41,487 nt of DNA from Minisyncoccota bacterium (GTDB taxonomy: Bacteria; Patescibacteriota; Minisyncoccia; Phycocordibacterales; UBA9973). The position numbers were made by a program, and so were the translations under genes. The stretch is from contig JAGOOX010000003.1 in the NCBI GenBank assembly GCA_017992305.1, positions 1 through 41,487 of the forward strand, given 5' to 3'. The notes under the pieces are model-generated. The model worked only from the letters and a program-made list of their open reading frames with translations. It did not search any database and had not been told where the DNA came from. Below, one piece after another: positions 1 to 41,487 of this stretch (its first letter is position 1; each line of letters starts with the position of its first letter).

Positions 1-1
1 G

Positions 2-259
2 ATGGATAACACAGATATCTTTCAAAAAATACAGATCCTTGAGGCTAAAATCGACCAACAAAGCGAGATTATCGCCAAGGTTTACAAGGCTCAAAAAATT
101 GGCTTGTACACACGCTATGCTTATTGGGGTATTTTTATAATGATCAGCTTAGGTGCAGCTTATTTTATAAGCCCATTCTTTAATTCAGTAAAAAGTTTAT
201 ATTCTGGAAACGCTGATATTTTGCAAATCCTAGATGGAGTTTCAACACCGCAAGACTAA
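2..259 (+). CDS. Small single-pass membrane protein, function unknown
   Basis: An 85-residue protein whose first half is a polar, probably coiled helix (residues 5-33, heptad-like I/L spacing) followed by one clear membrane segment (about residues 39-60). The C-terminal tail is short and mostly polar. I do not recognise a family. The ATG lies at the very edge of the window, so the true start may be upstream and the gene may be truncated here. The next feature downstream is tRNA-Phe, 43 bases away, in the same direction. Confidence 0.6.
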   Translation: MDNTDIFQKIQILEAKIDQQSEIIAKVYKAQKIGLYTRYAYWGIFIMISLGAAYFISPFFNSVKSLYSGNADILQILDGVSTPQD

Positions 260-302
260 TTTTTTGAAAAATATTTTTAAATAAACAACCAACATAAAAA
301 AC

Positions 303-375
303 GCTTGGATAGCTCAGTTGGTAGAGCATTCCCCTGAAGAGGGAAGGGTCCCCAGTTCGAGCCTGGGTCCAAGCA
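303..375 (+). tRNA. tRNA-Phe (GAA anticodon)
   Basis: A full cloverleaf can be drawn: acceptor GCTTGGA/TCCAAGC, D stem GCTC/GAGC, anticodon stem TTCCC/GGGAA with loop CTGAAGA (anticodon GAA), T stem CCCAG/CTGGG with loop TTCGAGC, discriminator A. CCA is not encoded. The start codon of the next gene begins five bases after the discriminator base, so the two are probably transcribed together. Confidence 0.97.
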
Positions 376-379
376 CAAA

Positions 380-1021
380 ATGAAAACTCCAGATAATTTT
401 AATTTAAATTCTGGTTTAGAAGGTAAGTTAGAAATTCTAAATAATAAAATAAATGAAGCCAAGGCTTTTAGGGATCGCCTGGGCAAAGGTATGGATGAGG
501 GTATTATTGATGCCGTTGGCTTATTTAATGCCATAGGTTTTAATACAACTATGTCATGCGAGGGCCATTCTGAGAATGGTAACCCAGGGCCTTATTTACA
601 CTTTGAAGCTGAAAATAAACCAAGCGAAGAATTTATAGGTGAAGCCAATAAAAAAGCTGAGCTAGTTAATAAATACAATTTAAATAAAGAATCTAACCAA
701 GAAACTCGGTCAAAAATTAGTGATGAATATGAAGAATACTTAAATTCAATAAACTATGCACGAACACCAGAATTTATTGCATGGAAGGAGGCTAATGAAG
801 AAATTAAAAACAAGCTTCAAACACTGCTGGATGAATTTTATGTTGATAAAAATATAAATAAATTAACTAAAGTATCTGTACGCAAAATTGGTGGGGCTGT
901 AAGATTAGACACTGTGCCTAAAGACAGTAAAGACACAAAAGACCGGCTAGTTGAGCGCCAAAGAGAGTTCGCTGATTTTGTTGAATTTTTAAAACAAAAA
1001 TACTTATTAGGTACTTTTTAA
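380..1021 (+). CDS. Conserved-looking hypothetical protein with an SCEGH motif
   Basis: A 213-residue soluble protein. The notable part is residues 37-75, GMDEGIIDAVGLFNAIGFNT followed by TMSCEGH and, a few residues on, PYLHFE. The C-E-G-H cluster could bind a metal or form an active site, but I cannot name the family. The rest is lysine/glutamate-rich helix. The ATG is only four bases after the tRNA-Phe 3' base, leaving no room for a Shine-Dalgarno sequence: tRNA 3' processing would release an mRNA with almost no leader. An alternative start is the in-frame ATG at 488 (residue 37). Confidence 0.7.
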   Translation: MKTPDNFNLNSGLEGKLEILNNKINEAKAFRDRLGKGMDEGIIDAVGLFNAIGFNTTMSCEGHSENGNPGPYLHFEAENKPSEEFIGEANKKAELVNKYNLNKESNQETRSKISDEYEEYLNSINYARTPEFIAWKEANEEIKNKLQTLLDEFYVDKNINKLTKVSVRKIGGAVRLDTVPKDSKDTKDRLVERQREFADFVEFLKQKYLLGTF

Positions 1022-1125
1022 TTACAAAAAAGCCTTATTTTGATTTAATCTCCAGTAGCGTTATCAAAACCATTTGCAAAAGTTTACGATATGTGGTACT
1101 ATATTTTCAGTAAATTCCTTAAGAA

Positions 1126-2124
1126 ATGAAAATAGATAACGAAAAAAAGCGTTTAACGCTAGAACAGGTCGCAGAAATTCTTCTGCAAAAAGATATTCGC
1201 ACGGTTCGATCATATATCGAAAAAGGCTGGATACCACAAATTGCTTACAATAAAGAAGACATGTCAGTTGATGCAGTATTGTTGGCCGAGCAAATGGGCG
1301 TCGAAAATTTTGATGAACCGTTTATTACCGAAGACCAAGCTATTGAAAGTTTAAATTTTGAATCAAGACATAAATTTGTTCATTTTTGCCAAAAAAACGG
1401 TATCAATGTATATCGTTTAGCCAATAAAATTGGTGTAAGGTATCTTTTTAGAGCTTCAGATTTACAAAAATGCCTTGACTTGGAACTAACCTTGCTACCT
1501 TTTGCCCTTGAGCAGTCAGTACGAAGAAATACCTTGTCAGCCATTAGCGAAACACTTAGCGCATTAGCTGTTTTGGTTTACGACGAAAGGGGTTTGCGAA
1601 TTATTACAAGCTATCTTGAGGGTAGTAGTGTTGATGAGATACATCGTAATTACTCAAACTTGACCCGCGAAAGAGTTAGGCAGATTTTGGCAAGTACTCT
1701 TAGACGAGTAAATCATCGCGCCAAAGATGTGAAAAAATGGATTCATGTTTTTAGTAAAACAAAATATTCGCAAATACCGCCAGGTGAGGTTTTGAATTTA
1801 ATTAACGAGCTTCAAGCCCAGAACAGTTTTTACAAAGAAAAGTTCGATAAAATTTTAAATGGGGCCGACCCAAAACAAGTTTTAGCTGAATATTCTGAGC
1901 CTGAAGACATTGAGAGAAATAAATTGCTAAACACGCATATTAGTGATTTAGATTTAGGTGTGAGGGCCTATAATATGCTAAAGGCTGCTGAAATAACCAC
2001 ACTGGGTGAATTAGTCACCTTTCATTTTGAAGATTTGTTAAAATTTCGAAATGTTGGAAAAAAGACTGAAACAGAACTTCGCGAATTAGTGAACGAAAAA
2101 GGTTTAAAGTTTAAAGGTGAATAG
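1126..2124 (+). CDS. Multi-domain regulator: HTH, sigma-region-4-like HTH and RNAP alpha-CTD-like domain
   Basis: 332 residues. The N-terminus (8-55) reads like a MerR/excisionase-type helix-turn-helix (LTLEQVAEILLQKDIRTVRS). Residues about 150-195 resemble sigma-70 region 4 (ERGLRIITSYLEG, then NLTRERVRQILASTLRRV). The last 65 residues have the helix-hairpin-helix pattern of the RNA polymerase alpha C-terminal domain (ISDLDLGVRAYNMLKAAEI, LLKFRNVGKKTETELRELV). Such a protein would probably act at promoters through DNA and polymerase contacts; the target is unknown. It is monocistronic, with a TATATT box about 20 bases before the ATG and a strong terminator after the stop. Confidence 0.75.
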   Translation: MKIDNEKKRLTLEQVAEILLQKDIRTVRSYIEKGWIPQIAYNKEDMSVDAVLLAEQMGVENFDEPFITEDQAIESLNFESRHKFVHFCQKNGINVYRLANKIGVRYLFRASDLQKCLDLELTLLPFALEQSVRRNTLSAISETLSALAVLVYDERGLRIITSYLEGSSVDEIHRNYSNLTRERVRQILASTLRRVNHRAKDVKKWIHVFSKTKYSQIPPGEVLNLINELQAQNSFYKEKFDKILNGADPKQVLAEYSEPEDIERNKLLNTHISDLDLGVRAYNMLKAAEITTLGELVTFHFEDLLKFRNVGKKTETELRELVNEKGLKFKGE

Positions 2125-2126
2125 TT

Positions 2127-2157
2127 AAAGCCCGCAAGTGTTACTTGCGGGCTTTTT
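2127..2157. terminator. Bidirectional intrinsic terminator
   Basis: Perfect 11-bp stem AGCCCGCAAGT/ACTTGCGGGCT with a GTT loop, flanked by A-run and T-run. It lies between the stops of the convergent genes ending at 2124 (+) and 2162 (-) and can serve both. Confidence 0.93.
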
Positions 2158-2161
2158 AAAT

Positions 2162-2575
2162 TTATTCATTATCATTTTTACACAAGTAATCAGTTTTAGA
2201 CTTTCTGGTTATTGCTAGAATACCCATAACTACAATGTAGGTTGAAAAGACTTCGCTAGGTAATTGATATTTATCTGGATGAAAAACTCCTAGTAAAAAC
2301 ATTGTTATAATAATAACAGTCCATATGATTATATAAATTTCACCGGGGTGTCGGCCCACGTTATAATCATGCCAGCGCTCAAATTCTTTTTCGGCTGTAT
2401 ATATTGCAAGAAGAGCAACGTATATGGCACAAATAGGGCCTAGAAATTTTTCTAAACTATTTGATTTTAAGTAATCAATAACAATGGCCACGTACAAAAA
2501 AATGGTCCATACGTTTACTAAAAAACGCCATGTTTTTGGGCTAAGAATACTGTTGTTTTTCTCTTCTTTACTCAT
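2162..2575 (-). CDS. Four-segment small membrane protein, function unknown
   Basis: 137 residues with four hydrophobic segments (about 17-35, 46-59, 81-99, 107-122). Between segments two and three is a polar loop with EKEFERWHDYNVGRHPGE, which looks conserved in style but which I cannot assign to a named family. The start lies five bases after the hsp20 stop, so it is the last gene of the valS - PrsW - hsp20 run, which suggests co-expression with the heat-shock protein and membrane protease. Confidence 0.75.
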   Translation of the reverse strand: MSKEEKNNSILSPKTWRFLVNVWTIFLYVAIVIDYLKSNSLEKFLGPICAIYVALLAIYTAEKEFERWHDYNVGRHPGEIYIIIWTVIIITMFLLGVFHPDKYQLPSEVFSTYIVVMGILAITRKSKTDYLCKNDNE

Positions 2576-2580
2576 AGATT

Positions 2581-3144
2581 CTATACTGACTTAACCTTTG
2601 GTGTTGAACGGCGGTCTTTGTCGATTTTAGGTACTGTTATGGTTAGTAGGCCTTGTTTTTGACTTGCTTCTGCACGGTCAGGTTCAAGATCAATTGTTAA
2701 AACAACATCACGTTCAAATTTACCCCAAAACAATTCGTTTTCGATTTGCTCAAAGTGTTTGCGATTGTCATCGTCGCGGTGGCCACGAATTGATATTGAG
2801 TTACGGGTTATGGTTACATGTATATTGTCAGGGTGAACGCCGGCAACAAATGCATTGACTACTACGTCAGTATGGCTTTCAAAAACATCAACTGATAGGT
2901 TTGCTATGTCGTCTTCGGCTGGAGCTTCGTCCTCGTCAACTTCTTCGTCTTCGTCAGATTCTTTGCGTTTAAGGCGAGCAGAAGATTCTTTGTTTAGAGG
3001 GGTTAGTTTGGCTACTGATGACTTTTTAGTGGTTTTTTTACTTTCCATTTCGATTTCCTCTATTTCATCTTCAATTTTTTCATCTTTATCAGATAAAGTC
3101 ATACCACCTGTTAATCGCTCAAAGAAAGATCTTTTTTTAGACAT
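2581..3144 (-). CDS. Hsp20/alpha-crystallin small heat-shock protein
   Basis: 187 residues. Small heat-shock proteins are ATP-independent holdases that keep unfolding proteins soluble. The alpha-crystallin domain spans about residues 83-180 and ends with the hallmark GLLTITVPK; the strands around VVVNAFVAGV and SISIRGHRDD also fit. The N-terminal 80 residues are very acidic and charged (runs of D/E and K), longer than usual and probably disordered. It follows the PrsW-like gene by 38 bases and precedes the four-segment membrane protein by 5. Confidence 0.93.
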   Translation of the reverse strand: MSKKRSFFERLTGGMTLSDKDEKIEDEIEEIEMESKKTTKKSSVAKLTPLNKESSARLKRKESDEDEEVDEDEAPAEDDIANLSVDVFESHTDVVVNAFVAGVHPDNIHVTITRNSISIRGHRDDDNRKHFEQIENELFWGKFERDVVLTIDLEPDRAEASQKQGLLTITVPKIDKDRRSTPKVKSV

Positions 3145-3182
3145 ATTTTTTTTAATTAAGTTCTTTTAAATATTTTGCAAAC

Positions 3183-3890
3183 CTACTGTGTAGTAACATC
3201 CTTTTTATTCATACGTTTTAGTTTTTCAAACAAAAGAATGTTTAGTATGGCAACAACCCACAAGAAAGCCAAAGTTTGTAGAGTGTTTTTACCATTACCG
3301 TTAATTATAAAAAAATTAAACGTACTATGCAACAACACTGCCAGTGTAAAACCTCCAAAAACATACAAAGGTTTATATTGCCAGTTACGATAAAATGATA
3401 ACCCGATTAATACACCAAATAAACCACTAGCCATAGCGTGCAATAACGTTGCACCTAAAAATCTAATATTACCTGTAATAAAACCGTCTAGTAACATACC
3501 GTTTGATATTGGCCCAATTATAAAAAAAACATTTTCAAGTGCAGCAAAACCTAATGCTCCACAAATTAAAAACATAGGAAAGTCGATGGCCCTGTCGGCA
3601 AAGCTACTTTTTAATGCAACTGTGTTAATAATTAAATATTTGGCCAACTCTTCGATGGCGGCAAAAATGATTATCCCAACCAAGCCGGCCCCAACAAAAC
3701 CAAATGCAAATCTTTGCAAGGGTACTACTAAAAAAACCATCATGGCGCCCAATATATAACACAAAACAAATAAACCTTTGGGTTTGTTACCTATACGGTC
3801 TTCGCGCAACCAAAAAAGCAACCATAAAATAGTTGGCAATATGCCAGTGGCGGCGGCTATAGCTATTGTTTGCCAGCTGTAGTGGGCCAT
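3183..3890 (-). CDS. PrsW-family intramembrane protease
   Basis: 235 residues, almost entirely membrane helices. PrsW proteins are intramembrane glutamic-type proteases that cut membrane-anchored substrates such as anti-sigma factors. The expected motifs are present in order: AAIEELAKY (EExxK), GFAALEN, LLHAMASG and LLHSTFN near the C-terminus. The ATG overlaps the 3' end of valS by 28 bases, implying translational coupling. The substrate here is unknown; no obvious anti-sigma factor is adjacent. Confidence 0.9.
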   Translation of the reverse strand: MAHYSWQTIAIAAATGILPTILWLLFWLREDRIGNKPKGLFVLCYILGAMMVFLVVPLQRFAFGFVGAGLVGIIIFAAIEELAKYLIINTVALKSSFADRAIDFPMFLICGALGFAALENVFFIIGPISNGMLLDGFITGNIRFLGATLLHAMASGLFGVLIGLSFYRNWQYKPLYVFGGFTLAVLLHSTFNFFIINGNGKNTLQTLAFLWVVAILNILLFEKLKRMNKKDVTTQ

Positions 3891-6100
3891 GGTGTTACCA
3901 TTAGAAGTTTTTTAGACTCTAAGTTGTTCGTTGGTAAAAACGACCAAATCTCCTCGGTAATAAACGGCATGAAGGGGTGTAATGCCTTTAGTGAATTTGT
4001 TAAAATATAATGCAGTAACCAGGCTCTGTTGTTTCTTTCGTCTTCACTTCCAGTTTTTAGAATCTCTTTGCTTTCTTCGATTATCGCGTCGGCAAAGTTG
4101 TGCCATATATAATGATAAAGCTTTTCAGATGCGATATATAAGCGATAATTTGCAATGTCAGTTGTTATATCAATTAGCATTGCTTCAAATTCATCAAGTA
4201 AATTATTTTCATTAACAGATAAGTTTGGTTTATTGCTTAAATTTATTTCGTTTGCGAATTGTGTATTAGTTAATATGAATCGAGTAATATTCCATAGTTT
4301 ATTAGCAAATTTTGAGTAGGCTTTAACTTTTTGAATATCAAAGTTTGTGTCGTTACCTGGGCCAATACCTACAACCATCGACATACGTAATGCGTCGGTA
4401 CCACACTCCTTAACAATTTCTTCGGGCTCGATACCATTTTTTAATGACTTACTGAATTTAATACCTTTTGAGTCACGCACAATACCATGCATGTAAACAG
4501 TTTTAAAAGGTATTTCATTTAGTAAATACTTGCTCATCATTATCATACGAGCAACCCAAGGTGCCAGAATTTCGTAGCCTGGATTGATTAGTGCTGTTGG
4601 GTGGTAATTTTTAAAATCACTTGTTTGTTTTGGCCAACCTAGCGTTGAAAAAGTCCATAGCCCCGATGAGAACCATGTGTCTAATGTGTCTGTGTCTTGT
4701 ACCCAGCCATCTTCGTTTGGGGCATCAATACCACAATAAATTTCTTCACCCTTATACCAAACAGGTATTTGGTGACCGTAGATTATTTGGCGTGATATGC
4801 ACCAGTCACGTAAATTAGTGATCCAGTGATGGTAAGTTTTATCAAAACGATCAGGAATAATTTTAACACCATTAACTTCTACTGCTTCAAGCATTAATTC
4901 TTTTAATGTTTTGTTGTCTCTAGAAGGTATTTGTTGGTTAACGTTTACAAACCATTGCATTTTAGGTAGTGGTTCAATTATGGCCTCGGTACGCTCAGAG
5001 GTTGAAACATTTTGTTTTATAGCTTCCTCTTTCTCCATTAAATTATTGTCACGCAACCATTGGGCAACAATTTCGCGAGCCTCGGTAGTTTTTTTACCAA
5101 TTAGGTTTTCATCACCCATTGTCATTTTGGCGTATTCGTTTATAACTTGAATACTTGGCAGGTTGTGACGCATGGCAATTTCAGCATCAATTTGGCTGTG
5201 GGCCGGTGTTACACCTAGCGCGCCTGTACCAAATTCAGCTTCAACTGAATAATCAGCAATAATTTTAATATGTATTGGAACATTGCAAAAAACTAAATCA
5301 AATTCTTGACCAATATATTGTTTATACCGTTCGTCATTTGGGTTAACAGCTACAGCCGTATCGCCAATCTTGGTTTCGGGTCGTGTAGTTGAAATTGAAA
5401 TAGGGAAGTCAACGCTGTATTTAAAAGTATACAGTGTTGCATCACGCTCGACATAAACTATTTCATCGTCTGAAATAGTTGTTTGGCCTTTTGGATCCCA
5501 GTTTATAACTTTGTACCCGCGATAAATTAGACCTTCTTCATACATTTGTTTAAATGCTGTACGAACAGATAGTGAACGATCGGCATCTAATGTAAAAGCT
5601 TCGCGTGACCAATCAAGCGATGAACCAAAAAGGCGCATTTGTTTTTGCATGTCTTTTTGGTTTATTAACCCAAATTCATTAACCATATTGAAAAATTCAC
5701 TTCGGCTGAAATCATGACGACTTTTACCAGTTTCTTTGGTTAAGTTTTTTTCAAATCTAGCCTGGGTTGCAATTGCGGCGTGGTCGGTACCTGGTACCCA
5801 AAGTGTTTTTTTGCCGCGCATACGTTCAAAACGCACAATTGCATCTTGCAAACTGTGTTCAAGAGCGTGGCCTAGGTGCAATCTACCCGTAACGTTTGGT
5901 GGCGGTAATACAATTGAAAAGCTTTCGGCGTCAGGTTGTGTTACGCCTTGCTCGATACAAATATCGGGGTTAAATAGGCCTGAATCCTCCCAAGTTTGGT
6001 AAATACGACCCTCGGTTTCGGCTGGGTCATAGGGCTTTAAAAGTTTTGCTGGCAAATTTGCCTCAAGCGCATTTAAGGCTTGTTTTTGTGCATCATCCAT
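3863..6100 (-). CDS. valS: Valyl-tRNA synthetase
   Basis: Class Ia synthetase that charges tRNA-Val and edits mischarged Thr. The 745 residues hold the HIGH-type motif HLGH (75-78, after PPPNVTGR), the CP1 editing domain (STTRPETKIGDTAVAVNP) and the second signature as KFSKS instead of KMSKS. It stops shortly after the anticodon-binding domain (MPFITEEIWSFLP) and lacks the C-terminal coiled-coil arm of typical 880-950-residue enzymes. The start at 6100 (MDDAQKQ) is preferred over an upstream extension because a TATAAT box lies six bases before it and the extension would encode the promoter. First gene of a run with the PrsW and hsp20 genes. Confidence 0.97.
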   Translation of the reverse strand: MDDAQKQALNALEANLPAKLLKPYDPAETEGRIYQTWEDSGLFNPDICIEQGVTQPDAESFSIVLPPPNVTGRLHLGHALEHSLQDAIVRFERMRGKKTLWVPGTDHAAIATQARFEKNLTKETGKSRHDFSRSEFFNMVNEFGLINQKDMQKQMRLFGSSLDWSREAFTLDADRSLSVRTAFKQMYEEGLIYRGYKVINWDPKGQTTISDDEIVYVERDATLYTFKYSVDFPISISTTRPETKIGDTAVAVNPNDERYKQYIGQEFDLVFCNVPIHIKIIADYSVEAEFGTGALGVTPAHSQIDAEIAMRHNLPSIQVINEYAKMTMGDENLIGKKTTEAREIVAQWLRDNNLMEKEEAIKQNVSTSERTEAIIEPLPKMQWFVNVNQQIPSRDNKTLKELMLEAVEVNGVKIIPDRFDKTYHHWITNLRDWCISRQIIYGHQIPVWYKGEEIYCGIDAPNEDGWVQDTDTLDTWFSSGLWTFSTLGWPKQTSDFKNYHPTALINPGYEILAPWVARMIMMSKYLLNEIPFKTVYMHGIVRDSKGIKFSKSLKNGIEPEEIVKECGTDALRMSMVVGIGPGNDTNFDIQKVKAYSKFANKLWNITRFILTNTQFANEINLSNKPNLSVNENNLLDEFEAMLIDITTDIANYRLYIASEKLYHYIWHNFADAIIEESKEILKTGSEDERNNRAWLLHYILTNSLKALHPFMPFITEEIWSFLPTNNLESKKLLMVTPWPTTAGKQ

Positions 6101-6106
6101 AAAAAA

Positions 6107-6112
6107 ATTATA
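6107..6112 (-). promoter_or_regulatory. valS -10 box, leaderless start
   Basis: A perfect TATAAT on the minus strand ends six bases before the valS ATG, so transcription should begin at or next to the A of the start codon. Confidence 0.75.
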
Positions 6113-6160
6113 CCAAAAAAACGGTGTTTTGCCCAGTTTTATATTGTAAAATATATTGTT

Positions 6161-6188
6161 TTGAAAATATGGCAAAATGATGTATAAT
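6161..6188 (+). promoter_or_regulatory. Promoter of the gene at 6212
   Basis: TTGAAA, a 16-base spacer and a perfect TATAAT, giving a leader of about 17 bases. It is divergent from the valS promoter. Confidence 0.75.
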
Positions 6189-6211
6189 AAATTTTTGAGA
6201 GCACATAAAAT

Positions 6212-6691
6212 ATGAAACAAAGTACTGTAGTAATAACCTCGGCAGAATTATGCCAAAACAATGTCTTTGAATTTGTCAAAGAAATCTCTAAAATGCGTAC
6301 TTATGGTGGCCACATTAATTTATTGGCCAAGGACCATATTAATTTTTACCGCCGGTACAATCATGGGCCACAATCGCTAAACGAATTAAAAGCTTTTGTT
6401 ATTGAAAAAGTTTTTAACGACCCCGAAGCTTATTTATTTCAAGACGATTATAAAAGCAATAATGGTATTTTAATTAAACAAGTTACGCCATTAAGTTTTT
6501 TGTATGAATTTGTTAACAAGCAGCCATCATCATTAGTTCAGGGTTGCTATGCAGCCCAAGTAGGCGAAGGTCCTGGTTTGTTAAGTGAGATTAAAATCGA
6601 ATGCGACAGTAAGCTGGTAACAAGTAACCCGCAAGAAATGAGAAACACCCTTGAAACAATGCAAGGCTTTGGATTATTTGGTCTAAATTAA
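6212..6691 (+). CDS. Hypothetical soluble protein
   Basis: 159 residues with no signal peptide, membrane helix or motif I recognise. It mixes helix and strand, with a glycine-rich stretch GCYAAQVGEGPGLLSEIKIE near residue 111. It has its own promoter. Its stop codon overlaps the convergent tsaD stop, and its likely terminator lies inside tsaD. Real-gene status rests on the promoter, the compact arrangement and the absence of any competing frame. Confidence 0.65.
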   Translation: MKQSTVVITSAELCQNNVFEFVKEISKMRTYGGHINLLAKDHINFYRRYNHGPQSLNELKAFVIEKVFNDPEAYLFQDDYKSNNGILIKQVTPLSFLYEFVNKQPSSLVQGCYAAQVGEGPGLLSEIKIECDSKLVTSNPQEMRNTLETMQGFGLFGLN

Positions 6692-7935
6692 AAACTCCAG
6701 TTAGAATTAGCTACCAACTCTCCGGCATCTACGATGTCGGAGTTTTTTATTTGATTTTTTCCAAAACTTTTTAGCGCGCCAACCATGCCTATCATAATTG
6801 CATTGTCGGTCGACAGTTCAGATTCGGGAAATATCACTGAAATATTTGCATCGTATTTTTGCACGGCATTAGTTAAATTTTGTTTTATAAAAGTGTTAGC
6901 CGAAACTCCACCACCAACTAAAATTGTTTTAACTGATTCGTCGCCACCGTATTGTTCAATTGCTTTTAAAACTTTTTTAACTAAAACTTCAGTGACTGAA
7001 TCTTCAAAACTGCGGGCTATGTTTTGTTTTTGTTCGTCAGATAGTTCTTTGGTAATTGAAGCCTCTTTTAATTTTTGCACCATGTATAAAACAGCGGTTT
7101 TAAGGCCCGAGAATGACATATTTAGGTCGCCCGAATGAAGCATGGGTTTAGGTAGGTCTAGTGTTGCCTTGGCGTGTGACAACCTGTCTATTTGGGCTAA
7201 TTTTGAGATTTGCGGGCCCCCAGGGTATGGCAAGCCAAGTAATCGAGCAACTTTGTCAAAGGCTTCACCTACAGCATCGTCCAATGTTTGGCCGATTTTT
7301 TGGTATACTCCTAATTCAGGTACGTAAACAATTTCGGTGTGGCCTCCGCTAATTAATAGCGCCAGTGCTGGCAGTTCAAATTTGTTTGAAGATTCTGGTG
7401 CAGTAGGTGATAGTAATGGGCTTAGAATATGGCCCTCCATGTGGTTAACAGGTGTTAATGGTACACCCCAAATATAGTTTAGCGCCTTGGCAAAGTTTAT
7501 ACCCACCCACAATGCAGGCTCTAGTCCCGGCCCCGTTGTTATGGCAATGCTGTCTATTTTGTTATTTTCAATAGCTGGCAAATCATTTATAAAATTTTCG
7601 TACAATTCGGGCTCGTGATTGAATAAGTTTTTTAAATAAGTTTTTTGTTCGTCAGTAAAAATATATTTTCCATCAGTTTGTAGGCCGGCTTGGTTTAAAG
7701 TGTCAATTAAAACAGGCACAATGTTTTTGGCATGTTCTCGTTTAGCAAGGGCAGGGTATACACCACCGAATTCGGCATGTAATTGGGCTTGACTTGAAAC
7801 GGTGTTACCAAGTATTGAAATATTGCCTAATAGATTAACTGAAGTATCGTTTTGGTTTGTGCAAGCCAAAAGGGCGATGGCTGTTTCATCGCAAGATGTT
7901 TCAATGGCTAGTATTTTGACCACTTCATTATTCAT
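6688..7935 (-). CDS. tsaD: tRNA N6-adenosine threonylcarbamoyltransferase TsaD
   Basis: Transfers threonylcarbamoyl to A37 of ANN-decoding tRNAs, working with TsaB/TsaE/TsaC elsewhere in the genome. The ASKHA fold motifs are clear: ILAIETSCDET at the start, HAEFGGVYPALAKREH, GPGLEPALWVGINFAKAL, metal-binding HMEGH, LLISGGHTE and GGGVSANTF. At 415 residues it is about 70 longer than usual, mainly through an insertion around residues 88-130 (TDEQKTYLKNLFNHEPELYE). No Shine-Dalgarno is seen; a TAATGT box lies just before the start. Confidence 0.97.
   Translation of the reverse strand: MNNEVVKILAIETSCDETAIALLACTNQNDTSVNLLGNISILGNTVSSQAQLHAEFGGVYPALAKREHAKNIVPVLIDTLNQAGLQTDGKYIFTDEQKTYLKNLFNHEPELYENFINDLPAIENNKIDSIAITTGPGLEPALWVGINFAKALNYIWGVPLTPVNHMEGHILSPLLSPTAPESSNKFELPALALLISGGHTEIVYVPELGVYQKIGQTLDDAVGEAFDKVARLLGLPYPGGPQISKLAQIDRLSHAKATLDLPKPMLHSGDLNMSFSGLKTAVLYMVQKLKEASITKELSDEQKQNIARSFEDSVTEVLVKKVLKAIEQYGGDESVKTILVGGGVSANTFIKQNLTNAVQKYDANISVIFPESELSTDNAIMIGMVGALKSFGKNQIKNSDIVDAGELVANSNWSF
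6720..6748 (+). terminator. Intrinsic terminator embedded in the antisense of tsaD
   Basis: A 10-bp stem CTCCGGCATC/GATGTCGGAG (one G-T pair) with TAC loop, followed by six T, starting 28 bases after the stop of the plus-strand gene at 6212. It lies within the last codons of tsaD on the opposite strand. Confidence 0.85.
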
Positions 7936-7985
7936 AAGCCTACATTAACACATTTGTGTAAAATTTTCATTTTTTGTACAAAATA

Positions 7986-8032
7986 AAAATCCCACACCGT
8001 ACTTTATAAATTAAAGTTGTACGATGTGGGAT
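7986..8032 (-). terminator. Terminator of the minus-strand gene at 8036
   Basis: Fourteen-base arms (7989-8002 and 8019-8032) pair with a single mismatch and are followed on the minus strand by a U-rich run. They sit just beyond the stop of the 8036-8737 gene. Confidence 0.85.
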
Positions 8033-8035
8033 TGG

Positions 8036-8737
8036 TTATGCGGCTACTTTGCCTTTTGATTTAACAAGGTTACGTAAACCCGAGCTTACCTTTGTAGGTA
8101 GCTTGACTTTACATATACGAGCTTTTTTTGGAGCAATGTTTTTACTTTCAGCCTCAACTATTTCAACTATTTCAGCTATTTCAATAATTTCAGTGGATTC
8201 ATTGGTTTGAACTAATTCAATTTCAGGATCAGTTTCGATAAATGTTTCTAAAATTTCTAATTCCTGAATTGGTAAATCAAGCTCAGTTTCAGGGGCCTCA
8301 ATTACTACAGGGGTTACCTGCTGTTTAGGAAGGCTTGTTTGTTGGCTTGATCTAAGTCTTTGGGCTCGTCTGCCACGTATAGAAACCCAGTCAGCCAAAT
8401 TTTGTTTAAAGGCTTTGTTTTCACCGGTTGTTTCATAATATTGACATAAAACATTTTCCCACAATGAAATTATTAAGCGTTGATATTCAACAATATTAAT
8501 AATTTTGTTAGTTACAATATCAACCCAAAAACGTGGGTAGTTGTAGCAGTTAGTACTAAAGTCGTTCTTTACCGTGCAGTTAATAATTTGCTTGTGGTAA
8601 ACAACAAAAACTTTCTTATTTTCATAGGCATTAGTTTCAAGGTAGTGATGATATATCTCTAGTCTGGCTCCTCTGTCTTTCATTTCCTTATCTGGCTTGC
8701 GCTTAGTTTCTAGCGGGTCCAATTTATATGCAGTCAT
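8036..8737 (-). CDS. Hypothetical protein with an acidic low-complexity region
   Basis: 233 residues, family not recognised. Residues 1-115 look globular with many aromatics (HHYLETNAYENKK, YPRFWVDIVTNKI, LISLWENVLCQYYE). Next is a basic patch (RGRRAQRLRSSQQ), then an acidic Ile/Glu-repeat tract (IEIAEIVEIVEAE), and a basic tail (APKKARICKVKL...). The start at 8737 is chosen over an upstream in-frame ATG because the extra residues would come from the TATA-rich promoter region. The alternation of acidic and basic low-complexity tracts suggests a nucleic-acid- or protein-binding scaffold, but this is only inference. Confidence 0.65.
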   Translation of the reverse strand: MTAYKLDPLETKRKPDKEMKDRGARLEIYHHYLETNAYENKKVFVVYHKQIINCTVKNDFSTNCYNYPRFWVDIVTNKIINIVEYQRLIISLWENVLCQYYETTGENKAFKQNLADWVSIRGRRAQRLRSSQQTSLPKQQVTPVVIEAPETELDLPIQELEILETFIETDPEIELVQTNESTEIIEIAEIVEIVEAESKNIAPKKARICKVKLPTKVSSGLRNLVKSKGKVAA

Positions 8738-8890
8738 ATTCGTATTTTTTAAGAACAGACTATTTATAGCATATATATAATATATAGTCAACCCCTAAAA
8801 AGGGCAGGGTAAATAAGGCTAAAATTGACCAAAACAAGCTATAAATCGCGACAAGCAAAACAAAGCCTCTTAAAACGTTAATTAATTTAA

Positions 8891-8932
8891 AACCCACTCA
8901 GGTTTATTTAGAAGACCCTGGCGGGTTTTTTT
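8891..8932 (+). terminator. Plus-strand terminator or attenuator upstream of the 8966 gene
   Basis: AACCC/GGGTT and CAGG/CCTG stems separated by a small internal loop, followed by seven T. No plus-strand gene lies immediately upstream, so it ends either a short transcript starting near 8780-8800 or a leader of the gene at 8966. Confidence 0.6.
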
Positions 8933-8965
8933 ATTTTATGGTACAGTTTTGCCAGTAGTTTAGTT

Positions 8966-9355
8966 ATGATAAACAAGAAAAACACCTACTTTGTTTCTTT
9001 AAATAAAGGCGAACAAGGTACAGAAGTTCAAAAACAAAAAAATGCCATTCTAAACTTTTTAATGGCCGAAAAAAGAGTAGTTATAATATGTGTAAAAAAT
9101 GACCATGTTGATTACATTAAAAATAACTACAAAATCTATTATGAAGATTACTTTCCCAAAGACGCAACAAGAATTTTTATATACATGCTTTTAGTTGACG
9201 TAGGTAAAGATTTTTTTACCGGGGAGCTTCGTGAATCCAAGTCACCTGATGATGACAGTCGCGTGGTTAAAAAGTTTGAAAACCCAGTAGACTTTCCACG
9301 GGGTTTAAAACTAACCCTGCCTATAGACTTATTGGACAGTGTATCTATTTTGTAA
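8966..9355 (+). CDS. Hypothetical soluble protein
   Basis: 129 residues, no recognised domain, signal or membrane segment. Alternating strands and helices (KRVVIICVKNDHVDYI, TRIFIYMLLVDVGKDFF) suggest a small alpha/beta fold. It is monocistronic: a terminator-like hairpin lies 34 bases upstream and a strong terminator follows the stop directly. Confidence 0.65.
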   Translation: MINKKNTYFVSLNKGEQGTEVQKQKNAILNFLMAEKRVVIICVKNDHVDYIKNNYKIYYEDYFPKDATRIFIYMLLVDVGKDFFTGELRESKSPDDDSRVVKKFENPVDFPRGLKLTLPIDLLDSVSIL

Positions 9356-9381
9356 AAAAGCCCCGAAATTCGGGGCTTTTT
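9355..9381. terminator. Bidirectional intrinsic terminator
   Basis: AGCCCCG/CGGGGCT stem with AAATT loop, A-run before and T-run after, between the convergent stops at 9355 (+) and 9383 (-). Confidence 0.92.
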
Positions 9382-9382
9382 A

Positions 9383-10012
9383 TTATTCATTATTATTACT
9401 TACTGATTTTGTTTTTCTTTGTTTTAATTTTTTAATATAACTTTTACCAATAACTACAATAAAAGACCCAACTAATATAATTAGTATTACAACAATGGCT
9501 TTGTCGCCAATGTATTTAGTTAAAATATTACCAGCAAAAACTCCGGCAAATGACCACAGTATTGAGCCCAAAAAACTGTATAGCATATATTTGCGTGTGC
9601 GAACTCCGCGAACCGCTGCAAATATAGATGGTGTTGAACGAACGACCGGTAATAGTTTGCCGAAAATTGTAATAATTGCTATGTGGCGATCAAACATGTC
9701 CCAAGACTTTTGGTATTTTTCGTGGCTAGTAATTCTTAGTAAAAATTTATTTTGTTTAAACTTTTTACCTAATAAAAACCCCGTCATGTCACCCAAAAAA
9801 CTACCCAGCGCAATACATAAAACCGCACTAATGGGTGTAAATATACCCGATGCTGACAAACTACCCGCAAGCAATGCAATTGTGCCACCTGGCAGAATGG
9901 AACCTATAATTGGCAAGCCCTCGGCATATGAAAACAAAAAAATAACAAAAATTTGAAAAGCCTGAGGCACCTGGTGTATGCCAGTTATAATTAGCTGGGT
10001 GAACGAATCCAT
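9383..10012 (-). CDS. DedA-family membrane protein
   Basis: 209 residues with about five hydrophobic segments. DedA (SNARE-associated/VTT) proteins are envelope lipid transporters/flippases, some acting on undecaprenyl phosphate. Diagnostic stretches: FSYAEGLPIIGSILPGGTIA near residues 27-46, LGSFLGDMTGFLLGKKF, and FGKLLPVVRSTPSIFAAVRG with the conserved arginine. The tail is basic. A perfect TATAAT ends ten bases before the ATG, so the mRNA should have almost no leader. It could be functionally linked to uppP at 27.3 kb through undecaprenyl carrier recycling. Confidence 0.92.
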   Translation of the reverse strand: MDSFTQLIITGIHQVPQAFQIFVIFLFSYAEGLPIIGSILPGGTIALLAGSLSASGIFTPISAVLCIALGSFLGDMTGFLLGKKFKQNKFLLRITSHEKYQKSWDMFDRHIAIITIFGKLLPVVRSTPSIFAAVRGVRTRKYMLYSFLGSILWSFAGVFAGNILTKYIGDKAIVVILIILVGSFIVVIGKSYIKKLKQRKTKSVSNNNE

Positions 10013-10170
10013 ATATAAAATTATTATAACAAAAAAGTGGTATCTTTGCTTGGGGTAGTAATAAAATTATTTTAAAGTTTAAGTCTATCAAATCAGTTTT
10101 TATACATAAATTCGACATTACTTTACAAAGTGATTTTATATGATAGTGTATATTTAAATAGTTTATAAAA

Positions 10171-10572
10171 ATGGAAAATTTATTACAACATCAAATGTCT
10201 TTTTTAGACTCCACGCAAGGAGGGGTTTTTTTGGGTACTAAAAATGGAAGAAGGTTTTTGCAGAAAGATATTTCAATTCATTGGCTTACCACTCAGATGG
10301 GTAGAAATTGGATAGATTCACCCGATGGTTACAAGTGGCTTTTTGAAAAAGACACAAGAATAAATTGCTTCCTGCACAAAGGCTTGAGTTTACTTACGTG
10401 TGACAACTTAAAAAAGTGGTTAACGGAACACGAAAGGGGCAATAACTGGCTTCATACCGGGCACGGCGTTTTATGGCTTCAAAGTGAAGATGGCCAAAAA
10501 TGGCTTGAATCACCCAGTGGTATTAGTTGGCTTAACGTACCTGATGAATTACTTAGTGTAATAGAATCTTAA
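10171..10572 (+). CDS. Tandem nonapeptide-repeat protein, function unknown
   Basis: 133 residues built almost entirely from about a dozen nine-residue units of the form [F/W]-L-x-S/T-x-x-G-x-x: FLDSTQGGV, FLGTKNGRR, FLQKDISIH, WLTTQMGRN, WIDSPDGYK, and later WLHTGHGVL, WLQSEDGQK, WLESPSGIS. The middle units (about residues 63-92) are degenerate. The fixed period and regular aromatic-Leu pair suggest a solenoid with one unit per turn. I do not recognise a characterised family. No signal peptide is visible. It has its own promoter region and a terminator. Confidence 0.8.
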   Translation: MENLLQHQMSFLDSTQGGVFLGTKNGRRFLQKDISIHWLTTQMGRNWIDSPDGYKWLFEKDTRINCFLHKGLSLLTCDNLKKWLTEHERGNNWLHTGHGVLWLQSEDGQKWLESPSGISWLNVPDELLSVIES

Positions 10573-10580
10573 ACTTAATT

Positions 10581-10606
10581 AAGTCCGATAGAAATATCGG
10601 ACTTTT
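10581..10606 (+). terminator. Intrinsic terminator
   Basis: Perfect 10-bp stem AAGTCCGATA/TATCGGACTT closed by GAAA and followed by a short T-run, nine bases after the nonapeptide-repeat gene. Confidence 0.9.
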
Positions 10607-10637
10607 AAATTATCAGCTAGAGCAAGAAATGTTTTTA

Positions 10638-10919
10638 TTATTTACCAAACCATTTTTGTGCATTGGGTCTGCGGTGTGGGCAACCGGGCCAACAACATGG
10701 GCGACGTTTACCTTGTCGTAATTCAATACAAAGTCGCTTGATATGTTCGGCCCTGGTTTCTGGCTTTTTAACAATAGTTACCCAACAAATCCATTCATTG
10801 CGAGCCAGTGGGGTAAGCTTGCCCCATATGGTGGCAAGGTCTTTGTTAGATTTAATTATTTCGTTCAGGTCACTTGGTATTTTGTGCATAAAACCTGTAA
10901 CCCCAGACTTTTTATTCAT
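10638..10919 (-). CDS. YdeI/OmpD-associated-type protein, short form
   Basis: 93 residues matching the C-terminal module of YdeI-like proteins: WGKLTPLARNEWICWVTIVK followed by KPETRAEHIKRLCIELRQGKRRPCCWPGC. Family members are linked to bacteriocin protection or envelope stress, but the biochemical role is not established. Compared with about 190-residue YdeI proteins, the N-terminal module is absent. TATACT ends six bases before the ATG, indicating a leaderless mRNA. Confidence 0.8.
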   Translation of the reverse strand: MNKKSGVTGFMHKIPSDLNEIIKSNKDLATIWGKLTPLARNEWICWVTIVKKPETRAEHIKRLCIELRQGKRRPCCWPGCPHRRPNAQKWFGK

Positions 10920-11084
10920 GGTTTAAGTATATCAAATTTTGGTATTTCTACCTGTGTGACCCAAATGCCTGGCTTTCAGAAGCATGTACAAATAACAATG
11001 ACATAAAAGAAAGCATTAAGGAATTAGGGTATATTTTAATAAGTAACAAAAACTCGCTATGCGATGCTGCCTAAGTCCTCCTAA

Positions 11085-11297
11085 CTATACAATAGGTATT
11101 GCTTGTGTGAAGTAAAAGGCAAGCGCTATTAACAATCCAATACCAAGAAAGCGGTAAAAATTAATCATGTACTTCTCTGGAACAGAAGCAAGTTCAGGAT
11201 TCTTCTGAGCATATAATCGAGACCAAACAAGCTTTTCAGGCACAAATATAGCCGCAAGTGCGAAGACAAGATATATAAACAAGTATACATATTCCAT
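11085..11297 (-). CDS. Small two-segment membrane protein
   Basis: 70 residues with membrane helices at about 3-19 and 48-66, separated by a polar loop (SRLYAQKNPELASVPEKYMI). The layout resembles small DUF6199-like proteins, but that is only an impression. TATAGT ends seven bases before the ATG. It lies between the YdeI-like gene and a 56-residue ORF on the same strand. Confidence 0.6.
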   Translation of the reverse strand: MEYVYLFIYLVFALAAIFVPEKLVWSRLYAQKNPELASVPEKYMINFYRFLGIGLLIALAFYFTQAIPIV

Positions 11298-11332
11298 ATC
11301 TTTAACTATACCACAAATTAGCTTTTAGGTAT

Positions 11333-11503
11333 TTATCTATGTTTTGGTGGCATATACAGAATATCTGTTCCTTGCTTATACACTTTTCCATCCCGAACTT
11401 CAAAACCTTCAGCTAGTATTCGTTTATGTATATCTAACAATACTGCACCCAACTCTTTTAAAGTCTCAATAGTCTCTTCGTTAAATTCTTTTTTTTCATT
11501 CAT
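11333..11503 (-). CDS. 56-residue hypothetical protein
   Basis: The minus strand encodes a protein beginning MNEKKEFNEETIETLKELG, continuing as a helical segment (AVLLDIHKRILAEGFEV) and ending in YMPPKHR before a TAA. The amphipathic helix and the fit between the 11297 gene and the divergent XRE gene support a real gene. A 9+9-base palindrome lies 22 bases upstream of its start, shared with the XRE gene. Function unknown. Confidence 0.55.
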   Translation of the reverse strand: MNEKKEFNEETIETLKELGAVLLDIHKRILAEGFEVRDGKVYKQGTDILYMPPKHR

Positions 11504-11524
11504 GCACTATAGATAAAATCACAA

Positions 11525-11546
11525 AAATTGCTATATGTAGCAATTT
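11525..11546. promoter_or_regulatory. Palindromic operator candidate for the XRE regulator
   Basis: Perfect inverted repeat AAATTGCTA - TATG - TAGCAATTT between the divergent starts at 11503 (-) and 11591 (+). Its size and position fit an autoregulatory site for the XRE protein encoded 45 bases away. Confidence 0.6.
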
Positions 11547-11590
11547 GTCACTACTTATATACTTGTTATTAATATTTAAAATATAATTAT

Positions 11591-11824
11591 ATGAAAAACA
11601 CACAAATACAAAACACACTACGATTCTATCGTACACAAAAAGGGTTAACTCAATGGCAGGTTGCTGCTCACCTAGGTTTTAAGAGTATTGACAGAATATG
11701 TAAGTGGGAAAAAGGGAGAGGTTTTCCGCATATTTTGAACGCGCTTAAATTGCAAGAGCTCTATGACGCAAGTATTAAAGATTTTTATTTTCTAGAAGGA
11801 CAGAAGAAATCAATCAATGAATAG
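11591..11824 (+). CDS. XRE-family helix-turn-helix regulator
   Basis: 77 residues, essentially a lone HTH domain: LRFYRTQKGLTQWQVAAHLG is followed by FKSIDRICKWEKGRGFPHI, the usual recognition-helix and W-E-K-G pattern of Cro/C1-type proteins. The gene is convergent with, and directly abuts, the cyclase gene of the Pycsar cassette (stops at 11824 and 11825). It may control itself and the divergent small ORF through the palindrome at 11525; whether it affects the cassette is unknown. Confidence 0.85.
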   Translation: MKNTQIQNTLRFYRTQKGLTQWQVAAHLGFKSIDRICKWEKGRGFPHILNALKLQELYDASIKDFYFLEGQKKSINE

Positions 11825-12532
11825 CTAAGGTTTTAGTGGGGTTTTTGTTCTATAAACAGTACGATTTTCTTCTGCGTATTTAACAATGACAGGCTCCCAA
11901 ATACAAACCCCTTCAGATAGTTGCTTACCACCGCTAATAGCATCATAAGCCACCTTAGTTATGTAGACTTCATATGGATAATTTCTTATGTCAGATAGTT
12001 TTGCTGCAAGGCTGGGAGCCTGTCCGATCCAAATTAAGTCATTATTATTTCTAAGTCCCGCACGAACAGCAACCACTTCACCTGAATCAACACCGACACA
12101 ATGTTTAATACGAATATTATTATTCTTTATAGAATCGAATCTTGCAGTTGCTTTTGGGTTAAGTATATTAGTAACGGCCCAGTCTATCTCTCTTGCACAG
12201 CTGACCGCATCAGTATTTGGAGTGTTTGACTTAAAAATTCCCATAACTCGATCTCCATCAAAACTTCTAATTTCTCCACCATGACTACGAATTAACCTTG
12301 TACATAAATTAAGGTAAGCACGAACTATCTTCGCAGTTGTTTGCCAAGGACATTTTTGAGCAAGAACCGATGAACCAGCTAAGTCGGCATACAAAAAAGT
12401 TGCTGTTATTTTTACAGCCTCACCATTTAAGGCCAGATTACTTGAATCAGGAACTATGTTTCCATTTCTAACATTCCAAGCTGTTGTTAGAATACTTTCT
12501 ATTTCTGTTGTTAAAGTGTCAGCTAAAGCCAT
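11825..12532 (-). CDS. pycC: Pycsar-type nucleotide cyclase (PycC-like)
   Basis: 235 residues, a single class III-type cyclase catalytic domain. The metal-binding aspartates are visible as D50 in FLYADLAGSS and D94 in SFDGDRVMGIF; further family-typical blocks are CVGVDSGEVVAVRAGLR, NDLIWIGQAPSLAAKLSDIR. This arrangement matches pyrimidine cyclases of Pycsar systems, which make cCMP or cUMP on phage infection, rather than ordinary adenylate cyclases; I cannot tell which base is used. The start at 12532 (MALADTL) lies two bases after the stop of the upstream effector gene; an upstream in-frame ATG would overlap that gene by 37 bases. Confidence 0.87.
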   Translation of the reverse strand: MALADTLTTEIESILTTAWNVRNGNIVPDSSNLALNGEAVKITATFLYADLAGSSVLAQKCPWQTTAKIVRAYLNLCTRLIRSHGGEIRSFDGDRVMGIFKSNTPNTDAVSCAREIDWAVTNILNPKATARFDSIKNNNIRIKHCVGVDSGEVVAVRAGLRNNNDLIWIGQAPSLAAKLSDIRNYPYEVYITKVAYDAISGGKQLSEGVCIWEPVIVKYAEENRTVYRTKTPLKP

Positions 12533-12534
12533 GA

Positions 12535-13020
12535 TTAATATAGTTTTGAAAAATAAATAGTAATTAACCAAGGGATAACAGATAACAATATCAAAATCAA
12601 CGAAATTTTTAGATAAGAAAATTTTTTAGATAAAATTTGTGCATTTATATGCGTTTGACTAAGAAGGTCATCCAAATATTCTTCATCTGTTAAATCTTTA
12701 AATCTTTTTTTAAAATCACTAACTTTTAAATTTGCGATTGTTCCGAAATAAATTAAAGATGCATTGCTGGACTTGGTTTTAGGGTATTGGCTTTTATAAA
12801 CAAAAATTAAACTAGTGAACAGTAACCCTAATGCTAATCCAAAAGATAAATAAATATACATAGGTTGATTACAAAATGATGTAATTGCATTTACAAGGAC
12901 ACCAAGCATCGCAATGGCAATACCGGAAACAAAAGCAATCCTTGAATCATATCGACTTATCCAATCGAGCTTTCTTTGAAGATTTAGTTCCGCTTGCTCT
13001 ATTCTAATTTTCATAAGCAT
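12535..13020 (-). CDS. pycTM: Pycsar TM effector (PycTM-like)
   Basis: 161 residues. An amphipathic N-terminus leads into ISRYDSRIAFVSGIAIAML (first membrane helix); a second helix is at about YLSFGLALGLLFTSLIF and a third at the C-terminus (LILILLSVIPWLITIYF). The cytosolic part has SLIYFGTIANL and YLDDLLSQTHINAQILSKKF. This is the pattern of the Pycsar membrane effector family (formerly DUF5706, from memory), which disrupts the inner membrane when cyclic pyrimidine nucleotide binds. The ATG at 13020 is chosen because a TATAAT lies 24 bases upstream, inside the longer reading frame. First gene of a two-gene operon with the cyclase. Confidence 0.87.
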   Translation of the reverse strand: MLMKIRIEQAELNLQRKLDWISRYDSRIAFVSGIAIAMLGVLVNAITSFCNQPMYIYLSFGLALGLLFTSLIFVYKSQYPKTKSSNASLIYFGTIANLKVSDFKKRFKDLTDEEYLDDLLSQTHINAQILSKKFSYLKISLILILLSVIPWLITIYFSKLY

Positions 13021-13044
13021 TTTATTTAATCTAATAATATGCAC

Positions 13045-13073
13045 ATTATATACCAAAAAAAGCAATAGTCATA
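13045..13073 (-). promoter_or_regulatory. Promoter of the Pycsar operon
   Basis: Perfect TATAAT at 13050-13045, preceded at 17 bases by the weak -35 TATGAC. The start of transcription should be near 13038, giving a leader of about 18 bases. Confidence 0.6.
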
Positions 13074-13227
13074 TTGTCATAAATTAGCAGGATTTAATTA
13101 CTAGACGTTTAAAAAAGTTCGACACTCATTGGGGTTTTTGTGCTTTTTGACAATATTAAAAACTTTGGTTTCCCAAATACTCAATATAAATAAGGTTTTT
13201 TGTGTTGTTATAAATAACAACGTGCTG

Positions 13228-13299
13228 TGACCCCACGGAGAATCGAACTCCGATTAACGGCTTGAAAAGCCGGCGTCCTAACCGTTAGACGATGGGGCC
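13228..13299 (-). tRNA. tRNA-Glu (TTC anticodon)
   Basis: On the minus strand: acceptor GGCCCCA/TGGGGTC, D arm GTC/GAC, anticodon loop TTTTCAA (anticodon TTC), T arm CGGAG-TTCGATT-CTCCG, discriminator A. The outermost anticodon-stem pair appears to be a C-U mismatch. CCA is not encoded. It lies between the Pycsar cassette and a decayed second copy of itself. Confidence 0.93.
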
Positions 13300-13330
13300 A
13301 TTTTTATTTTTTAAATTTACTTTATTTACG

Positions 13331-13401
13331 CACCCCATTCAACCTTGGCTTTTCAAAAGCCGGCGTCCGCTCTTTAAAACCTTTGGTTAGACGATGGGGC
13401 C
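13331..13401 (-). pseudogene. Decayed tRNA-Glu copy
   Basis: The minus strand repeats the first 17 bases of the neighbouring tRNA-Glu (GGCCCCATCGTCTAACC) and later GGACGCCGGCTTTT, but the D loop is filled with unrelated sequence, the anticodon stem no longer pairs and the T arm is lost. A TGGGGTG remnant of the 3' acceptor strand remains at 13331-13337. It reads as a degraded tandem duplicate. Confidence 0.75.
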
Positions 13402-13500
13402 TAAAACATTTACTTTGTAAATGTTCGGCCGACAATTTGTAAACAAATTGTTTAGGCCAAAAGTTACCAGGCGACCCGACCTAGTCGGGTTTAGCCTAAA
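13398..13500. repeat. Cluster of interlocking inverted repeats
   Basis: GGCCTAAA (13398-13405) pairs with TTTAGGCC (13451-13458) and encloses two perfect hairpins: AACATTTAC-TTT-GTAAATGTT (13405-13425) and ACAATTTG-TAAA-CAAATTGT (13432-13451). A third, ACCCGAC-CTA-GTCGGGT (13474-13490), follows. GCCTAAA recurs at 13494-13500 and could compete for TTTAGGC. No ORF is present. It could be a small RNA, a REP/MITE-like element or a remnant of an insertion beside tRNA-Glu. Confidence 0.6.
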
Positions 13501-13608
13501 AATTACTTCTTAAATAGTAACTTTATATTTTATAGCATATTTTCGGTTTTTAGCAAATAAAAAAGCCTGACTGGTCTTTTTCAAATAGTAAAAAGTGATA
13601 TTTTTAAA

Positions 13609-13686
13609 TAAAAAAACCAGCCCTTTAAACCTTCACAGGGGGCTGGTCTATACCTATTTAATGCCTAAGTACTTGAGAATCGTACT
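13609..13686 (-). ncRNA. Candidate small RNA with its own promoter and terminator
   Basis: On the minus strand TTGACA (13720-13715), a 16-base spacer and TATAGT (13698-13693) predict a start near 13686. About 40 bases later comes the stem ACCAGCCC/GGGCTGGT (13616-13647) followed by a U-run. The product would be about 78 nt without a convincing ORF. The gene upstream on this strand has its own terminator at 13774-13804, so this is an independent unit. Confidence 0.6.
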
Positions 13687-13773
13687 AGTTCAACTATATA
13701 CTATAAACAGTTTTTGTCAATGGTTTTTATTTATGGACTGACTTTTTTTATTTTTTAAAAAATAATATAGTAA

Positions 13774-13804
13774 ATAAAAAAAGTCCCGGCGTTACGTCGG
13801 GACT
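13774..13804 (-). terminator. Intrinsic terminator of the 13829 gene
   Basis: Minus-strand hairpin AGTCCCGACG/CGCCGGGACT (one G-U pair, 3-base loop) followed by seven U. Confidence 0.92.
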
Positions 13805-13828
13805 AGGCAGGCAAAGAAGTTGGGTTAA

Positions 13829-14362
13829 CTAATCTTTAAACAGTGGACCATAGTTAGTCCAAAACTCACTCCATTCAGTTGAAGGCTCAAACACAATCTT
13901 ATCAGCTTTATTTGTGAATAATCCTGAAAATCTTTTTTCGTAGACAAATCCATCAGTAGTAATTTTGTTTTCAAGAGCCACAAGTGTTTTTGCAAGAGAG
14001 TATGGGCTATTTCTCCATAGAATTTTCACCAGTCCAAGTTTGGGTATACAAAGATTGGATGTTATCTTTGGTAGAGTTTCCCCCTCTAGATTTGAGCTGA
14101 TGGCACTTAAGTGGTGCACCCTAAAGTCTTTGTTTGTAAAACAATGAAAAAGTTGAATTTCTGTTTCATGTTTATTAACTTCTTTTTCTCCAGGGCCGAC
14201 AACCAGTACATACACTAAATCTTTTTGAACTTTCATTTGCAAATCTTTGTCTTTGGGCTTGTACAGATCATAAGGTGGACGAAATTCATCAGGGCAAGAC
14301 GCAATAGCGCCCTCCTCGTCTCTAAAAACTTTGCCAGTGTCTACTGCGTATATTTTTTTCAT
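13829..14362 (-). CDS. Hypothetical soluble protein
   Basis: 177 residues with no signal peptide, membrane helix or motif I can name. The sequence alternates strands and loops (LVYVLVVGPGEKEVNKHETEI, VHHLSAISSNLEGETLPKI) and is rich in aromatic residues at the C-terminus (STEWSEFWTNYGPLF). A terminator-like hairpin lies about 60 bases upstream of its start, so it may be controlled by attenuation or have its own weak promoter. Confidence 0.65.
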   Translation of the reverse strand: MKKIYAVDTGKVFRDEEGAIASCPDEFRPPYDLYKPKDKDLQMKVQKDLVYVLVVGPGEKEVNKHETEIQLFHCFTNKDFRVHHLSAISSNLEGETLPKITSNLCIPKLGLVKILWRNSPYSLAKTLVALENKITTDGFVYEKRFSGLFTNKADKIVFEPSTEWSEFWTNYGPLFKD

Positions 14363-14424
14363 AAAACTTTTTCTTTACTCTACACATTTAAAAAAGATTG
14401 TCAACAAGCCTAAGCATAACAAAC

Positions 14425-14543
14425 AAAAAAGCCTCATCGCTACCTAGGTACTACTCCTAATCCCTGGTTTAAAATGAGGCTAATGATTAAAAAAATAAGG
14501 TAATGACCACTAAAGGGTGCTTTTAGCAAGTCGGTATATACTA
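14425..14543 (-). ncRNA. Candidate small RNA or attenuated leader upstream of the 14362 gene
   Basis: Minus-strand promoter TTGACA (14578-14573), 17-base spacer, TAAAGT (14555-14550). About 60 bases after the predicted start, AGCCTCAT/ATGAGGCT (14430-14437 with 14474-14481) forms a hairpin with a 36-base loop and a U-run. Transcripts ending there would be about 119 nt; read-through would reach the gene starting at 14362. Confidence 0.55.
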
Positions 14544-14663
14544 ATATTAACTTTATATTTTCAATATAAACCTGTCAATGAATATCTGTTAGCTTGGGTT
14601 ATTTAGTTAAATATATAGTTTATTAAAAAACTAAAAAGCACTCTAAATTATAGGGCGCTTTTT

Positions 14664-14717
14664 CTATTTATTAACTTGTAGCCATTGGTAAACATCTTCA
14701 AGGACTTTGACGGCGTT
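14664..14717 (-). pseudogene. Relic of a trxB 3' end
   Basis: The minus strand encodes NAVKVLEDVYQWLQVNK followed by TAG. The intact trxB at 15901 ends DAVKALEDIYQWLQTQK, 12 of 17 residues the same, and about 32 of 42 bases match in my hand alignment. Nothing upstream on this strand continues a thioredoxin-reductase frame. The -35 box of the PurZ-like gene lies inside the relic. Confidence 0.8.
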
Positions 14718-14735
14718 GTAAAATTACTGTAGTAT
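14707..14735 (+). promoter_or_regulatory. Promoter of the PurZ-like gene
   Basis: TTGACG, 17-base spacer, TAGTAT. It predicts a start near 14742 and a leader of about 13 bases without a Shine-Dalgarno. The -35 lies in the trxB relic. Confidence 0.7.
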
Positions 14736-14754
14736 TTGAAAAAAGAACATTATT

Positions 14755-15861
14755 ATGGATAAATATCTAGAAAAATATTATGGAAGCCTGGTATCTGCCA
14801 ATGGTTTTCAGTTTGGCTCGGAGGGTAAGGGGGCAATAGTTGAATATCTTGCACCGATTACTTCCGCAGCAGTACGCATTGGTGCACCAAATGCTGGCCA
14901 CACTGTATACTACAATGGATTGCCGTACGTCATGCGTCAAATTCCTTGCGCATGGATAAACCCATATGCAAAATTAATTATCGGAATTTCAGCAGTTATT
15001 AGCTTGCCGATCTTACAAAGTGAAATTGAAAAAATCAATAAGATTTTGCCAATAAAGCACAGATTATATGTTGACCCCAGGGCAATTGTTATTACTGACG
15101 ATCAAATCGCTAGAGAGATGTCAACCGGCCTGGCTGACCGTATTTCAAGCACGTCGGCCAAAGCAGGTCTAGGTATTGGTATGGCTATGAGTGATAAAGT
15201 ATTACGCAGTGAACACTGTTTGTTTGCCAAAGACGTACCTGAATTGCAACAATACATGTGCGATACCGCTGACCTGATTAATGACATGCTCGAGCACGAT
15301 GAAATCGTCGCACTTGAAGGTTCACAAGGATTTGGCCTCAGTTTAGAGCATGGATACTTTCCATTTGTTACTAGTCGAGACACAACTACAATGGCTCTCT
15401 TTGCCGGTGTTGGAGTTAATCCATATGTATTTCATACCGAGGTTATTGGTGTGGTACGAACTTTCCCAATACGAGTAGGTGGGCCGAGTGGTATTTTTGA
15501 CTCAGATTCAAAAGAGGTAAGTTGGAATTATGTAAAAAGATTCTCGGGCTCAAAAAACGATTTGACTGAACGGACCTCGGTAACAAATTCAATTCGTCGG
15601 GTTGCAACATTCAGTTGGCAAGGTTTCGATCGTGCCTGCATGATTAATCGTCCGTCTGAAATTGCTTTAACTTTTGCTGACTACCTCGATGCACGGGCTT
15701 ATAATCAAGAAAATCTTTCAAAATTTCCAAAAATTGAAAATTTTATTGAAATACTAGAGCACCATTCAGGCGTACCGGTTGGACTGGTCAAAACTGGACC
15801 TCAAATTATGATCGATCGTGACACGTATCGTCGTTCGATGATGCGAAAAATGTGTTATTAA
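14755..15861 (+). CDS. PurZ-like / short-form adenylosuccinate synthetase family protein
   Basis: 368 residues of the PurA superfamily, which condenses IMP (PurA) or dGMP (phage PurZ) with aspartate. The P-loop reads FQFGSEGKG: the catalytic Asp of PurA (WGDEGKG) is Ser22, as in phage PurZ (FGSTGKG). The next motif is APNAGHT with His49 kept; PurA usually has NNAGHT. Further blocks: LEGSQGFGLSLEHG, YFPFVTSRDTTT, FPIRVGGPSG and GVPVGLVKTGP; the last resembles the compact archaeal PurA. The gene looks less A+T-rich than its neighbours and sits between a trxB relic and trxB, which suggests acquisition. Superfamily assignment is firm; 2-amino-adenylosuccinate synthesis is inference, and a divergent PurA remains possible. 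Confidence 0.75.
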   Translation: MDKYLEKYYGSLVSANGFQFGSEGKGAIVEYLAPITSAAVRIGAPNAGHTVYYNGLPYVMRQIPCAWINPYAKLIIGISAVISLPILQSEIEKINKILPIKHRLYVDPRAIVITDDQIAREMSTGLADRISSTSAKAGLGIGMAMSDKVLRSEHCLFAKDVPELQQYMCDTADLINDMLEHDEIVALEGSQGFGLSLEHGYFPFVTSRDTTTMALFAGVGVNPYVFHTEVIGVVRTFPIRVGGPSGIFDSDSKEVSWNYVKRFSGSKNDLTERTSVTNSIRRVATFSWQGFDRACMINRPSEIALTFADYLDARAYNQENLSKFPKIENFIEILEHHSGVPVGLVKTGPQIMIDRDTYRRSMMRKMCY

Positions 15862-15885
15862 AAAAGGCGCCCTAGGCGCCTTTTT
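15861..15885. terminator. Bidirectional intrinsic terminator
   Basis: AAAAAGGCGCC - CTA - GGCGCCTTTTT, perfect, between the convergent PurZ-like gene and trxB. Confidence 0.95.
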
Positions 15886-15900
15886 AGTTTCTGTATAAAA

Positions 15901-16839
15901 TTACTTTTGAGTTTGAAGCCACTGGTATATGTCTTCTAGTGCTTTAACGGCGTCGCCGGCTGCAATGTTGTTTTGGTGGTATAACACGTCTGTACAGTCA
16001 CCAGCGGCCCAAATACCGGCCTGTGAGGTCTTCATGGTCTTGTGGTCTATGATTATTTTATTGTGAGTATCAAGTTTAACTAAATCGCGAGCAATGCCAG
16101 TATTTGGTAATTGGCCAATTTCAATAAAGATGCCTTTAACGTCTAGTTTGACATCTTCATTGGTTACTGTATTTTTATAAATTAAACCACCAACAAATAC
16201 ATTGTCTTCGTCGCCTAATACTTCAACCGAAATGGCGTTTGGTATAATTTCAATTTTAGGGTTTTTGCGAACTGTTTCAAGCGTTATTTCGTCAGCCCTA
16301 AATTTGTCACTGCGGTTTAAAATGTAAACTTTTGAACAATAGGCTGACAGTTGTAGCGCCGATTCAAGCCCAGCATTACCACCACCAATAACTGCAACTG
16401 GCATGTCGGTAAAAAATGGGCCATCGCACGATGCACAATAGGTCAAACCTTTGTGTTCAAACATGTCAGCATTTTTAGCATCAAGTTTGCGGCGGTTGCT
16501 ACCTGCGGTAATTAAAACGGCCTTGGCATTTACTTGCTCGCCAGTTTCTAGGTTTACGGTGAATGTACCGTCTTCGTTTTTTATAATATTGGCAACTTTT
16601 TTAGCTTTTAAAATTTCAACAAATTCGCCGGCATATTCGCGCACATGAGCCTCGAGTGTTTTGGCAAGTTCAGCCCCGCTAATATGTGGTGTACCTATCC
16701 AGTTTTGAATGTCGTCTGACACGTTTGATTGACCGCCAAATTCATAAGCTATTAAAGCAGTTTTAATTTGTTTGCGAGCGGCGTAAACACCTGCCGCACA
16801 ACCCGCAGGGCCTCCACCAATGATTATTAGTTCATACAT
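15901..16839 (-). CDS. trxB: Thioredoxin-disulfide reductase
   Basis: FAD/NAD(P)H flavoprotein that reduces thioredoxin. 312 residues with the FAD-binding GGGPAGCAAGVYAARK at the N-terminus, the redox pair in YCASCDGPF, the second dinucleotide fold VIGGGNAGLESAL and the C-terminal AAGDCTD block. The start at 16839 (MYELIII) is chosen because TATAAT ends six bases before it; the longer frame upstream runs back into ftsZ and is not homologous. Monocistronic, with the ftsZ terminator upstream and a bidirectional terminator downstream. Confidence 0.95.
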   Translation of the reverse strand: MYELIIIGGGPAGCAAGVYAARKQIKTALIAYEFGGQSNVSDDIQNWIGTPHISGAELAKTLEAHVREYAGEFVEILKAKKVANIIKNEDGTFTVNLETGEQVNAKAVLITAGSNRRKLDAKNADMFEHKGLTYCASCDGPFFTDMPVAVIGGGNAGLESALQLSAYCSKVYILNRSDKFRADEITLETVRKNPKIEIIPNAISVEVLGDEDNVFVGGLIYKNTVTNEDVKLDVKGIFIEIGQLPNTGIARDLVKLDTHNKIIIDHKTMKTSQAGIWAAGDCTDVLYHQNNIAAGDAVKALEDIYQWLQTQK

Positions 16840-16870
16840 AAAGTTATTATATCGTAAGTTATAGAAAAAT

Positions 16871-16899
16871 AAAAATAGCCCCCACTGGGAGCTATTTTT
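16871..16899 (-). terminator. ftsZ terminator
   Basis: AAAAATAGC/GCTATTTTT with an inner CCC/GGG pair, U-run on the minus strand, 8 bases after the ftsZ stop. Confidence 0.85.
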
Positions 16900-16906
16900 A
16901 AAGGTA

Positions 16907-18139
16907 TTATTTCTTTTGTCTTCGTAGAAACGCTGGTACTGCCGAGAAGTCGTCGCCATTGTCTTCGTCTTCATCTTCGTCAGGCATTTCGATGTCAGAT
17001 TCAACACGTTTTAGGTAATCGTTTTGAGGTTGAGGTTCAGCCACCACCATACCATCACTTGGTTTGCGTGATGAGAACAGTCCACCAATACCACTGTTTG
17101 CGTTTTGAACTGGTTGTGGTTGGTTAGTTGATTGGTTGATCGACTGATTAATCGAAACCCCAAATGAAGTTTTTCGATTTGTATCGGTAGGGAAGCCAGT
17201 TGCAATAACGGTAATTTTGACCTCGCCTTTTTTCAAACGGTCATCATGTGACATACCAAATATAACTTTGGCGTCGCGGTCGATGTTATCAGTTACTAGG
17301 TTTGCAGCTTCGTGAACTTCTAGTATACCTAGGTCATCACCACCACATACGTTTATCAATACACCACGTGCGCCATTGATTGAAATGTCCAGTAATGGTG
17401 AATTAATAGCATCCATAGCTGCTTTTTTAGCACGGTCTTCACCTGCGGCAATACCAACACCCATAATAGCGCTACCTGCGTCTTGTAAAATTGCACGAAT
17501 ATCGGCAAAGTCAACGTTCATGTTACCAGGCATTGTTATAAGGTCTGAAATACCTTCAACGGCTTGGCTTAAAACTTTGTCACACATTGCAAATGCGTCT
17601 TTGAAACTAGTGTCTTTTGAAGCAATGCTTAATAGGCGGTCGTTAGGGATCACAATAATTGCATCAACTTCGCCGGCTAGTTCTTCAAGACCAGCTTCGG
17701 CTAAACGCATACGTTGATTACCTTCAAATGAAAATGGTTTTGTAACAACACTAATAGTTAGTATGCCTTGTTCTTTGGCAAGTTTTGCGACAACGGGCGC
17801 AGCACCTGTACCAGTACCGCCACCCATACCACCAGCAATAAATACCATGTCGGCACCTTTGATAGAGTCTTGAATTTCGGCTTTGGTTTCTTCGGCGGCA
17901 AGGTGACCGATTTCAGGATTCATACCAGCACCCAAACCTTTGGTTAAGTTTTTACCAATGTGAATTTTTTTATCAGCTAATGAATTATGTAAATCTTGCG
18001 TGTCAGTATTCATGGCAATGAACTCGACACCTTTGATGTCAGATTCAATCATGTGGTTAATAGCGTTTTTGCCTGAACCACCAATACCGATGACTTTAAT
18101 GCGAGCGAATGTTTCTATGTCGGGACTTATTTTGGCCAT
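16907..18139 (-). CDS. ftsZ: Cell-division tubulin FtsZ
   Basis: GTPase that polymerises into the division ring. 410 residues: N-terminal [15 protein letters not shown], tubulin signature [17 protein letters not shown]7-loop region [11 protein letters not shown], then a Gln/Asn-rich linker and an acidic stretch ([13 protein letters not shown]). The C-terminal peptide [11 protein letters not shown] is the site that binds FtsA and other partners. The gene follows ftsA by 60 bases on the same strand, the usual division-gene order. Confidence 0.98.
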
Positions 18140-18199
18140 ATATTAATTGGTGTAAATAATAATTATTGTTTATAAGTAAAAATTAGCACGAAGGGGGAT

Positions 18200-19363
18200 T
18201 TAGGGCAAGAGCTGGTGCAAAAGGTTCTTCCATGCTTTTTTGATGCTAGATAGGGCATTTTCGTCTTTCTGCTCTTGTATTTCAAGCTCATTTTCAGATT
18301 GTAGGTTATTATTGATCAAACCATAAGCCGTATACCACGACGAATCTGGCAGTTCGGCAAGGGGGCCAGAGGTTTCAGTTATGACTTTGGCGGGCAATCG
18401 CATGACTTCTTTGGCAAAAGCCTCGATTCCGTTAATTAATGAACCACGGCCAACAATTAAAACTCCAGCTGGTAATAAACCGCTACGTTTTATTTTTTTC
18501 AACTGACTATCACTAAGTTCAAAAAAATCAATTACGCGGGCAAAAATAATGTCTTCTAATTTTTTGCGCGAAATATTTGGTTGTAATGTGCCTAGTTTAA
18601 CTTGTTCAGCTTCGTCAAAATCAATTTTTAAACCTAGTGCAATGTCTTTGGTAATATCATCTGAACCAATTGGTAATACAAAAACTGAGATTGGTAAATT
18701 GTTTTCGTACACTGCAACCGAAACTGTTTCAGCCCCAATGTCGATAACGCCAACACCCATGCTTTTTTGTTTGGCATTTAATACGGCCGATGCGGTCGCA
18801 AGTGGCGATGCAATAATATCTAATACCTCAATACCTGACTTGCTAACGACTGATAAAATAGAGTCTAAGTGTTGCTTCATGGCGGTTACAAAAAATATTT
18901 TAACCTCTAATTTTATGCCTTTTAAACCAATTGGGGTGCCTAGTATTTGGTTGCCATCAAGGTAATACTCTAATGCAATGCGGTGTATTATGCGACGGTT
19001 TTCAAGATTTATGTTTAGTTCGCCATCGTTTAACGCGCTTAGGACATCGGCTTCGCTAACTAAACTATCGGCGCGTGAAATTATTGATTGACCAACACCG
19101 TATGTTGATGCTAAACCTACACCCGAAAAGCCAATAACGGCCGAATTAATTTTTGAGCCAATTTTGTTTTCGCATAGTTCCTTGCACGACATTATAGCCT
19201 TTTTAACAAGGTTGGGTTCAATAATATAGCCTTGTTTCATGCCATCGGTTTGAGCCTCGGCCAATGCTACAATTTGTTCAGGAGATTTTTTGTCGGGTCG
19301 GCCAAACACAAGCATCCGCAAAGAGCTTGAGCCAATATCAATACTGGTGCGAATGTTTCTCAT
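18200..19363 (-). CDS. ftsA: Cell-division actin-like protein FtsA
   Basis: Tethers FtsZ to the membrane. 387 residues of the actin/Hsp70 fold: SIDIGSSSLRMLVFG at the start, VGVIDIGAETVSVAVYE (phosphate 2) and ADILIVGRG-like adenosine motif as GVLIVGRGSLING. The C-terminus (ALSSIKKAWKNLLHQLLP) is the amphipathic membrane-targeting helix expected for FtsA. A TATAAT ends ten bases before the ATG. Upstream of ftsZ in the same orientation. Confidence 0.95.
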   Translation of the reverse strand: MRNIRTSIDIGSSSLRMLVFGRPDKKSPEQIVALAEAQTDGMKQGYIIEPNLVKKAIMSCKELCENKIGSKINSAVIGFSGVGLASTYGVGQSIISRADSLVSEADVLSALNDGELNINLENRRIIHRIALEYYLDGNQILGTPIGLKGIKLEVKIFFVTAMKQHLDSILSVVSKSGIEVLDIIASPLATASAVLNAKQKSMGVGVIDIGAETVSVAVYENNLPISVFVLPIGSDDITKDIALGLKIDFDEAEQVKLGTLQPNISRKKLEDIIFARVIDFFELSDSQLKKIKRSGLLPAGVLIVGRGSLINGIEAFAKEVMRLPAKVITETSGPLAELPDSSWYTAYGLINNNLQSENELEIQEQKDENALSSIKKAWKNLLHQLLP

Positions 19364-19429
19364 TTATCTTTATATTATAGCTTATTTTGCAATAAACTTT
19401 AAATGTTTATAACTTAAAGTATTTATTAA

Positions 19430-19840
19430 CTAGATTTTATAGCCAAATTGATTTAGAAATTTTTCCTCAAGTTTTTCCATTTTGTCGCCATGGTCCAACC
19501 CTTTTAGGTGCAACATTGAATGTATTATTATGTATGCGCTGTAATCAAGTAGTTTTGATTTGTTTTTTAAAGCTTGTTTTTGTATAACAATTGGGCACAA
19601 AATAATTTCGCCTGAATTTTTTTCATAAACAAATGATAACGTGTTTGGTGTATAGGTTTTTTGGCGAGTTTCGATATTTATTTTTTTAGCAGTGTGGGTG
19701 CCAACAATCGCAATTGATAGGTCGTATTTTTTACCCAAAATAGCGTCTTTTAGTTTTAAAACATCAACAAAAGGCAAGATTTTAATCTTGCCTTTTGTTT
19801 GGTTTGTTATTGAAAGAAATTCATTAACCATTTCGCTCAT
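19430..19840 (-). CDS. ybeY: Endoribonuclease YbeY
   Basis: Zinc-dependent RNase in 16S rRNA maturation and ribosome quality control. 136 residues with the metal motif HSMLHLKGLDH (HxxxHxxGxDH). The start at 19840 (MSEMVNEF) is one base after the rpsU stop; the longer frame would overlap rpsU by 35 bases. Its position directly behind a ribosomal-protein gene fits its role. Confidence 0.93.
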   Translation of the reverse strand: MSEMVNEFLSITNQTKGKIKILPFVDVLKLKDAILGKKYDLSIAIVGTHTAKKINIETRQKTYTPNTLSFVYEKNSGEIILCPIVIQKQALKNKSKLLDYSAYIIIHSMLHLKGLDHGDKMEKLEEKFLNQFGYKI

Positions 19841-19841
19841 A

Positions 19842-20069
19842 TTAAGCCATTTTACCAAGCTTTTTAAGTTTTTCAACTTCGTTGCGTCGGCTGATTTTCT
19901 TTAGTGCGATAGTTTTTAATGAAAGTTTGCTAGTTTTGCGTTTTGCGTAACGGCCACCTTTAACCTTGGGTATAATACCAGCTTCTTGCACCTTACGTGA
20001 AAAGCGTCGCAAAAGGCTACCGCCGTTCTCGTTTGGGTTCTTTGTTATTTCTACATTAGTCATTGCCAT
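19842..20069 (-). CDS. rpsU: Ribosomal protein bS21
   Basis: 75 residues, highly basic. NENGGSLLRRFSRKVQEAGI followed by KGGRYAKRKTSKLS is the bS21 pattern. S21 binds the 30S platform near the anti-Shine-Dalgarno. Tight coupling to ybeY downstream. Confidence 0.92.
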   Translation of the reverse strand: MAMTNVEITKNPNENGGSLLRRFSRKVQEAGIIPKVKGGRYAKRKTSKLSLKTIALKKISRRNEVEKLKKLGKMA

Positions 20070-20128
20070 AGGTTTTTATACTAACATACCCCGTAAAATT
20101 ATGCAATAAAAAAGCTTAAAAAAGGCAA

Positions 20129-22006
20129 TTAATTCAACCAATCGGTTTCGTTTATGTACACATCAAAGCTTTGGTCGGTTATTTGGTTTATTTTGGGTGC
20201 TATGATTTCAGCCCAAGTTTTTTGGTCATACAGTGCCTTGGCTATTAATACGGTTTGGCCACCAGTTTTGGTATAGGCGCTAATTTCAATATTTTTATCA
20301 ATTTCGCGTAGTAATTTTTTAGTTTTTTGAATGTCGGCTTCGTTAACCATTTTTTTAATACTTAATAAATAACCGTATGGTGGAAAGTTTAATTGCGCGC
20401 GGTCGCTTAATTCGTCTTCATAAAACATTTTTAAAGACCCGCGTTTAATTTCGGTAAATAAATATTCGTCTTTTAACCCAGTAATAATGTGTAATTTTTT
20501 GGTGGCAAAATCGTTGGCATTTAAAATAATTTCTAATATCTTTTCAGATATTCGATAGTTTGGTATACCAAACAATGAATCAATCGATGCAATAATTATG
20601 TTTTCAGGGTAATTTGTTATTTTGTTTAGTATGCGCTCAGGGCCGACCAAAATACCACTTGATTCGCCCCAGGCTTTTAAATTTTTTTTAATTTCGGTTA
20701 CGCCCGAGTCTTCGTTTAGGTAAAATATTTTTATTTCGGGGTAATTGGTTTTTATGGCCTCAATAATTCTTTCGCTGCCTATGCCAAATGGGCGTAAATT
20801 CCAACTGGTACATTTGGGGCATTTGGTGTCGGCGGGCATTGTATTTTTACACCTTGGGCAAACAAATTCGCGACCTGATATTGGGTTATTACTTTCGTTT
20901 GATTTGTTTTTGTCAGAATTATTTTTTGGTGCATTTTTTTCAATTAAACGCATTGGGGCATGGCAAACATTACAGGTTAGTGGGCTTTTGCAGTCGCCAC
21001 ATATAGTAATTGGGAACAAGCCTGATTTTGGCGAGAATATAAAAGTCCTTTCGGTGTCAGATTTAGCGATTATGGTTTTGGCTTCATTTGTAAACAACTC
21101 CCAATTGTTTTTGTCACGCAATGAAAAACTGATTTTATGGTTGTCGATTAAAAAGCGGGTATTTGATTCGCGATTGGGTTGCAGGGTTTTGTTTTTAGCT
21201 AATAAATATTGGTCAATATTTAGGTACGAACCCGCAATAATCGTTTTGGTTTTGCTAGCCATGGCAATTTTTGTAACCAATTCGTTATATGGTATGTGTG
21301 GGCGTTTGTTGTTTGTATAAAACCGGCTACCGCAATCGTCAATTATTAAAACATCGGCAAAAGGCATCAATGCAAAAGCATTTTTTATATTAGCAATTAA
21401 ACAAATTGATTTGCCGGCATTACAAAAATCTTTGAATAGTTTCGGTGTGTTTTGCCCACTTTCTAGGCCCAGTATTAAATGCTTTTCAATACCGGGTGCG
21501 ATAGTGTCAAAAATTTTGCGACCGATTGCTTTGGTAGGGGTTGCAATAATAATTAATTTTTTACCCGACAATGCTTCGCGTACTAGGCGCTTGTATAAAA
21601 TTAGTCTAGTTTCGCGCGGTTCATGTATATAGGTAATTGATTTTTGCGATAGTGATTCGGGCTCATAGTTTAACAGTGTTTCAATGCCTTCTTCGCCAAT
21701 TGCGTCGCCTAATATTTCGCTAATAGGTACGGCGTATTGTTTGCTAAATTCAATAATTTCGTTAACTAAATTTTCAGCATGGGGCATGTGGCCACGTACC
21801 GAGGTAATTTTTTTCAATTTAAAAGGCGCGCTTTTAATATCGCTTTTTTGTAATGCCAAAGATTCGCATTTTATAACCATGCCCATTACGTATCGTGAAC
21901 GTACAGGTACTGAAACAATTGTGCCAAGCGAAAGCTCCTTGGCGCTCCAAAACGACAATTCCTCGCGCAAACCTTTTTTAAATAGGGCTACCTCGACAAC
22001 ATACAT
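20129..22006 (-). CDS. priA: PriA-like primosomal protein with degenerate ATPase motifs
   Basis: 625 residues. The N-terminal DNA-binding domain (VVEVALFKKG, LGTIVSVPVRSRYVMGMV) and the zinc module (CGDC, CNVC, CPRC, CPKC) match PriA, the replication-restart helicase. The P-loop is not recognisable: where GVTGSGKT is expected the sequence is LVREALSGKKLIIIATPTKA, and the DEAH-like Walker B is LIIDDCGSRF. The C-terminal helicase half is still collinear (GIGSERIIEAIKTNYPEIKI, GILVGPERIL, DRAQLNFPPYGYLL). The protein may load the primosome without ATP-driven unwinding. The reading frame is intact, so it is not a pseudogene. Confidence 0.88.
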   Translation of the reverse strand: MYVVEVALFKKGLREELSFWSAKELSLGTIVSVPVRSRYVMGMVIKCESLALQKSDIKSAPFKLKKITSVRGHMPHAENLVNEIIEFSKQYAVPISEILGDAIGEEGIETLLNYEPESLSQKSITYIHEPRETRLILYKRLVREALSGKKLIIIATPTKAIGRKIFDTIAPGIEKHLILGLESGQNTPKLFKDFCNAGKSICLIANIKNAFALMPFADVLIIDDCGSRFYTNNKRPHIPYNELVTKIAMASKTKTIIAGSYLNIDQYLLAKNKTLQPNRESNTRFLIDNHKISFSLRDKNNWELFTNEAKTIIAKSDTERTFIFSPKSGLFPITICGDCKSPLTCNVCHAPMRLIEKNAPKNNSDKNKSNESNNPISGREFVCPRCKNTMPADTKCPKCTSWNLRPFGIGSERIIEAIKTNYPEIKIFYLNEDSGVTEIKKNLKAWGESSGILVGPERILNKITNYPENIIIASIDSLFGIPNYRISEKILEIILNANDFATKKLHIITGLKDEYLFTEIKRGSLKMFYEDELSDRAQLNFPPYGYLLSIKKMVNEADIQKTKKLLREIDKNIEISAYTKTGGQTVLIAKALYDQKTWAEIIAPKINQITDQSFDVYINETDWLN

Positions 22007-22073
22007 AATACAAGTTTAGCACAACTTAACTTAAGCTAGAAAAAACAGCATTTTTTTGATATACTGTGGCCAC

Positions 22074-23090
22074 ATGATATTTAAACGCTTACGATTGGGT
22101 ATTGATTTGGGCACGGCTAATACTCTGGTTTTTTTGCCAGGTGTTGGTATTGTCGTTGATGAACCTACAGTTGTGGCAATTTCAGAGCAAGATAAAAAGA
22201 TCTTGGCTGTTGGGGCCGAGGCCAAAGAGATGGTTGGCAAAACCCCCGAACATATCGTTGCGTACAGACCCATGCAAGACGGCGTTATAGCCGATTACAG
22301 GGCCACCGAGGCACTGTTACGGTATTTTATAAACAAGGCATTACCTAAATGGAACTTTTTAAAGCCTGATGTTTTAATTTCGGTACCTGCCGGTATTACA
22401 TCGGCTGAACGACGCGCGGTTATTGACGCAGCCATTCGTGCAGGTGCCAAAAACGCTTATGTAATGAAGGAGCCAATTTTGGCTGCCATCGGTGCTGGTA
22501 TACCAATTTACGAATCTAATAAAGGCCACGTTGTGGTTGATATTGGTGGTGGTACAACCGACGTTGCGGTTATATCGCTTGGTAGTATTGTTCACTGTTC
22601 ATCAGTCAAAGCCGCGGGCGATAAACTAGATGCCGCAATTATTGAATATGTAAAGAAAAAGTATGGCCTAGCTATTGGCGAACGCACCGCTGAAGAGATT
22701 AAAAAAACAATAACATCGGCAACGGTATTAAAAGACGAGCTTGAAATGACTATAAAAGGTCGCGACTATAACGAAGGCTTGCCTAAAAGCATTCAATTAA
22801 AAACTAATGAAATAGTCGTAGCAATTGATGAAGTATTAGAACAAATCATTGGCGCCATCAAGGTAGTCTTGGCTGAAACTCCACCTGAATTGGCTAGTGA
22901 CATAATGGATCACGGTATTATTTTAACCGGTGGTACATCGCAATTAATGAATTTAACAACGTTGATTGAAAACAAAACAGGTGTGCAAACACGTTTGGCC
23001 GATAACCCACTATATTGTGTGGTTACTGGTACCGGCGAGGCACTAATACACCTAGATTCATATAAAAAGGCACTAGGGTCGAAACATTAA
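22074..23090 (+). CDS. mreB: Rod-shape actin MreB
   Basis: Actin-like filament protein that guides cell-wall synthesis. 338 residues: RLGIDLGTANTLVFLPG (phosphate 1), VVDIGGGTTDVAVISLG (phosphate 2), HGIILTGGTSQL (adenosine), and the MreB-typical KPDVLISVPAGITSAERRAV. The ATG at 22074 is preferred to an upstream TTG because TATACT (22060-22065) ends eight bases before it, giving a leaderless mRNA. Divergent from priA; followed by the HolB-like gene. Confidence 0.97.
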   Translation: MIFKRLRLGIDLGTANTLVFLPGVGIVVDEPTVVAISEQDKKILAVGAEAKEMVGKTPEHIVAYRPMQDGVIADYRATEALLRYFINKALPKWNFLKPDVLISVPAGITSAERRAVIDAAIRAGAKNAYVMKEPILAAIGAGIPIYESNKGHVVVDIGGGTTDVAVISLGSIVHCSSVKAAGDKLDAAIIEYVKKKYGLAIGERTAEEIKKTITSATVLKDELEMTIKGRDYNEGLPKSIQLKTNEIVVAIDEVLEQIIGAIKVVLAETPPELASDIMDHGIILTGGTSQLMNLTTLIENKTGVQTRLADNPLYCVVTGTGEALIHLDSYKKALGSKH

Positions 23091-23121
23091 AAATTTATAA
23101 AGTAAAATTATAAATAAAAAC

Positions 23122-23697
23122 ATGCATGCTTATTTAATAATTACTGATAACAAGGATTTAGACATAAAAAGTATTGTGTCTAGTTTGTACGAACCTGTAC
23201 GAAGTCACTTTTTCTCAAAAATTAAAATTGACGACGTCAGGGGTTTGAGTAATTTTTTGCTAACTCGCGGGCAAGAAGCTCATGTTATATATTTTGATTC
23301 TTTTTTAGATATTGCCCAAAATGCATTTTTAAAAACACTCGAGGAACCGAACAATGAAAAGCAAATAATACTAGTTACAAAAAGCCGCGCCAACATATTA
23401 GATACGCTAATTTCACGCATGCAGGTTATTGATGTTAAAAATACAGCAATGGCCAAGAAGGGTAATTTCGTCGGGTTAAGTGTTATCGAAAGGCTAGAGG
23501 TAGTCAAAAAAATATTAGATTCTGAACATGACGACATTCGTCCCAATGCGCAAAAACTAATAAGCCAAATTTTAAATAATAATGGCGACAAATTGAACCC
23601 CGACCAAAAACAAACCTTGGCCGAATTGCACGACAATTTGTTCGAATCGGGTACTTCGGCCAAACAGGTGCTAGAATTTTTAGCCGTTACGCTGTAG
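23122..23697 (+). CDS. DNA polymerase III delta'-like protein, short form
   Basis: 191 residues. FDSFLDIAQNAFLKTLEEPN followed by IILVTKSRANILDTLISRMQ is the core of HolB/delta' clamp-loader subunits (sensor 1 with S-R-M-Q). No P-loop is present, as in delta', and most of domain II and all of domain III of the usual 330-residue protein are missing. It would take part in clamp loading, but such a short form may have altered partners. A TATAAA ends seven bases before the ATG. Confidence 0.82.
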   Translation: MHAYLIITDNKDLDIKSIVSSLYEPVRSHFFSKIKIDDVRGLSNFLLTRGQEAHVIYFDSFLDIAQNAFLKTLEEPNNEKQIILVTKSRANILDTLISRMQVIDVKNTAMAKKGNFVGLSVIERLEVVKKILDSEHDDIRPNAQKLISQILNNNGDKLNPDQKQTLAELHDNLFESGTSAKQVLEFLAVTL

Positions 23698-23761
23698 TCA
23701 TTTAAAAAATACTGACTTTGTAGTACTTATTTTTAATATTTTATGTTAGAATACACAACAT

Positions 23762-24316
23762 ATGGCGTATAATTTTACACAAACAAAAGAGGCTTTTAAA
23801 AATACTAGCGAATGGCTAGCTAACGAATTTTTATCATTACATACTGGCAAGGCCAGCCCTATAGTGCTAGACAGTATTTCAGTCGAAAGCTATGGCTCTA
23901 TGATGCCTATTAAAAACATTGCATCAGTTAGTATTGAAGATGCTAAAACACTACGTGTTATACCGTGGGACAAATCGCACGTTAAAGCTATTGAAAAGGC
24001 GGTAAACGATGCCGATGTTGGTTTGTCGGTTGTGTCAGACAGTGACGGTTTGCGTGTAATTTTTCCAATGCTTACAACCGAAACTCGTCAAAAGATGGTT
24101 AAAGTTTTGCGTGACATGTTAGAAGAAGCTCGTATTCGCATACGCAAAGAACGCGAAAAAACCCAAGACGACATTCGCGCGCTTGAAAAGGCGAATGAAT
24201 TGACCGAAGACGACAAGTTTAGGTCACTTGATGAATTGCAAAAATATGTTGACGAAGCCAACAACAGTTTAGAAGACCTTTTTGCGAGAAAAGAAAAAGA
24301 CGTAATGACAGTTTAA
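23762..24316 (+). CDS. frr: Ribosome recycling factor
   Basis: Splits post-termination ribosomes with EF-G. 184 residues, normal length and collinear throughout: LHTGKASPIVLDSISVESYG, ASVSIEDAKTLRVIPWDKS, and the long helical arm VLRDMLEEARIRIRKEREKT. TAGAAT ends nine bases before the ATG, so the mRNA is predicted to be leaderless. The stop is followed two bases later by the ATG of rseP. Confidence 0.97.
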   Translation: MAYNFTQTKEAFKNTSEWLANEFLSLHTGKASPIVLDSISVESYGSMMPIKNIASVSIEDAKTLRVIPWDKSHVKAIEKAVNDADVGLSVVSDSDGLRVIFPMLTTETRQKMVKVLRDMLEEARIRIRKEREKTQDDIRALEKANELTEDDKFRSLDELQKYVDEANNSLEDLFARKEKDVMTV

Positions 24317-24317
24317 T

Positions 24318-25361
24318 ATGTCAGTAGTTTATTTTATTATAATACTGTTAGTTTTAGTTATTGTTCATGAGTTTGGGCATTTTCAAACTGCAAAATGGTT
24401 CGGTATGTTGGTTGACGAATTTGCTTTTGGCTTTCCACCACGACTAGCTTCATTCATGCATAAACGAACTAAGTTTTCGTTTAATTTGTTACCATTGGGC
24501 GGCTATGTAAAAATCAAAGGCGAAGACAACGAAGACGTTTCAAGTGGTTCGTTTGCTTCAAAACCTAAATACGCTCAAATAATTGTTTTAGTTGCAGGTA
24601 TTGTCATGAATATTTTAATTGCCTGGGTTTTGTTTTTTGGGGCAATGTCATTAGGTATGCCACAACAGGCAACTGGTACTGAAAATGCTCAGGTGTTAGT
24701 TACAAATATTGTTGACGGTGGTGCCGGTAGCAAGGGTGGCTTTATGGTTGGTGATACCGTCACGCGTGTTCAATACGAAAACAGAGACTTGACCATTAAC
24801 GACCCGGGCACAGTCATTAGTGCTGTACGTGAAGGCAAACCGCTAACTGTTACTGTTTTGCGCGGGGGAAGTGAAAATATTTTAAATATTGTGCCCGAAA
24901 AAGTCGATGGTATAAATAAAATTGGAGTTGAAATGCAATCGGTGCAAACGAACAAGCTTTCATTTGGCAAGGCTATAATTGCATCAGCCAAGGCGACTTA
25001 TTACTATACAGTTGAAACATTTAAGGGTTTTATAAATTTATTTGGCAAATTATTTACTGGTGTTAGTGTTGGGGGTGAAGTCTCGGGCCCAATTGGTATC
25101 GTTAAACAAGTAGGGCAGGCAAGTACTTTTGGTTTGGCGTATCTATTGTCGTTTGCGGCCATACTTTCTATTAATTTAGCTATTTTAAATTTGGTGCCAT
25201 TCCCGGGGCTTGATGGTGGGCGCATATTGTTTGTGCTAATCGAGACCGTAACTCGCAAAAAAGTCTCTCAAAAGGTTATGGGGTACATAAATGGTATTGG
25301 TATATTATTGCTATTGTTGCTAATGGTAGTAATTACGATCAAAGACATCGTGCATTTTTAG
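24318..25361 (+). CDS. rseP: Site-2-type intramembrane metalloprotease (RseP-like)
   Basis: M50 zinc protease that cuts within membranes, for example anti-sigma factors. 347 residues: HEFGH in helix 1 (zinc ligands), a PDZ domain at about residues 125-195 (GAGSKGGFMVGDTVTRVQYE), and NLVPFPGLDGGRILF with the third zinc ligand. About four membrane segments. Co-transcribed with frr. The PrsW-like protease at 3.2 kb gives this window two unrelated intramembrane proteases. Confidence 0.94.
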   Translation: MSVVYFIIILLVLVIVHEFGHFQTAKWFGMLVDEFAFGFPPRLASFMHKRTKFSFNLLPLGGYVKIKGEDNEDVSSGSFASKPKYAQIIVLVAGIVMNILIAWVLFFGAMSLGMPQQATGTENAQVLVTNIVDGGAGSKGGFMVGDTVTRVQYENRDLTINDPGTVISAVREGKPLTVTVLRGGSENILNIVPEKVDGINKIGVEMQSVQTNKLSFGKAIIASAKATYYYTVETFKGFINLFGKLFTGVSVGGEVSGPIGIVKQVGQASTFGLAYLLSFAAILSINLAILNLVPFPGLDGGRILFVLIETVTRKKVSQKVMGYINGIGILLLLLLMVVITIKDIVHF

Positions 25362-25375
25362 CTATAAGTTAAACA

Positions 25376-25408
25376 AAAGGCGCGCTTGGAAATTCCAAGC
25401 GCGCCTTT
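25376..25408. terminator. Near-perfect palindrome behind rseP
   Basis: Sixteen-base perfect arms (25376-25391 and 25393-25408) around a single A, extremely stable. Only three T follow, so it may work as an mRNA 3' stabiliser as much as a terminator. Confidence 0.7.
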
Positions 25409-25483
25409 GACAGTGCTCATAAGTATGCTATAAAACAGTCAGCTTGTGGATGGTCCACAGTGTTCTAAAAAATTTTAATAAAA

Positions 25484-26194
25484 ATGAAAAAATTATTTAT
25501 CTTATTTGTATTACTCACAACACTATCGTTTCAGTATGTATCAGCTCAGTGTGAAAATTCACCTGAGTTTTTGAAAAAGTTAGCTATCTATGAAAGCCTG
25601 TTGCCGACTGAAAACGTATACAGTACTTATGAACCAGCCAGGCTTGATCGATTACTGAAAACCATTATGGCGGCTACTGATGTTCTAAATTCTGTCAAGA
25701 CAGAAAATGATTATGTGACACTAGTTCAAGTTGTTGACTTTTATTCTAAGTTACCTGTTGAGGGTAGAAACGATCTGGCAAATATAGATACCTCAAATTT
25801 GGTTATTAAGGACTTTTATAGTCATGACAAAGAGGTGTTAGACAATTTGAATATACTAAGACAAATTAGTCTTGCCAACTCTGCTTATAATTTGCAGTTT
25901 TGCAATAATACATTTACAAAAAATGCGATTATTTTTGCAAATTCTCAAATTAAAACAACTTCATTTAGTATGGATAGTACTGCATATGTATATACTAAAT
26001 GTGTTTTGAAGAAAGATATTACCAAATATTCAAATTACGAACTATTTGTTTTGTATGAATATATTGGAATGGAGTTTGATATATTTGGCGATTTTAATCA
26101 AAAAGACATTGATATTGTGGTTAATAGGCTAAGGGCGACTAATTGCGCAACTTATATTGATTTGGCCGTACAGTATATGAATTTAATTGAATAA
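25484..26194 (+). CDS. Secreted protein with signal peptide, function unknown
   Basis: 236 residues. The signal peptide (residues 1-21, MKKLFILFVLLTTLSFQYVS) ends in SAQ, a style common in Bacteroidota. The mature part is helical and contains four or five cysteines that could form disulfides (C23, about C148, C174 and C224). No domain is recognised. The gene is followed by its own terminator and by a second exported protein. Confidence 0.7.
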   Translation: MKKLFILFVLLTTLSFQYVSAQCENSPEFLKKLAIYESLLPTENVYSTYEPARLDRLLKTIMAATDVLNSVKTENDYVTLVQVVDFYSKLPVEGRNDLANIDTSNLVIKDFYSHDKEVLDNLNILRQISLANSAYNLQFCNNTFTKNAIIFANSQIKTTSFSMDSTAYVYTKCVLKKDITKYSNYELFVLYEYIGMEFDIFGDFNQKDIDIVVNRLRATNCATYIDLAVQYMNLIE

Positions 26195-26203
26195 TACCAG
26201 TGT

Positions 26204-26230
26204 AAAACCACCCAGTAAGGGTGGTTTTTT
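26204..26230 (+). terminator. Intrinsic terminator
   Basis: AAAACCACCC - AGTAA - GGGTGGTTTT, perfect 10-bp stem with T-run, after the secreted-protein gene. Confidence 0.93.
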
Positions 26231-26267
26231 GTATGCGTACCAGGACACATATTTTGTATATATTTAC

Positions 26268-26296
26268 TTGACATTTGTCAAGGTTATTGTTAGTAT
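26268..26296 (+). promoter_or_regulatory. Promoter of the lipoprotein gene
   Basis: Consensus TTGACA, 17-base spacer, TAGTAT; leader of about 34 bases to the ATG at 26337. The -35 is half of an inverted repeat TTGACA-TT-TGTCAA, a possible operator. Confidence 0.75.
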
Positions 26297-26336
26297 ACAG
26301 GTTTACAGTACATCTAACAATCTAATAAAAAGCAAA

Positions 26337-27122
26337 ATGAAAAAGAAATTACTATTATTCGCCATGACTAGTATTATACTAGCTTCTTCCTGTACAACCA
26401 AAAGCAAAAGAATCACTCGAGCCTATGAAAAAGGCAAGGCCGAAGGCATAAACATTGCCAACAACAAAGCTTATGAAAAAATACACCGAGCTATGGATTC
26501 AGTTCAAATGGAGACAGCAATTATCGTCCATGACACGGTATTTAGAGAGGTAAAAGTCGAGGTTAGAAAAAAACCCACTGATACCCCAACCAAAGACTAT
26601 GTTTTTAAGGCTGATTTTAAGCCAGCAAACTTCATCGGCTATCCAGAGTTGGGAGGTAAATTTTACAGGGTTTCGCCAATCTATATAGATTCGGTACTGG
26701 TTCCACAAGACCCTCCTGGTAAGTCTTTTTACAAAAAGACAGAGAGGACTCTAACAATGTATATTCCAATAGATGATTATAATGCTATCAAAAGGAAAAA
26801 GGGGAACGTCACAATTTATGCCAGTTGGATGAAATTATCTGCTACCGAAATGCTTGATTTTGACTCCAAAAAAGAGGGAGTGCCAGTTTTGGCGGGTACG
26901 AATTACTCTGACGTTGGTGTCAAAATTGACTTCAAGCCGGCGACTATTATGTCATCACAACCTGAAGAGCCTTCTTCTACTGCAGCAACACCCACGGGTA
27001 AAATTGACCCTAAAACGGTCGCCGAGTTTACCCCGTGCCCTAATCCTCCAAAATGCTATCTAATGGATAGGGATTTAGATGAGAAAACATGCCAATGTGT
27101 TGAGAAAAAAAAGGATAAATAG
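26337..27122 (+). CDS. Putative lipoprotein, function unknown
   Basis: 261 residues from the ATG at 26337. A signal sequence ends in the lipobox LASSC (Cys at residue 19), so the mature protein should be lipid-anchored. An extended frame upstream exists but would encode the terminator and promoter. The mature part has a coiled segment (KRITRAYEKGKAEGINIANN), strands, a Ser/Pro/Thr linker and a C-terminal Cys-rich end (CPNPPKCYLMDRDLDEKTCQC). The lipobox style and the neighbouring SAQ signal peptide recall Bacteroidota surface proteins, suggesting transfer. Confidence 0.75.
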   Translation: MKKKLLLFAMTSIILASSCTTKSKRITRAYEKGKAEGINIANNKAYEKIHRAMDSVQMETAIIVHDTVFREVKVEVRKKPTDTPTKDYVFKADFKPANFIGYPELGGKFYRVSPIYIDSVLVPQDPPGKSFYKKTERTLTMYIPIDDYNAIKRKKGNVTIYASWMKLSATEMLDFDSKKEGVPVLAGTNYSDVGVKIDFKPATIMSSQPEEPSSTAATPTGKIDPKTVAEFTPCPNPPKCYLMDRDLDEKTCQCVEKKKDK

Positions 27123-27137
27123 TATTTTAAGTATTCT

Positions 27138-27171
27138 AACCGCCCCGATTTTATTGACGGGCGGTTTTTTT
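27138..27171 (+). terminator. Intrinsic terminator
   Basis: AACCGCCC/GGGCGGTT stem followed by seven T, 15 bases after the lipoprotein stop. Confidence 0.92.
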
Positions 27172-27184
27172 GTATTAATTTATT

Positions 27185-27252
27185 AAAAAATATGTGGCAA
27201 AATAAAAAGCTCGCGAGCTCTTGCATGGTTTTTATTTTGCCACATATTTTTT
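27185..27252. repeat. Long perfect inverted repeat
   Basis: 24-base arms (27185-27208 and 27229-27252) are exact complements around a 20-base spacer that itself contains the palindrome GCTCGCGAGC. It lies between the lipoprotein terminator and the uppP stop. It could act as a second, bidirectional terminator or be a small palindromic mobile unit. Confidence 0.8.
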
Positions 27253-27258
27253 AGAATT

Positions 27259-28044
27259 TTACAGTAATATAAACAAAAATATTATACCTACTATTATACG
27301 ATACCAACCAAATGATTTGAATGAGTTTGTGGTAATAAATTTTAAAAATGTTTTAACGGCAATTAGTGCAACAATAAAGGCGGTAATAAAACCAACGGCC
27401 AATAGTGACCATTCATTGTTTGTAAAACTAAAACCTGTTTTTAATAAGTCTAAACCGGTGGCCGCAAACATAGTGGGCAGTGCTAACATGAATGAAAATT
27501 CAACAATTTCAACACGTGATATTTTGCGCAAAAGACCGCCAATAATTATTGCACCTGACCGCGATACGCCGGGTATAAATGCCAAGGTTTGAATTACGCC
27601 CAATATAAATGATTCTTTGCTGTTTATTGGTTTAGACTGGTTAGTCGCTAAGCTATTTTCAGCATTTTGGGCGCTGTTTTGTATGTATTTTTCAACCAAA
27701 ATTATAATAATACCGCCCACAATTAATGCAATTGGTACTATTAAAATGTTGCCCATAATTATTTTAACTTGTTTGTAAAATACTAAACCAATTACGGCTG
27801 TTGGTATAAAAGCATAAATTAAATTTAAAATTATGTTTTTATTGTTTAGAATTTTTTTAATATATAAAATTAATACTGCCAGTATTGCACCTAGTTGAAT
27901 GATTACTTCAAAGCTTTTTAAAAATTCAGTTTGGGGTAGTTTTAGCAAGTTTGAAAATAACATCAAATGCCCGGTTGATGAAATAGGTAAAAACTCGGTT
28001 AAACCTTCGACTATGCCTAATATAATTGCGTGATAAAAATGCAT
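27259..28044 (-). CDS. uppP: Undecaprenyl-diphosphatase
   Basis: Membrane phosphatase that recycles undecaprenyl pyrophosphate for peptidoglycan synthesis (BacA family). 261 residues, about eight membrane segments. Active-site motifs: GIVEGLTEFLPISSTGHLML near the N-terminus and PGVSRSGAIIIGGLLRK in the second half. It is the second gene behind rsmE, 18 bases apart. Confidence 0.96.
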   Translation of the reverse strand: MHFYHAIILGIVEGLTEFLPISSTGHLMLFSNLLKLPQTEFLKSFEVIIQLGAILAVLILYIKKILNNKNIILNLIYAFIPTAVIGLVFYKQVKIIMGNILIVPIALIVGGIIIILVEKYIQNSAQNAENSLATNQSKPINSKESFILGVIQTLAFIPGVSRSGAIIIGGLLRKISRVEIVEFSFMLALPTMFAATGLDLLKTGFSFTNNEWSLLAVGFITAFIVALIAVKTFLKFITTNSFKSFGWYRIIVGIIFLFILL

Positions 28045-28062
28045 ATTTAATTCTTGATTTAG

Positions 28063-28794
28063 TTATAGTTTGTTGTTAACAGCTAGGTACGTGGCAATAA
28101 TGGCGGCAGTTTCGGCACGTAGCGTGTTTATACCCAAATTGTACGTTGGTATACCTAGTAAACTAACCGATAATTTCTCGCGGTCTGACCAGCCACCCTC
28201 GGGCCCAATGAAAAATATAATGCTTTTAGGGTTTTCGACAATTTGTTTTTTTGTTTCTACCTTGCTGGGTTGTGTATCGGTTGGCATATCGCAAAAAACT
28301 AGTTGGGTGTCAGGTTTGTTTAAAAAATACTCAAAGGCATGTTGCACATCTGTTTCGGGTAGTAATTTAGGCACACAAATACGGCCTGACTGTTCGCTGG
28401 CTTCGCGTAAAATAATTTCGCAACGCTCGACGTTAACACCTTTTTTAATTACCTTGTCGGTCGTTAGTGGCAATATACCATCGACACCTACCTCGGTCAT
28501 TTTTTCAAGCGCGTATTCAAAACTTTCTTTTTTAATTGTAGCTAGGGCTATGACTATTTCGGGCGTATTGTGTTGGGCTAGTTCTTCTTTTATGATTTGG
28601 CAAACAAGTTGTTTTTTGTCAATTTCTAATATTTCGGTTTGGTAGCGTACGTTTTGGCCATCGCCTATGTAAATTTTTTCACCCTTCTCGATCCTTAAAA
28701 CAGTAAAAACTTGGTGAATTGTTTTTTCATCGGTAATGGTTAGTTTTAAATTTTCACGTGAAAACGTGGTAATAAACGAATGAATTTTGGCCAT
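28063..28794 (-). CDS. rsmE: 16S rRNA m3U1498 methyltransferase RsmE
   Basis: SPOUT-class methyltransferase acting on the 30S subunit. 243 residues: N-terminal PUA-like part (HQVFTVLRIEKGEKIYIGDG), ALEKMTEVGVDGILPLTTDK, REASEQSGR, and the knot motifs FIGPEGGWSDRE and LGINTLRAETAAI that bind SAM. Length is normal. Divergent from the SET-domain gene; TATAC boxes lie just before the start. Confidence 0.95.
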   Translation of the reverse strand: MAKIHSFITTFSRENLKLTITDEKTIHQVFTVLRIEKGEKIYIGDGQNVRYQTEILEIDKKQLVCQIIKEELAQHNTPEIVIALATIKKESFEYALEKMTEVGVDGILPLTTDKVIKKGVNVERCEIILREASEQSGRICVPKLLPETDVQHAFEYFLNKPDTQLVFCDMPTDTQPSKVETKKQIVENPKSIIFFIGPEGGWSDREKLSVSLLGIPTYNLGINTLRAETAAIIATYLAVNNKL

Positions 28795-28838
28795 ATTATT
28801 GTATAAAGTATAACATATAGTGTATAATTTGCTCTTAT

Positions 28839-29294
28839 ATGAAAGAAATTAAAGTATTAGATAAATCTTATTACAAAGTTAAACGAGGCATTTCGGGCTT
28901 TGGTTTATTTGCTGAAAAAGATATTAAAAAAGGTGACTGGATTATTGAATACGTTGGTATTGTGCGCCCTAATAAAGAGGTTGAAGGTAATACTACCAAA
29001 TATTTATTCGAGGTCAACAACCGCATAACTATTGATGGTAGCCCACGGTGGAACACTGCCCGCTACATGAACCACTCGTGTAAAAAAGGTAATGCCGAAA
29101 GCGACATTATAAAATCACGTGTTTATGTAAAGGCTATAAAAAATATTAACAAGGGTGACGAAATAACCTATGACTACGGCAAAGAATACTTTGATGAATT
29201 CATTAAACCCTATGGTTGTATGTGCGAAACTTGTAAATTGAAAAAGACTACAAAAACAGACACAAAACCTGTTGCTAAAAAAACTAAAAAATAG
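28839..29294 (+). CDS. SET-domain lysine methyltransferase-like protein
   Basis: 151 residues, a nearly complete SET domain. Motifs in order: GISGFGLFAEKDIKKGDWI (SAM site), RYMNHSC (residues 76-81, N78/H79), GDEITYDYG (catalytic Tyr 111/113 region), and a post-SET CMCETC (C127, C129, C132) that with C81 would bind zinc. The tail is lysine-rich (KLKKTTKTDTKPVAKKTKK). SET enzymes methylate protein lysines; the substrate here is unknown, and the lysine-rich tail could bind DNA or be self-methylated. TATAAT ends ten bases before the ATG. Confidence 0.93.
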   Translation: MKEIKVLDKSYYKVKRGISGFGLFAEKDIKKGDWIIEYVGIVRPNKEVEGNTTKYLFEVNNRITIDGSPRWNTARYMNHSCKKGNAESDIIKSRVYVKAIKNINKGDEITYDYGKEYFDEFIKPYGCMCETCKLKKTTKTDTKPVAKKTKK

Positions 29295-29299
29295 TAATC

Positions 29300-29328
29300 A
29301 AAAAGGCCCGAATTTACTGGGCCTTTTT
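29300..29328. terminator. Bidirectional intrinsic terminator
   Basis: AAAAAGGCCC/GGGCCTTTTT with a nine-base loop between the convergent SET and THEP1-like genes. Confidence 0.93.
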
Positions 29329-29337
29329 ACTGTGTAC

Positions 29338-29988
29338 CTATTTCATGAAAAACAGCATTTCATTTATTTTCAATAAAGCAGATTCAAATTTTGAATCTGG
29401 TCTTTTTAGGTAATCGGCTAATTTTTTGTTAAACTCCAGCCTTTTTTCTAGGCTAATTGAGTCATACTCAAACGATCTACTTTTTAGATGGGCTAAAACT
29501 TTCATTAACCAAACTCTGTTATCGATAGTTAAGTTTAACAACAAGAATTCAGGGTTTTGTTTTAACTCATTTGCCAATTGCACCTCTGTGTCGCACGTAA
29601 TTGTTGCAATACAGAATTTTGCTACATTGATATTTTTTCTAACAAATTGTTTAAAATCGCTAGAAATTGTTTGCAGTCCACCTATTTCGTCAATAATTAA
29701 AATAGAGCTCTTGTCTACTTGTATGTCTTTTATGACTTGCAGTATTTGGGCTACGTTAACATAATAATCGCCAACCTTGAATTTATTGTTAGTTGTTTGC
29801 TTGTGGGCGATTGTTCCAGATTCCTTGGTTTTAATATTTGTCATAGTAAAACCAATTCTTGTTTTATTACTAATTAATATTTCAGTAGTAATAAAACCTA
29901 TTGATTTCTCAAAACCCTCTTGGGATATTAGCCCCAGTAGTAAAGTGCTTTTGCCTATGCCCGACGGGGCAGTTAATAGTATTACCAT
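29338..29988 (-). CDS. THEP1-like nucleoside-triphosphatase
   Basis: 216 residues. P-loop APSGIGKST (7-15), then GFITTEILISNKTRIGFTM, VGDYYVN and Walker B SSILIIDEIGGL, the pattern of the THEP1/NTPase_1 family, P-loop NTPases of uncertain cellular role that hydrolyse NTPs slowly. The C-terminal 60 residues are an extra lysine-rich helical part. The start at 29988 is set by a strong Shine-Dalgarno (AAGGAGG) upstream; the longer frame would have to start at a TTG and would encode that site. Confidence 0.85.
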   Translation of the reverse strand: MVILLTAPSGIGKSTLLLGLISQEGFEKSIGFITTEILISNKTRIGFTMTNIKTKESGTIAHKQTTNNKFKVGDYYVNVAQILQVIKDIQVDKSSILIIDEIGGLQTISSDFKQFVRKNINVAKFCIATITCDTEVQLANELKQNPEFLLLNLTIDNRVWLMKVLAHLKSRSFEYDSISLEKRLEFNKKLADYLKRPDSKFESALLKINEMLFFMK

Positions 29989-30000
29989 TTTTTTTGATTT

Positions 30001-30007
30001 CCTCCTT
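30001..30007 (-). promoter_or_regulatory. Strong Shine-Dalgarno of the THEP1-like gene
   Basis: AAGGAGG 12 bases before the ATG on the minus strand. It stands out because most genes here have no recognisable Shine-Dalgarno. Confidence 0.7.
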
Positions 30008-30069
30008 GTGAACAATATAAGAACTTGTATATTTTGTCAAACTTTGTCTAAAATTTATCTTGCTTGGTC

Positions 30070-30097
30070 TTGCGAAAAAGCTAATTTTTGCTATAAT
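30070..30097 (+). promoter_or_regulatory. tRNA-Asn promoter
   Basis: TTGCGA, 16-base spacer, perfect TATAAT, ten bases before the tRNA 5' end. Confidence 0.8.
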
Positions 30098-30106
30098 CTT
30101 GGGTAT

Positions 30107-30178
30107 TCCTTGGTAGCTCAGCGGTAGAGCGGTCGCCTGTTAAGCGATTGGTCGTAGGTTCGAATCCTACCCAAGGAG
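30107..30178 (+). tRNA. tRNA-Asn (GTT anticodon), likely integration target
   Basis: Acceptor TCCTTGG/CCAAGGA, D arm GCTC/GAGC, anticodon stem GTCGC/GCGAT with loop CTGTTAA (anticodon GTT), T arm GTAGG-TTCGAAT-CCTAC, discriminator G. CCA is not encoded. Its last 12 bases overlap the 3' end of the convergent serine recombinase gene, the arrangement expected at one end of an element inserted into a tRNA gene. Confidence 0.96.
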
Positions 30179-31864
30179 CATTGTAGAAAAAAGTGGGTCA
30201 AATGACTCATTTTTTTCATTTAAGCCTTGTTCTGCAAAGCTTAATTTAGGTTCGAACTTTGGAAATTCTGACTTTATACGTTTTATGCCGTCAGTGAGTA
30301 CTTGTATTGATTTTTTGTTATAAATACTAAGTATTTCGTCGTTCCACACTAGGTTCGAACCAAGGCTTGAAAGTATGTTTCTTTTGGCTTGAAATGATCC
30401 GTTTTGTAAAATCTCAATAGTGCCTTGGGTTAGTTCTGTGATATCTATCATTTCTTGATACCAATCTAAGCTTGATGGGCCTGGCGTGCCTATATCAGAA
30501 TATTCATTTTTTAGATTATTTAAATCAATTTCATAATCGCTATCTGTTATCTTGCTATCTCGAAGCAGGCCACGCAGTCGTGATTTTTTCGATTCAAAAT
30601 CTTGACCCCGTGATTCTTTGTTTTGGGCCATTAAAATATTTTCTGAAATCTCTTTATTTTTCATTTCGTGTATATGTTTTTTAGACCAATCAATTAAGTC
30701 TTTTGAGAAGTTTAGATTTTTATCAATAAAATCCAATAGTTGTGTGGTTATAATTTCTTCGGTTATTGACTTATATTTTTGGCCCGACTTCTTCTTTTTA
30801 ACATTATAGTAATAGGACTTATTCAAGTATTTTGGGTTTTCCATTTTATCAATTTCAATACCGCAACTAGGGCAGTGACTTTTGCTTCTAAAGGCAAATT
30901 TGTTTTTACAGTCACATATAACTTGAAACTTTACGTCTTGACCCATAAAATTACCTTCTTCTGATTGTATAAAGCCAGAGTATATTGATTCGTGACTTTG
31001 TATCTTTGGTATATTTTTACGTGAAAGTATTTGCTTTACTTTGTTGTGTTCTGATTCTGTAATAAGTCTTGGTAAATTTTTATCAAGCTCATACCTTTCG
31101 CCACCGTAAAAGAAGAATCCTGCATATACTGGGTCTTTTAGTATTTCATATATTCTAGACATAACAATTGGGTTTCCACCGCTTCTTTTTCTTTCGGCTG
31201 TTGTTAGGTTAAGTTCGTCTACGGCATATTTATAAAGTTTACCTGCTGAATATGTTCCTGTTAAAAATAGCTCAAAAAGTTTTTTTATTTTCCATATTCT
31301 TTTTTCGTCAACAAGCCACTTTCGATTACCTTTTTCTTCTGTCCTGTCATTAAGAAATCCTAGCGAGGAGACTCCGTGAGGTATTCCCATTGAAGCCTTT
31401 TTAACGTGTCCTCGCTTAACATTTACAGAAAGATCTTTAACATACTGTTTACCTTGGCCAAATTCAACCGACATAAGTAAAACATTATCTGAAGGGTAAT
31501 AAACTTTATCGTGAGTGATGATTGCTTTTATAACACCCGAACTTAACAGGTCGATAATTATTCCACCCTCGCTCATATTTCTAGCTAATCGGTCAATCTT
31601 CCAGCAAACAATTGAATCGGCCATACCTACGTTTATCATTCTTAACATTTCAATAAATTTAGGCCTGCAAGATTCTTTTTTTGCAGACTTAGATTCTTCA
31701 AAAACATTCACAAAGTTTGGTAGTTTGTAAAAATCCACAATTCTTTTTGCTTCGTCTTTTTGAGATTCGATAGATAGCATTTGCTTATCCTCGCTTTCCG
31801 AAGACTTTCTAAAATATCCGATAGGTTTAAGTTTTGTAAAATCTAGTTGGTTATAATTATTCAT
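30167..31864 (-). CDS. Large serine recombinase
   Basis: 565 residues. N-terminal resolvase domain with catalytic serine in GYFRKSSESEDKQMLSIESQ and the arginine region DSIVCWKIDRLARN; recombinase domain (YEILKDPVYAGFFFYGGERY); a zinc ribbon CDC...CPSC at about residues 340-361; and a coiled-coil-rich C-terminus. These enzymes integrate and excise phages and mobile elements at specific att sites. The start at 31864 is chosen because the extension would need a TTG within the terminator run. The stop lies within tRNA-Asn, so this end of the element is probably intact. Confidence 0.95.
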   Translation of the reverse strand: MNNYNQLDFTKLKPIGYFRKSSESEDKQMLSIESQKDEAKRIVDFYKLPNFVNVFEESKSAKKESCRPKFIEMLRMINVGMADSIVCWKIDRLARNMSEGGIIIDLLSSGVIKAIITHDKVYYPSDNVLLMSVEFGQGKQYVKDLSVNVKRGHVKKASMGIPHGVSSLGFLNDRTEEKGNRKWLVDEKRIWKIKKLFELFLTGTYSAGKLYKYAVDELNLTTAERKRSGGNPIVMSRIYEILKDPVYAGFFFYGGERYELDKNLPRLITESEHNKVKQILSRKNIPKIQSHESIYSGFIQSEEGNFMGQDVKFQVICDCKNKFAFRSKSHCPSCGIEIDKMENPKYLNKSYYYNVKKKKSGQKYKSITEEIITTQLLDFIDKNLNFSKDLIDWSKKHIHEMKNKEISENILMAQNKESRGQDFESKKSRLRGLLRDSKITDSDYEIDLNNLKNEYSDIGTPGPSSLDWYQEMIDITELTQGTIEILQNGSFQAKRNILSSLGSNLVWNDEILSIYNKKSIQVLTDGIKRIKSEFPKFEPKLSFAEQGLNEKNESFDPLFSTMLLG

Positions 31865-31867
31865 AGA

Positions 31868-31987
31868 CAAAAATGAGGCAACGACCGATTACTTTTAGTT
31901 GCTACACCAAAGAAGAGTCGTTACCTCGTTTTTATATACAAGAATACTGTTTTTATTTTAATATTCTTATATTTCTTTGGTGTAGCA
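31868..31987 (-). promoter_or_regulatory. Conditional-terminator/pseudoknot leader of the recombinase
   Basis: On the minus strand, GAGGTAACGAC (31927-31917) pairs with GTCGTTGCCTC (31885-31875; one mismatch) and is followed by a U-rich run that ends four bases before the recombinase ATG. The hairpin loop contains TTCTTTGGTGTAGCA (31914-31900), an exact complement of TGCTACACCAAAGAA (31987-31973) upstream. The two stems cross, so they can form a pseudoknot or compete. Confidence 0.7.
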
Positions 31988-32180
31988 CTTGTATTTTAAC
32001 AAGAATTTTTTCTAATAACAATTTTTTGACAATAAGCCGCGCTTTACCTTTGGATACTTAAATTATCAAAGGTATTTTTATGTTTATTAAATAAGGTCTA
32101 TTTACGAAAAAAGCCTTTTTAATTTTTTCAATATTTAGTCACGATATTTGAGGTACACAATGCAGGCCCTTTAGGTAAAT

Positions 32181-32208
32181 TCATACCTCATATACCTCAT
32201 TCATACCT
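32181..32208 (+). repeat. Three short direct repeats
   Basis: TCATACCT, CATATACCT and CATTCATACCT in tandem (core ATACCTCAT), in the 541-base region between the recombinase and the small-gene operon. They look like a protein-binding array for the recombinase, an excisionase or the RHH protein. Confidence 0.55.
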
Positions 32209-32219
32209 GGAAATATTAC

Positions 32220-32281
32220 GGCACAGATCCAATGGCTGGGTGGAAGCGCGACACCATTTTCCCAGCTTTCGCATCTATGCC
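32220..32281. other. Two-stem hairpin of unknown role
   Basis: An outer stem GGCACAGAT/ATCTATGCC (one mismatch) encloses GCTGGGTGG, a loop, CCA and CCCAGC. No T-run follows on either strand, so it is not a normal terminator. The remaining DNA from 32282 to 32405 shows no gene. Confidence 0.5.
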
Positions 32282-32405
32282 TTAATTACTCCTTAGGGTT
32301 TTTTGCTTGTTGGAGCTTATTTATACTCTCTGCCCCAAAAAGAGTTTGTTGTGACGTTTTGTGTATATATACCTGACAGGGTATTTCTTGGCCTATAAAA
32401 CGATT

Positions 32406-32639
32406 TTAAGCCGTTTTTATGCACTCCTCGGGCCCGTTGGACAAAAGATCTAAGTGGTTAATTTGTGCCCTGGATTCGCTTTTTACGTATTCATTTTCGG
32501 GCACCAATTCGTAATACGCTTTTGATATAGATCTTGGCGAAAACTGTTTTCTTGCCACTGCCATAGCCAAGCAAGGGTATGCACCCAGGTTTGGATTGTT
32601 TTTAGAAATTTTTTCAAAATTACTTTTAATTGATCTCAT
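32406..32639 (-). CDS. Small hypothetical protein, third gene of overlapping operon
   Basis: 77 residues, soluble, basic N-terminal half (RSIKSNFEKISKNNPNLGAY, MAVARKQFSPRSISKAYYEL) and a more acidic end. Family not recognised. Its ATG overlaps the end of the preceding gene by 14 bases, so it is translationally coupled and probably made together with it. Position next to the recombinase suggests a role in element transfer or excision. Confidence 0.6.
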   Translation of the reverse strand: MRSIKSNFEKISKNNPNLGAYPCLAMAVARKQFSPRSISKAYYELVPENEYVKSESRAQINHLDLLSNGPEECIKTA

Positions 32640-32814
32640 CGTGCTTGTTAATGTTGGTAGTCATTTTATGTTTTAGGTTTTCTGACAATAGGGTAAATAG
32701 CATAAATCCAATCTCGTTAACCTCGTCGTCATTCAGGTTAATGTCAAAATTCTCTCCGTATGATTTTCGAAGAGCTAATCTTAAATCTTGAATTGCAATG
32801 CTACTTAATTTCAT
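32626..32814 (-). CDS. Small hypothetical protein, second gene of overlapping operon
   Basis: 62 residues, mostly one helical domain (IQDLRLALRKSYGENFDINL, then NDDEVNEIGFMLFTLLSENLK). No known family recognised. It overlaps the upstream RHH-like gene and the downstream gene by 14 bases each, an unusually regular coupling. Confidence 0.6.
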   Translation of the reverse strand: MKLSSIAIQDLRLALRKSYGENFDINLNDDEVNEIGFMLFTLLSENLKHKMTTNINKHDEIN

Positions 32815-32968
32815 TATTAAAATACCAAAGACATATTTTTTCGACCATTTTTGATACAGTACGCCTTTCTTGGCGAGCTTTGCTTAAAAGTTTTCCGTGA
32901 ACGTAAAGAGCCACACGAACTTGTTTCGTGATTCTTTTACTAAAAGGTTTTCTTTTTACTGCTATCAT
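32801..32968 (-). CDS. Ribbon-helix-helix-like DNA-binding protein
   Basis: 55 residues from the ATG at 32968; the frame also extends to a TTG at 33028. A strand KQVRVALYVHGKLL is followed by two helices (SKARQERR, TVSKMVEKICLWYF), which is the Arc/MetJ ribbon-helix-helix plan. The N-terminus is very basic (KRKPFSKRITK). Such proteins usually repress their own operon or act as excision or partition factors on mobile elements. Confidence 0.6.
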   Translation of the reverse strand: MIAVKRKPFSKRITKQVRVALYVHGKLLSKARQERRTVSKMVEKICLWYFNNEIK

Positions 32969-33030
32969 AGATATAAGCTTAAGCCCTTGCCGGGTGTTTT
33001 TAAATATAGGATTGGGATTTTTACGCAAAT

Positions 33031-33059
33031 AAAAAACACTTGTTTTTAAAGTGTTTTTT
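33031..33059 (-). terminator. Terminator of the 33108 gene
   Basis: AAAAAACACTT - 7-base loop - AAGTGTTTTTT, U-run on the minus strand. Confidence 0.85.
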
Positions 33060-33107
33060 GGTGATTTCCTTTATTTATCAACCGTATATTTATGTATATT
33101 GTAAAAG

Positions 33108-33737
33108 TTAAATAATTTTATACTTGTTATTTATATAATACCCTCCTTCGTTTTCAATTAATTTATACTTAGTTCCTAGATTTAAATCCTTACTAGCCTT
33201 TTCGTTTATTTCAGAGATGGTTCTTGGAATATTCGGAGCAATGCCTAGTTCAGTTCCTTTTAAAGGGGAATTACTTTTTGATAATTTTGTTAGTATTTCG
33301 AGTGGCATTTTTTCAACCTTAAAGTGACAAGTAAGTACTTGGCCTCCAATTTCTTTTTTAAGAATATTACCTTCAAGTTGTAATATTATAACCCCATTAT
33401 TTTCAGGTGCTATTTCAAGAAGGTTAGCCAATTCTTCTTTCATAGATTTAGCAGAAAATAAATGCTTATTTATAAGTATGCTTTCAGATAACGAGTCTTC
33501 CATAAGAAAGTTTTTTTCTATAATAAATTTTTTATTAAAAATATTAGACAGTCTATTTATGTCTTCAGTATTAAATTCTGAAACCCTTATTAAGGATAAG
33601 GGTATTTCTATATTGATAAAAGACATTGATTTTCTTGCCATTTCAAATTTTTGTTTATCTATAAAATCAACAAGTCTTAGTAGTTTTTCTACATCAGATT
33701 TTATTAAATTAAACTGTTCAATAGTGCTTGAGTCCAT
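33108..33737 (-). CDS. Putative regulator of the element, function unknown
   Basis: 209 residues. An N-terminal helical part (FNLIKSDVEKLLRLVDFIDK) precedes a mixed alpha/beta centre. The C-terminal 60 residues, KGTELGIAPNIPRTISEINE to IENEGGYYINNKYKII, resemble the end of a winged-helix DNA-binding domain, but weakly. A TGTCGACA palindrome lies just downstream of its probable -10 box, with a second copy at the divergent promoter, which suggests autoregulation. Confidence 0.55.
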   Translation of the reverse strand: MDSSTIEQFNLIKSDVEKLLRLVDFIDKQKFEMARKSMSFINIEIPLSLIRVSEFNTEDINRLSNIFNKKFIIEKNFLMEDSLSESILINKHLFSAKSMKEELANLLEIAPENNGVIILQLEGNILKKEIGGQVLTCHFKVEKMPLEILTKLSKSNSPLKGTELGIAPNIPRTISEINEKASKDLNLGTKYKLIENEGGYYINNKYKII

Positions 33738-33766
33738 ACAAACATCTTGCCATTTTTTTATATTTT

Positions 33767-33774
33767 TGTCGACA
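33767..33774. promoter_or_regulatory. TGTCGACA operator, minus-strand promoter copy
   Basis: Eight-base palindrome immediately beside a TATAAA-like -10 (33781-33776) for the 33108-33737 gene. Confidence 0.5.
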
Positions 33775-33931
33775 TTTTATAATCCAAATAACTGCCTAAA
33801 AAATGCGACCTTTTGCGTCATTATGGATTTAGCAATAATTACCTATAGAAAACACCCCATTTTGCCCCAGTACAATGCCACCATTTACCACCATAAAGAT
33901 CCACCCTTTTCCTACCATATATTTATTTGTC

Positions 33932-33961
33932 TTTGTCGACAAAAAGGGTTATCATTAAAAT
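33932..33961 (+). promoter_or_regulatory. Divergent promoter with overlapping TGTCGACA operator
   Basis: TTGTCG (33933-33938), 17-base spacer, TAAAAT (33956-33961). The -35 is embedded in the 12-base palindrome TTTGTCGACAAA (33932-33943). Transcription should start near 33968 and run into the structured RNA at 34011. The DNA between the two operators is G-rich on the minus strand but holds no gene. Confidence 0.6.
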
Positions 33962-34010
33962 ACAATTTAATATGGACCTAACCCCTAGAGATCACTTTAG
34001 GATATGGTCA

Positions 34011-34121
34011 TAAGCCCCGCTAAAGCATAAAGAACTCCTAGTCAGAGTTTGGCTTTAGCGGGCTGTGCCTGGAAACGGGCATAAGTGATCGAAAGATTAC
34101 TCATCTGGCTAGGAGCTTTTT
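34011..34121 (+). ncRNA. Structured RNA with possible pseudoknot, leader of the 34155 gene
   Basis: CCCGCTAAAGC (34016-34026) pairs with GCTTTAGCGGG (34052-34062). The enclosed CTCCTAG (34035-34041) is complementary to CTAGGAG (34109-34115), which precedes a T-run. Between them are two GAAA-capped hairpins: TGCCTG/CGGGCA (34066-34081) and AGTGATC/GATTACT (34084-34101). GATCACTT at 33990 could also pair with AAGTGATC. TAAGCCCCGCTAAAG recurs at 34138-34152, directly before the next ATG, so the central strand can pair with either copy. It matches no riboswitch or ribozyme class I recognise. Confidence 0.7.
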
Positions 34122-34154
34122 GTGTCCTAACTAGAATTAAGCCCCGCTAAAGTT

Positions 34155-34496
34155 ATGGAAAATACAAATAACAATTCTCAAAAATGGTACAAAACGTCAA
34201 AAGGCAAGGCGGTTATTTTTTTACTAATAATGTTCTTTTTAAGCAGAAATTTTCTTTTGGGTGTTTTTATACTTCCAATAGCTTATGGAGTTAAGAAGGG
34301 CGATAAGGGTGCCTTTATTGCTGGTGGTATTTATTCTCTTGTTATGACTTTGGTTAATTGCGCGATTTATGTTTCGAGTAAATACGACGTAAGCGGAAAG
34401 TTTTCATCTAGCTTAACCCCTATATACCTATACGTAATACTTTGTGTGGTTATTATAAAATTATTAATTAGTGCCCATAAAGAATCCAAGGGGTAA
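34155..34496 (+). CDS. Small membrane protein, function unknown
   Basis: 113 residues with four hydrophobic stretches (about 17-31, 32-45, 53-73, 90-106) and polar ends. No family recognised. Its start codon directly follows a repeat that can base-pair with the upstream structured RNA, so translation may be controlled by RNA folding. The next small membrane protein begins four bases after its stop. Confidence 0.65.
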   Translation: MENTNNNSQKWYKTSKGKAVIFLLIMFFLSRNFLLGVFILPIAYGVKKGDKGAFIAGGIYSLVMTLVNCAIYVSSKYDVSGKFSSSLTPIYLYVILCVVIIKLLISAHKESKG

Positions 34497-34500
34497 ATAT

Positions 34501-34725
34501 ATGAAAAAAATAAAAATAATATCAATAATAGTCTTAATCCTTCTTATAACGTTTGCTATATATAAACGCTATAAATATGAGGTCAAGATTTTAAACTATT
34601 GCGTGGCTCAGGGCATATACGAATCTTGGGATAAAAAAAGAGACGAATTTTCTAATACTGAGTATAATAAATGCATCAAGGACTCAAGGGTTATATTTTT
34701 ACTACGCAACGCCAATAAAAAATAG
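34501..34725 (+). CDS. Small signal-anchored protein
   Basis: 74 residues from the ATG at 34501 (MKKIKIISIIVLILLITFAI), a basic N-terminus with one membrane helix followed by a polar extracytoplasmic domain with two cysteines (NYCVAQG, YNKCIKD). Not recognised. An upstream ATG at 34471 would overlap the previous gene. The pair could be a small membrane module accompanying the defence gene downstream. Confidence 0.6.
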   Translation: MKKIKIISIIVLILLITFAIYKRYKYEVKILNYCVAQGIYESWDKKRDEFSNTEYNKCIKDSRVIFLLRNANKK

Positions 34726-34800
34726 ATATGATTTACTCTATTGGCTTGTAATATAATTACACCATTTTTAGAAAAAATATATAGATTTTAGGGCTTAAAA

Positions 34801-37800
34801 ATGATAAAATCAAGCCTTATGGAATCCCAAGAAAATGAAACTATACAAGATATTAAAGACCTGATCAAAAGACCAGTTGCTTCAATAATTTCTCCCCCTG
34901 TCACTCCAAATGCCCAAAGTTTACCGTTTAATAATTTAAGCTGGGAGGATTTTGAGGTTTTATGTCTTAAGCTTGTTTCAAACGAAGCAAATGTTGAAGA
35001 AGCAAGACCATATGGCACAAAAGGGCAAAAACAAGATGGGATTGATGTTTATGCAAAGATGAAAAATAATTCTGACTACTCAGTATATCAATGTAAGAAT
35101 GAAAAGGATTTTAGTCCATCAAAAATAGAAAAGGCAGTGACTAAATTTATTGATGGCAAATGGTTAAAATCTACAAAAACTTTTGTTTTATGTAGTCAAG
35201 AAAGTCTTGCTTCTACAATAAGATCAGATGAAATAGAGAAACAAAGAAATAGACTGGGTAAGGAAAAAGTTAAATTTGAGATTTGGGATACAGTAAAATT
35301 AAACCAAAAACTTAAATCAAATCCGCAATTAGTTTTCGACACATTTGGACCTGAATGGTTAAAAAACTTTTGTGGAGAGTCAGTCGCTACTAGCATAATT
35401 ACAACTTCTCCAAAAATTGATACTCTTAAACTTAAAAAGGATCTTTTGAATTTCTATCAATATACTTTTGCGTTTCACGATCCTGGTATACCCAGTTCAG
35501 CTATTGGTAAGCAAAACATACCACTACAAGATAGATTTGTTGTACCTTTTATAAATGAAAAAACTTCGTATTCGGAAACTCTTGAGAAAGCATCTGAAAG
35601 TGACGAGGATATAGACACCTCACTTGTAGGTGCTGATGTAGAAGAAGATCGAGTAAAGATTATTAAGGCTAGGGCCTCAATATTAAATGATTTTAACGAC
35701 CAAAGAAAGAACATAGATAATTGGCTTGCTTTAAGTAATAAAAACATTATATTAGGAGAGCCTGGTAGTGGAAAAACAATGCTACTGAGATTTATAGCAT
35801 TAGATTTATTAAAAAATACTAACCAACTTGAGAACCTTTCCAATGAATACAGAGACCATATTCCACTATGGATTTCTTTTGCCTTTTGGACGAAGATGAT
35901 TTCTCAAAAGCAAGATTTATCGATGAACGAAATTATCGAGAAGTGGCTCAACAGTTGGTCAAAAAGCGAACTCGTACCTCTGATAAACCAAGCATTGTCG
36001 ACAAAAAAGATTTTACTTTTAGTAGATGGTCTTGACGAATGGAGCGACGAATTATCAGCTAAAATTGCAATAGATCGATTGAGCATATTTGTTGGAGAAA
36101 ATAATCTCCCAACTTTTATTACGAGCAGAATAAATGGATTTAAAAAGTTAGGAATATCAACAATAGACTGGAAAGTAGGTTATATAGAGGGCTTTGATGC
36201 AAATCAACAGAAAGAGTTGAGTAATATTTGGTTTAAAGCAAGAGTCAAAGAAATACATTCTGGCGAAAAGCAAGTCTCGGCTGAAGTCATCTCAAAAGAA
36301 TCTGCCTTAGAGACTCAGAATTTCTTAGAAGAATTACAAAATTCTCCTGCACTCAAAGAACTTGGGAGAATTCCGTTACTCCTTTCTCTCTTAATCCTTC
36401 TAAAATTACAGAAAATAAAATTACCTCAAAATAGATTTAAAGCTTACGATGAATTGATAAATCATTTGATCGGTGTTCATCCTGAAAAAAGAAAAGTAAC
36501 TTCTGGAGCTAATGTTAAAGAGCTTACTTTTTCAAACGACGAACTCAAAAAAATTTTTTCTCATTTAGCTTTTACTATTCAAAGTGTTAACGGTAGTGGA
36601 ACTATTGATCAAGAAGAGGCAAAGAAAAATATAATAAGATTTCTTATTGATGATAGTTACGGTTTGTCTTCCTCAGAAGTTGACGCTAAAAAGATTGCTT
36701 CTGTTATTGTTGAAGTTGGCGAAGATAATCTTGGATTACTTGTTAAAAAATCACCTCAAGAAATTGGCTTCTTTCATAGGGCCTTTCAGGAATATTTATC
36801 AGCTTTCCATATATCTAGATTGCCTTTAAAAGAACAGAAAAAAATTATTTTAGAAAACTCCACAAACCCTCAATGGAAAGAGGTTATTCTGAGTATGTTT
36901 AATCTCTCAATGAGAAACGAAGATACTGACAACTTTATTGATCTTCTTTTACCGCTAAGAAAAGACTTAAGTAATAAACCAGCCATAGACTCTATTTTAT
37001 ATGAAGTTGCGTTTGGTGACTTTAATTGTTCTCCTAAAAAAGCTAGAGACTTAATCAATGAGGCTTTTAATGACGTAGAATCTCCGCTACCTATTAGTTA
37101 TAGAGAAAAAGTTCTAGGTCAAATACTGGGCGGTCTTAGATCAGCTCAAGCTAGAAAAATTGTTGAGGAAAAACTACACTATTGGTTTCCTAATCAACTC
37201 GGTGGTTATTGGAATAAAGACTCTGTTTATAAGGAGATGTCATCTTGGCCAAAAGAAACAGTTACTTTGGACACATTATGGCTAGGAGTAGTTGATGGAT
37301 CGAGAAACGCAGGTAAGAGCTTGGCTGCTATTTATAAAAATGACAAAGCTCTTGAGAGAAAACTAGAAGAACTAATCCACTCCACTACAAATCCAACAGT
37401 TCAAGCTGTTGCTCTGGAGGCATTATTAATTGGATGGAAGAATGGCTCGGTGACTAAAAAATTGTTTGGTATGATAAAAGACTCTACAAACTCTGCACTA
37501 AAAACGTTGTCAATAATATACAAGATTGCCAATAAGCAACAGACAGAAAAAGATAGAAAAGACCTCATTTGGCTATCTAATTGGGAGAGTGGCCTCTCGA
37601 ATCAATGGCAAGCCGATATAGCGGATCTTTTAATGAAGGGTTGGCCTCATTCGCAATTAACAAAGAAAGTGGCTTTAAGCTCATATGCTTCTTATGGCCG
37701 TGAATTTGATAGAACCCCAGCACTAACTGTTCTCCTAAAAGATTATCCGTATGATAAAGATGTAAGGGGTTTCGCTCTTAATCAAATAAAATATGATCAG

Positions 37801-39786
37801 CATCCATTTTCGAGCATTCATCTAGACTCTTGGAAAATGTTAAGTACCAGTTTTAAAGATGATCCTGAATTAATATTAGCAATCGATGAATGGATAACTT
37901 CCAAAAACCCTATGGATACAGATGCCTCTTTAGCTTCTCTTTTAGGAAGAACAGAAGTCTGTAAAAAATATTTAATAAAAAAAGTACAAGAGAGAGGGTT
38001 TATTCATTGGCCAGCGTCTGCGCTTCTTGATGGTTGGGGTATTAAAGATCCTGACGTTAAATCCGTATTAGTAAAAATTGCGAGAGGGCCCGTAACTAAA
38101 GCATCTTCTGTGGCACATCTTATCCCTAGAATAATTATTGATCCAAAAGAAGCTAAGAACTTGTTGATGAAAATGATGCGAGATAAAAAATGCGAAAGGA
38201 TAGACTTCGCAGTTGAAGGATTGTCTCAATTAAACAAATCGAAAAAAATGGAGGGAGAAATTGTTACATTTATTATCGACGAGGTTCTTCCTCGAAAAAA
38301 AGCTAGAATGTATGACGGTTTTTTACATAGATTCATAAGAGAATTTTCAAAGGATAGTAGGGTTAAAGAAATTGCAAAAACTGTTTTAATCGACAAAGAC
38401 TTTGATGCTTCAATAGCGGCTGGCGTATATTTTAAAGACGGTGAAATTAGACAAAGAATTAATACTCTGATGCGTTCATTGCCTACATCTTTAAAGATGG
38501 TAATAGCGAAATATTTAGCTGAAAATACGATAGATATTGAATTTGAATCAACTATTTTAAGTTCTTACGATATGGATCACGACGAAGATGTTAAAGTTCA
38601 GGCATCTATTGGTTTCTACAACAAGTTAAAATCTAAAGGTCAAGATAATTCTACTGTTTTAGCAAAACTCATTGAGGATATTGGTTGTTACGGACCCGAT
38701 TATACAGAACGTCGATTGGCCGCATTTTGTGGGCTCTTTATCTTAGGACACCTACCTAAGGTTTTAACTCTAAATGAAAAAATGAGATCGGCGGATAAAA
38801 CAGAAAGATTTGTAAACATTTCAGTAATTGAAGGTATGAGAATTAATTTGCCAATGATTAAATTTGTACTTGAAAATTGGGATGAAATAAAATTAATATT
38901 AAAAACAGAGTTTTGGCAAAGACTATTTGCACACCATTCATCCTCTGAATATGTGTGGGATAAGTTATGTATACTTGCCGATAAATATAACACGCCCAAA
39001 AAAGAGGCTTTGGGTTATTTCACAAATCTTCATACAAAAGTAGCAAGATCAAATAGTCTGTATTTCCTAGAAAGAACTGTCCCTAAAAGCCTTCTTCTTC
39101 TGGAGTACTGCTTAAATGTTATAGCTGTTACAAATAGAAACGACCCACAATACCTTAGGCATAATGAAATAACTCATAGTGATAGTCTGGTGGCAGTTGA
39201 AATTCTGGGCAGGAATTTTAAGGGAGATGAAAAAGTTCAAGAAATGATTGAAGCCAGGATTAATACTAAAATGCCTGTTGATGAGAATGCAATTAAACTA
39301 TTAAGCGAGGGATGGCCCAACAGTACCTATCTACAAACATCTTTCGACTATCTTGCAAAGAACAGCCCTCAAATTTCTTGGGGTACTTATTTTAGAATGG
39401 TTAGTTTAAAAGGGAGTAATAAAGCAATTATTAAAGGTGTTTCTGATCTACTTATGACATATGAAAAAACTCCTCAAAATGCTAGATTTTTTTCATCGAT
39501 CATTAAACCCGTCTTAAAAAGGCTTCAGAAAGATGACGAGTTGTATCAACTAATGTTAAAGAAAATTAAATCTGACTGCACTTTTTCTGAAAGAATAAGT
39601 TTCCTACAATTAATCCTAAAAGCTCGTGGTTTGAATAGTGAAACAAAGTTTATCTTAGCTACAATATCAAAGAAAATAACCAAAGAGAACGTCTTTGACT
39701 ACGGTTTTGATATTACTGATGGGGAAATTAAAACGTTGAAAAGGGTATTGGCAAATTTTTACTTCCAAGAAAAATCGTACTCATAA
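34801..39786 (+). CDS. Giant STAND protein: PD-(D/E)XK nuclease - NACHT - helical repeat sensor
   Basis: 1661 residues. Residues about 45-120 form a restriction-endonuclease-like (Mrr-type) domain with D79/D82 (QDGID) and Q97-x-K99 (YQCKN). The NACHT NTPase has Walker A GEPGSGKT (319-326), Walker B ILLLVDGLDEW (404-414) and sensor FITSRINGF, ending near FFHRAFQEYLSAFH. The remaining roughly 900 residues are alpha-helical repeats suited to sensing a ligand. This is the plan of Avs/bNACHT anti-phage proteins, where phage-protein binding triggers oligomerisation and DNA cutting. Arginine is almost always AGA/AGG, unlike the core genes, which suggests transfer. Which Avs class, and what it senses, cannot be read from the sequence. 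Confidence 0.88.
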   Translation: MIKSSLMESQENETIQDIKDLIKRPVASIISPPVTPNAQSLPFNNLSWEDFEVLCLKLVSNEANVEEARPYGTKGQKQDGIDVYAKMKNNSDYSVYQCKNEKDFSPSKIEKAVTKFIDGKWLKSTKTFVLCSQESLASTIRSDEIEKQRNRLGKEKVKFEIWDTVKLNQKLKSNPQLVFDTFGPEWLKNFCGESVATSIITTSPKIDTLKLKKDLLNFYQYTFAFHDPGIPSSAIGKQNIPLQDRFVVPFINEKTSYSETLEKASESDEDIDTSLVGADVEEDRVKIIKARASILNDFNDQRKNIDNWLALSNKNIILGEPGSGKTMLLRFIALDLLKNTNQLENLSNEYRDHIPLWISFAFWTKMISQKQDLSMNEIIEKWLNSWSKSELVPLINQALSTKKILLLVDGLDEWSDELSAKIAIDRLSIFVGENNLPTFITSRINGFKKLGISTIDWKVGYIEGFDANQQKELSNIWFKARVKEIHSGEKQVSAEVISKESALETQNFLEELQNSPALKELGRIPLLLSLLILLKLQKIKLPQNRFKAYDELINHLIGVHPEKRKVTSGANVKELTFSNDELKKIFSHLAFTIQSVNGSGTIDQEEAKKNIIRFLIDDSYGLSSSEVDAKKIASVIVEVGEDNLGLLVKKSPQEIGFFHRAFQEYLSAFHISRLPLKEQKKIILENSTNPQWKEVILSMFNLSMRNEDTDNFIDLLLPLRKDLSNKPAIDSILYEVAFGDFNCSPKKARDLINEAFNDVESPLPISYREKVLGQILGGLRSAQARKIVEEKLHYWFPNQLGGYWNKDSVYKEMSSWPKETVTLDTLWLGVVDGSRNAGKSLAAIYKNDKALERKLEELIHSTTNPTVQAVALEALLIGWKNGSVTKKLFGMIKDSTNSALKTLSIIYKIANKQQTEKDRKDLIWLSNWESGLSNQWQADIADLLMKGWPHSQLTKKVALSSYASYGREFDRTPALTVLLKDYPYDKDVRGFALNQIKYDQHPFSSIHLDSWKMLSTSFKDDPELILAIDEWITSKNPMDTDASLASLLGRTEVCKKYLIKKVQERGFIHWPASALLDGWGIKDPDVKSVLVKIARGPVTKASSVAHLIPRIIIDPKEAKNLLMKMMRDKKCERIDFAVEGLSQLNKSKKMEGEIVTFIIDEVLPRKKARMYDGFLHRFIREFSKDSRVKEIAKTVLIDKDFDASIAAGVYFKDGEIRQRINTLMRSLPTSLKMVIAKYLAENTIDIEFESTILSSYDMDHDEDVKVQASIGFYNKLKSKGQDNSTVLAKLIEDIGCYGPDYTERRLAAFCGLFILGHLPKVLTLNEKMRSADKTERFVNISVIEGMRINLPMIKFVLENWDEIKLILKTEFWQRLFAHHSSSEYVWDKLCILADKYNTPKKEALGYFTNLHTKVARSNSLYFLERTVPKSLLLLEYCLNVIAVTNRNDPQYLRHNEITHSDSLVAVEILGRNFKGDEKVQEMIEARINTKMPVDENAIKLLSEGWPNSTYLQTSFDYLAKNSPQISWGTYFRMVSLKGSNKAIIKGVSDLLMTYEKTPQNARFFSSIIKPVLKRLQKDDELYQLMLKKIKSDCTFSERISFLQLILKARGLNSETKFILATISKKITKENVFDYGFDITDGEIKTLKRVLANFYFQEKSYS

Positions 39787-39791
39787 TTATT

Positions 39792-40457
39792 TTATTTATA
39801 CTCAGGTTTAATTTCATAAACTCTTGAATCAAGAGAGTTTTCCTTGAAATCAAATTGTTTTAGATTTACAAAGTCTGAACCTACAGGCAAATCAATAAAC
39901 ACTCCTTGTTTGTAATCAAAATCAGGAGATTTCACTAAAGTTAAAAGTTTTACTATATCAAATAGTCTAGCTTCCTTGTCGGTGTTACTGGTCTTCTTTG
40001 CTTCTATAACAATGTAGTTATTTGAAGTACCTCTCTGGTGAACAATAATATCAGGATATACGGTTTTCTCGATGGTTTTACCGTTGGTTAGTTTAAGTAT
40101 GAAGTAAACTATTTCTAATTCTTCATCATATTTAAATTTAGGGTTTCGAAGTTGATTCTCTAGGTTTCTTATTTCTTCGTATGAGAAAGCTTCACGATTT
40201 ATATTTTCTTTATAAAAATTTCCCTCAAGAGTGTTTGCCATTTGAGTCAACAGCATACCTGGATCTATGAGTATCTTTTTTTTACTACCAAGGTTTCTGT
40301 TGTATTCACAATCAACATTCCAACTAGAGAAGAGGTACTGATAGTATTCGGCTAATTTATGAGTAATAGAACGTTCATTTAGGTTATTAGCTAACAAATA
40401 AGCGTCATTACTAATGAGCAGGTGTAGTCCAGCTTTTACTCGGTAATTTAACCCCAT
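39792..40457 (-). CDS. PD-(D/E)XK nuclease-like protein
   Basis: 221 residues. A helix with ITHKLAEYYQYL (possible motif I Glu37) precedes the core YPDIIVHQRG (D136) and YIVIEAKK (E152-x-K154), the PD-(D/E)XK signature of restriction-like nucleases. No helicase or methylase accompanies it. Its stop is 5 bases from the end of the convergent NACHT gene. It may be a partner effector or a lone nuclease-like defence gene; DNA cleavage is inference from the motif. Confidence 0.72.
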   Translation of the reverse strand: MGLNYRVKAGLHLLISNDAYLLANNLNERSITHKLAEYYQYLFSSWNVDCEYNRNLGSKKKILIDPGMLLTQMANTLEGNFYKENINREAFSYEEIRNLENQLRNPKFKYDEELEIVYFILKLTNGKTIEKTVYPDIIVHQRGTSNNYIVIEAKKTSNTDKEARLFDIVKLLTLVKSPDFDYKQGVFIDLPVGSDFVNLKQFDFKENSLDSRVYEIKPEYK

Positions 40458-40585
40458 ATAAAGCCTATTTTAACAAATACACTAAGATTTTAGTAGTCCC
40501 TAAATTTCACTTAAGGAAATAGTCGGATATGGGGGCTAGGTGGCGTTTTGCTGTATTTAATGGTTATGGTTATTAATTAAACTCA

Positions 40586-40610
40586 TCCGAACTTCGTCCC
40601 AGGTTCGGAG
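40586..40610. repeat. 25-nt hairpin repeat, copy 1
   Basis: TCCGAAC - TTCGTCCCAG - GTTCGGA. Copy 2 at 41369 matches at 23 of 25 positions. The two copies flank the unit containing the 167-residue gene. Confidence 0.75.
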
Positions 40611-40617
40611 CAAGGTA

Positions 40618-40646
40618 TTGACTTTTATAACTAATTATGCTATACT
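40618..40646 (+). promoter_or_regulatory. Strong promoter of the 40788 gene
   Basis: TTGACT, 17-base spacer, TATACT; predicted start near 40653, giving an unusually long leader (about 135 bases) that contains two hairpins. Confidence 0.8.
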
Positions 40647-40689
40647 ATAAAAGAATCATTTTTTGAATTTACTGTTATATAATATTGAG

Positions 40690-40765
40690 CGCGGTAGTTT
40701 AATGGTTTTAGAACTTTTGAAATTATTAAACTACTGCGACGGTAGTCTTTCGGCAATGTTGCCGA
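40690..40765 (+). promoter_or_regulatory. Structured 5' leader
   Basis: A 14-bp stem (CGCGGTAGTTTAAT with ATTAAACTACTGCG, 40690-40738, one G-U pair, 21-base loop) is followed by the perfect hairpin TCGGCAA-TG-TTGCCGA (40750-40765). Neither is followed by a T-run, so they are leader structures rather than terminators. Confidence 0.65.
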
Positions 40766-40787
40766 TTGAAAAAACTAAAGCAAAAAA

Positions 40788-41291
40788 ATGTTTACAAAAA
40801 AAATTGAAGTGACCAAGCTGGAAGCTTGTGCGCTAAACCTTATTCAATGGTTCTTTCAAGAAATGACTATTCAAAAAAATAGTGATTTTGAAAAAAATGA
40901 AAGACTAAGTTTTTCTCAAATCAACTTAAAAATTGACGACGACCCTAACCACAGTTTGGATGAACTTCCTTCAAACAAAAGCTACAAGTACAAAAGGGTG
41001 AGAGTAAAAGCTCAGTTTATTTTACCGGAGGAAAGGATCAGACACAAAAAGCCTAAAAAAGACTATTCTGACTGGTTAACTGCCGAAATTCTTTTTATAA
41101 GGGATTCTGAATCTGCAACAGAAACAGATTGGAGCCTCTTGGGGGTTTCCGTTGAATTTCATTTCGTATACCACGGTGGACTTGAAAGATTTCACATAGA
41201 AAACTTTTTTCGGTCACGGAATAGAAACGAGGTGGATACAATAGGTAAGCGTGAAGAACTGATTGCCTTTAGTGAATATCTTTTAAGTTAA
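40788..41291 (+). CDS. Hypothetical protein in a repeat-flanked unit
   Basis: 167 residues, soluble, charged (SYKYKRVRVKAQFILPEERI, SVEFHFVYHGGLERFHIENF). No family recognised. It has a strong promoter, a long structured leader, its own terminator, and lies between two near-identical hairpin repeats. Position at the end of a defence-gene region makes an accessory defence or toxin role possible, but nothing in the sequence proves it. Confidence 0.6.
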   Translation: MFTKKIEVTKLEACALNLIQWFFQEMTIQKNSDFEKNERLSFSQINLKIDDDPNHSLDELPSNKSYKYKRVRVKAQFILPEERIRHKKPKKDYSDWLTAEILFIRDSESATETDWSLLGVSVEFHFVYHGGLERFHIENFFRSRNRNEVDTIGKREELIAFSEYLLS

Positions 41292-41297
41292 ATTTAC

Positions 41298-41342
41298 AAG
41301 CCTGTTTATGAGAAAGCCTTAGCTTTACTTTTAAACAGGCTT
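41298..41342 (+). terminator. Terminator of the 40788 gene
   Basis: AAGCCTGTTTA/TAAACAGGCTT, with an inner AAAGC-CTTA-GCTTT hairpin, followed by a T-rich stretch. Confidence 0.88.
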
Positions 41343-41368
41343 TTCTCTTTTCTGGGCGATTATCACAA

Positions 41369-41393
41369 TTCGAACTTCGTCCCAAGTTCGGAG
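41369..41393. repeat. 25-nt hairpin repeat, copy 2
   Basis: TTCGAAC - TTCGTCCCAA - GTTCGGA. The C-to-T change relative to copy 1 turns a stem C-G pair into T-G, so the hairpin is kept. Confidence 0.75.
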
Positions 41394-41397
41394 CCTC

Positions 41398-41430
41398 AAA
41401 AAATAGCCTTATTTTGTAAGGTTATTTTTT
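41398..41430 (+). terminator. A/T-rich terminator-like hairpin
   Basis: AAAAAATAGCCTTA/TAAGGTTATTTTTT with a five-base loop and T-run. A TTGACA appears just beyond it at 41473, so another gene probably starts past the window edge. Confidence 0.7.
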
Positions 41431-41487
41431 ATTCCCGTACTTAGAAAATATTGCAAAGTTCGAACCTGGTTTGACATAGTATATAAA

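Follow-up and report, generated by a model that had tools for sequence, protein, structure and literature searches.

The window, that is, the whole 41,487-nt stretch of DNA analysed here, harbours a gene which we regard, with a probability of roughly 0.6, as encoding a GTP-using PurZ0-like synthetase, as having entered a Patescibacteria chromosome by capture from a lineage associated with phages, and as likely to act as an accessory that alters the dGMP pool. Not all parts of this reading are equally firm. The assignment of the product to the PurZ-like synthetases of the GTP type, which rests on its clade, residues and fold, is well supported, and the derivation of the gene from a phage-associated lineage is supported by the sequence tree; dGMP is the likely substrate, and GTP would be the donor judging by the residues of the corresponding site. 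As to the cellular role, our best guess, based on the gene neighbourhood and on analogy, is an accessory or defence function, probably within a mobile or defence region.

The gene was delineated from the ORF list and by direct reading of the sequence, and begins with an ATG codon. In agreement with the original prediction, its product carries QFGSEGKG (residues 19–26), with serine at position 22, and PNAGHT (residues 45–50). Since aspartate is encoded by GAT or GAC, and the conversion of the TCG codon of Ser22 to GAC would take three base changes, a single sequencing error is not the cause of the substitution. The profile search led to phrog_1211 (adenylosuccinate synthetase; E=7e-59), and the likeness to PurA/PurZ greatly exceeds what chance would give. 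The curated NCBIfam cut-offs were nevertheless not reached: the protein scored 250 bits against the archaeal-type PurA model (cut-off 368), 202 bits against PurZ NF038379 (cut-off 300) and 173 bits against the second PurA equivalog (cut-off 396). Given the score against NF038379, the protein is named PurZ-like rather than a curated PurZ. The function of the clade that it forms with its sister sequence L054 is to be read as a prediction.

The best match in a PDB sequence search was PurA of P. horikoshii (184 bits), followed by PurZ of phage phiVC8 (133 bits) and PurZ0 (125 bits). The AlphaFold2 model, built from an alignment of 41 relatives with a mean pLDDT of 93, matched, in order, 5k7x (TM 0.92), PurZ0 (7vf6) and PurZ (6fko), so that the likeness to short archaeal PurA noticed earlier was right as to the fold. 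These top matches, together with a retained GTP-type donor Asp, would also suit an ordinary adenylosuccinate synthetase that converts IMP into adenylosuccinate and tolerates the exchange of Asp for Ser. Such an enzyme is, however, highly improbable in view of the grouping of the protein with PurZ and the presence of PurZ residues and insertion, which are described below.

Relatives were gathered from phage and plasmid records, GTDB genomes and viral contigs. In GTDB genomes 409 stretches encode a relative, and 79 of these loci (L054–L132) were kept and read. The viral contigs provided 251 stretches with a relative, found by an alignment query alone, the scan with a single sequence having returned none; 80 were kept, of which 74 gave a motif-bearing ORF, with Ser in 74/74. 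Plasmid matches in E. coli, Klebsiella and similar bacteria (matching at ∼26%) look, from their annotation, like ordinary PurA and were set aside. An Asp-type PurA-like enzyme with the motif WGDEAKG, encoded in a 7-deazapurine-type biosynthetic cluster of a Rhizobium leguminosarum plasmid (L050, 7354–15694), was likewise rejected as a PurZ relative and falls outside the Ser clade.

In the IQ-TREE phylogeny of 62 sequences, all 49 PurZ-like Ser sequences from phages and cells formed one clade (SH-aLRT 99.8/bootstrap 100), with every PurA outside, including that of Pyrococcus; the short-type group that includes Pyrococcus PurA was supported with 100/100. The Ser clade received 100/100 in a later tree including viral contigs. 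The gene thus belongs with PurZ and not with PurA, as had been proposed. The window protein does not lie inside the phage PurZ0 clade, which is a 100/100 clade of its own in the 62-sequence tree. The view of the gene as an evolutionary intermediate stood in part: the GTP-type D309 makes the protein PurZ0-like, but the deep branch order within the Ser clade is not settled.

Alignment column counts revealed that S22, E121, S132, R235 and I239 are common to 49/49 sequences of the Ser clade and differ in PurA, while T274 and the insertion at G243 (G243–S245 in the window protein) also separate the two groups; the window protein has every one of these diagnostic residues. For PurZ of cyanophage S-2L, published data locate the Ser, T273 and the inserted loop near V241 at the dGMP and aspartate sites; this loop shifts V241 towards the ribose C2' (PMC8342488). 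With PurZ of Vibrio phage phiVC8 and of S-2L (6fko, 7odx) the window protein shares the Ser, T274, the IRVGG.SG insertion and PNAGHT. The three phage PurZ sequences aligned (JSF33, BUCT555, ZP6), however, show a donor site of the ATP type, with Asn, and carry Thr after the Ser, whereas the window protein has Glu in the latter position and, like PurA and PurZ0, the GTP-type D309 of the TFAD motif (column table). The donor site of S-2L PurZ is Gln (PMC8342488). Archaeal short PurA (P. horikoshii, 5k7x) has the same fold and a GTP donor Asp, but bears Asp in place of Ser22, has neither the insertion nor the Ser-clade residues, and lies outside the clade.

Phage PurZ0, represented in the alignment by related sequences from Ghobes, Galactica, Parvaparticeps and Goodman, resembles the window protein in the Ser of the P-loop motif, the Glu after it, the GTP-type Asp of the donor site, T274, the insertion after IRV and the short PurA fold. 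The identity, however, amounts to ∼30%, the window protein has in addition a 4-residue insertion and S279, and PurZ0 is found beside DutZ/DmtZ in a Z-genome, whereas the window gene is lone and chromosomal. The column of S279, which probably corresponds to R303 of E. coli, contains Lys or Arg in 46/49 Ser-clade sequences and Arg in PurA; hence the binding of aspartate by the window protein may be weaker. The remaining catalytic positions checked are all kept.

PurZ0 is said, in a 2023 Nature Microbiology report, to act on dGMP. PurZ acts on dGMP as well (PMC8342488). Certain viruses employ genes of this kind to produce 2-aminoadenine, an unusual DNA base. By analogy, the window protein would bind (d)GMP, most likely dGMP, along with GTP and aspartate; GTP would activate the guanine O6 and aspartate would be joined to C6, yielding N6-succino-2-amino-(deoxy)AMP, with Ser22, which replaces the Asp of PurA as in PurZ, presumably placed beside the 2-amino group of guanine. 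The gene would most likely serve as a moron or defence gene that shifts the dGMP pool in phage infection. The deoxy-selectivity of the protein is itself a prediction, and the PurA family was repurposed in the 7-deazapurine-like cluster of Rhizobium, so one could also think of another guanine-like substrate (GMP or a 7-deazaguanine nucleotide) being turned into a modified purine for another pathway. This seems quite improbable, since the Rhizobium enzyme keeps the Asp and is not a Ser-clade member, both characterised Ser-type groups act on dGMP, and no deazapurine genes were seen among the window ORFs.

The genome containing the window comprises 609 kb in 52 contigs and is 87.6% complete, thus absences from it are not certain. 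The window gene is its sole PF00709 match, a separate PurA being absent, and single-family searches gave no match for PurB, IMPDH, MazG, HD_3 or dNK in this genome, while the controls for these families matched in other genomes. DUF7002 and U243 gave no match either, in searches without a positive control that carry no weight by themselves. With PurA, PurB, IMPDH, MazG, HD_3 and dNK not found, the product would stand outside the cell's own purine synthesis and outside a complete Z pathway. The idea of a CPR cell making 2-amino-dA precursors end to end was therefore not supported, as PurB, which would be needed to cleave the succino-intermediate, IMPDH and dNK were not detected. On the other hand, the gene does appear to be a lone one without DatZ, MazZ or DpoZ, as far as HD_3 and MazG were searched, which sets it apart from phage PurZ with its datZ/mazZ partners. 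The lack of PurB to use adenylosuccinate also argues against an ordinary PurA, as do 67 other genomes of the family, whose weaker matches are apparently canonical long PurA that the window genome lacks.

The sister of the window protein is an intact protein (51% identity) encoded by L054, another Patescibacteria chromosome contig, with no operon partners near its gene. Both form a clade with the viral contigs L201 and L202 (95.1/99), characterised by a common 4-residue insertion, and the phage-related origin considered initially is thus likely. In L202 a family A DNA polymerase gene (DNA_pol_A) lies beside the PurZ-like gene, whereas L201 contains tail- and lysis-type genes (identified by eye) and, near its PurZ-like gene, encodes a nucleoside-deoxyribosyltransferase-like protein (Nuc_deoxyrib_tr, E=2e-5, below the Pfam cut-off). 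Phage Z synthesis is accompanied by such genes, DmtZ and DpoZ (PMC12884076), for which those of L201 and L202 are candidates only. Another phage-like stretch, L107 from a Bacteroidetes MAG, encodes PurZ-like, dUTPase-like and lyase-like proteins and groups with PurZ0 (95.9/95).

Among 147 genomes of the bacterial family the window gene occurs in one, the other 146, including two of the same genus, being without it. This single occurrence, the solitary position beside a trxB relic and S279, which departs from nearly all relatives, are what might be expected of a freshly captured phage gene or a decaying relic without present function in the cell, and a related Patescibacteria copy (L033/L061) indeed has an in-frame stop. 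We consider this unlikely, because the ORF is intact, the other catalytic positions checked are kept, the fold is predicted with high confidence, and L054 represents an intact chromosomal relative in another Patescibacteria genome. The interrupted copy (L033, 8384–9391, the same as L061) adjoins gyrB and has the motif FGSEAKG and an Asn donor site; L070 is an intact relative of it, and L035 is partial.

Features of the gene and its surroundings are listed in Table 1. The gene lies between a relic of the trxB 3'-end and an intact trxB-ftsZ-ftsA block, a site at which relatives carry different genes. An intact prophage was considered and rejected, no phage hallmark gene adjoining the gene. A large serine recombinase (integrase, phrog_95) is encoded 14 kb away (30167–31870), suggesting an integrated element in that part of the window. 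The stretch 34801–40457 holds possible further defence genes: one encodes a protein of 1661 aa that weakly matches PtuA/AAA, and its neighbour matches PD-Lambda-3_A. The product of 10171–10572 is a 133-aa protein built from repeated units of the G-x-x-W-L type.

Table 1. Positions of the PurZ-like gene, its diagnostic sites and neighbouring features in the window.
Feature	Position	Strand	Basis
PycC, Pycsar cyclase, neighbouring defence gene	11825..12571	-	PADLOC PycC E=4.7e-80
PycTM-type 2TM effector, neighbouring defence gene	12535..13065	-	PADLOC PycTM E=4.1e-33
trxB 3'-end relic (NAVKVLEDVYQWLQVNK*), matches the intact trxB end across the window gene	14664..14717	-	local alignment score 51 vs <=37 in 200 shuffles; score includes adjacent hairpin
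Possible promoter TTGACG-17-TAGTAT, -35 inside trxB relic	14707..14735	+	consensus scan only, 9/12; region has 12 such sites vs 5.2 expected
PurZ-like (PurZ0-like) succino-2-amino-deoxyadenylate synthetase homologue, 368 aa	14755..15861	+	ORF; phrog_1211; Ser clade 99.8/100; AF2 model
Ser22 codon TCG in FGSEGKG; position of catalytic Asp13 of E. coli PurA	14818..14820	+	sequence; Ser 49/49 clade, Asp 12/12 PurA
4 extra residues in STSAKAG, shared only by L054 and phage contigs L201/L202 among sequences printed	15157..15168	+	alignment
PurZ-type loop insertion 3' of IRVG (GPSGIFDSDSKEVS)	15481..15522	+	G243 42/49 Ser clade, gap 12/12 PurA
Thr274; counterpart of PurZ-specific S-2L T273 (Gly in PurA)	15574..15576	+	alignment columns
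GTP-type donor residue Asp309 in TFAD; three aligned phage PurZ have Asn	15679..15681	+	column table
Intrinsic terminator directly 3' of window gene, before convergent trxB	15861..15885	+	11-pair stem + T run

Cellular genes of the PurZ group have been noted before: four PurZ-related sequences from archaea, bearing Ser or Gly, are reported to branch basal to phage PurZ (PMC12884076). In being cellular these are like the window gene; however, they are few and confined to archaea, whereas the present case comes from Patescibacteria and is accompanied by hundreds of bacterial and archaeal genes, with operons that are conserved. The cellular PurZ-like (Ser) genes, ∼400 loci in all, apparently constitute a large and undescribed set; the PMC literature searched gave no account of DUF7002, of a Patescibacteria PurZ or of PurZ operons in cellular genomes.

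Most of the cellular loci inspected fall into two conserved operons according to neighbour clustering (79 loci read, e.g. L110 from Pseudomonas for operon A and L063 from Peptococcaceae for operon B). Operon A encodes a protein of ∼540 aa that joins a P-loop kinase-like domain at the N-terminus to a PurZ-like C-terminus. An ImmA/IrrE peptidase that weakly matches DarG-macro is usually encoded immediately upstream (43 loci), and DUF7002 downstream (58 loci). The PDB entries matched by the model of DUF7002 (A3; L099:9026-9694; pLDDT 96.8) were DarT1 (8baq, E=3e-4) and DarT, with a TM of about 0.45; a DarT-like ADP-ribosyltransferase fold is therefore predicted as a fold-level lead, in which the invariant Glu192 would be a candidate catalytic residue. 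In operon B a PurZ-like protein of ∼348 aa occurs together with a membrane-tailed dCTP-deaminase-like protein (16 loci), with dNK (9 loci) and sometimes with PurB. Type I restriction genes were found near 7 cellular PurZ-like loci. Most of the 24 genomes examined for PurA also have the canonical enzyme; a PurZ-like gene without PurA was found in three Patescibacteria and two Nanoarchaeota, all with reduced genomes, and in one Lachnospiraceae.

This company, the restriction genes and the Pycsar pair located 1.7 kb from the window gene raise the question of whether the latter is a defence gene that signals through nucleotides or changes their pool, a modified guanine nucleotide serving as an alarm or a poison, which might hold for cellular PurZ-like genes more widely. 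Being a special form of the accessory role, with which its probability overlaps, this version is possible yet rather doubtful: the window gene has no operon partners (dNK was not found, nor were DUF7002 and U243 in the uncontrolled searches mentioned above), and its clade stands apart from both operon clades in IQ-TREE. A link between the window clade and the kinase-PurZ operon clade appeared in FastTree only and, as it was not recovered by IQ-TREE, was dropped.

The preferred reading of the window gene as a captured, PurZ0-like accessory gene may be extended to the whole family, though here the odds lean against us. Rather than being peculiar to phages, PurZ-type synthetases might be the core enzyme of a widespread, undescribed group of immune or conflict systems in prokaryotes, by which guanine deoxynucleotides are converted into nucleotides with a modified base, one combining a kinase-PurZ fusion with the DarT-like DUF7002 and ImmA/IrrE-macro, the other PurZ with the dCTP-deaminase-like membrane protein, dNK and sometimes PurB; the phage Z pathway would share this root, and the window gene would be a stripped-down, phage-borne offshoot. 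Until now PurZ has been regarded as an enzyme of phages, with a few relatives from archaea at the base. With a chromosomal PurZ-like gene in a genome without detected PurA or PurB, and hundreds of loci in defence-like operons, both the origin of 2-aminoadenine DNA and the possibility that modified guanine nucleotides have an immune use become directly testable.

Follow-up and report, generated by a model that had tools for sequence, protein, structure and literature searches.

A LOOT RNA before a NACHT gene and a candidate two-state leader model for the LOOT family

Introduction

Packing of a GAAA tetraloop into an 11-nt receptor is also found in c-di-GMP-I riboswitches, and antisense RNAs control restriction-modification genes. 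LOOT RNAs, which were reportedly described by Weinberg in 2017, occur in very small bacteria and are filed in Rfam as 'Gene; sRNA'. The accessible passages of three papers show LOOT as a metagenome-derived family (PMC7779021), call its 28 cross-covariations an extreme case (PMC7657543) and count it among the families whose structures R-scape refined, in its case by adding 2 covarying pairs (PMC11701678). No published function for LOOT is given in the passages of the literature within reach, which do not include the original description.

The window analysed here is the whole stretch of 41,487 nucleotides from a Minisyncoccota bacterium. The initial annotation had described an RNA with two GAAA-capped hairpins, stems that cross and a switching strand in three matched copies, all of which are present at the place it gave. 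It had also held that this RNA fits no known class, and the Rfam search that it called for refuted that claim.

Results

The window RNA is a LOOT RNA

In an all-Rfam scan, the match to LOOT (RF03000) at 33975-34101 scored 79.8 bits against a gathering cut-off of 46.4 (E 1.3e-13). The RNA covers the covariance model end to end (positions 1-121 of 121), and hairpins P1, long P2, P3 and P4 follow one another in order in the cmscan alignment; the window element is a LOOT RNA (Table 1). The start originally placed at 33990 falls within a correctly located element, but the structured unit begins further upstream, at 33975 by Rfam and at about 33962 with its leader. Folding of 33962-34125 gave -62.7 kcal/mol (z = -5.84 against 200 shuffles). 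The ACAA leader is kept in 129 of 162 loci versus 34 after shuffling. Two promoter-like hexamer pairs were seen where shuffles lead one to expect 1.1, so such a pair in front of the leader is a weak sign on its own.

Table 1. Positions of the LOOT RNA elements and of the genes behind it in the window
Feature	Position	Strand	Remark
Promoter-like hexamer pair, TTGTCT...TATCAT or TTGTCG...TAAAAT	33927-33961	+	Just 5' of the RNA
Conserved leader ACAAYTNAATA, probable transcript 5' end	33962-33974	+	Start site putative
P1 with internal loop CCTAAC (33977-33982) / TATGG (34003-34007)	33975-34009	+	Near-canonical 11-nt GAAA tetraloop receptor
P2 5' strand CCCGCTAAAGC	34016-34026	+	
A-rich strand ATAAAGAA	34027-34034	+	U-run partner in helix P6; fold and covariation against swapped loci
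P2 loop strand CTCCTAGTCAG	34035-34045	+	
P2 3' strand GCTTTAGCGGG	34052-34062	+	Partner is P2 5' strand or next gene's start region
P3 hairpin, GAAA loop 34072-34075	34063-34083	+	GAAA in 236/240 loci
P4 hairpin, GAAA loop 34091-34094	34084-34101	+	Loop variable across family
3' tail CTGGCTAGGAG (34105-34115) and CTTTTT	34105-34121	+	Beyond Rfam model; partners are P2 loop and A-rich strand (P6); fold, swap test
Strand TCCTAACTAG, alternative tail partner (P5)	34125-34134	+	Fold; swap test
Start-region copy CCCGCTAAAG	34143-34152	+	2 nt 5' of ATG 34155
113-aa ORF, first gene of presumed regulated group	34155-34496	+	No Pfam or PADLOC match
74-aa ORF	34501-34725	+	From ATG 34501; no Pfam match
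1661-aa NACHT protein, likely defence gene	34801-39786	+	PF05729

The strand CCCGCTAAAG occurs at 34016-34025 (+), 34053-34062 (-, within GCTTTAGCGGG) and 34143-34152 (+), three sites against a chance expectation of 0.04 in the window, and no further exact copy was found in the 609-kb genome assembly. A second set of matched strands is formed by CTCCTAGTCAG and its complement CTGGCTAGGAG, which adjoins CTTTTTG; the 11-bp duplex is worth -17.4 kcal/mol.

Loop, tail and U-run are predicted to form a competing helix

Three genome surveys recovered LOOT, in 25 of 60 relatives, in 103 of 383 members of the class and in 83 of 379 members of the phylum, and roughly one in four of the phylum's genomes that were searched carry it; the 14 control genomes of each survey had none. 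The LOOT sets of the surveys overlap, and duplicates were taken out on the basis of place or sequence. Of the 124 matches listed in the phylum survey, 60 further places and 17 loci were analysed. P2 helices were delimited with a simple script, and the null for the pairing tests was obtained by swapping strands between loci, a control that leaves relatedness in.

The P2 loop pairs with the tail of its own locus over a mean of 11.3 bp, compared with 7.0 bp for swapped partners, and the pairing reaches at least 9 bp in 147 of 160 loci (about 26 when swapped). Folded alone, the window RNA forms P6, in which the loop/tail helix is lengthened by AUAAAGA with UUUUUGU. This A-rich/U-run extension covaries across the family, with a score of at least 8 in 118 of 222 loci versus 51.5 swapped, in motif pairs such as TAAAGAA/CTTTTTG, TACTGAA/CTTAGTG and CAAAGGA/CCTTTTG. 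Nested energies of the two helices are close: P2 is lower in 158 and P6 in 64 of the 222 loci, with a median of 2.8 kcal/mol in favour of P2. Because no spacer separates the A-rich strand from the P2 5' strand, the 20-bp P6 and P2 are likely to be mutually exclusive on grounds of geometry. With its A tract, GC stem and U tract, P6 is arranged like an intrinsic terminator whose loop is long and branched; standard and simple scans, which are blind to a terminator with such a loop, found no intrinsic terminator. The tail also pairs with sequence past the U-run (P5) in 79 of 228 loci, as against 25.5 for swapped and 11.6 for shuffled strands.

The P1 internal loop reads CCTAA followed by A or C and faces C or T followed by ATGG. 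Its sixth-position pair is A-C in 127, C-T in 75, C-C in 13, G-T in 4 and another combination in 4 of the 239 distinct RNAs. The canonical 11-nt GAAA receptor is CCUAAG/UAUGG, and variants like CCUAAC/CAUGG have been examined as working receptors (PMC11381326). GAAA is present in the P3 stretch of 236 of 240 loci, and P4 loops vary (GAAA 53, GCAA 42, TTCG 22 of 162). The P3 GAAA loop is predicted to dock in P1.

In about a quarter of loci the next gene's start region is matched to P2

The third strand was sought in each locus as a copy of its own P2 5' strand, 12 to 160 nt past the end of the model. At 73 of the 304 loci the P2 3' strand and the start region of the adjacent gene are complementary over at least 9 nt, where swapped loci predict about 0.6 (by set, 39/160, 14/76 and 20/68 versus 0.32, 0.16 and 0.12); the match is missing from the other 231. 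The 73 loci represent 32 P2 types when grouped by single linkage on shared 7-mers, and in 69 of them the copy ends near an ATG, from 6 nt within to 9 nt ahead of it. On the upstream side, none of the 160 loci of the first set has a P2 5' match of at least 9 nt. Homologous first genes in L008, L028 and L120 begin alike and are preceded, before the ATG, by CCCGCTAGA, CCTATCAAGC and CCGTCCAAA respectively, each of which fits its own P2.

At G-U positions of P2 (n = 14), the start region has the letter that makes a Watson-Crick pair with the P2 3' strand in 11 cases, the P2 5' letter in 2 and neither in 1, a count in which several positions lie at A-rich edges, L258 is probably a chance match and L133 and L202 are near twins, so that the effective n is smaller. 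Since the G-U positions follow the pairing partner of the P2 3' strand, the match is best read as pairing, not copying. The loci without a copy still show modest general complementarity in the start region (16 of 85 versus 6.75 swapped), and a match between tail and start region is present in L007 and L029; copies of the P2 loop strand showed no excess over the loci as a general rule. Replacement of a Shine-Dalgarno sequence by the match was considered and rejected, SD-like motifs being rare with it and without it (3/37 and 3/95).

These observations bear on whether LOOT only attenuates transcription, with the start-region match as a side effect such as a duplication remnant. The terminator layout of P6 and the lack of a match in most loci would suit such a reading, but it does not account for the placing of nearly every match at a start codon or for the empty upstream side, and plain duplication would not make the G-U positions follow the pairing partner instead of the copied strand; we therefore consider it improbable.

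In the full-length window leader, the P2 fold (-71.9 kcal/mol) is better by 4.2 kcal/mol than the fold that pairs the P2 3' strand with the start region (-67.7 kcal/mol), and P2 must therefore be opened by something.

One P2 type, CCGTCCAAAG, occurs in seven loci (L016, L018, L120, L223, L238, L290 and L331) with loop and tail conserved and the match kept each time, before mostly unrelated first genes. It looks as if this leader had been swapped between genes like a cassette.

LOOT appears to act on its neighbour

LOOT might also be a free-standing small RNA that has a promoter and terminator of its own and acts in trans, with the neighbouring start region as one antisense target among others. 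The Rfam type, the conserved leader and U-run and the many loci without a start-region match are in keeping with this. Against it, exact P2 5' 10-mers are not in excess in G000, G015 and G025, where they occur only at the three LOOT-locus sites, and G028 has one extra site; with one mismatch allowed, the strand has 17 sites in all in G000, compared with 30 for the reversed pattern. Genomic targets away from the locus, a feature of trans-acting sRNAs, were thus not found for these P2 strands, exact or with one mismatch, in the genomes tried. P2 is also not kept apart within genomes: 3 of 96 within-genome pairs share it, as do 117 of 28584 between-genome pairs, which gives no sign of selection for differing P2 strands or separate targets. 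A free sRNA is thus unlikely in our view. As the few P2 strands tested lack an excess of genomic targets, LOOT appears to act locally, its pairing being private to the neighbour gene for these strands.

A two-state leader is proposed

Our preferred reading, on which we are evenly balanced, is that LOOT could be a cis-acting two-state leader of the genes behind it, with P2 formed in the on state and P6 together with start-region masking in the off state. Comparison of about 300 relatives suggests a leader that changes shape, and the riboswitch or attenuator logic of the initial annotation finds support in the start-region pairing, the loop/tail pseudoknot and the competing P6. The pairings are shown by this comparison; that P6 excludes P2, that transcription terminates, that the start region is masked, that P3 docks and in which direction control runs we infer, and regulation, a ligand and actual switching are putative.

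In the on state, P2 would form, aided by docking of the P3 GAAA loop in the P1 receptor, and the start region would be free; the pseudoknot between tail and P2 loop may persist. In the off state, the A-rich and loop strands would pair with the tail and U-run to give the long helix P6, which has the terminator layout and should exclude P2, and the freed P2 3' strand could then pair with the start region of any mRNA that is read through. At the quarter of loci with a match, both transcription and translation would be shut off. A ligand, a protein or the speed of transcription are candidates for the driver of the change.

Genes behind LOOT and genomic setting

The NACHT gene named in the initial annotation is confirmed (PF05729 at residues 316-480, Pfam E 1.5e-8), and its 1661-aa product has a weak PtuA-type ATPase match in PADLOC (E 1.2e-4); the two small membrane proteins described in front of it have no Pfam match and are hydrophobic by eye only. 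A serine recombinase gene (30170-31870, -) abuts tRNA-Asn (30107-30179), as in integrated islands, and G+C is lower to the right of this junction (0.33 versus 0.36). The LOOT-NACHT group is probably part of an integrated island that the end of the contig truncates; no attachment-site repeat or second tRNA-Asn end was found in the window up to that end. The third strand is very unlikely to be the footprint of a mobile unit that travels with LOOT (a target or recombination site), to which the seven-locus P2 type and the recombinases and phage genes among which loci lie would point: the copy tracks the start codon rather than the border of an element, has no second copy in the flank and comes with differing P2 types before homologous genes.

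First genes were chosen mechanically, as the ORF at the matched ATG or the longest ORF starting within 300 nt, and some are wrong. Among 40 match-bearing loci (match of at least 8 nt and first ORF of at least 60 aa; six of them, L020, L070, L097, L132, L133 and L139, named by hand), 8 first genes encode N6/N4 DNA methyltransferases that resemble type III Mod. No such methyltransferase is among the 25 families listed for 115 of the 116 other loci (L145, too long, was omitted), where a strong match would be listed; a hand-computed hypergeometric estimate puts this contrast at about 1 in 100,000. A role as a general methyltransferase leader was rejected, such genes being present in 250 of 383 genomes. 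Two of the 40 match-bearing first genes match the superinfection-immunity family PF14373, and in L019 and L095 the first genes encode small proteins.

Downstream of 55 of 105 LOOTs, 148 of 259 ORFs were searched, and yielded ResIII (4), resolvase (4), MethyltransfD12 (3), GmrSD (3), SNase (3), HSDR_N_2 (2) and nSTAND3 (2). In 150 of 180 control ORFs, from 20 stretches of the same genome group, the commonest families are housekeeping ones. PADLOC models hit numbered 276 in the downstream set and 76 in the control, where the models overlap, defence-like hits occur in both sets and the control has one type I methyltransferase. These comparisons suggest that the gene behind LOOT is often a defence or mobile gene.

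A pattern scan of named genomes found at least 116 stretches. When pattern hits and 31 viral contigs were put through a structure check, 88 of 147 passed (86 of 103 known LOOTs do). Among the titles listed, passing records with a group name belong to Nomurabacteria, Parcubacteria, Falkowbacteria, Yanofskybacteria, Saccharibacteria, Dojkabacteria and other candidate-phyla bacteria, with the sole exception of a Methanofastidiosum MAG (L266) that may be misbinned; pattern hits titled 'Clostridia', 'Leptolyngbya' and 'Nitrospinae' failed the check. Known phage and plasmid records contained no match to the window RNA. A large terminase is encoded on 2 of the 6 passing viral contigs (L317 and L319). 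On L319 (4406-7071), LOOT is flanked by genes for a reverse transcriptase (PHROG 1423, E 4.6e-107) and a PD-(D/E)XK-like protein, beside the large terminase gene, in what is possibly a diversity-generating element. One 0.7-Mb genome (G028; contigs C1, C4 and C6) has seven LOOT RNAs, several within 50 kb, whose P2 strands are all different.

Discussion

With the matched start strand, P6 and the receptor, a family that lacked a function gains a two-state model that can be tested, one that ties LOOT to timing-sensitive genes such as the DNA methyltransferases of restriction-modification systems. The model may also explain the unusual covariation reported for LOOT: loop and tail strands that serve competing pairings could give rise to the cross-covariations. 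More tentatively, and with less confidence than we place in the two-state leader itself, LOOT may represent a large uncharacterised class of switches that act on both transcription and translation and are restricted to candidate-phyla bacteria and their phages. Each copy would be fitted to its own gene alone by a switching helix that can be exchanged, and such a leader would serve as a portable cassette for the control of restriction-modification, NACHT and other mobile cargo.

The Rfam LOOT model ends before the tail, the U-run and the start-region strand, whereas the window element extends through all three. With translational and transcriptional riboswitches, LOOT would share three mutually exclusive strands, a terminator-like helix and GAAA/11-nt receptor packing; it differs from them in that any ligand or binding core is hypothetical, that it precedes mutually unrelated genes and that its switching helix is hypervariable. 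Antisense control of restriction-modification genes likewise involves an RNA before or against such genes but, unlike these antisense RNAs, LOOT is structured, lies upstream and is on the same strand as its gene.

Follow-up and report, generated by a model that had tools for sequence, protein, structure and literature searches.

Here we characterize a 41,487-nucleotide contig (hereafter, the window) from a Minisyncoccota bacterium whose assembly comprises 609 kb in 52 contigs and is 88% complete; the genomes of its relatives span 0.4–1.1 Mb. The window carries a receptor gene (P0001; positions 34801–39786, forward strand) in which an N-terminal nuclease, a NACHT module and a C-terminal HEAT-like solenoid, the predicted sensor, are joined in one protein of 1661 amino acids. 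The reading frame begins with ATG and contains no internal stops over 1661 codons (ORF listing and translation), confirming an earlier note made from the DNA sequence that had reported a large ORF at this position. A chance ORF was ruled out by shuffling (50 mononucleotide shuffles of the whole window gave open stretches of at most 193 codons), and a decayed or broken gene was ruled out by the lack of stops and the retention of active residues. With 0.8% of the assembly devoted to it, the gene is indeed costly coding for a small genome, as the same note had remarked.

The genes around the receptor are mostly small and were characterized through ORF listing and Pfam scans. On the same strand, a LOOT RNA (RF03000; 33975–34101, +; Rfam 79.8 bits, E 3.8e-14) lies 5′ of the cargo and is followed by a hydrophobic ORF of 113 amino acids (34155–34496, +) and an ORF of 84 amino acids with a hydrophobic N-terminus (34471–34725, +), both preceding the receptor gene. 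Convergent with the receptor gene is an ORF of 221 amino acids (39792–40457, −) that matches a PADLOC-type defence model, PD-Lambda-3_A (4.9e-25), and in which a PD-(D/E)XK-like motif can be seen by eye. The last ORF before the contig end encodes 167 amino acids of no assigned family (40788–41291, +).

A serine-recombinase island at tRNA-Asn

The receptor gene resides on an island whose left side is formed by a tRNA-Asn(gtt) gene, the attachment target (30107–30179, +; tRNA/RNA scan), and a large serine recombinase of 567 amino acids (30167–31870, −; Resolvase 2.8e-15, Recombinase 3.5e-7). The recombinase gene covers the last 13 nt of the tRNA gene and its reading frame stops inside the tRNA 3′ end. 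A putative attL core, GGAGCATTGTAGAAAAAA (30175–30192, +), recurs where the recombinase body ends in another genome of the same bacterial family (G004) and is closely matched in G040 (sequence comparison). Such an arrangement, with a shared core and the recombinase placed at the 3′ end of a tRNA gene, is that of a tRNA-targeted serine-recombinase island, and related recombinases overlap tRNA-Asn in the same manner in G040 and G1286. The mobile-element context proposed in the earlier note is thereby supported for the left side; the contig stops at 41487, so the right end of the island lies beyond it. Neither the window nor 39.5 kb of contig sequence from G1286 contained the tRNA 3′ end a second time, and a search run without a positive control found no recombinase tail elsewhere in the host assembly. 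Repeats resembling TTCGAACTTCGTCCCA, both direct and inverted, are scattered through the element and close to where the contig stops (30248–30264, 40585–40611, 41368–41394 and 41451–41467).

Comparison with the G004 element (recombinase 60% identical) separates the chassis of the island from its cargo. The two share DNA up to the junction, 77 nt (90%) on the upstream side of the gene, and two small ORFs (32406–32639 and 32626–32814, both −), each 42% identical to its G004 relative, but the G004 element has neither the NACHT gene nor the other ORFs past the RNA. Judged by these alignments, the element chassis is native to the bacterial family of the host and carries different cargo in G004. A further element ORF in the window, of 209 amino acids (33108–33737, −), has no assigned family. 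The G004 recombinase gene continues for 36 residues beyond the junction (L062, around 9360), and in a further genome (G1282) a similar tail (61%) occurs at 2552–2671 of L132, directly after a 60% identical recombinase. Together, the two tailed and three tRNA-joined cases suggest that the recombinase gene contains the attachment site and has its tail replaced upon integration. At the tRNA-Asn gene of G004, yet another recombinase overlaps the tRNA; the stretch before it holds a type II restriction–modification pair and a gene resembling PifA (3.3e-96; L063, 6629–10812).

Nuclease, NACHT and solenoid modules of the receptor

The N-terminal domain (residues ~44–182; 34930–35346, +) is probably a PD-(D/E)XK nuclease of the Mrr/LmuA kind. 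Although the Mrr-like nuclease of the earlier note was weakly recovered when Mrr_cat was run on the whole protein (E 0.059; Pfam scan), searches confined to the N-terminus gave a clearer family signal—Mrr_cat matched the N-terminal parts of four of six family members (best 2.5e-5) and the N-terminus of the receptor itself matched the PADLOC model for LmuA (E 3.7e-8). The E, D and (E/Q)-x-K motif conserved in the PD-(D/E)XK superfamily is present as E52, D82 and Q97-x-K99, all identical in the alignment of the seven members that possess this part (7/7). Of the acidic residues, E52 and D82 are invariant, whereas D79 is not conserved, and the alignment accordingly marks D82, not D79, as the predicted catalytic aspartate; of the residues singled out previously, K99 and the Walker A lysine K325 were correct and D79 was not. 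An AlphaFold2 model of residues 1–770 (5 sequences, pLDDT 75.2) predicts a helix (48–62), three strands (63–71, 80–87 and 93–99), a helix (106–118) and a strand (127–132), an order that fits the PD-(D/E)XK core, and places D82 and K99 on adjacent strands. Among the structure matches listed, none was confined to the nuclease part, given that the model was searched jointly with the NACHT module, which fills the match lists. The same nuclease module is found on a protein that is otherwise unlike the receptor (L002; 49% identity over residues 12–199) and on otherwise different proteins in G916 and G845, in the manner of interchangeable effectors. It resembles the nuclease domain of LmuA, the Lamassu effector, with the difference that in the receptor it is fused to NACHT; the neighbouring ORFs that were scanned matched no Lamassu model.

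The NACHT module and its subsequent helical parts occupy residues ~300–770 (35698–37110, +), with Walker A at 319–326 (including K325) and Walker B at 405–413. The Pfam NACHT model scored 35 bits over residues 316–480, above its gathering score of 26.7 (39.5 bits in another scan), which bears out the NACHT noted earlier, and nSTAND3 remained below its cut-off (19.9 versus 27.2 bits). The P-loop and Walker B residues G319, K325, D409, D412 and E413 are identical in all eight aligned members. Comparison of the model (residues 205–770) with solved structures returned NOD2 (Z 19.2 over 412 residues, rmsd 6.3), NLRP3 (18.9) and NLRC4 (18.2), and matches ranked 1–44 were all NLR/NAIP entries or oocyte complexes that contain NLRPs; the first other entry had a Z of 11.7. 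Foldseek gave 77 matches at E ≤0.001, the best 50 of which were all of the same NLR/NAIP/oocyte-complex kind, at TM scores of ~0.2–0.35 of the query. Avs or bNACHT chains were absent from the best 50 matches of either comparison, an absence that is uninformative. The receptor therefore shares a predicted fold with metazoan NLRs over residues ~205–770, whereas those proteins carry leucine-rich repeats and PYD/CARD domains in place of its solenoid and nuclease; Pfam scans of the receptor found no LRR family. Part of the NACHT region is also alike in the antiphage NACHT proteins EruA and HyoA, and identity with either was rejected by NCBIfam: the EruA model requires 1000 bits and scored 18.8 bits, and the HyoA model gave no match to P0001 at E 0.01.

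The remainder of the protein (residues ~760–1661; 37078–39783, +) is predicted to form a HEAT-like helical solenoid. A moderately confident AlphaFold2 model of residues 690–1661 (4 sequences, pLDDT 71.9) is all helical, with more than 50 helices, and ends in a small β-hairpin (1634–1645). The matching structures were HEAT solenoids such as SF3B1, the PP2A A subunit and importins (Foldseek best 2e-5), with Z up to 12.7, a range deemed uninformative for helical repeats because values of this size are common among them; we therefore limit the claim to a HEAT-like solenoid. Support at the sequence level comes from HEAT_2, which matched this part in two of four members (6.2e-6), and from artificial HEAT-like repeats (5.1e-6), although no Pfam HEAT model matched the sensor of the receptor alone at E 0.1. 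Sequence searches of solved structures yielded no relative of the receptor and mainly retrieved those artificial repeats and ABC ATPases.

Pfam, PADLOC and the predicted models thus agree with the earlier proposal that nuclease, NACHT and sensor are combined in one ORF, with a sensing role predicted for the third part. The presence of a NACHT module that clears its cut-off and matches the NLR fold, and a predicted effector–NACHT–sensor layout, are the features of bNACHT proteins. The closest in plan are bNACHT25 and bNACHT32 (clade 6), which are reported to combine a PD-(D/E)XK effector and a NACHT switch with a C-terminal sensing part (PMC12169576). Compared by description, they differ from the receptor in that this part is an NCH1 domain rather than a HEAT-like solenoid of ~900 residues; NCH1 was absent from the Pfam matches of the receptor, which is informative only if Pfam contains an NCH1 model.

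Relatives, rarity and codon usage

Relatives of the receptor were sought in plasmids, viral contigs and bacterial genomes. Matches were found in 42 of 72,556 plasmid records (tblastn), mostly to the NACHT part only, and the sensor part as query matched four: Deinococcus aetherius (26% over 98%), Lysinibacillus (31.6%), Enterobacter hormaechei and Pantoea agglomerans. The Lysinibacillus match falls in several pieces across short annotated genes and is thus probably a broken copy. The annotation divides the Deinococcus copy between two genes (L003, 5953–6642 and 6816–10820), and the upstream frame leaves the family alignment near residue 150, where the copy looks to be split by a frameshift. A Streptomyces plasmid protein can be aligned with the receptor along its entire length. 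Contigs in IMG/VR contain three distinct full-length members: one adjoins a serine recombinase (L008), one adjoins a leucine-rich-repeat gene (L089; the identical sequence recurs in a second contig, L092) and one adjoins a tyrosine integrase on a prophage-like contig (L090), where a nearby ORF resembles a tape measure gene by eye. No match was obtained in phage records, in viral contigs with P0001 as the sole query, or in Escherichia coli genomes with the Enterobacter gene as query in near mode. In a Bacteroidota sample, 49 of 395 genomes matched, all partially—the nuclease module in G433, G916 and G845 and the NACHT region in the rest—and full-length relatives numbered 0/395.

Aligned with P0001, the members show 30–40% identity in the nuclease, 26–33% in NACHT and 17–26% in the sensor. 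Based on these comparisons, the receptor belongs to a rare, unnamed family spread over distant bacteria, and the C-terminal solenoid, common to this small family on plasmids and in viral contigs, is not unique to the host lineage. No shared neighbour gene was seen among the loci of the relatives, so this appears to be a one-gene system. Trees of the three modules (7–8 sequences) were weakly supported except for the Pantoea–L090 pair (1.0) and two NACHT splits (0.91–0.92), and we therefore leave the donor unnamed. Literature searches found no experimentally tested member of exactly this family; a recent screen validated P-loop/NACHT and PD-(D/E)XK systems that differ from those already described (PMC13092281), making it possible that a relative has already been tested.

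Within the lineage genomes searched, the receptor was seen in the host only. It was found in 1/60 relatives, 1/379 genomes of the phylum and 1/383 of the class, in each case the host alone (the samples overlap), and lineage-wide presence was thus rejected. In the order, NACHT exceeded its cut-off in 3 of 148 genomes, the host included; at E 0.001, 76 of the 148 matched, mostly over ~20–90 of the 167 positions for the weaker ones, which look like general P-loops. The ribosomal protein uL30 is not known from Patescibacteria, and its model matched 0/40 relatives versus 10/14 control genomes; together with the small genomes of the relatives, this points to Patescibacteria as the lineage of the host.

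Codon usage in the receptor gene is foreign-looking, in agreement with the AGA/AGG arginine bias observed previously: 55 of its 64 arginine codons are AGA or AGG, whereas 25 ORFs of the left flank use these two for 84 of their 279 (Fisher p 1.6e-16). The recent arrival that had been deduced from this bias and the element context stands in part. The bias and the patchy distribution (one genome in 383) fit it, but the element chassis is native to the bacterial family and two flank genes (12535–13065 and 29338–30015) are AGA/AGG-rich as well (84–100%). The setting fits the many horizontally acquired defence genes reported for Patescibacteria (PMC12455944).

Proposed function and the LOOT RNA

We propose that the protein is probably a single-gene, NLR-like antiphage receptor with a DNA-cutting, abortive-infection output. 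In the resting state, the C-terminal solenoid would lock NACHT in a closed form. A molecule derived from the infection, or a host molecule altered by it, would bind the solenoid and so release the NACHT module, which would oligomerize through nucleotide exchange and thereby bring the N-terminal PD-(D/E)XK domains together; the gathered nucleases would then cleave the DNA of both phage and host and halt the infection, probably through cell death or arrest. What the sequence shows is an intact three-module gene in a mobile context, with nuclease and P-loop residues conserved across distant relatives; the defence role, the oligomerization, DNA as the substrate and the trigger are inferred. An antiphage role is argued for by relatives on plasmids, beside a serine recombinase and beside a tyrosine integrase, by the recombinase island that carries the receptor next to a PD-Lambda-3_A-like ORF, and by the PifA-like and type II restriction genes at the G004 tRNA-Asn island. 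A DNA-cutting output is suggested by bNACHT25 and bNACHT32, in which experiments showed that both protection and the loss of DNA on infection require the PD-(D/E)XK domain (PMC12169576).

The receptor might instead be a weapon of the element, guarding the island through superinfection or competitor exclusion against rival elements or phages at the same tRNA site. This would suit its location on a serine-recombinase island, the other recombinases and defence genes at the tRNA-Asn sites of related genomes, and the relatives on plasmids and prophage-like contigs, but the receptor would be mechanistically the same and no element-specific trigger is known; we regard this use as unlikely. A divergent Avs (AVAST) receptor that recognizes terminase, portal or another packaging protein is less probable still. 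Avs2 and Avs4 follow the same nuclease–STAND–sensor plan, the Avs2 model matches the N-terminal nuclease of three of six members (best 5.4e-6; PADLOC), and Avs1–4 use nucleases against phage packaging proteins, with terminase, portal or similar proteins as activators (PMC12931631). However, P0001 matched none of the PADLOC models for Avs1–5 at E 0.01, the full-length relatives matched Avs2 solely at residues ~33–131 or 37–127, outside both ATPase and sensor, and the ATPase clears the Pfam cut-off for NACHT but not that for nSTAND3. Of the Avs/bNACHT plan put forward in the earlier note, the bNACHT/NLR-like side is thus supported and the Avs label is not, and its remark that the sensor could not be assigned to a known Avs type holds. 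A non-defence role, such as regulated cell death or signalling during epibiont–host cell contact, would accord with a Patescibacteria-like lineage, for whose members an episymbiotic life has been inferred (PMC13059738), but is scarcely credible given that the effector is a nuclease, that the named relatives occur in unrelated, cultured bacteria and that presence in one of 383 class genomes argues against a part in the lifestyle of the lineage.

Beyond the receptor itself, the island points to an association of the LOOT RNA with serine recombinases of this family. The region 33990–34155 has a fold z of −4.7, and the G004 element carries LOOT at the matching place (L062, 5538–5660), also 5′ of the cargo genes. 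LOOT was present in 41 of 100 relatives and in none of 14 controls. The 40 genomes covered by both recombinase and LOOT searches contain 23 LOOT hits (set 1), of which 17 lay within 6 kb of a recombinase hit and 15 of these 17 pointed away from it; for 20 of the remaining hits, from the upper part of the LOOT list and chosen before the recombinase search there (set 2), 13 loci lay within this distance, 12 of them divergent. Across both sets, 27 of 30 recombinase-near LOOT RNAs were divergent (loci including L125–L144), and the chance level for such proximity is at most 2.9%, calculated from rounded genome sizes. Hits with no recombinase within 6 kb (6/23 and 7/20) included one per set slightly beyond it (7.4 and 6.8 kb, both divergent) and some near contig ends. 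The literature searches surfaced one paper that names LOOT, PMC7657543, which concerns base pairing, and none on LOOT at mobile islands.

These observations allow a tentative joint reading, which we consider possible rather than probable. LOOT may be the leader (riboregulator) of recombinase-island cargo operons in this lineage, here controlling the nuclease–NACHT receptor; the same recombinases may have the attachment site within their reading frame, in which case insertion at tRNA-Asn would exchange their last ~35 residues for tRNA-encoded ones; and the HEAT-like solenoid may represent a sensor class without a characterized trigger.

A receptor with inflammasome-like build, from a family that is rare and unnamed, would thus reach even a genome of ~0.6 Mb by way of a tRNA island, and its named relatives in cultured bacteria (Pantoea, Deinococcus and Enterobacter plasmids) are places in which to seek its trigger. 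The more surprising lead is LOOT: the link between this structured RNA of unknown function and mobile islands with their cargo opens its role to direct testing.
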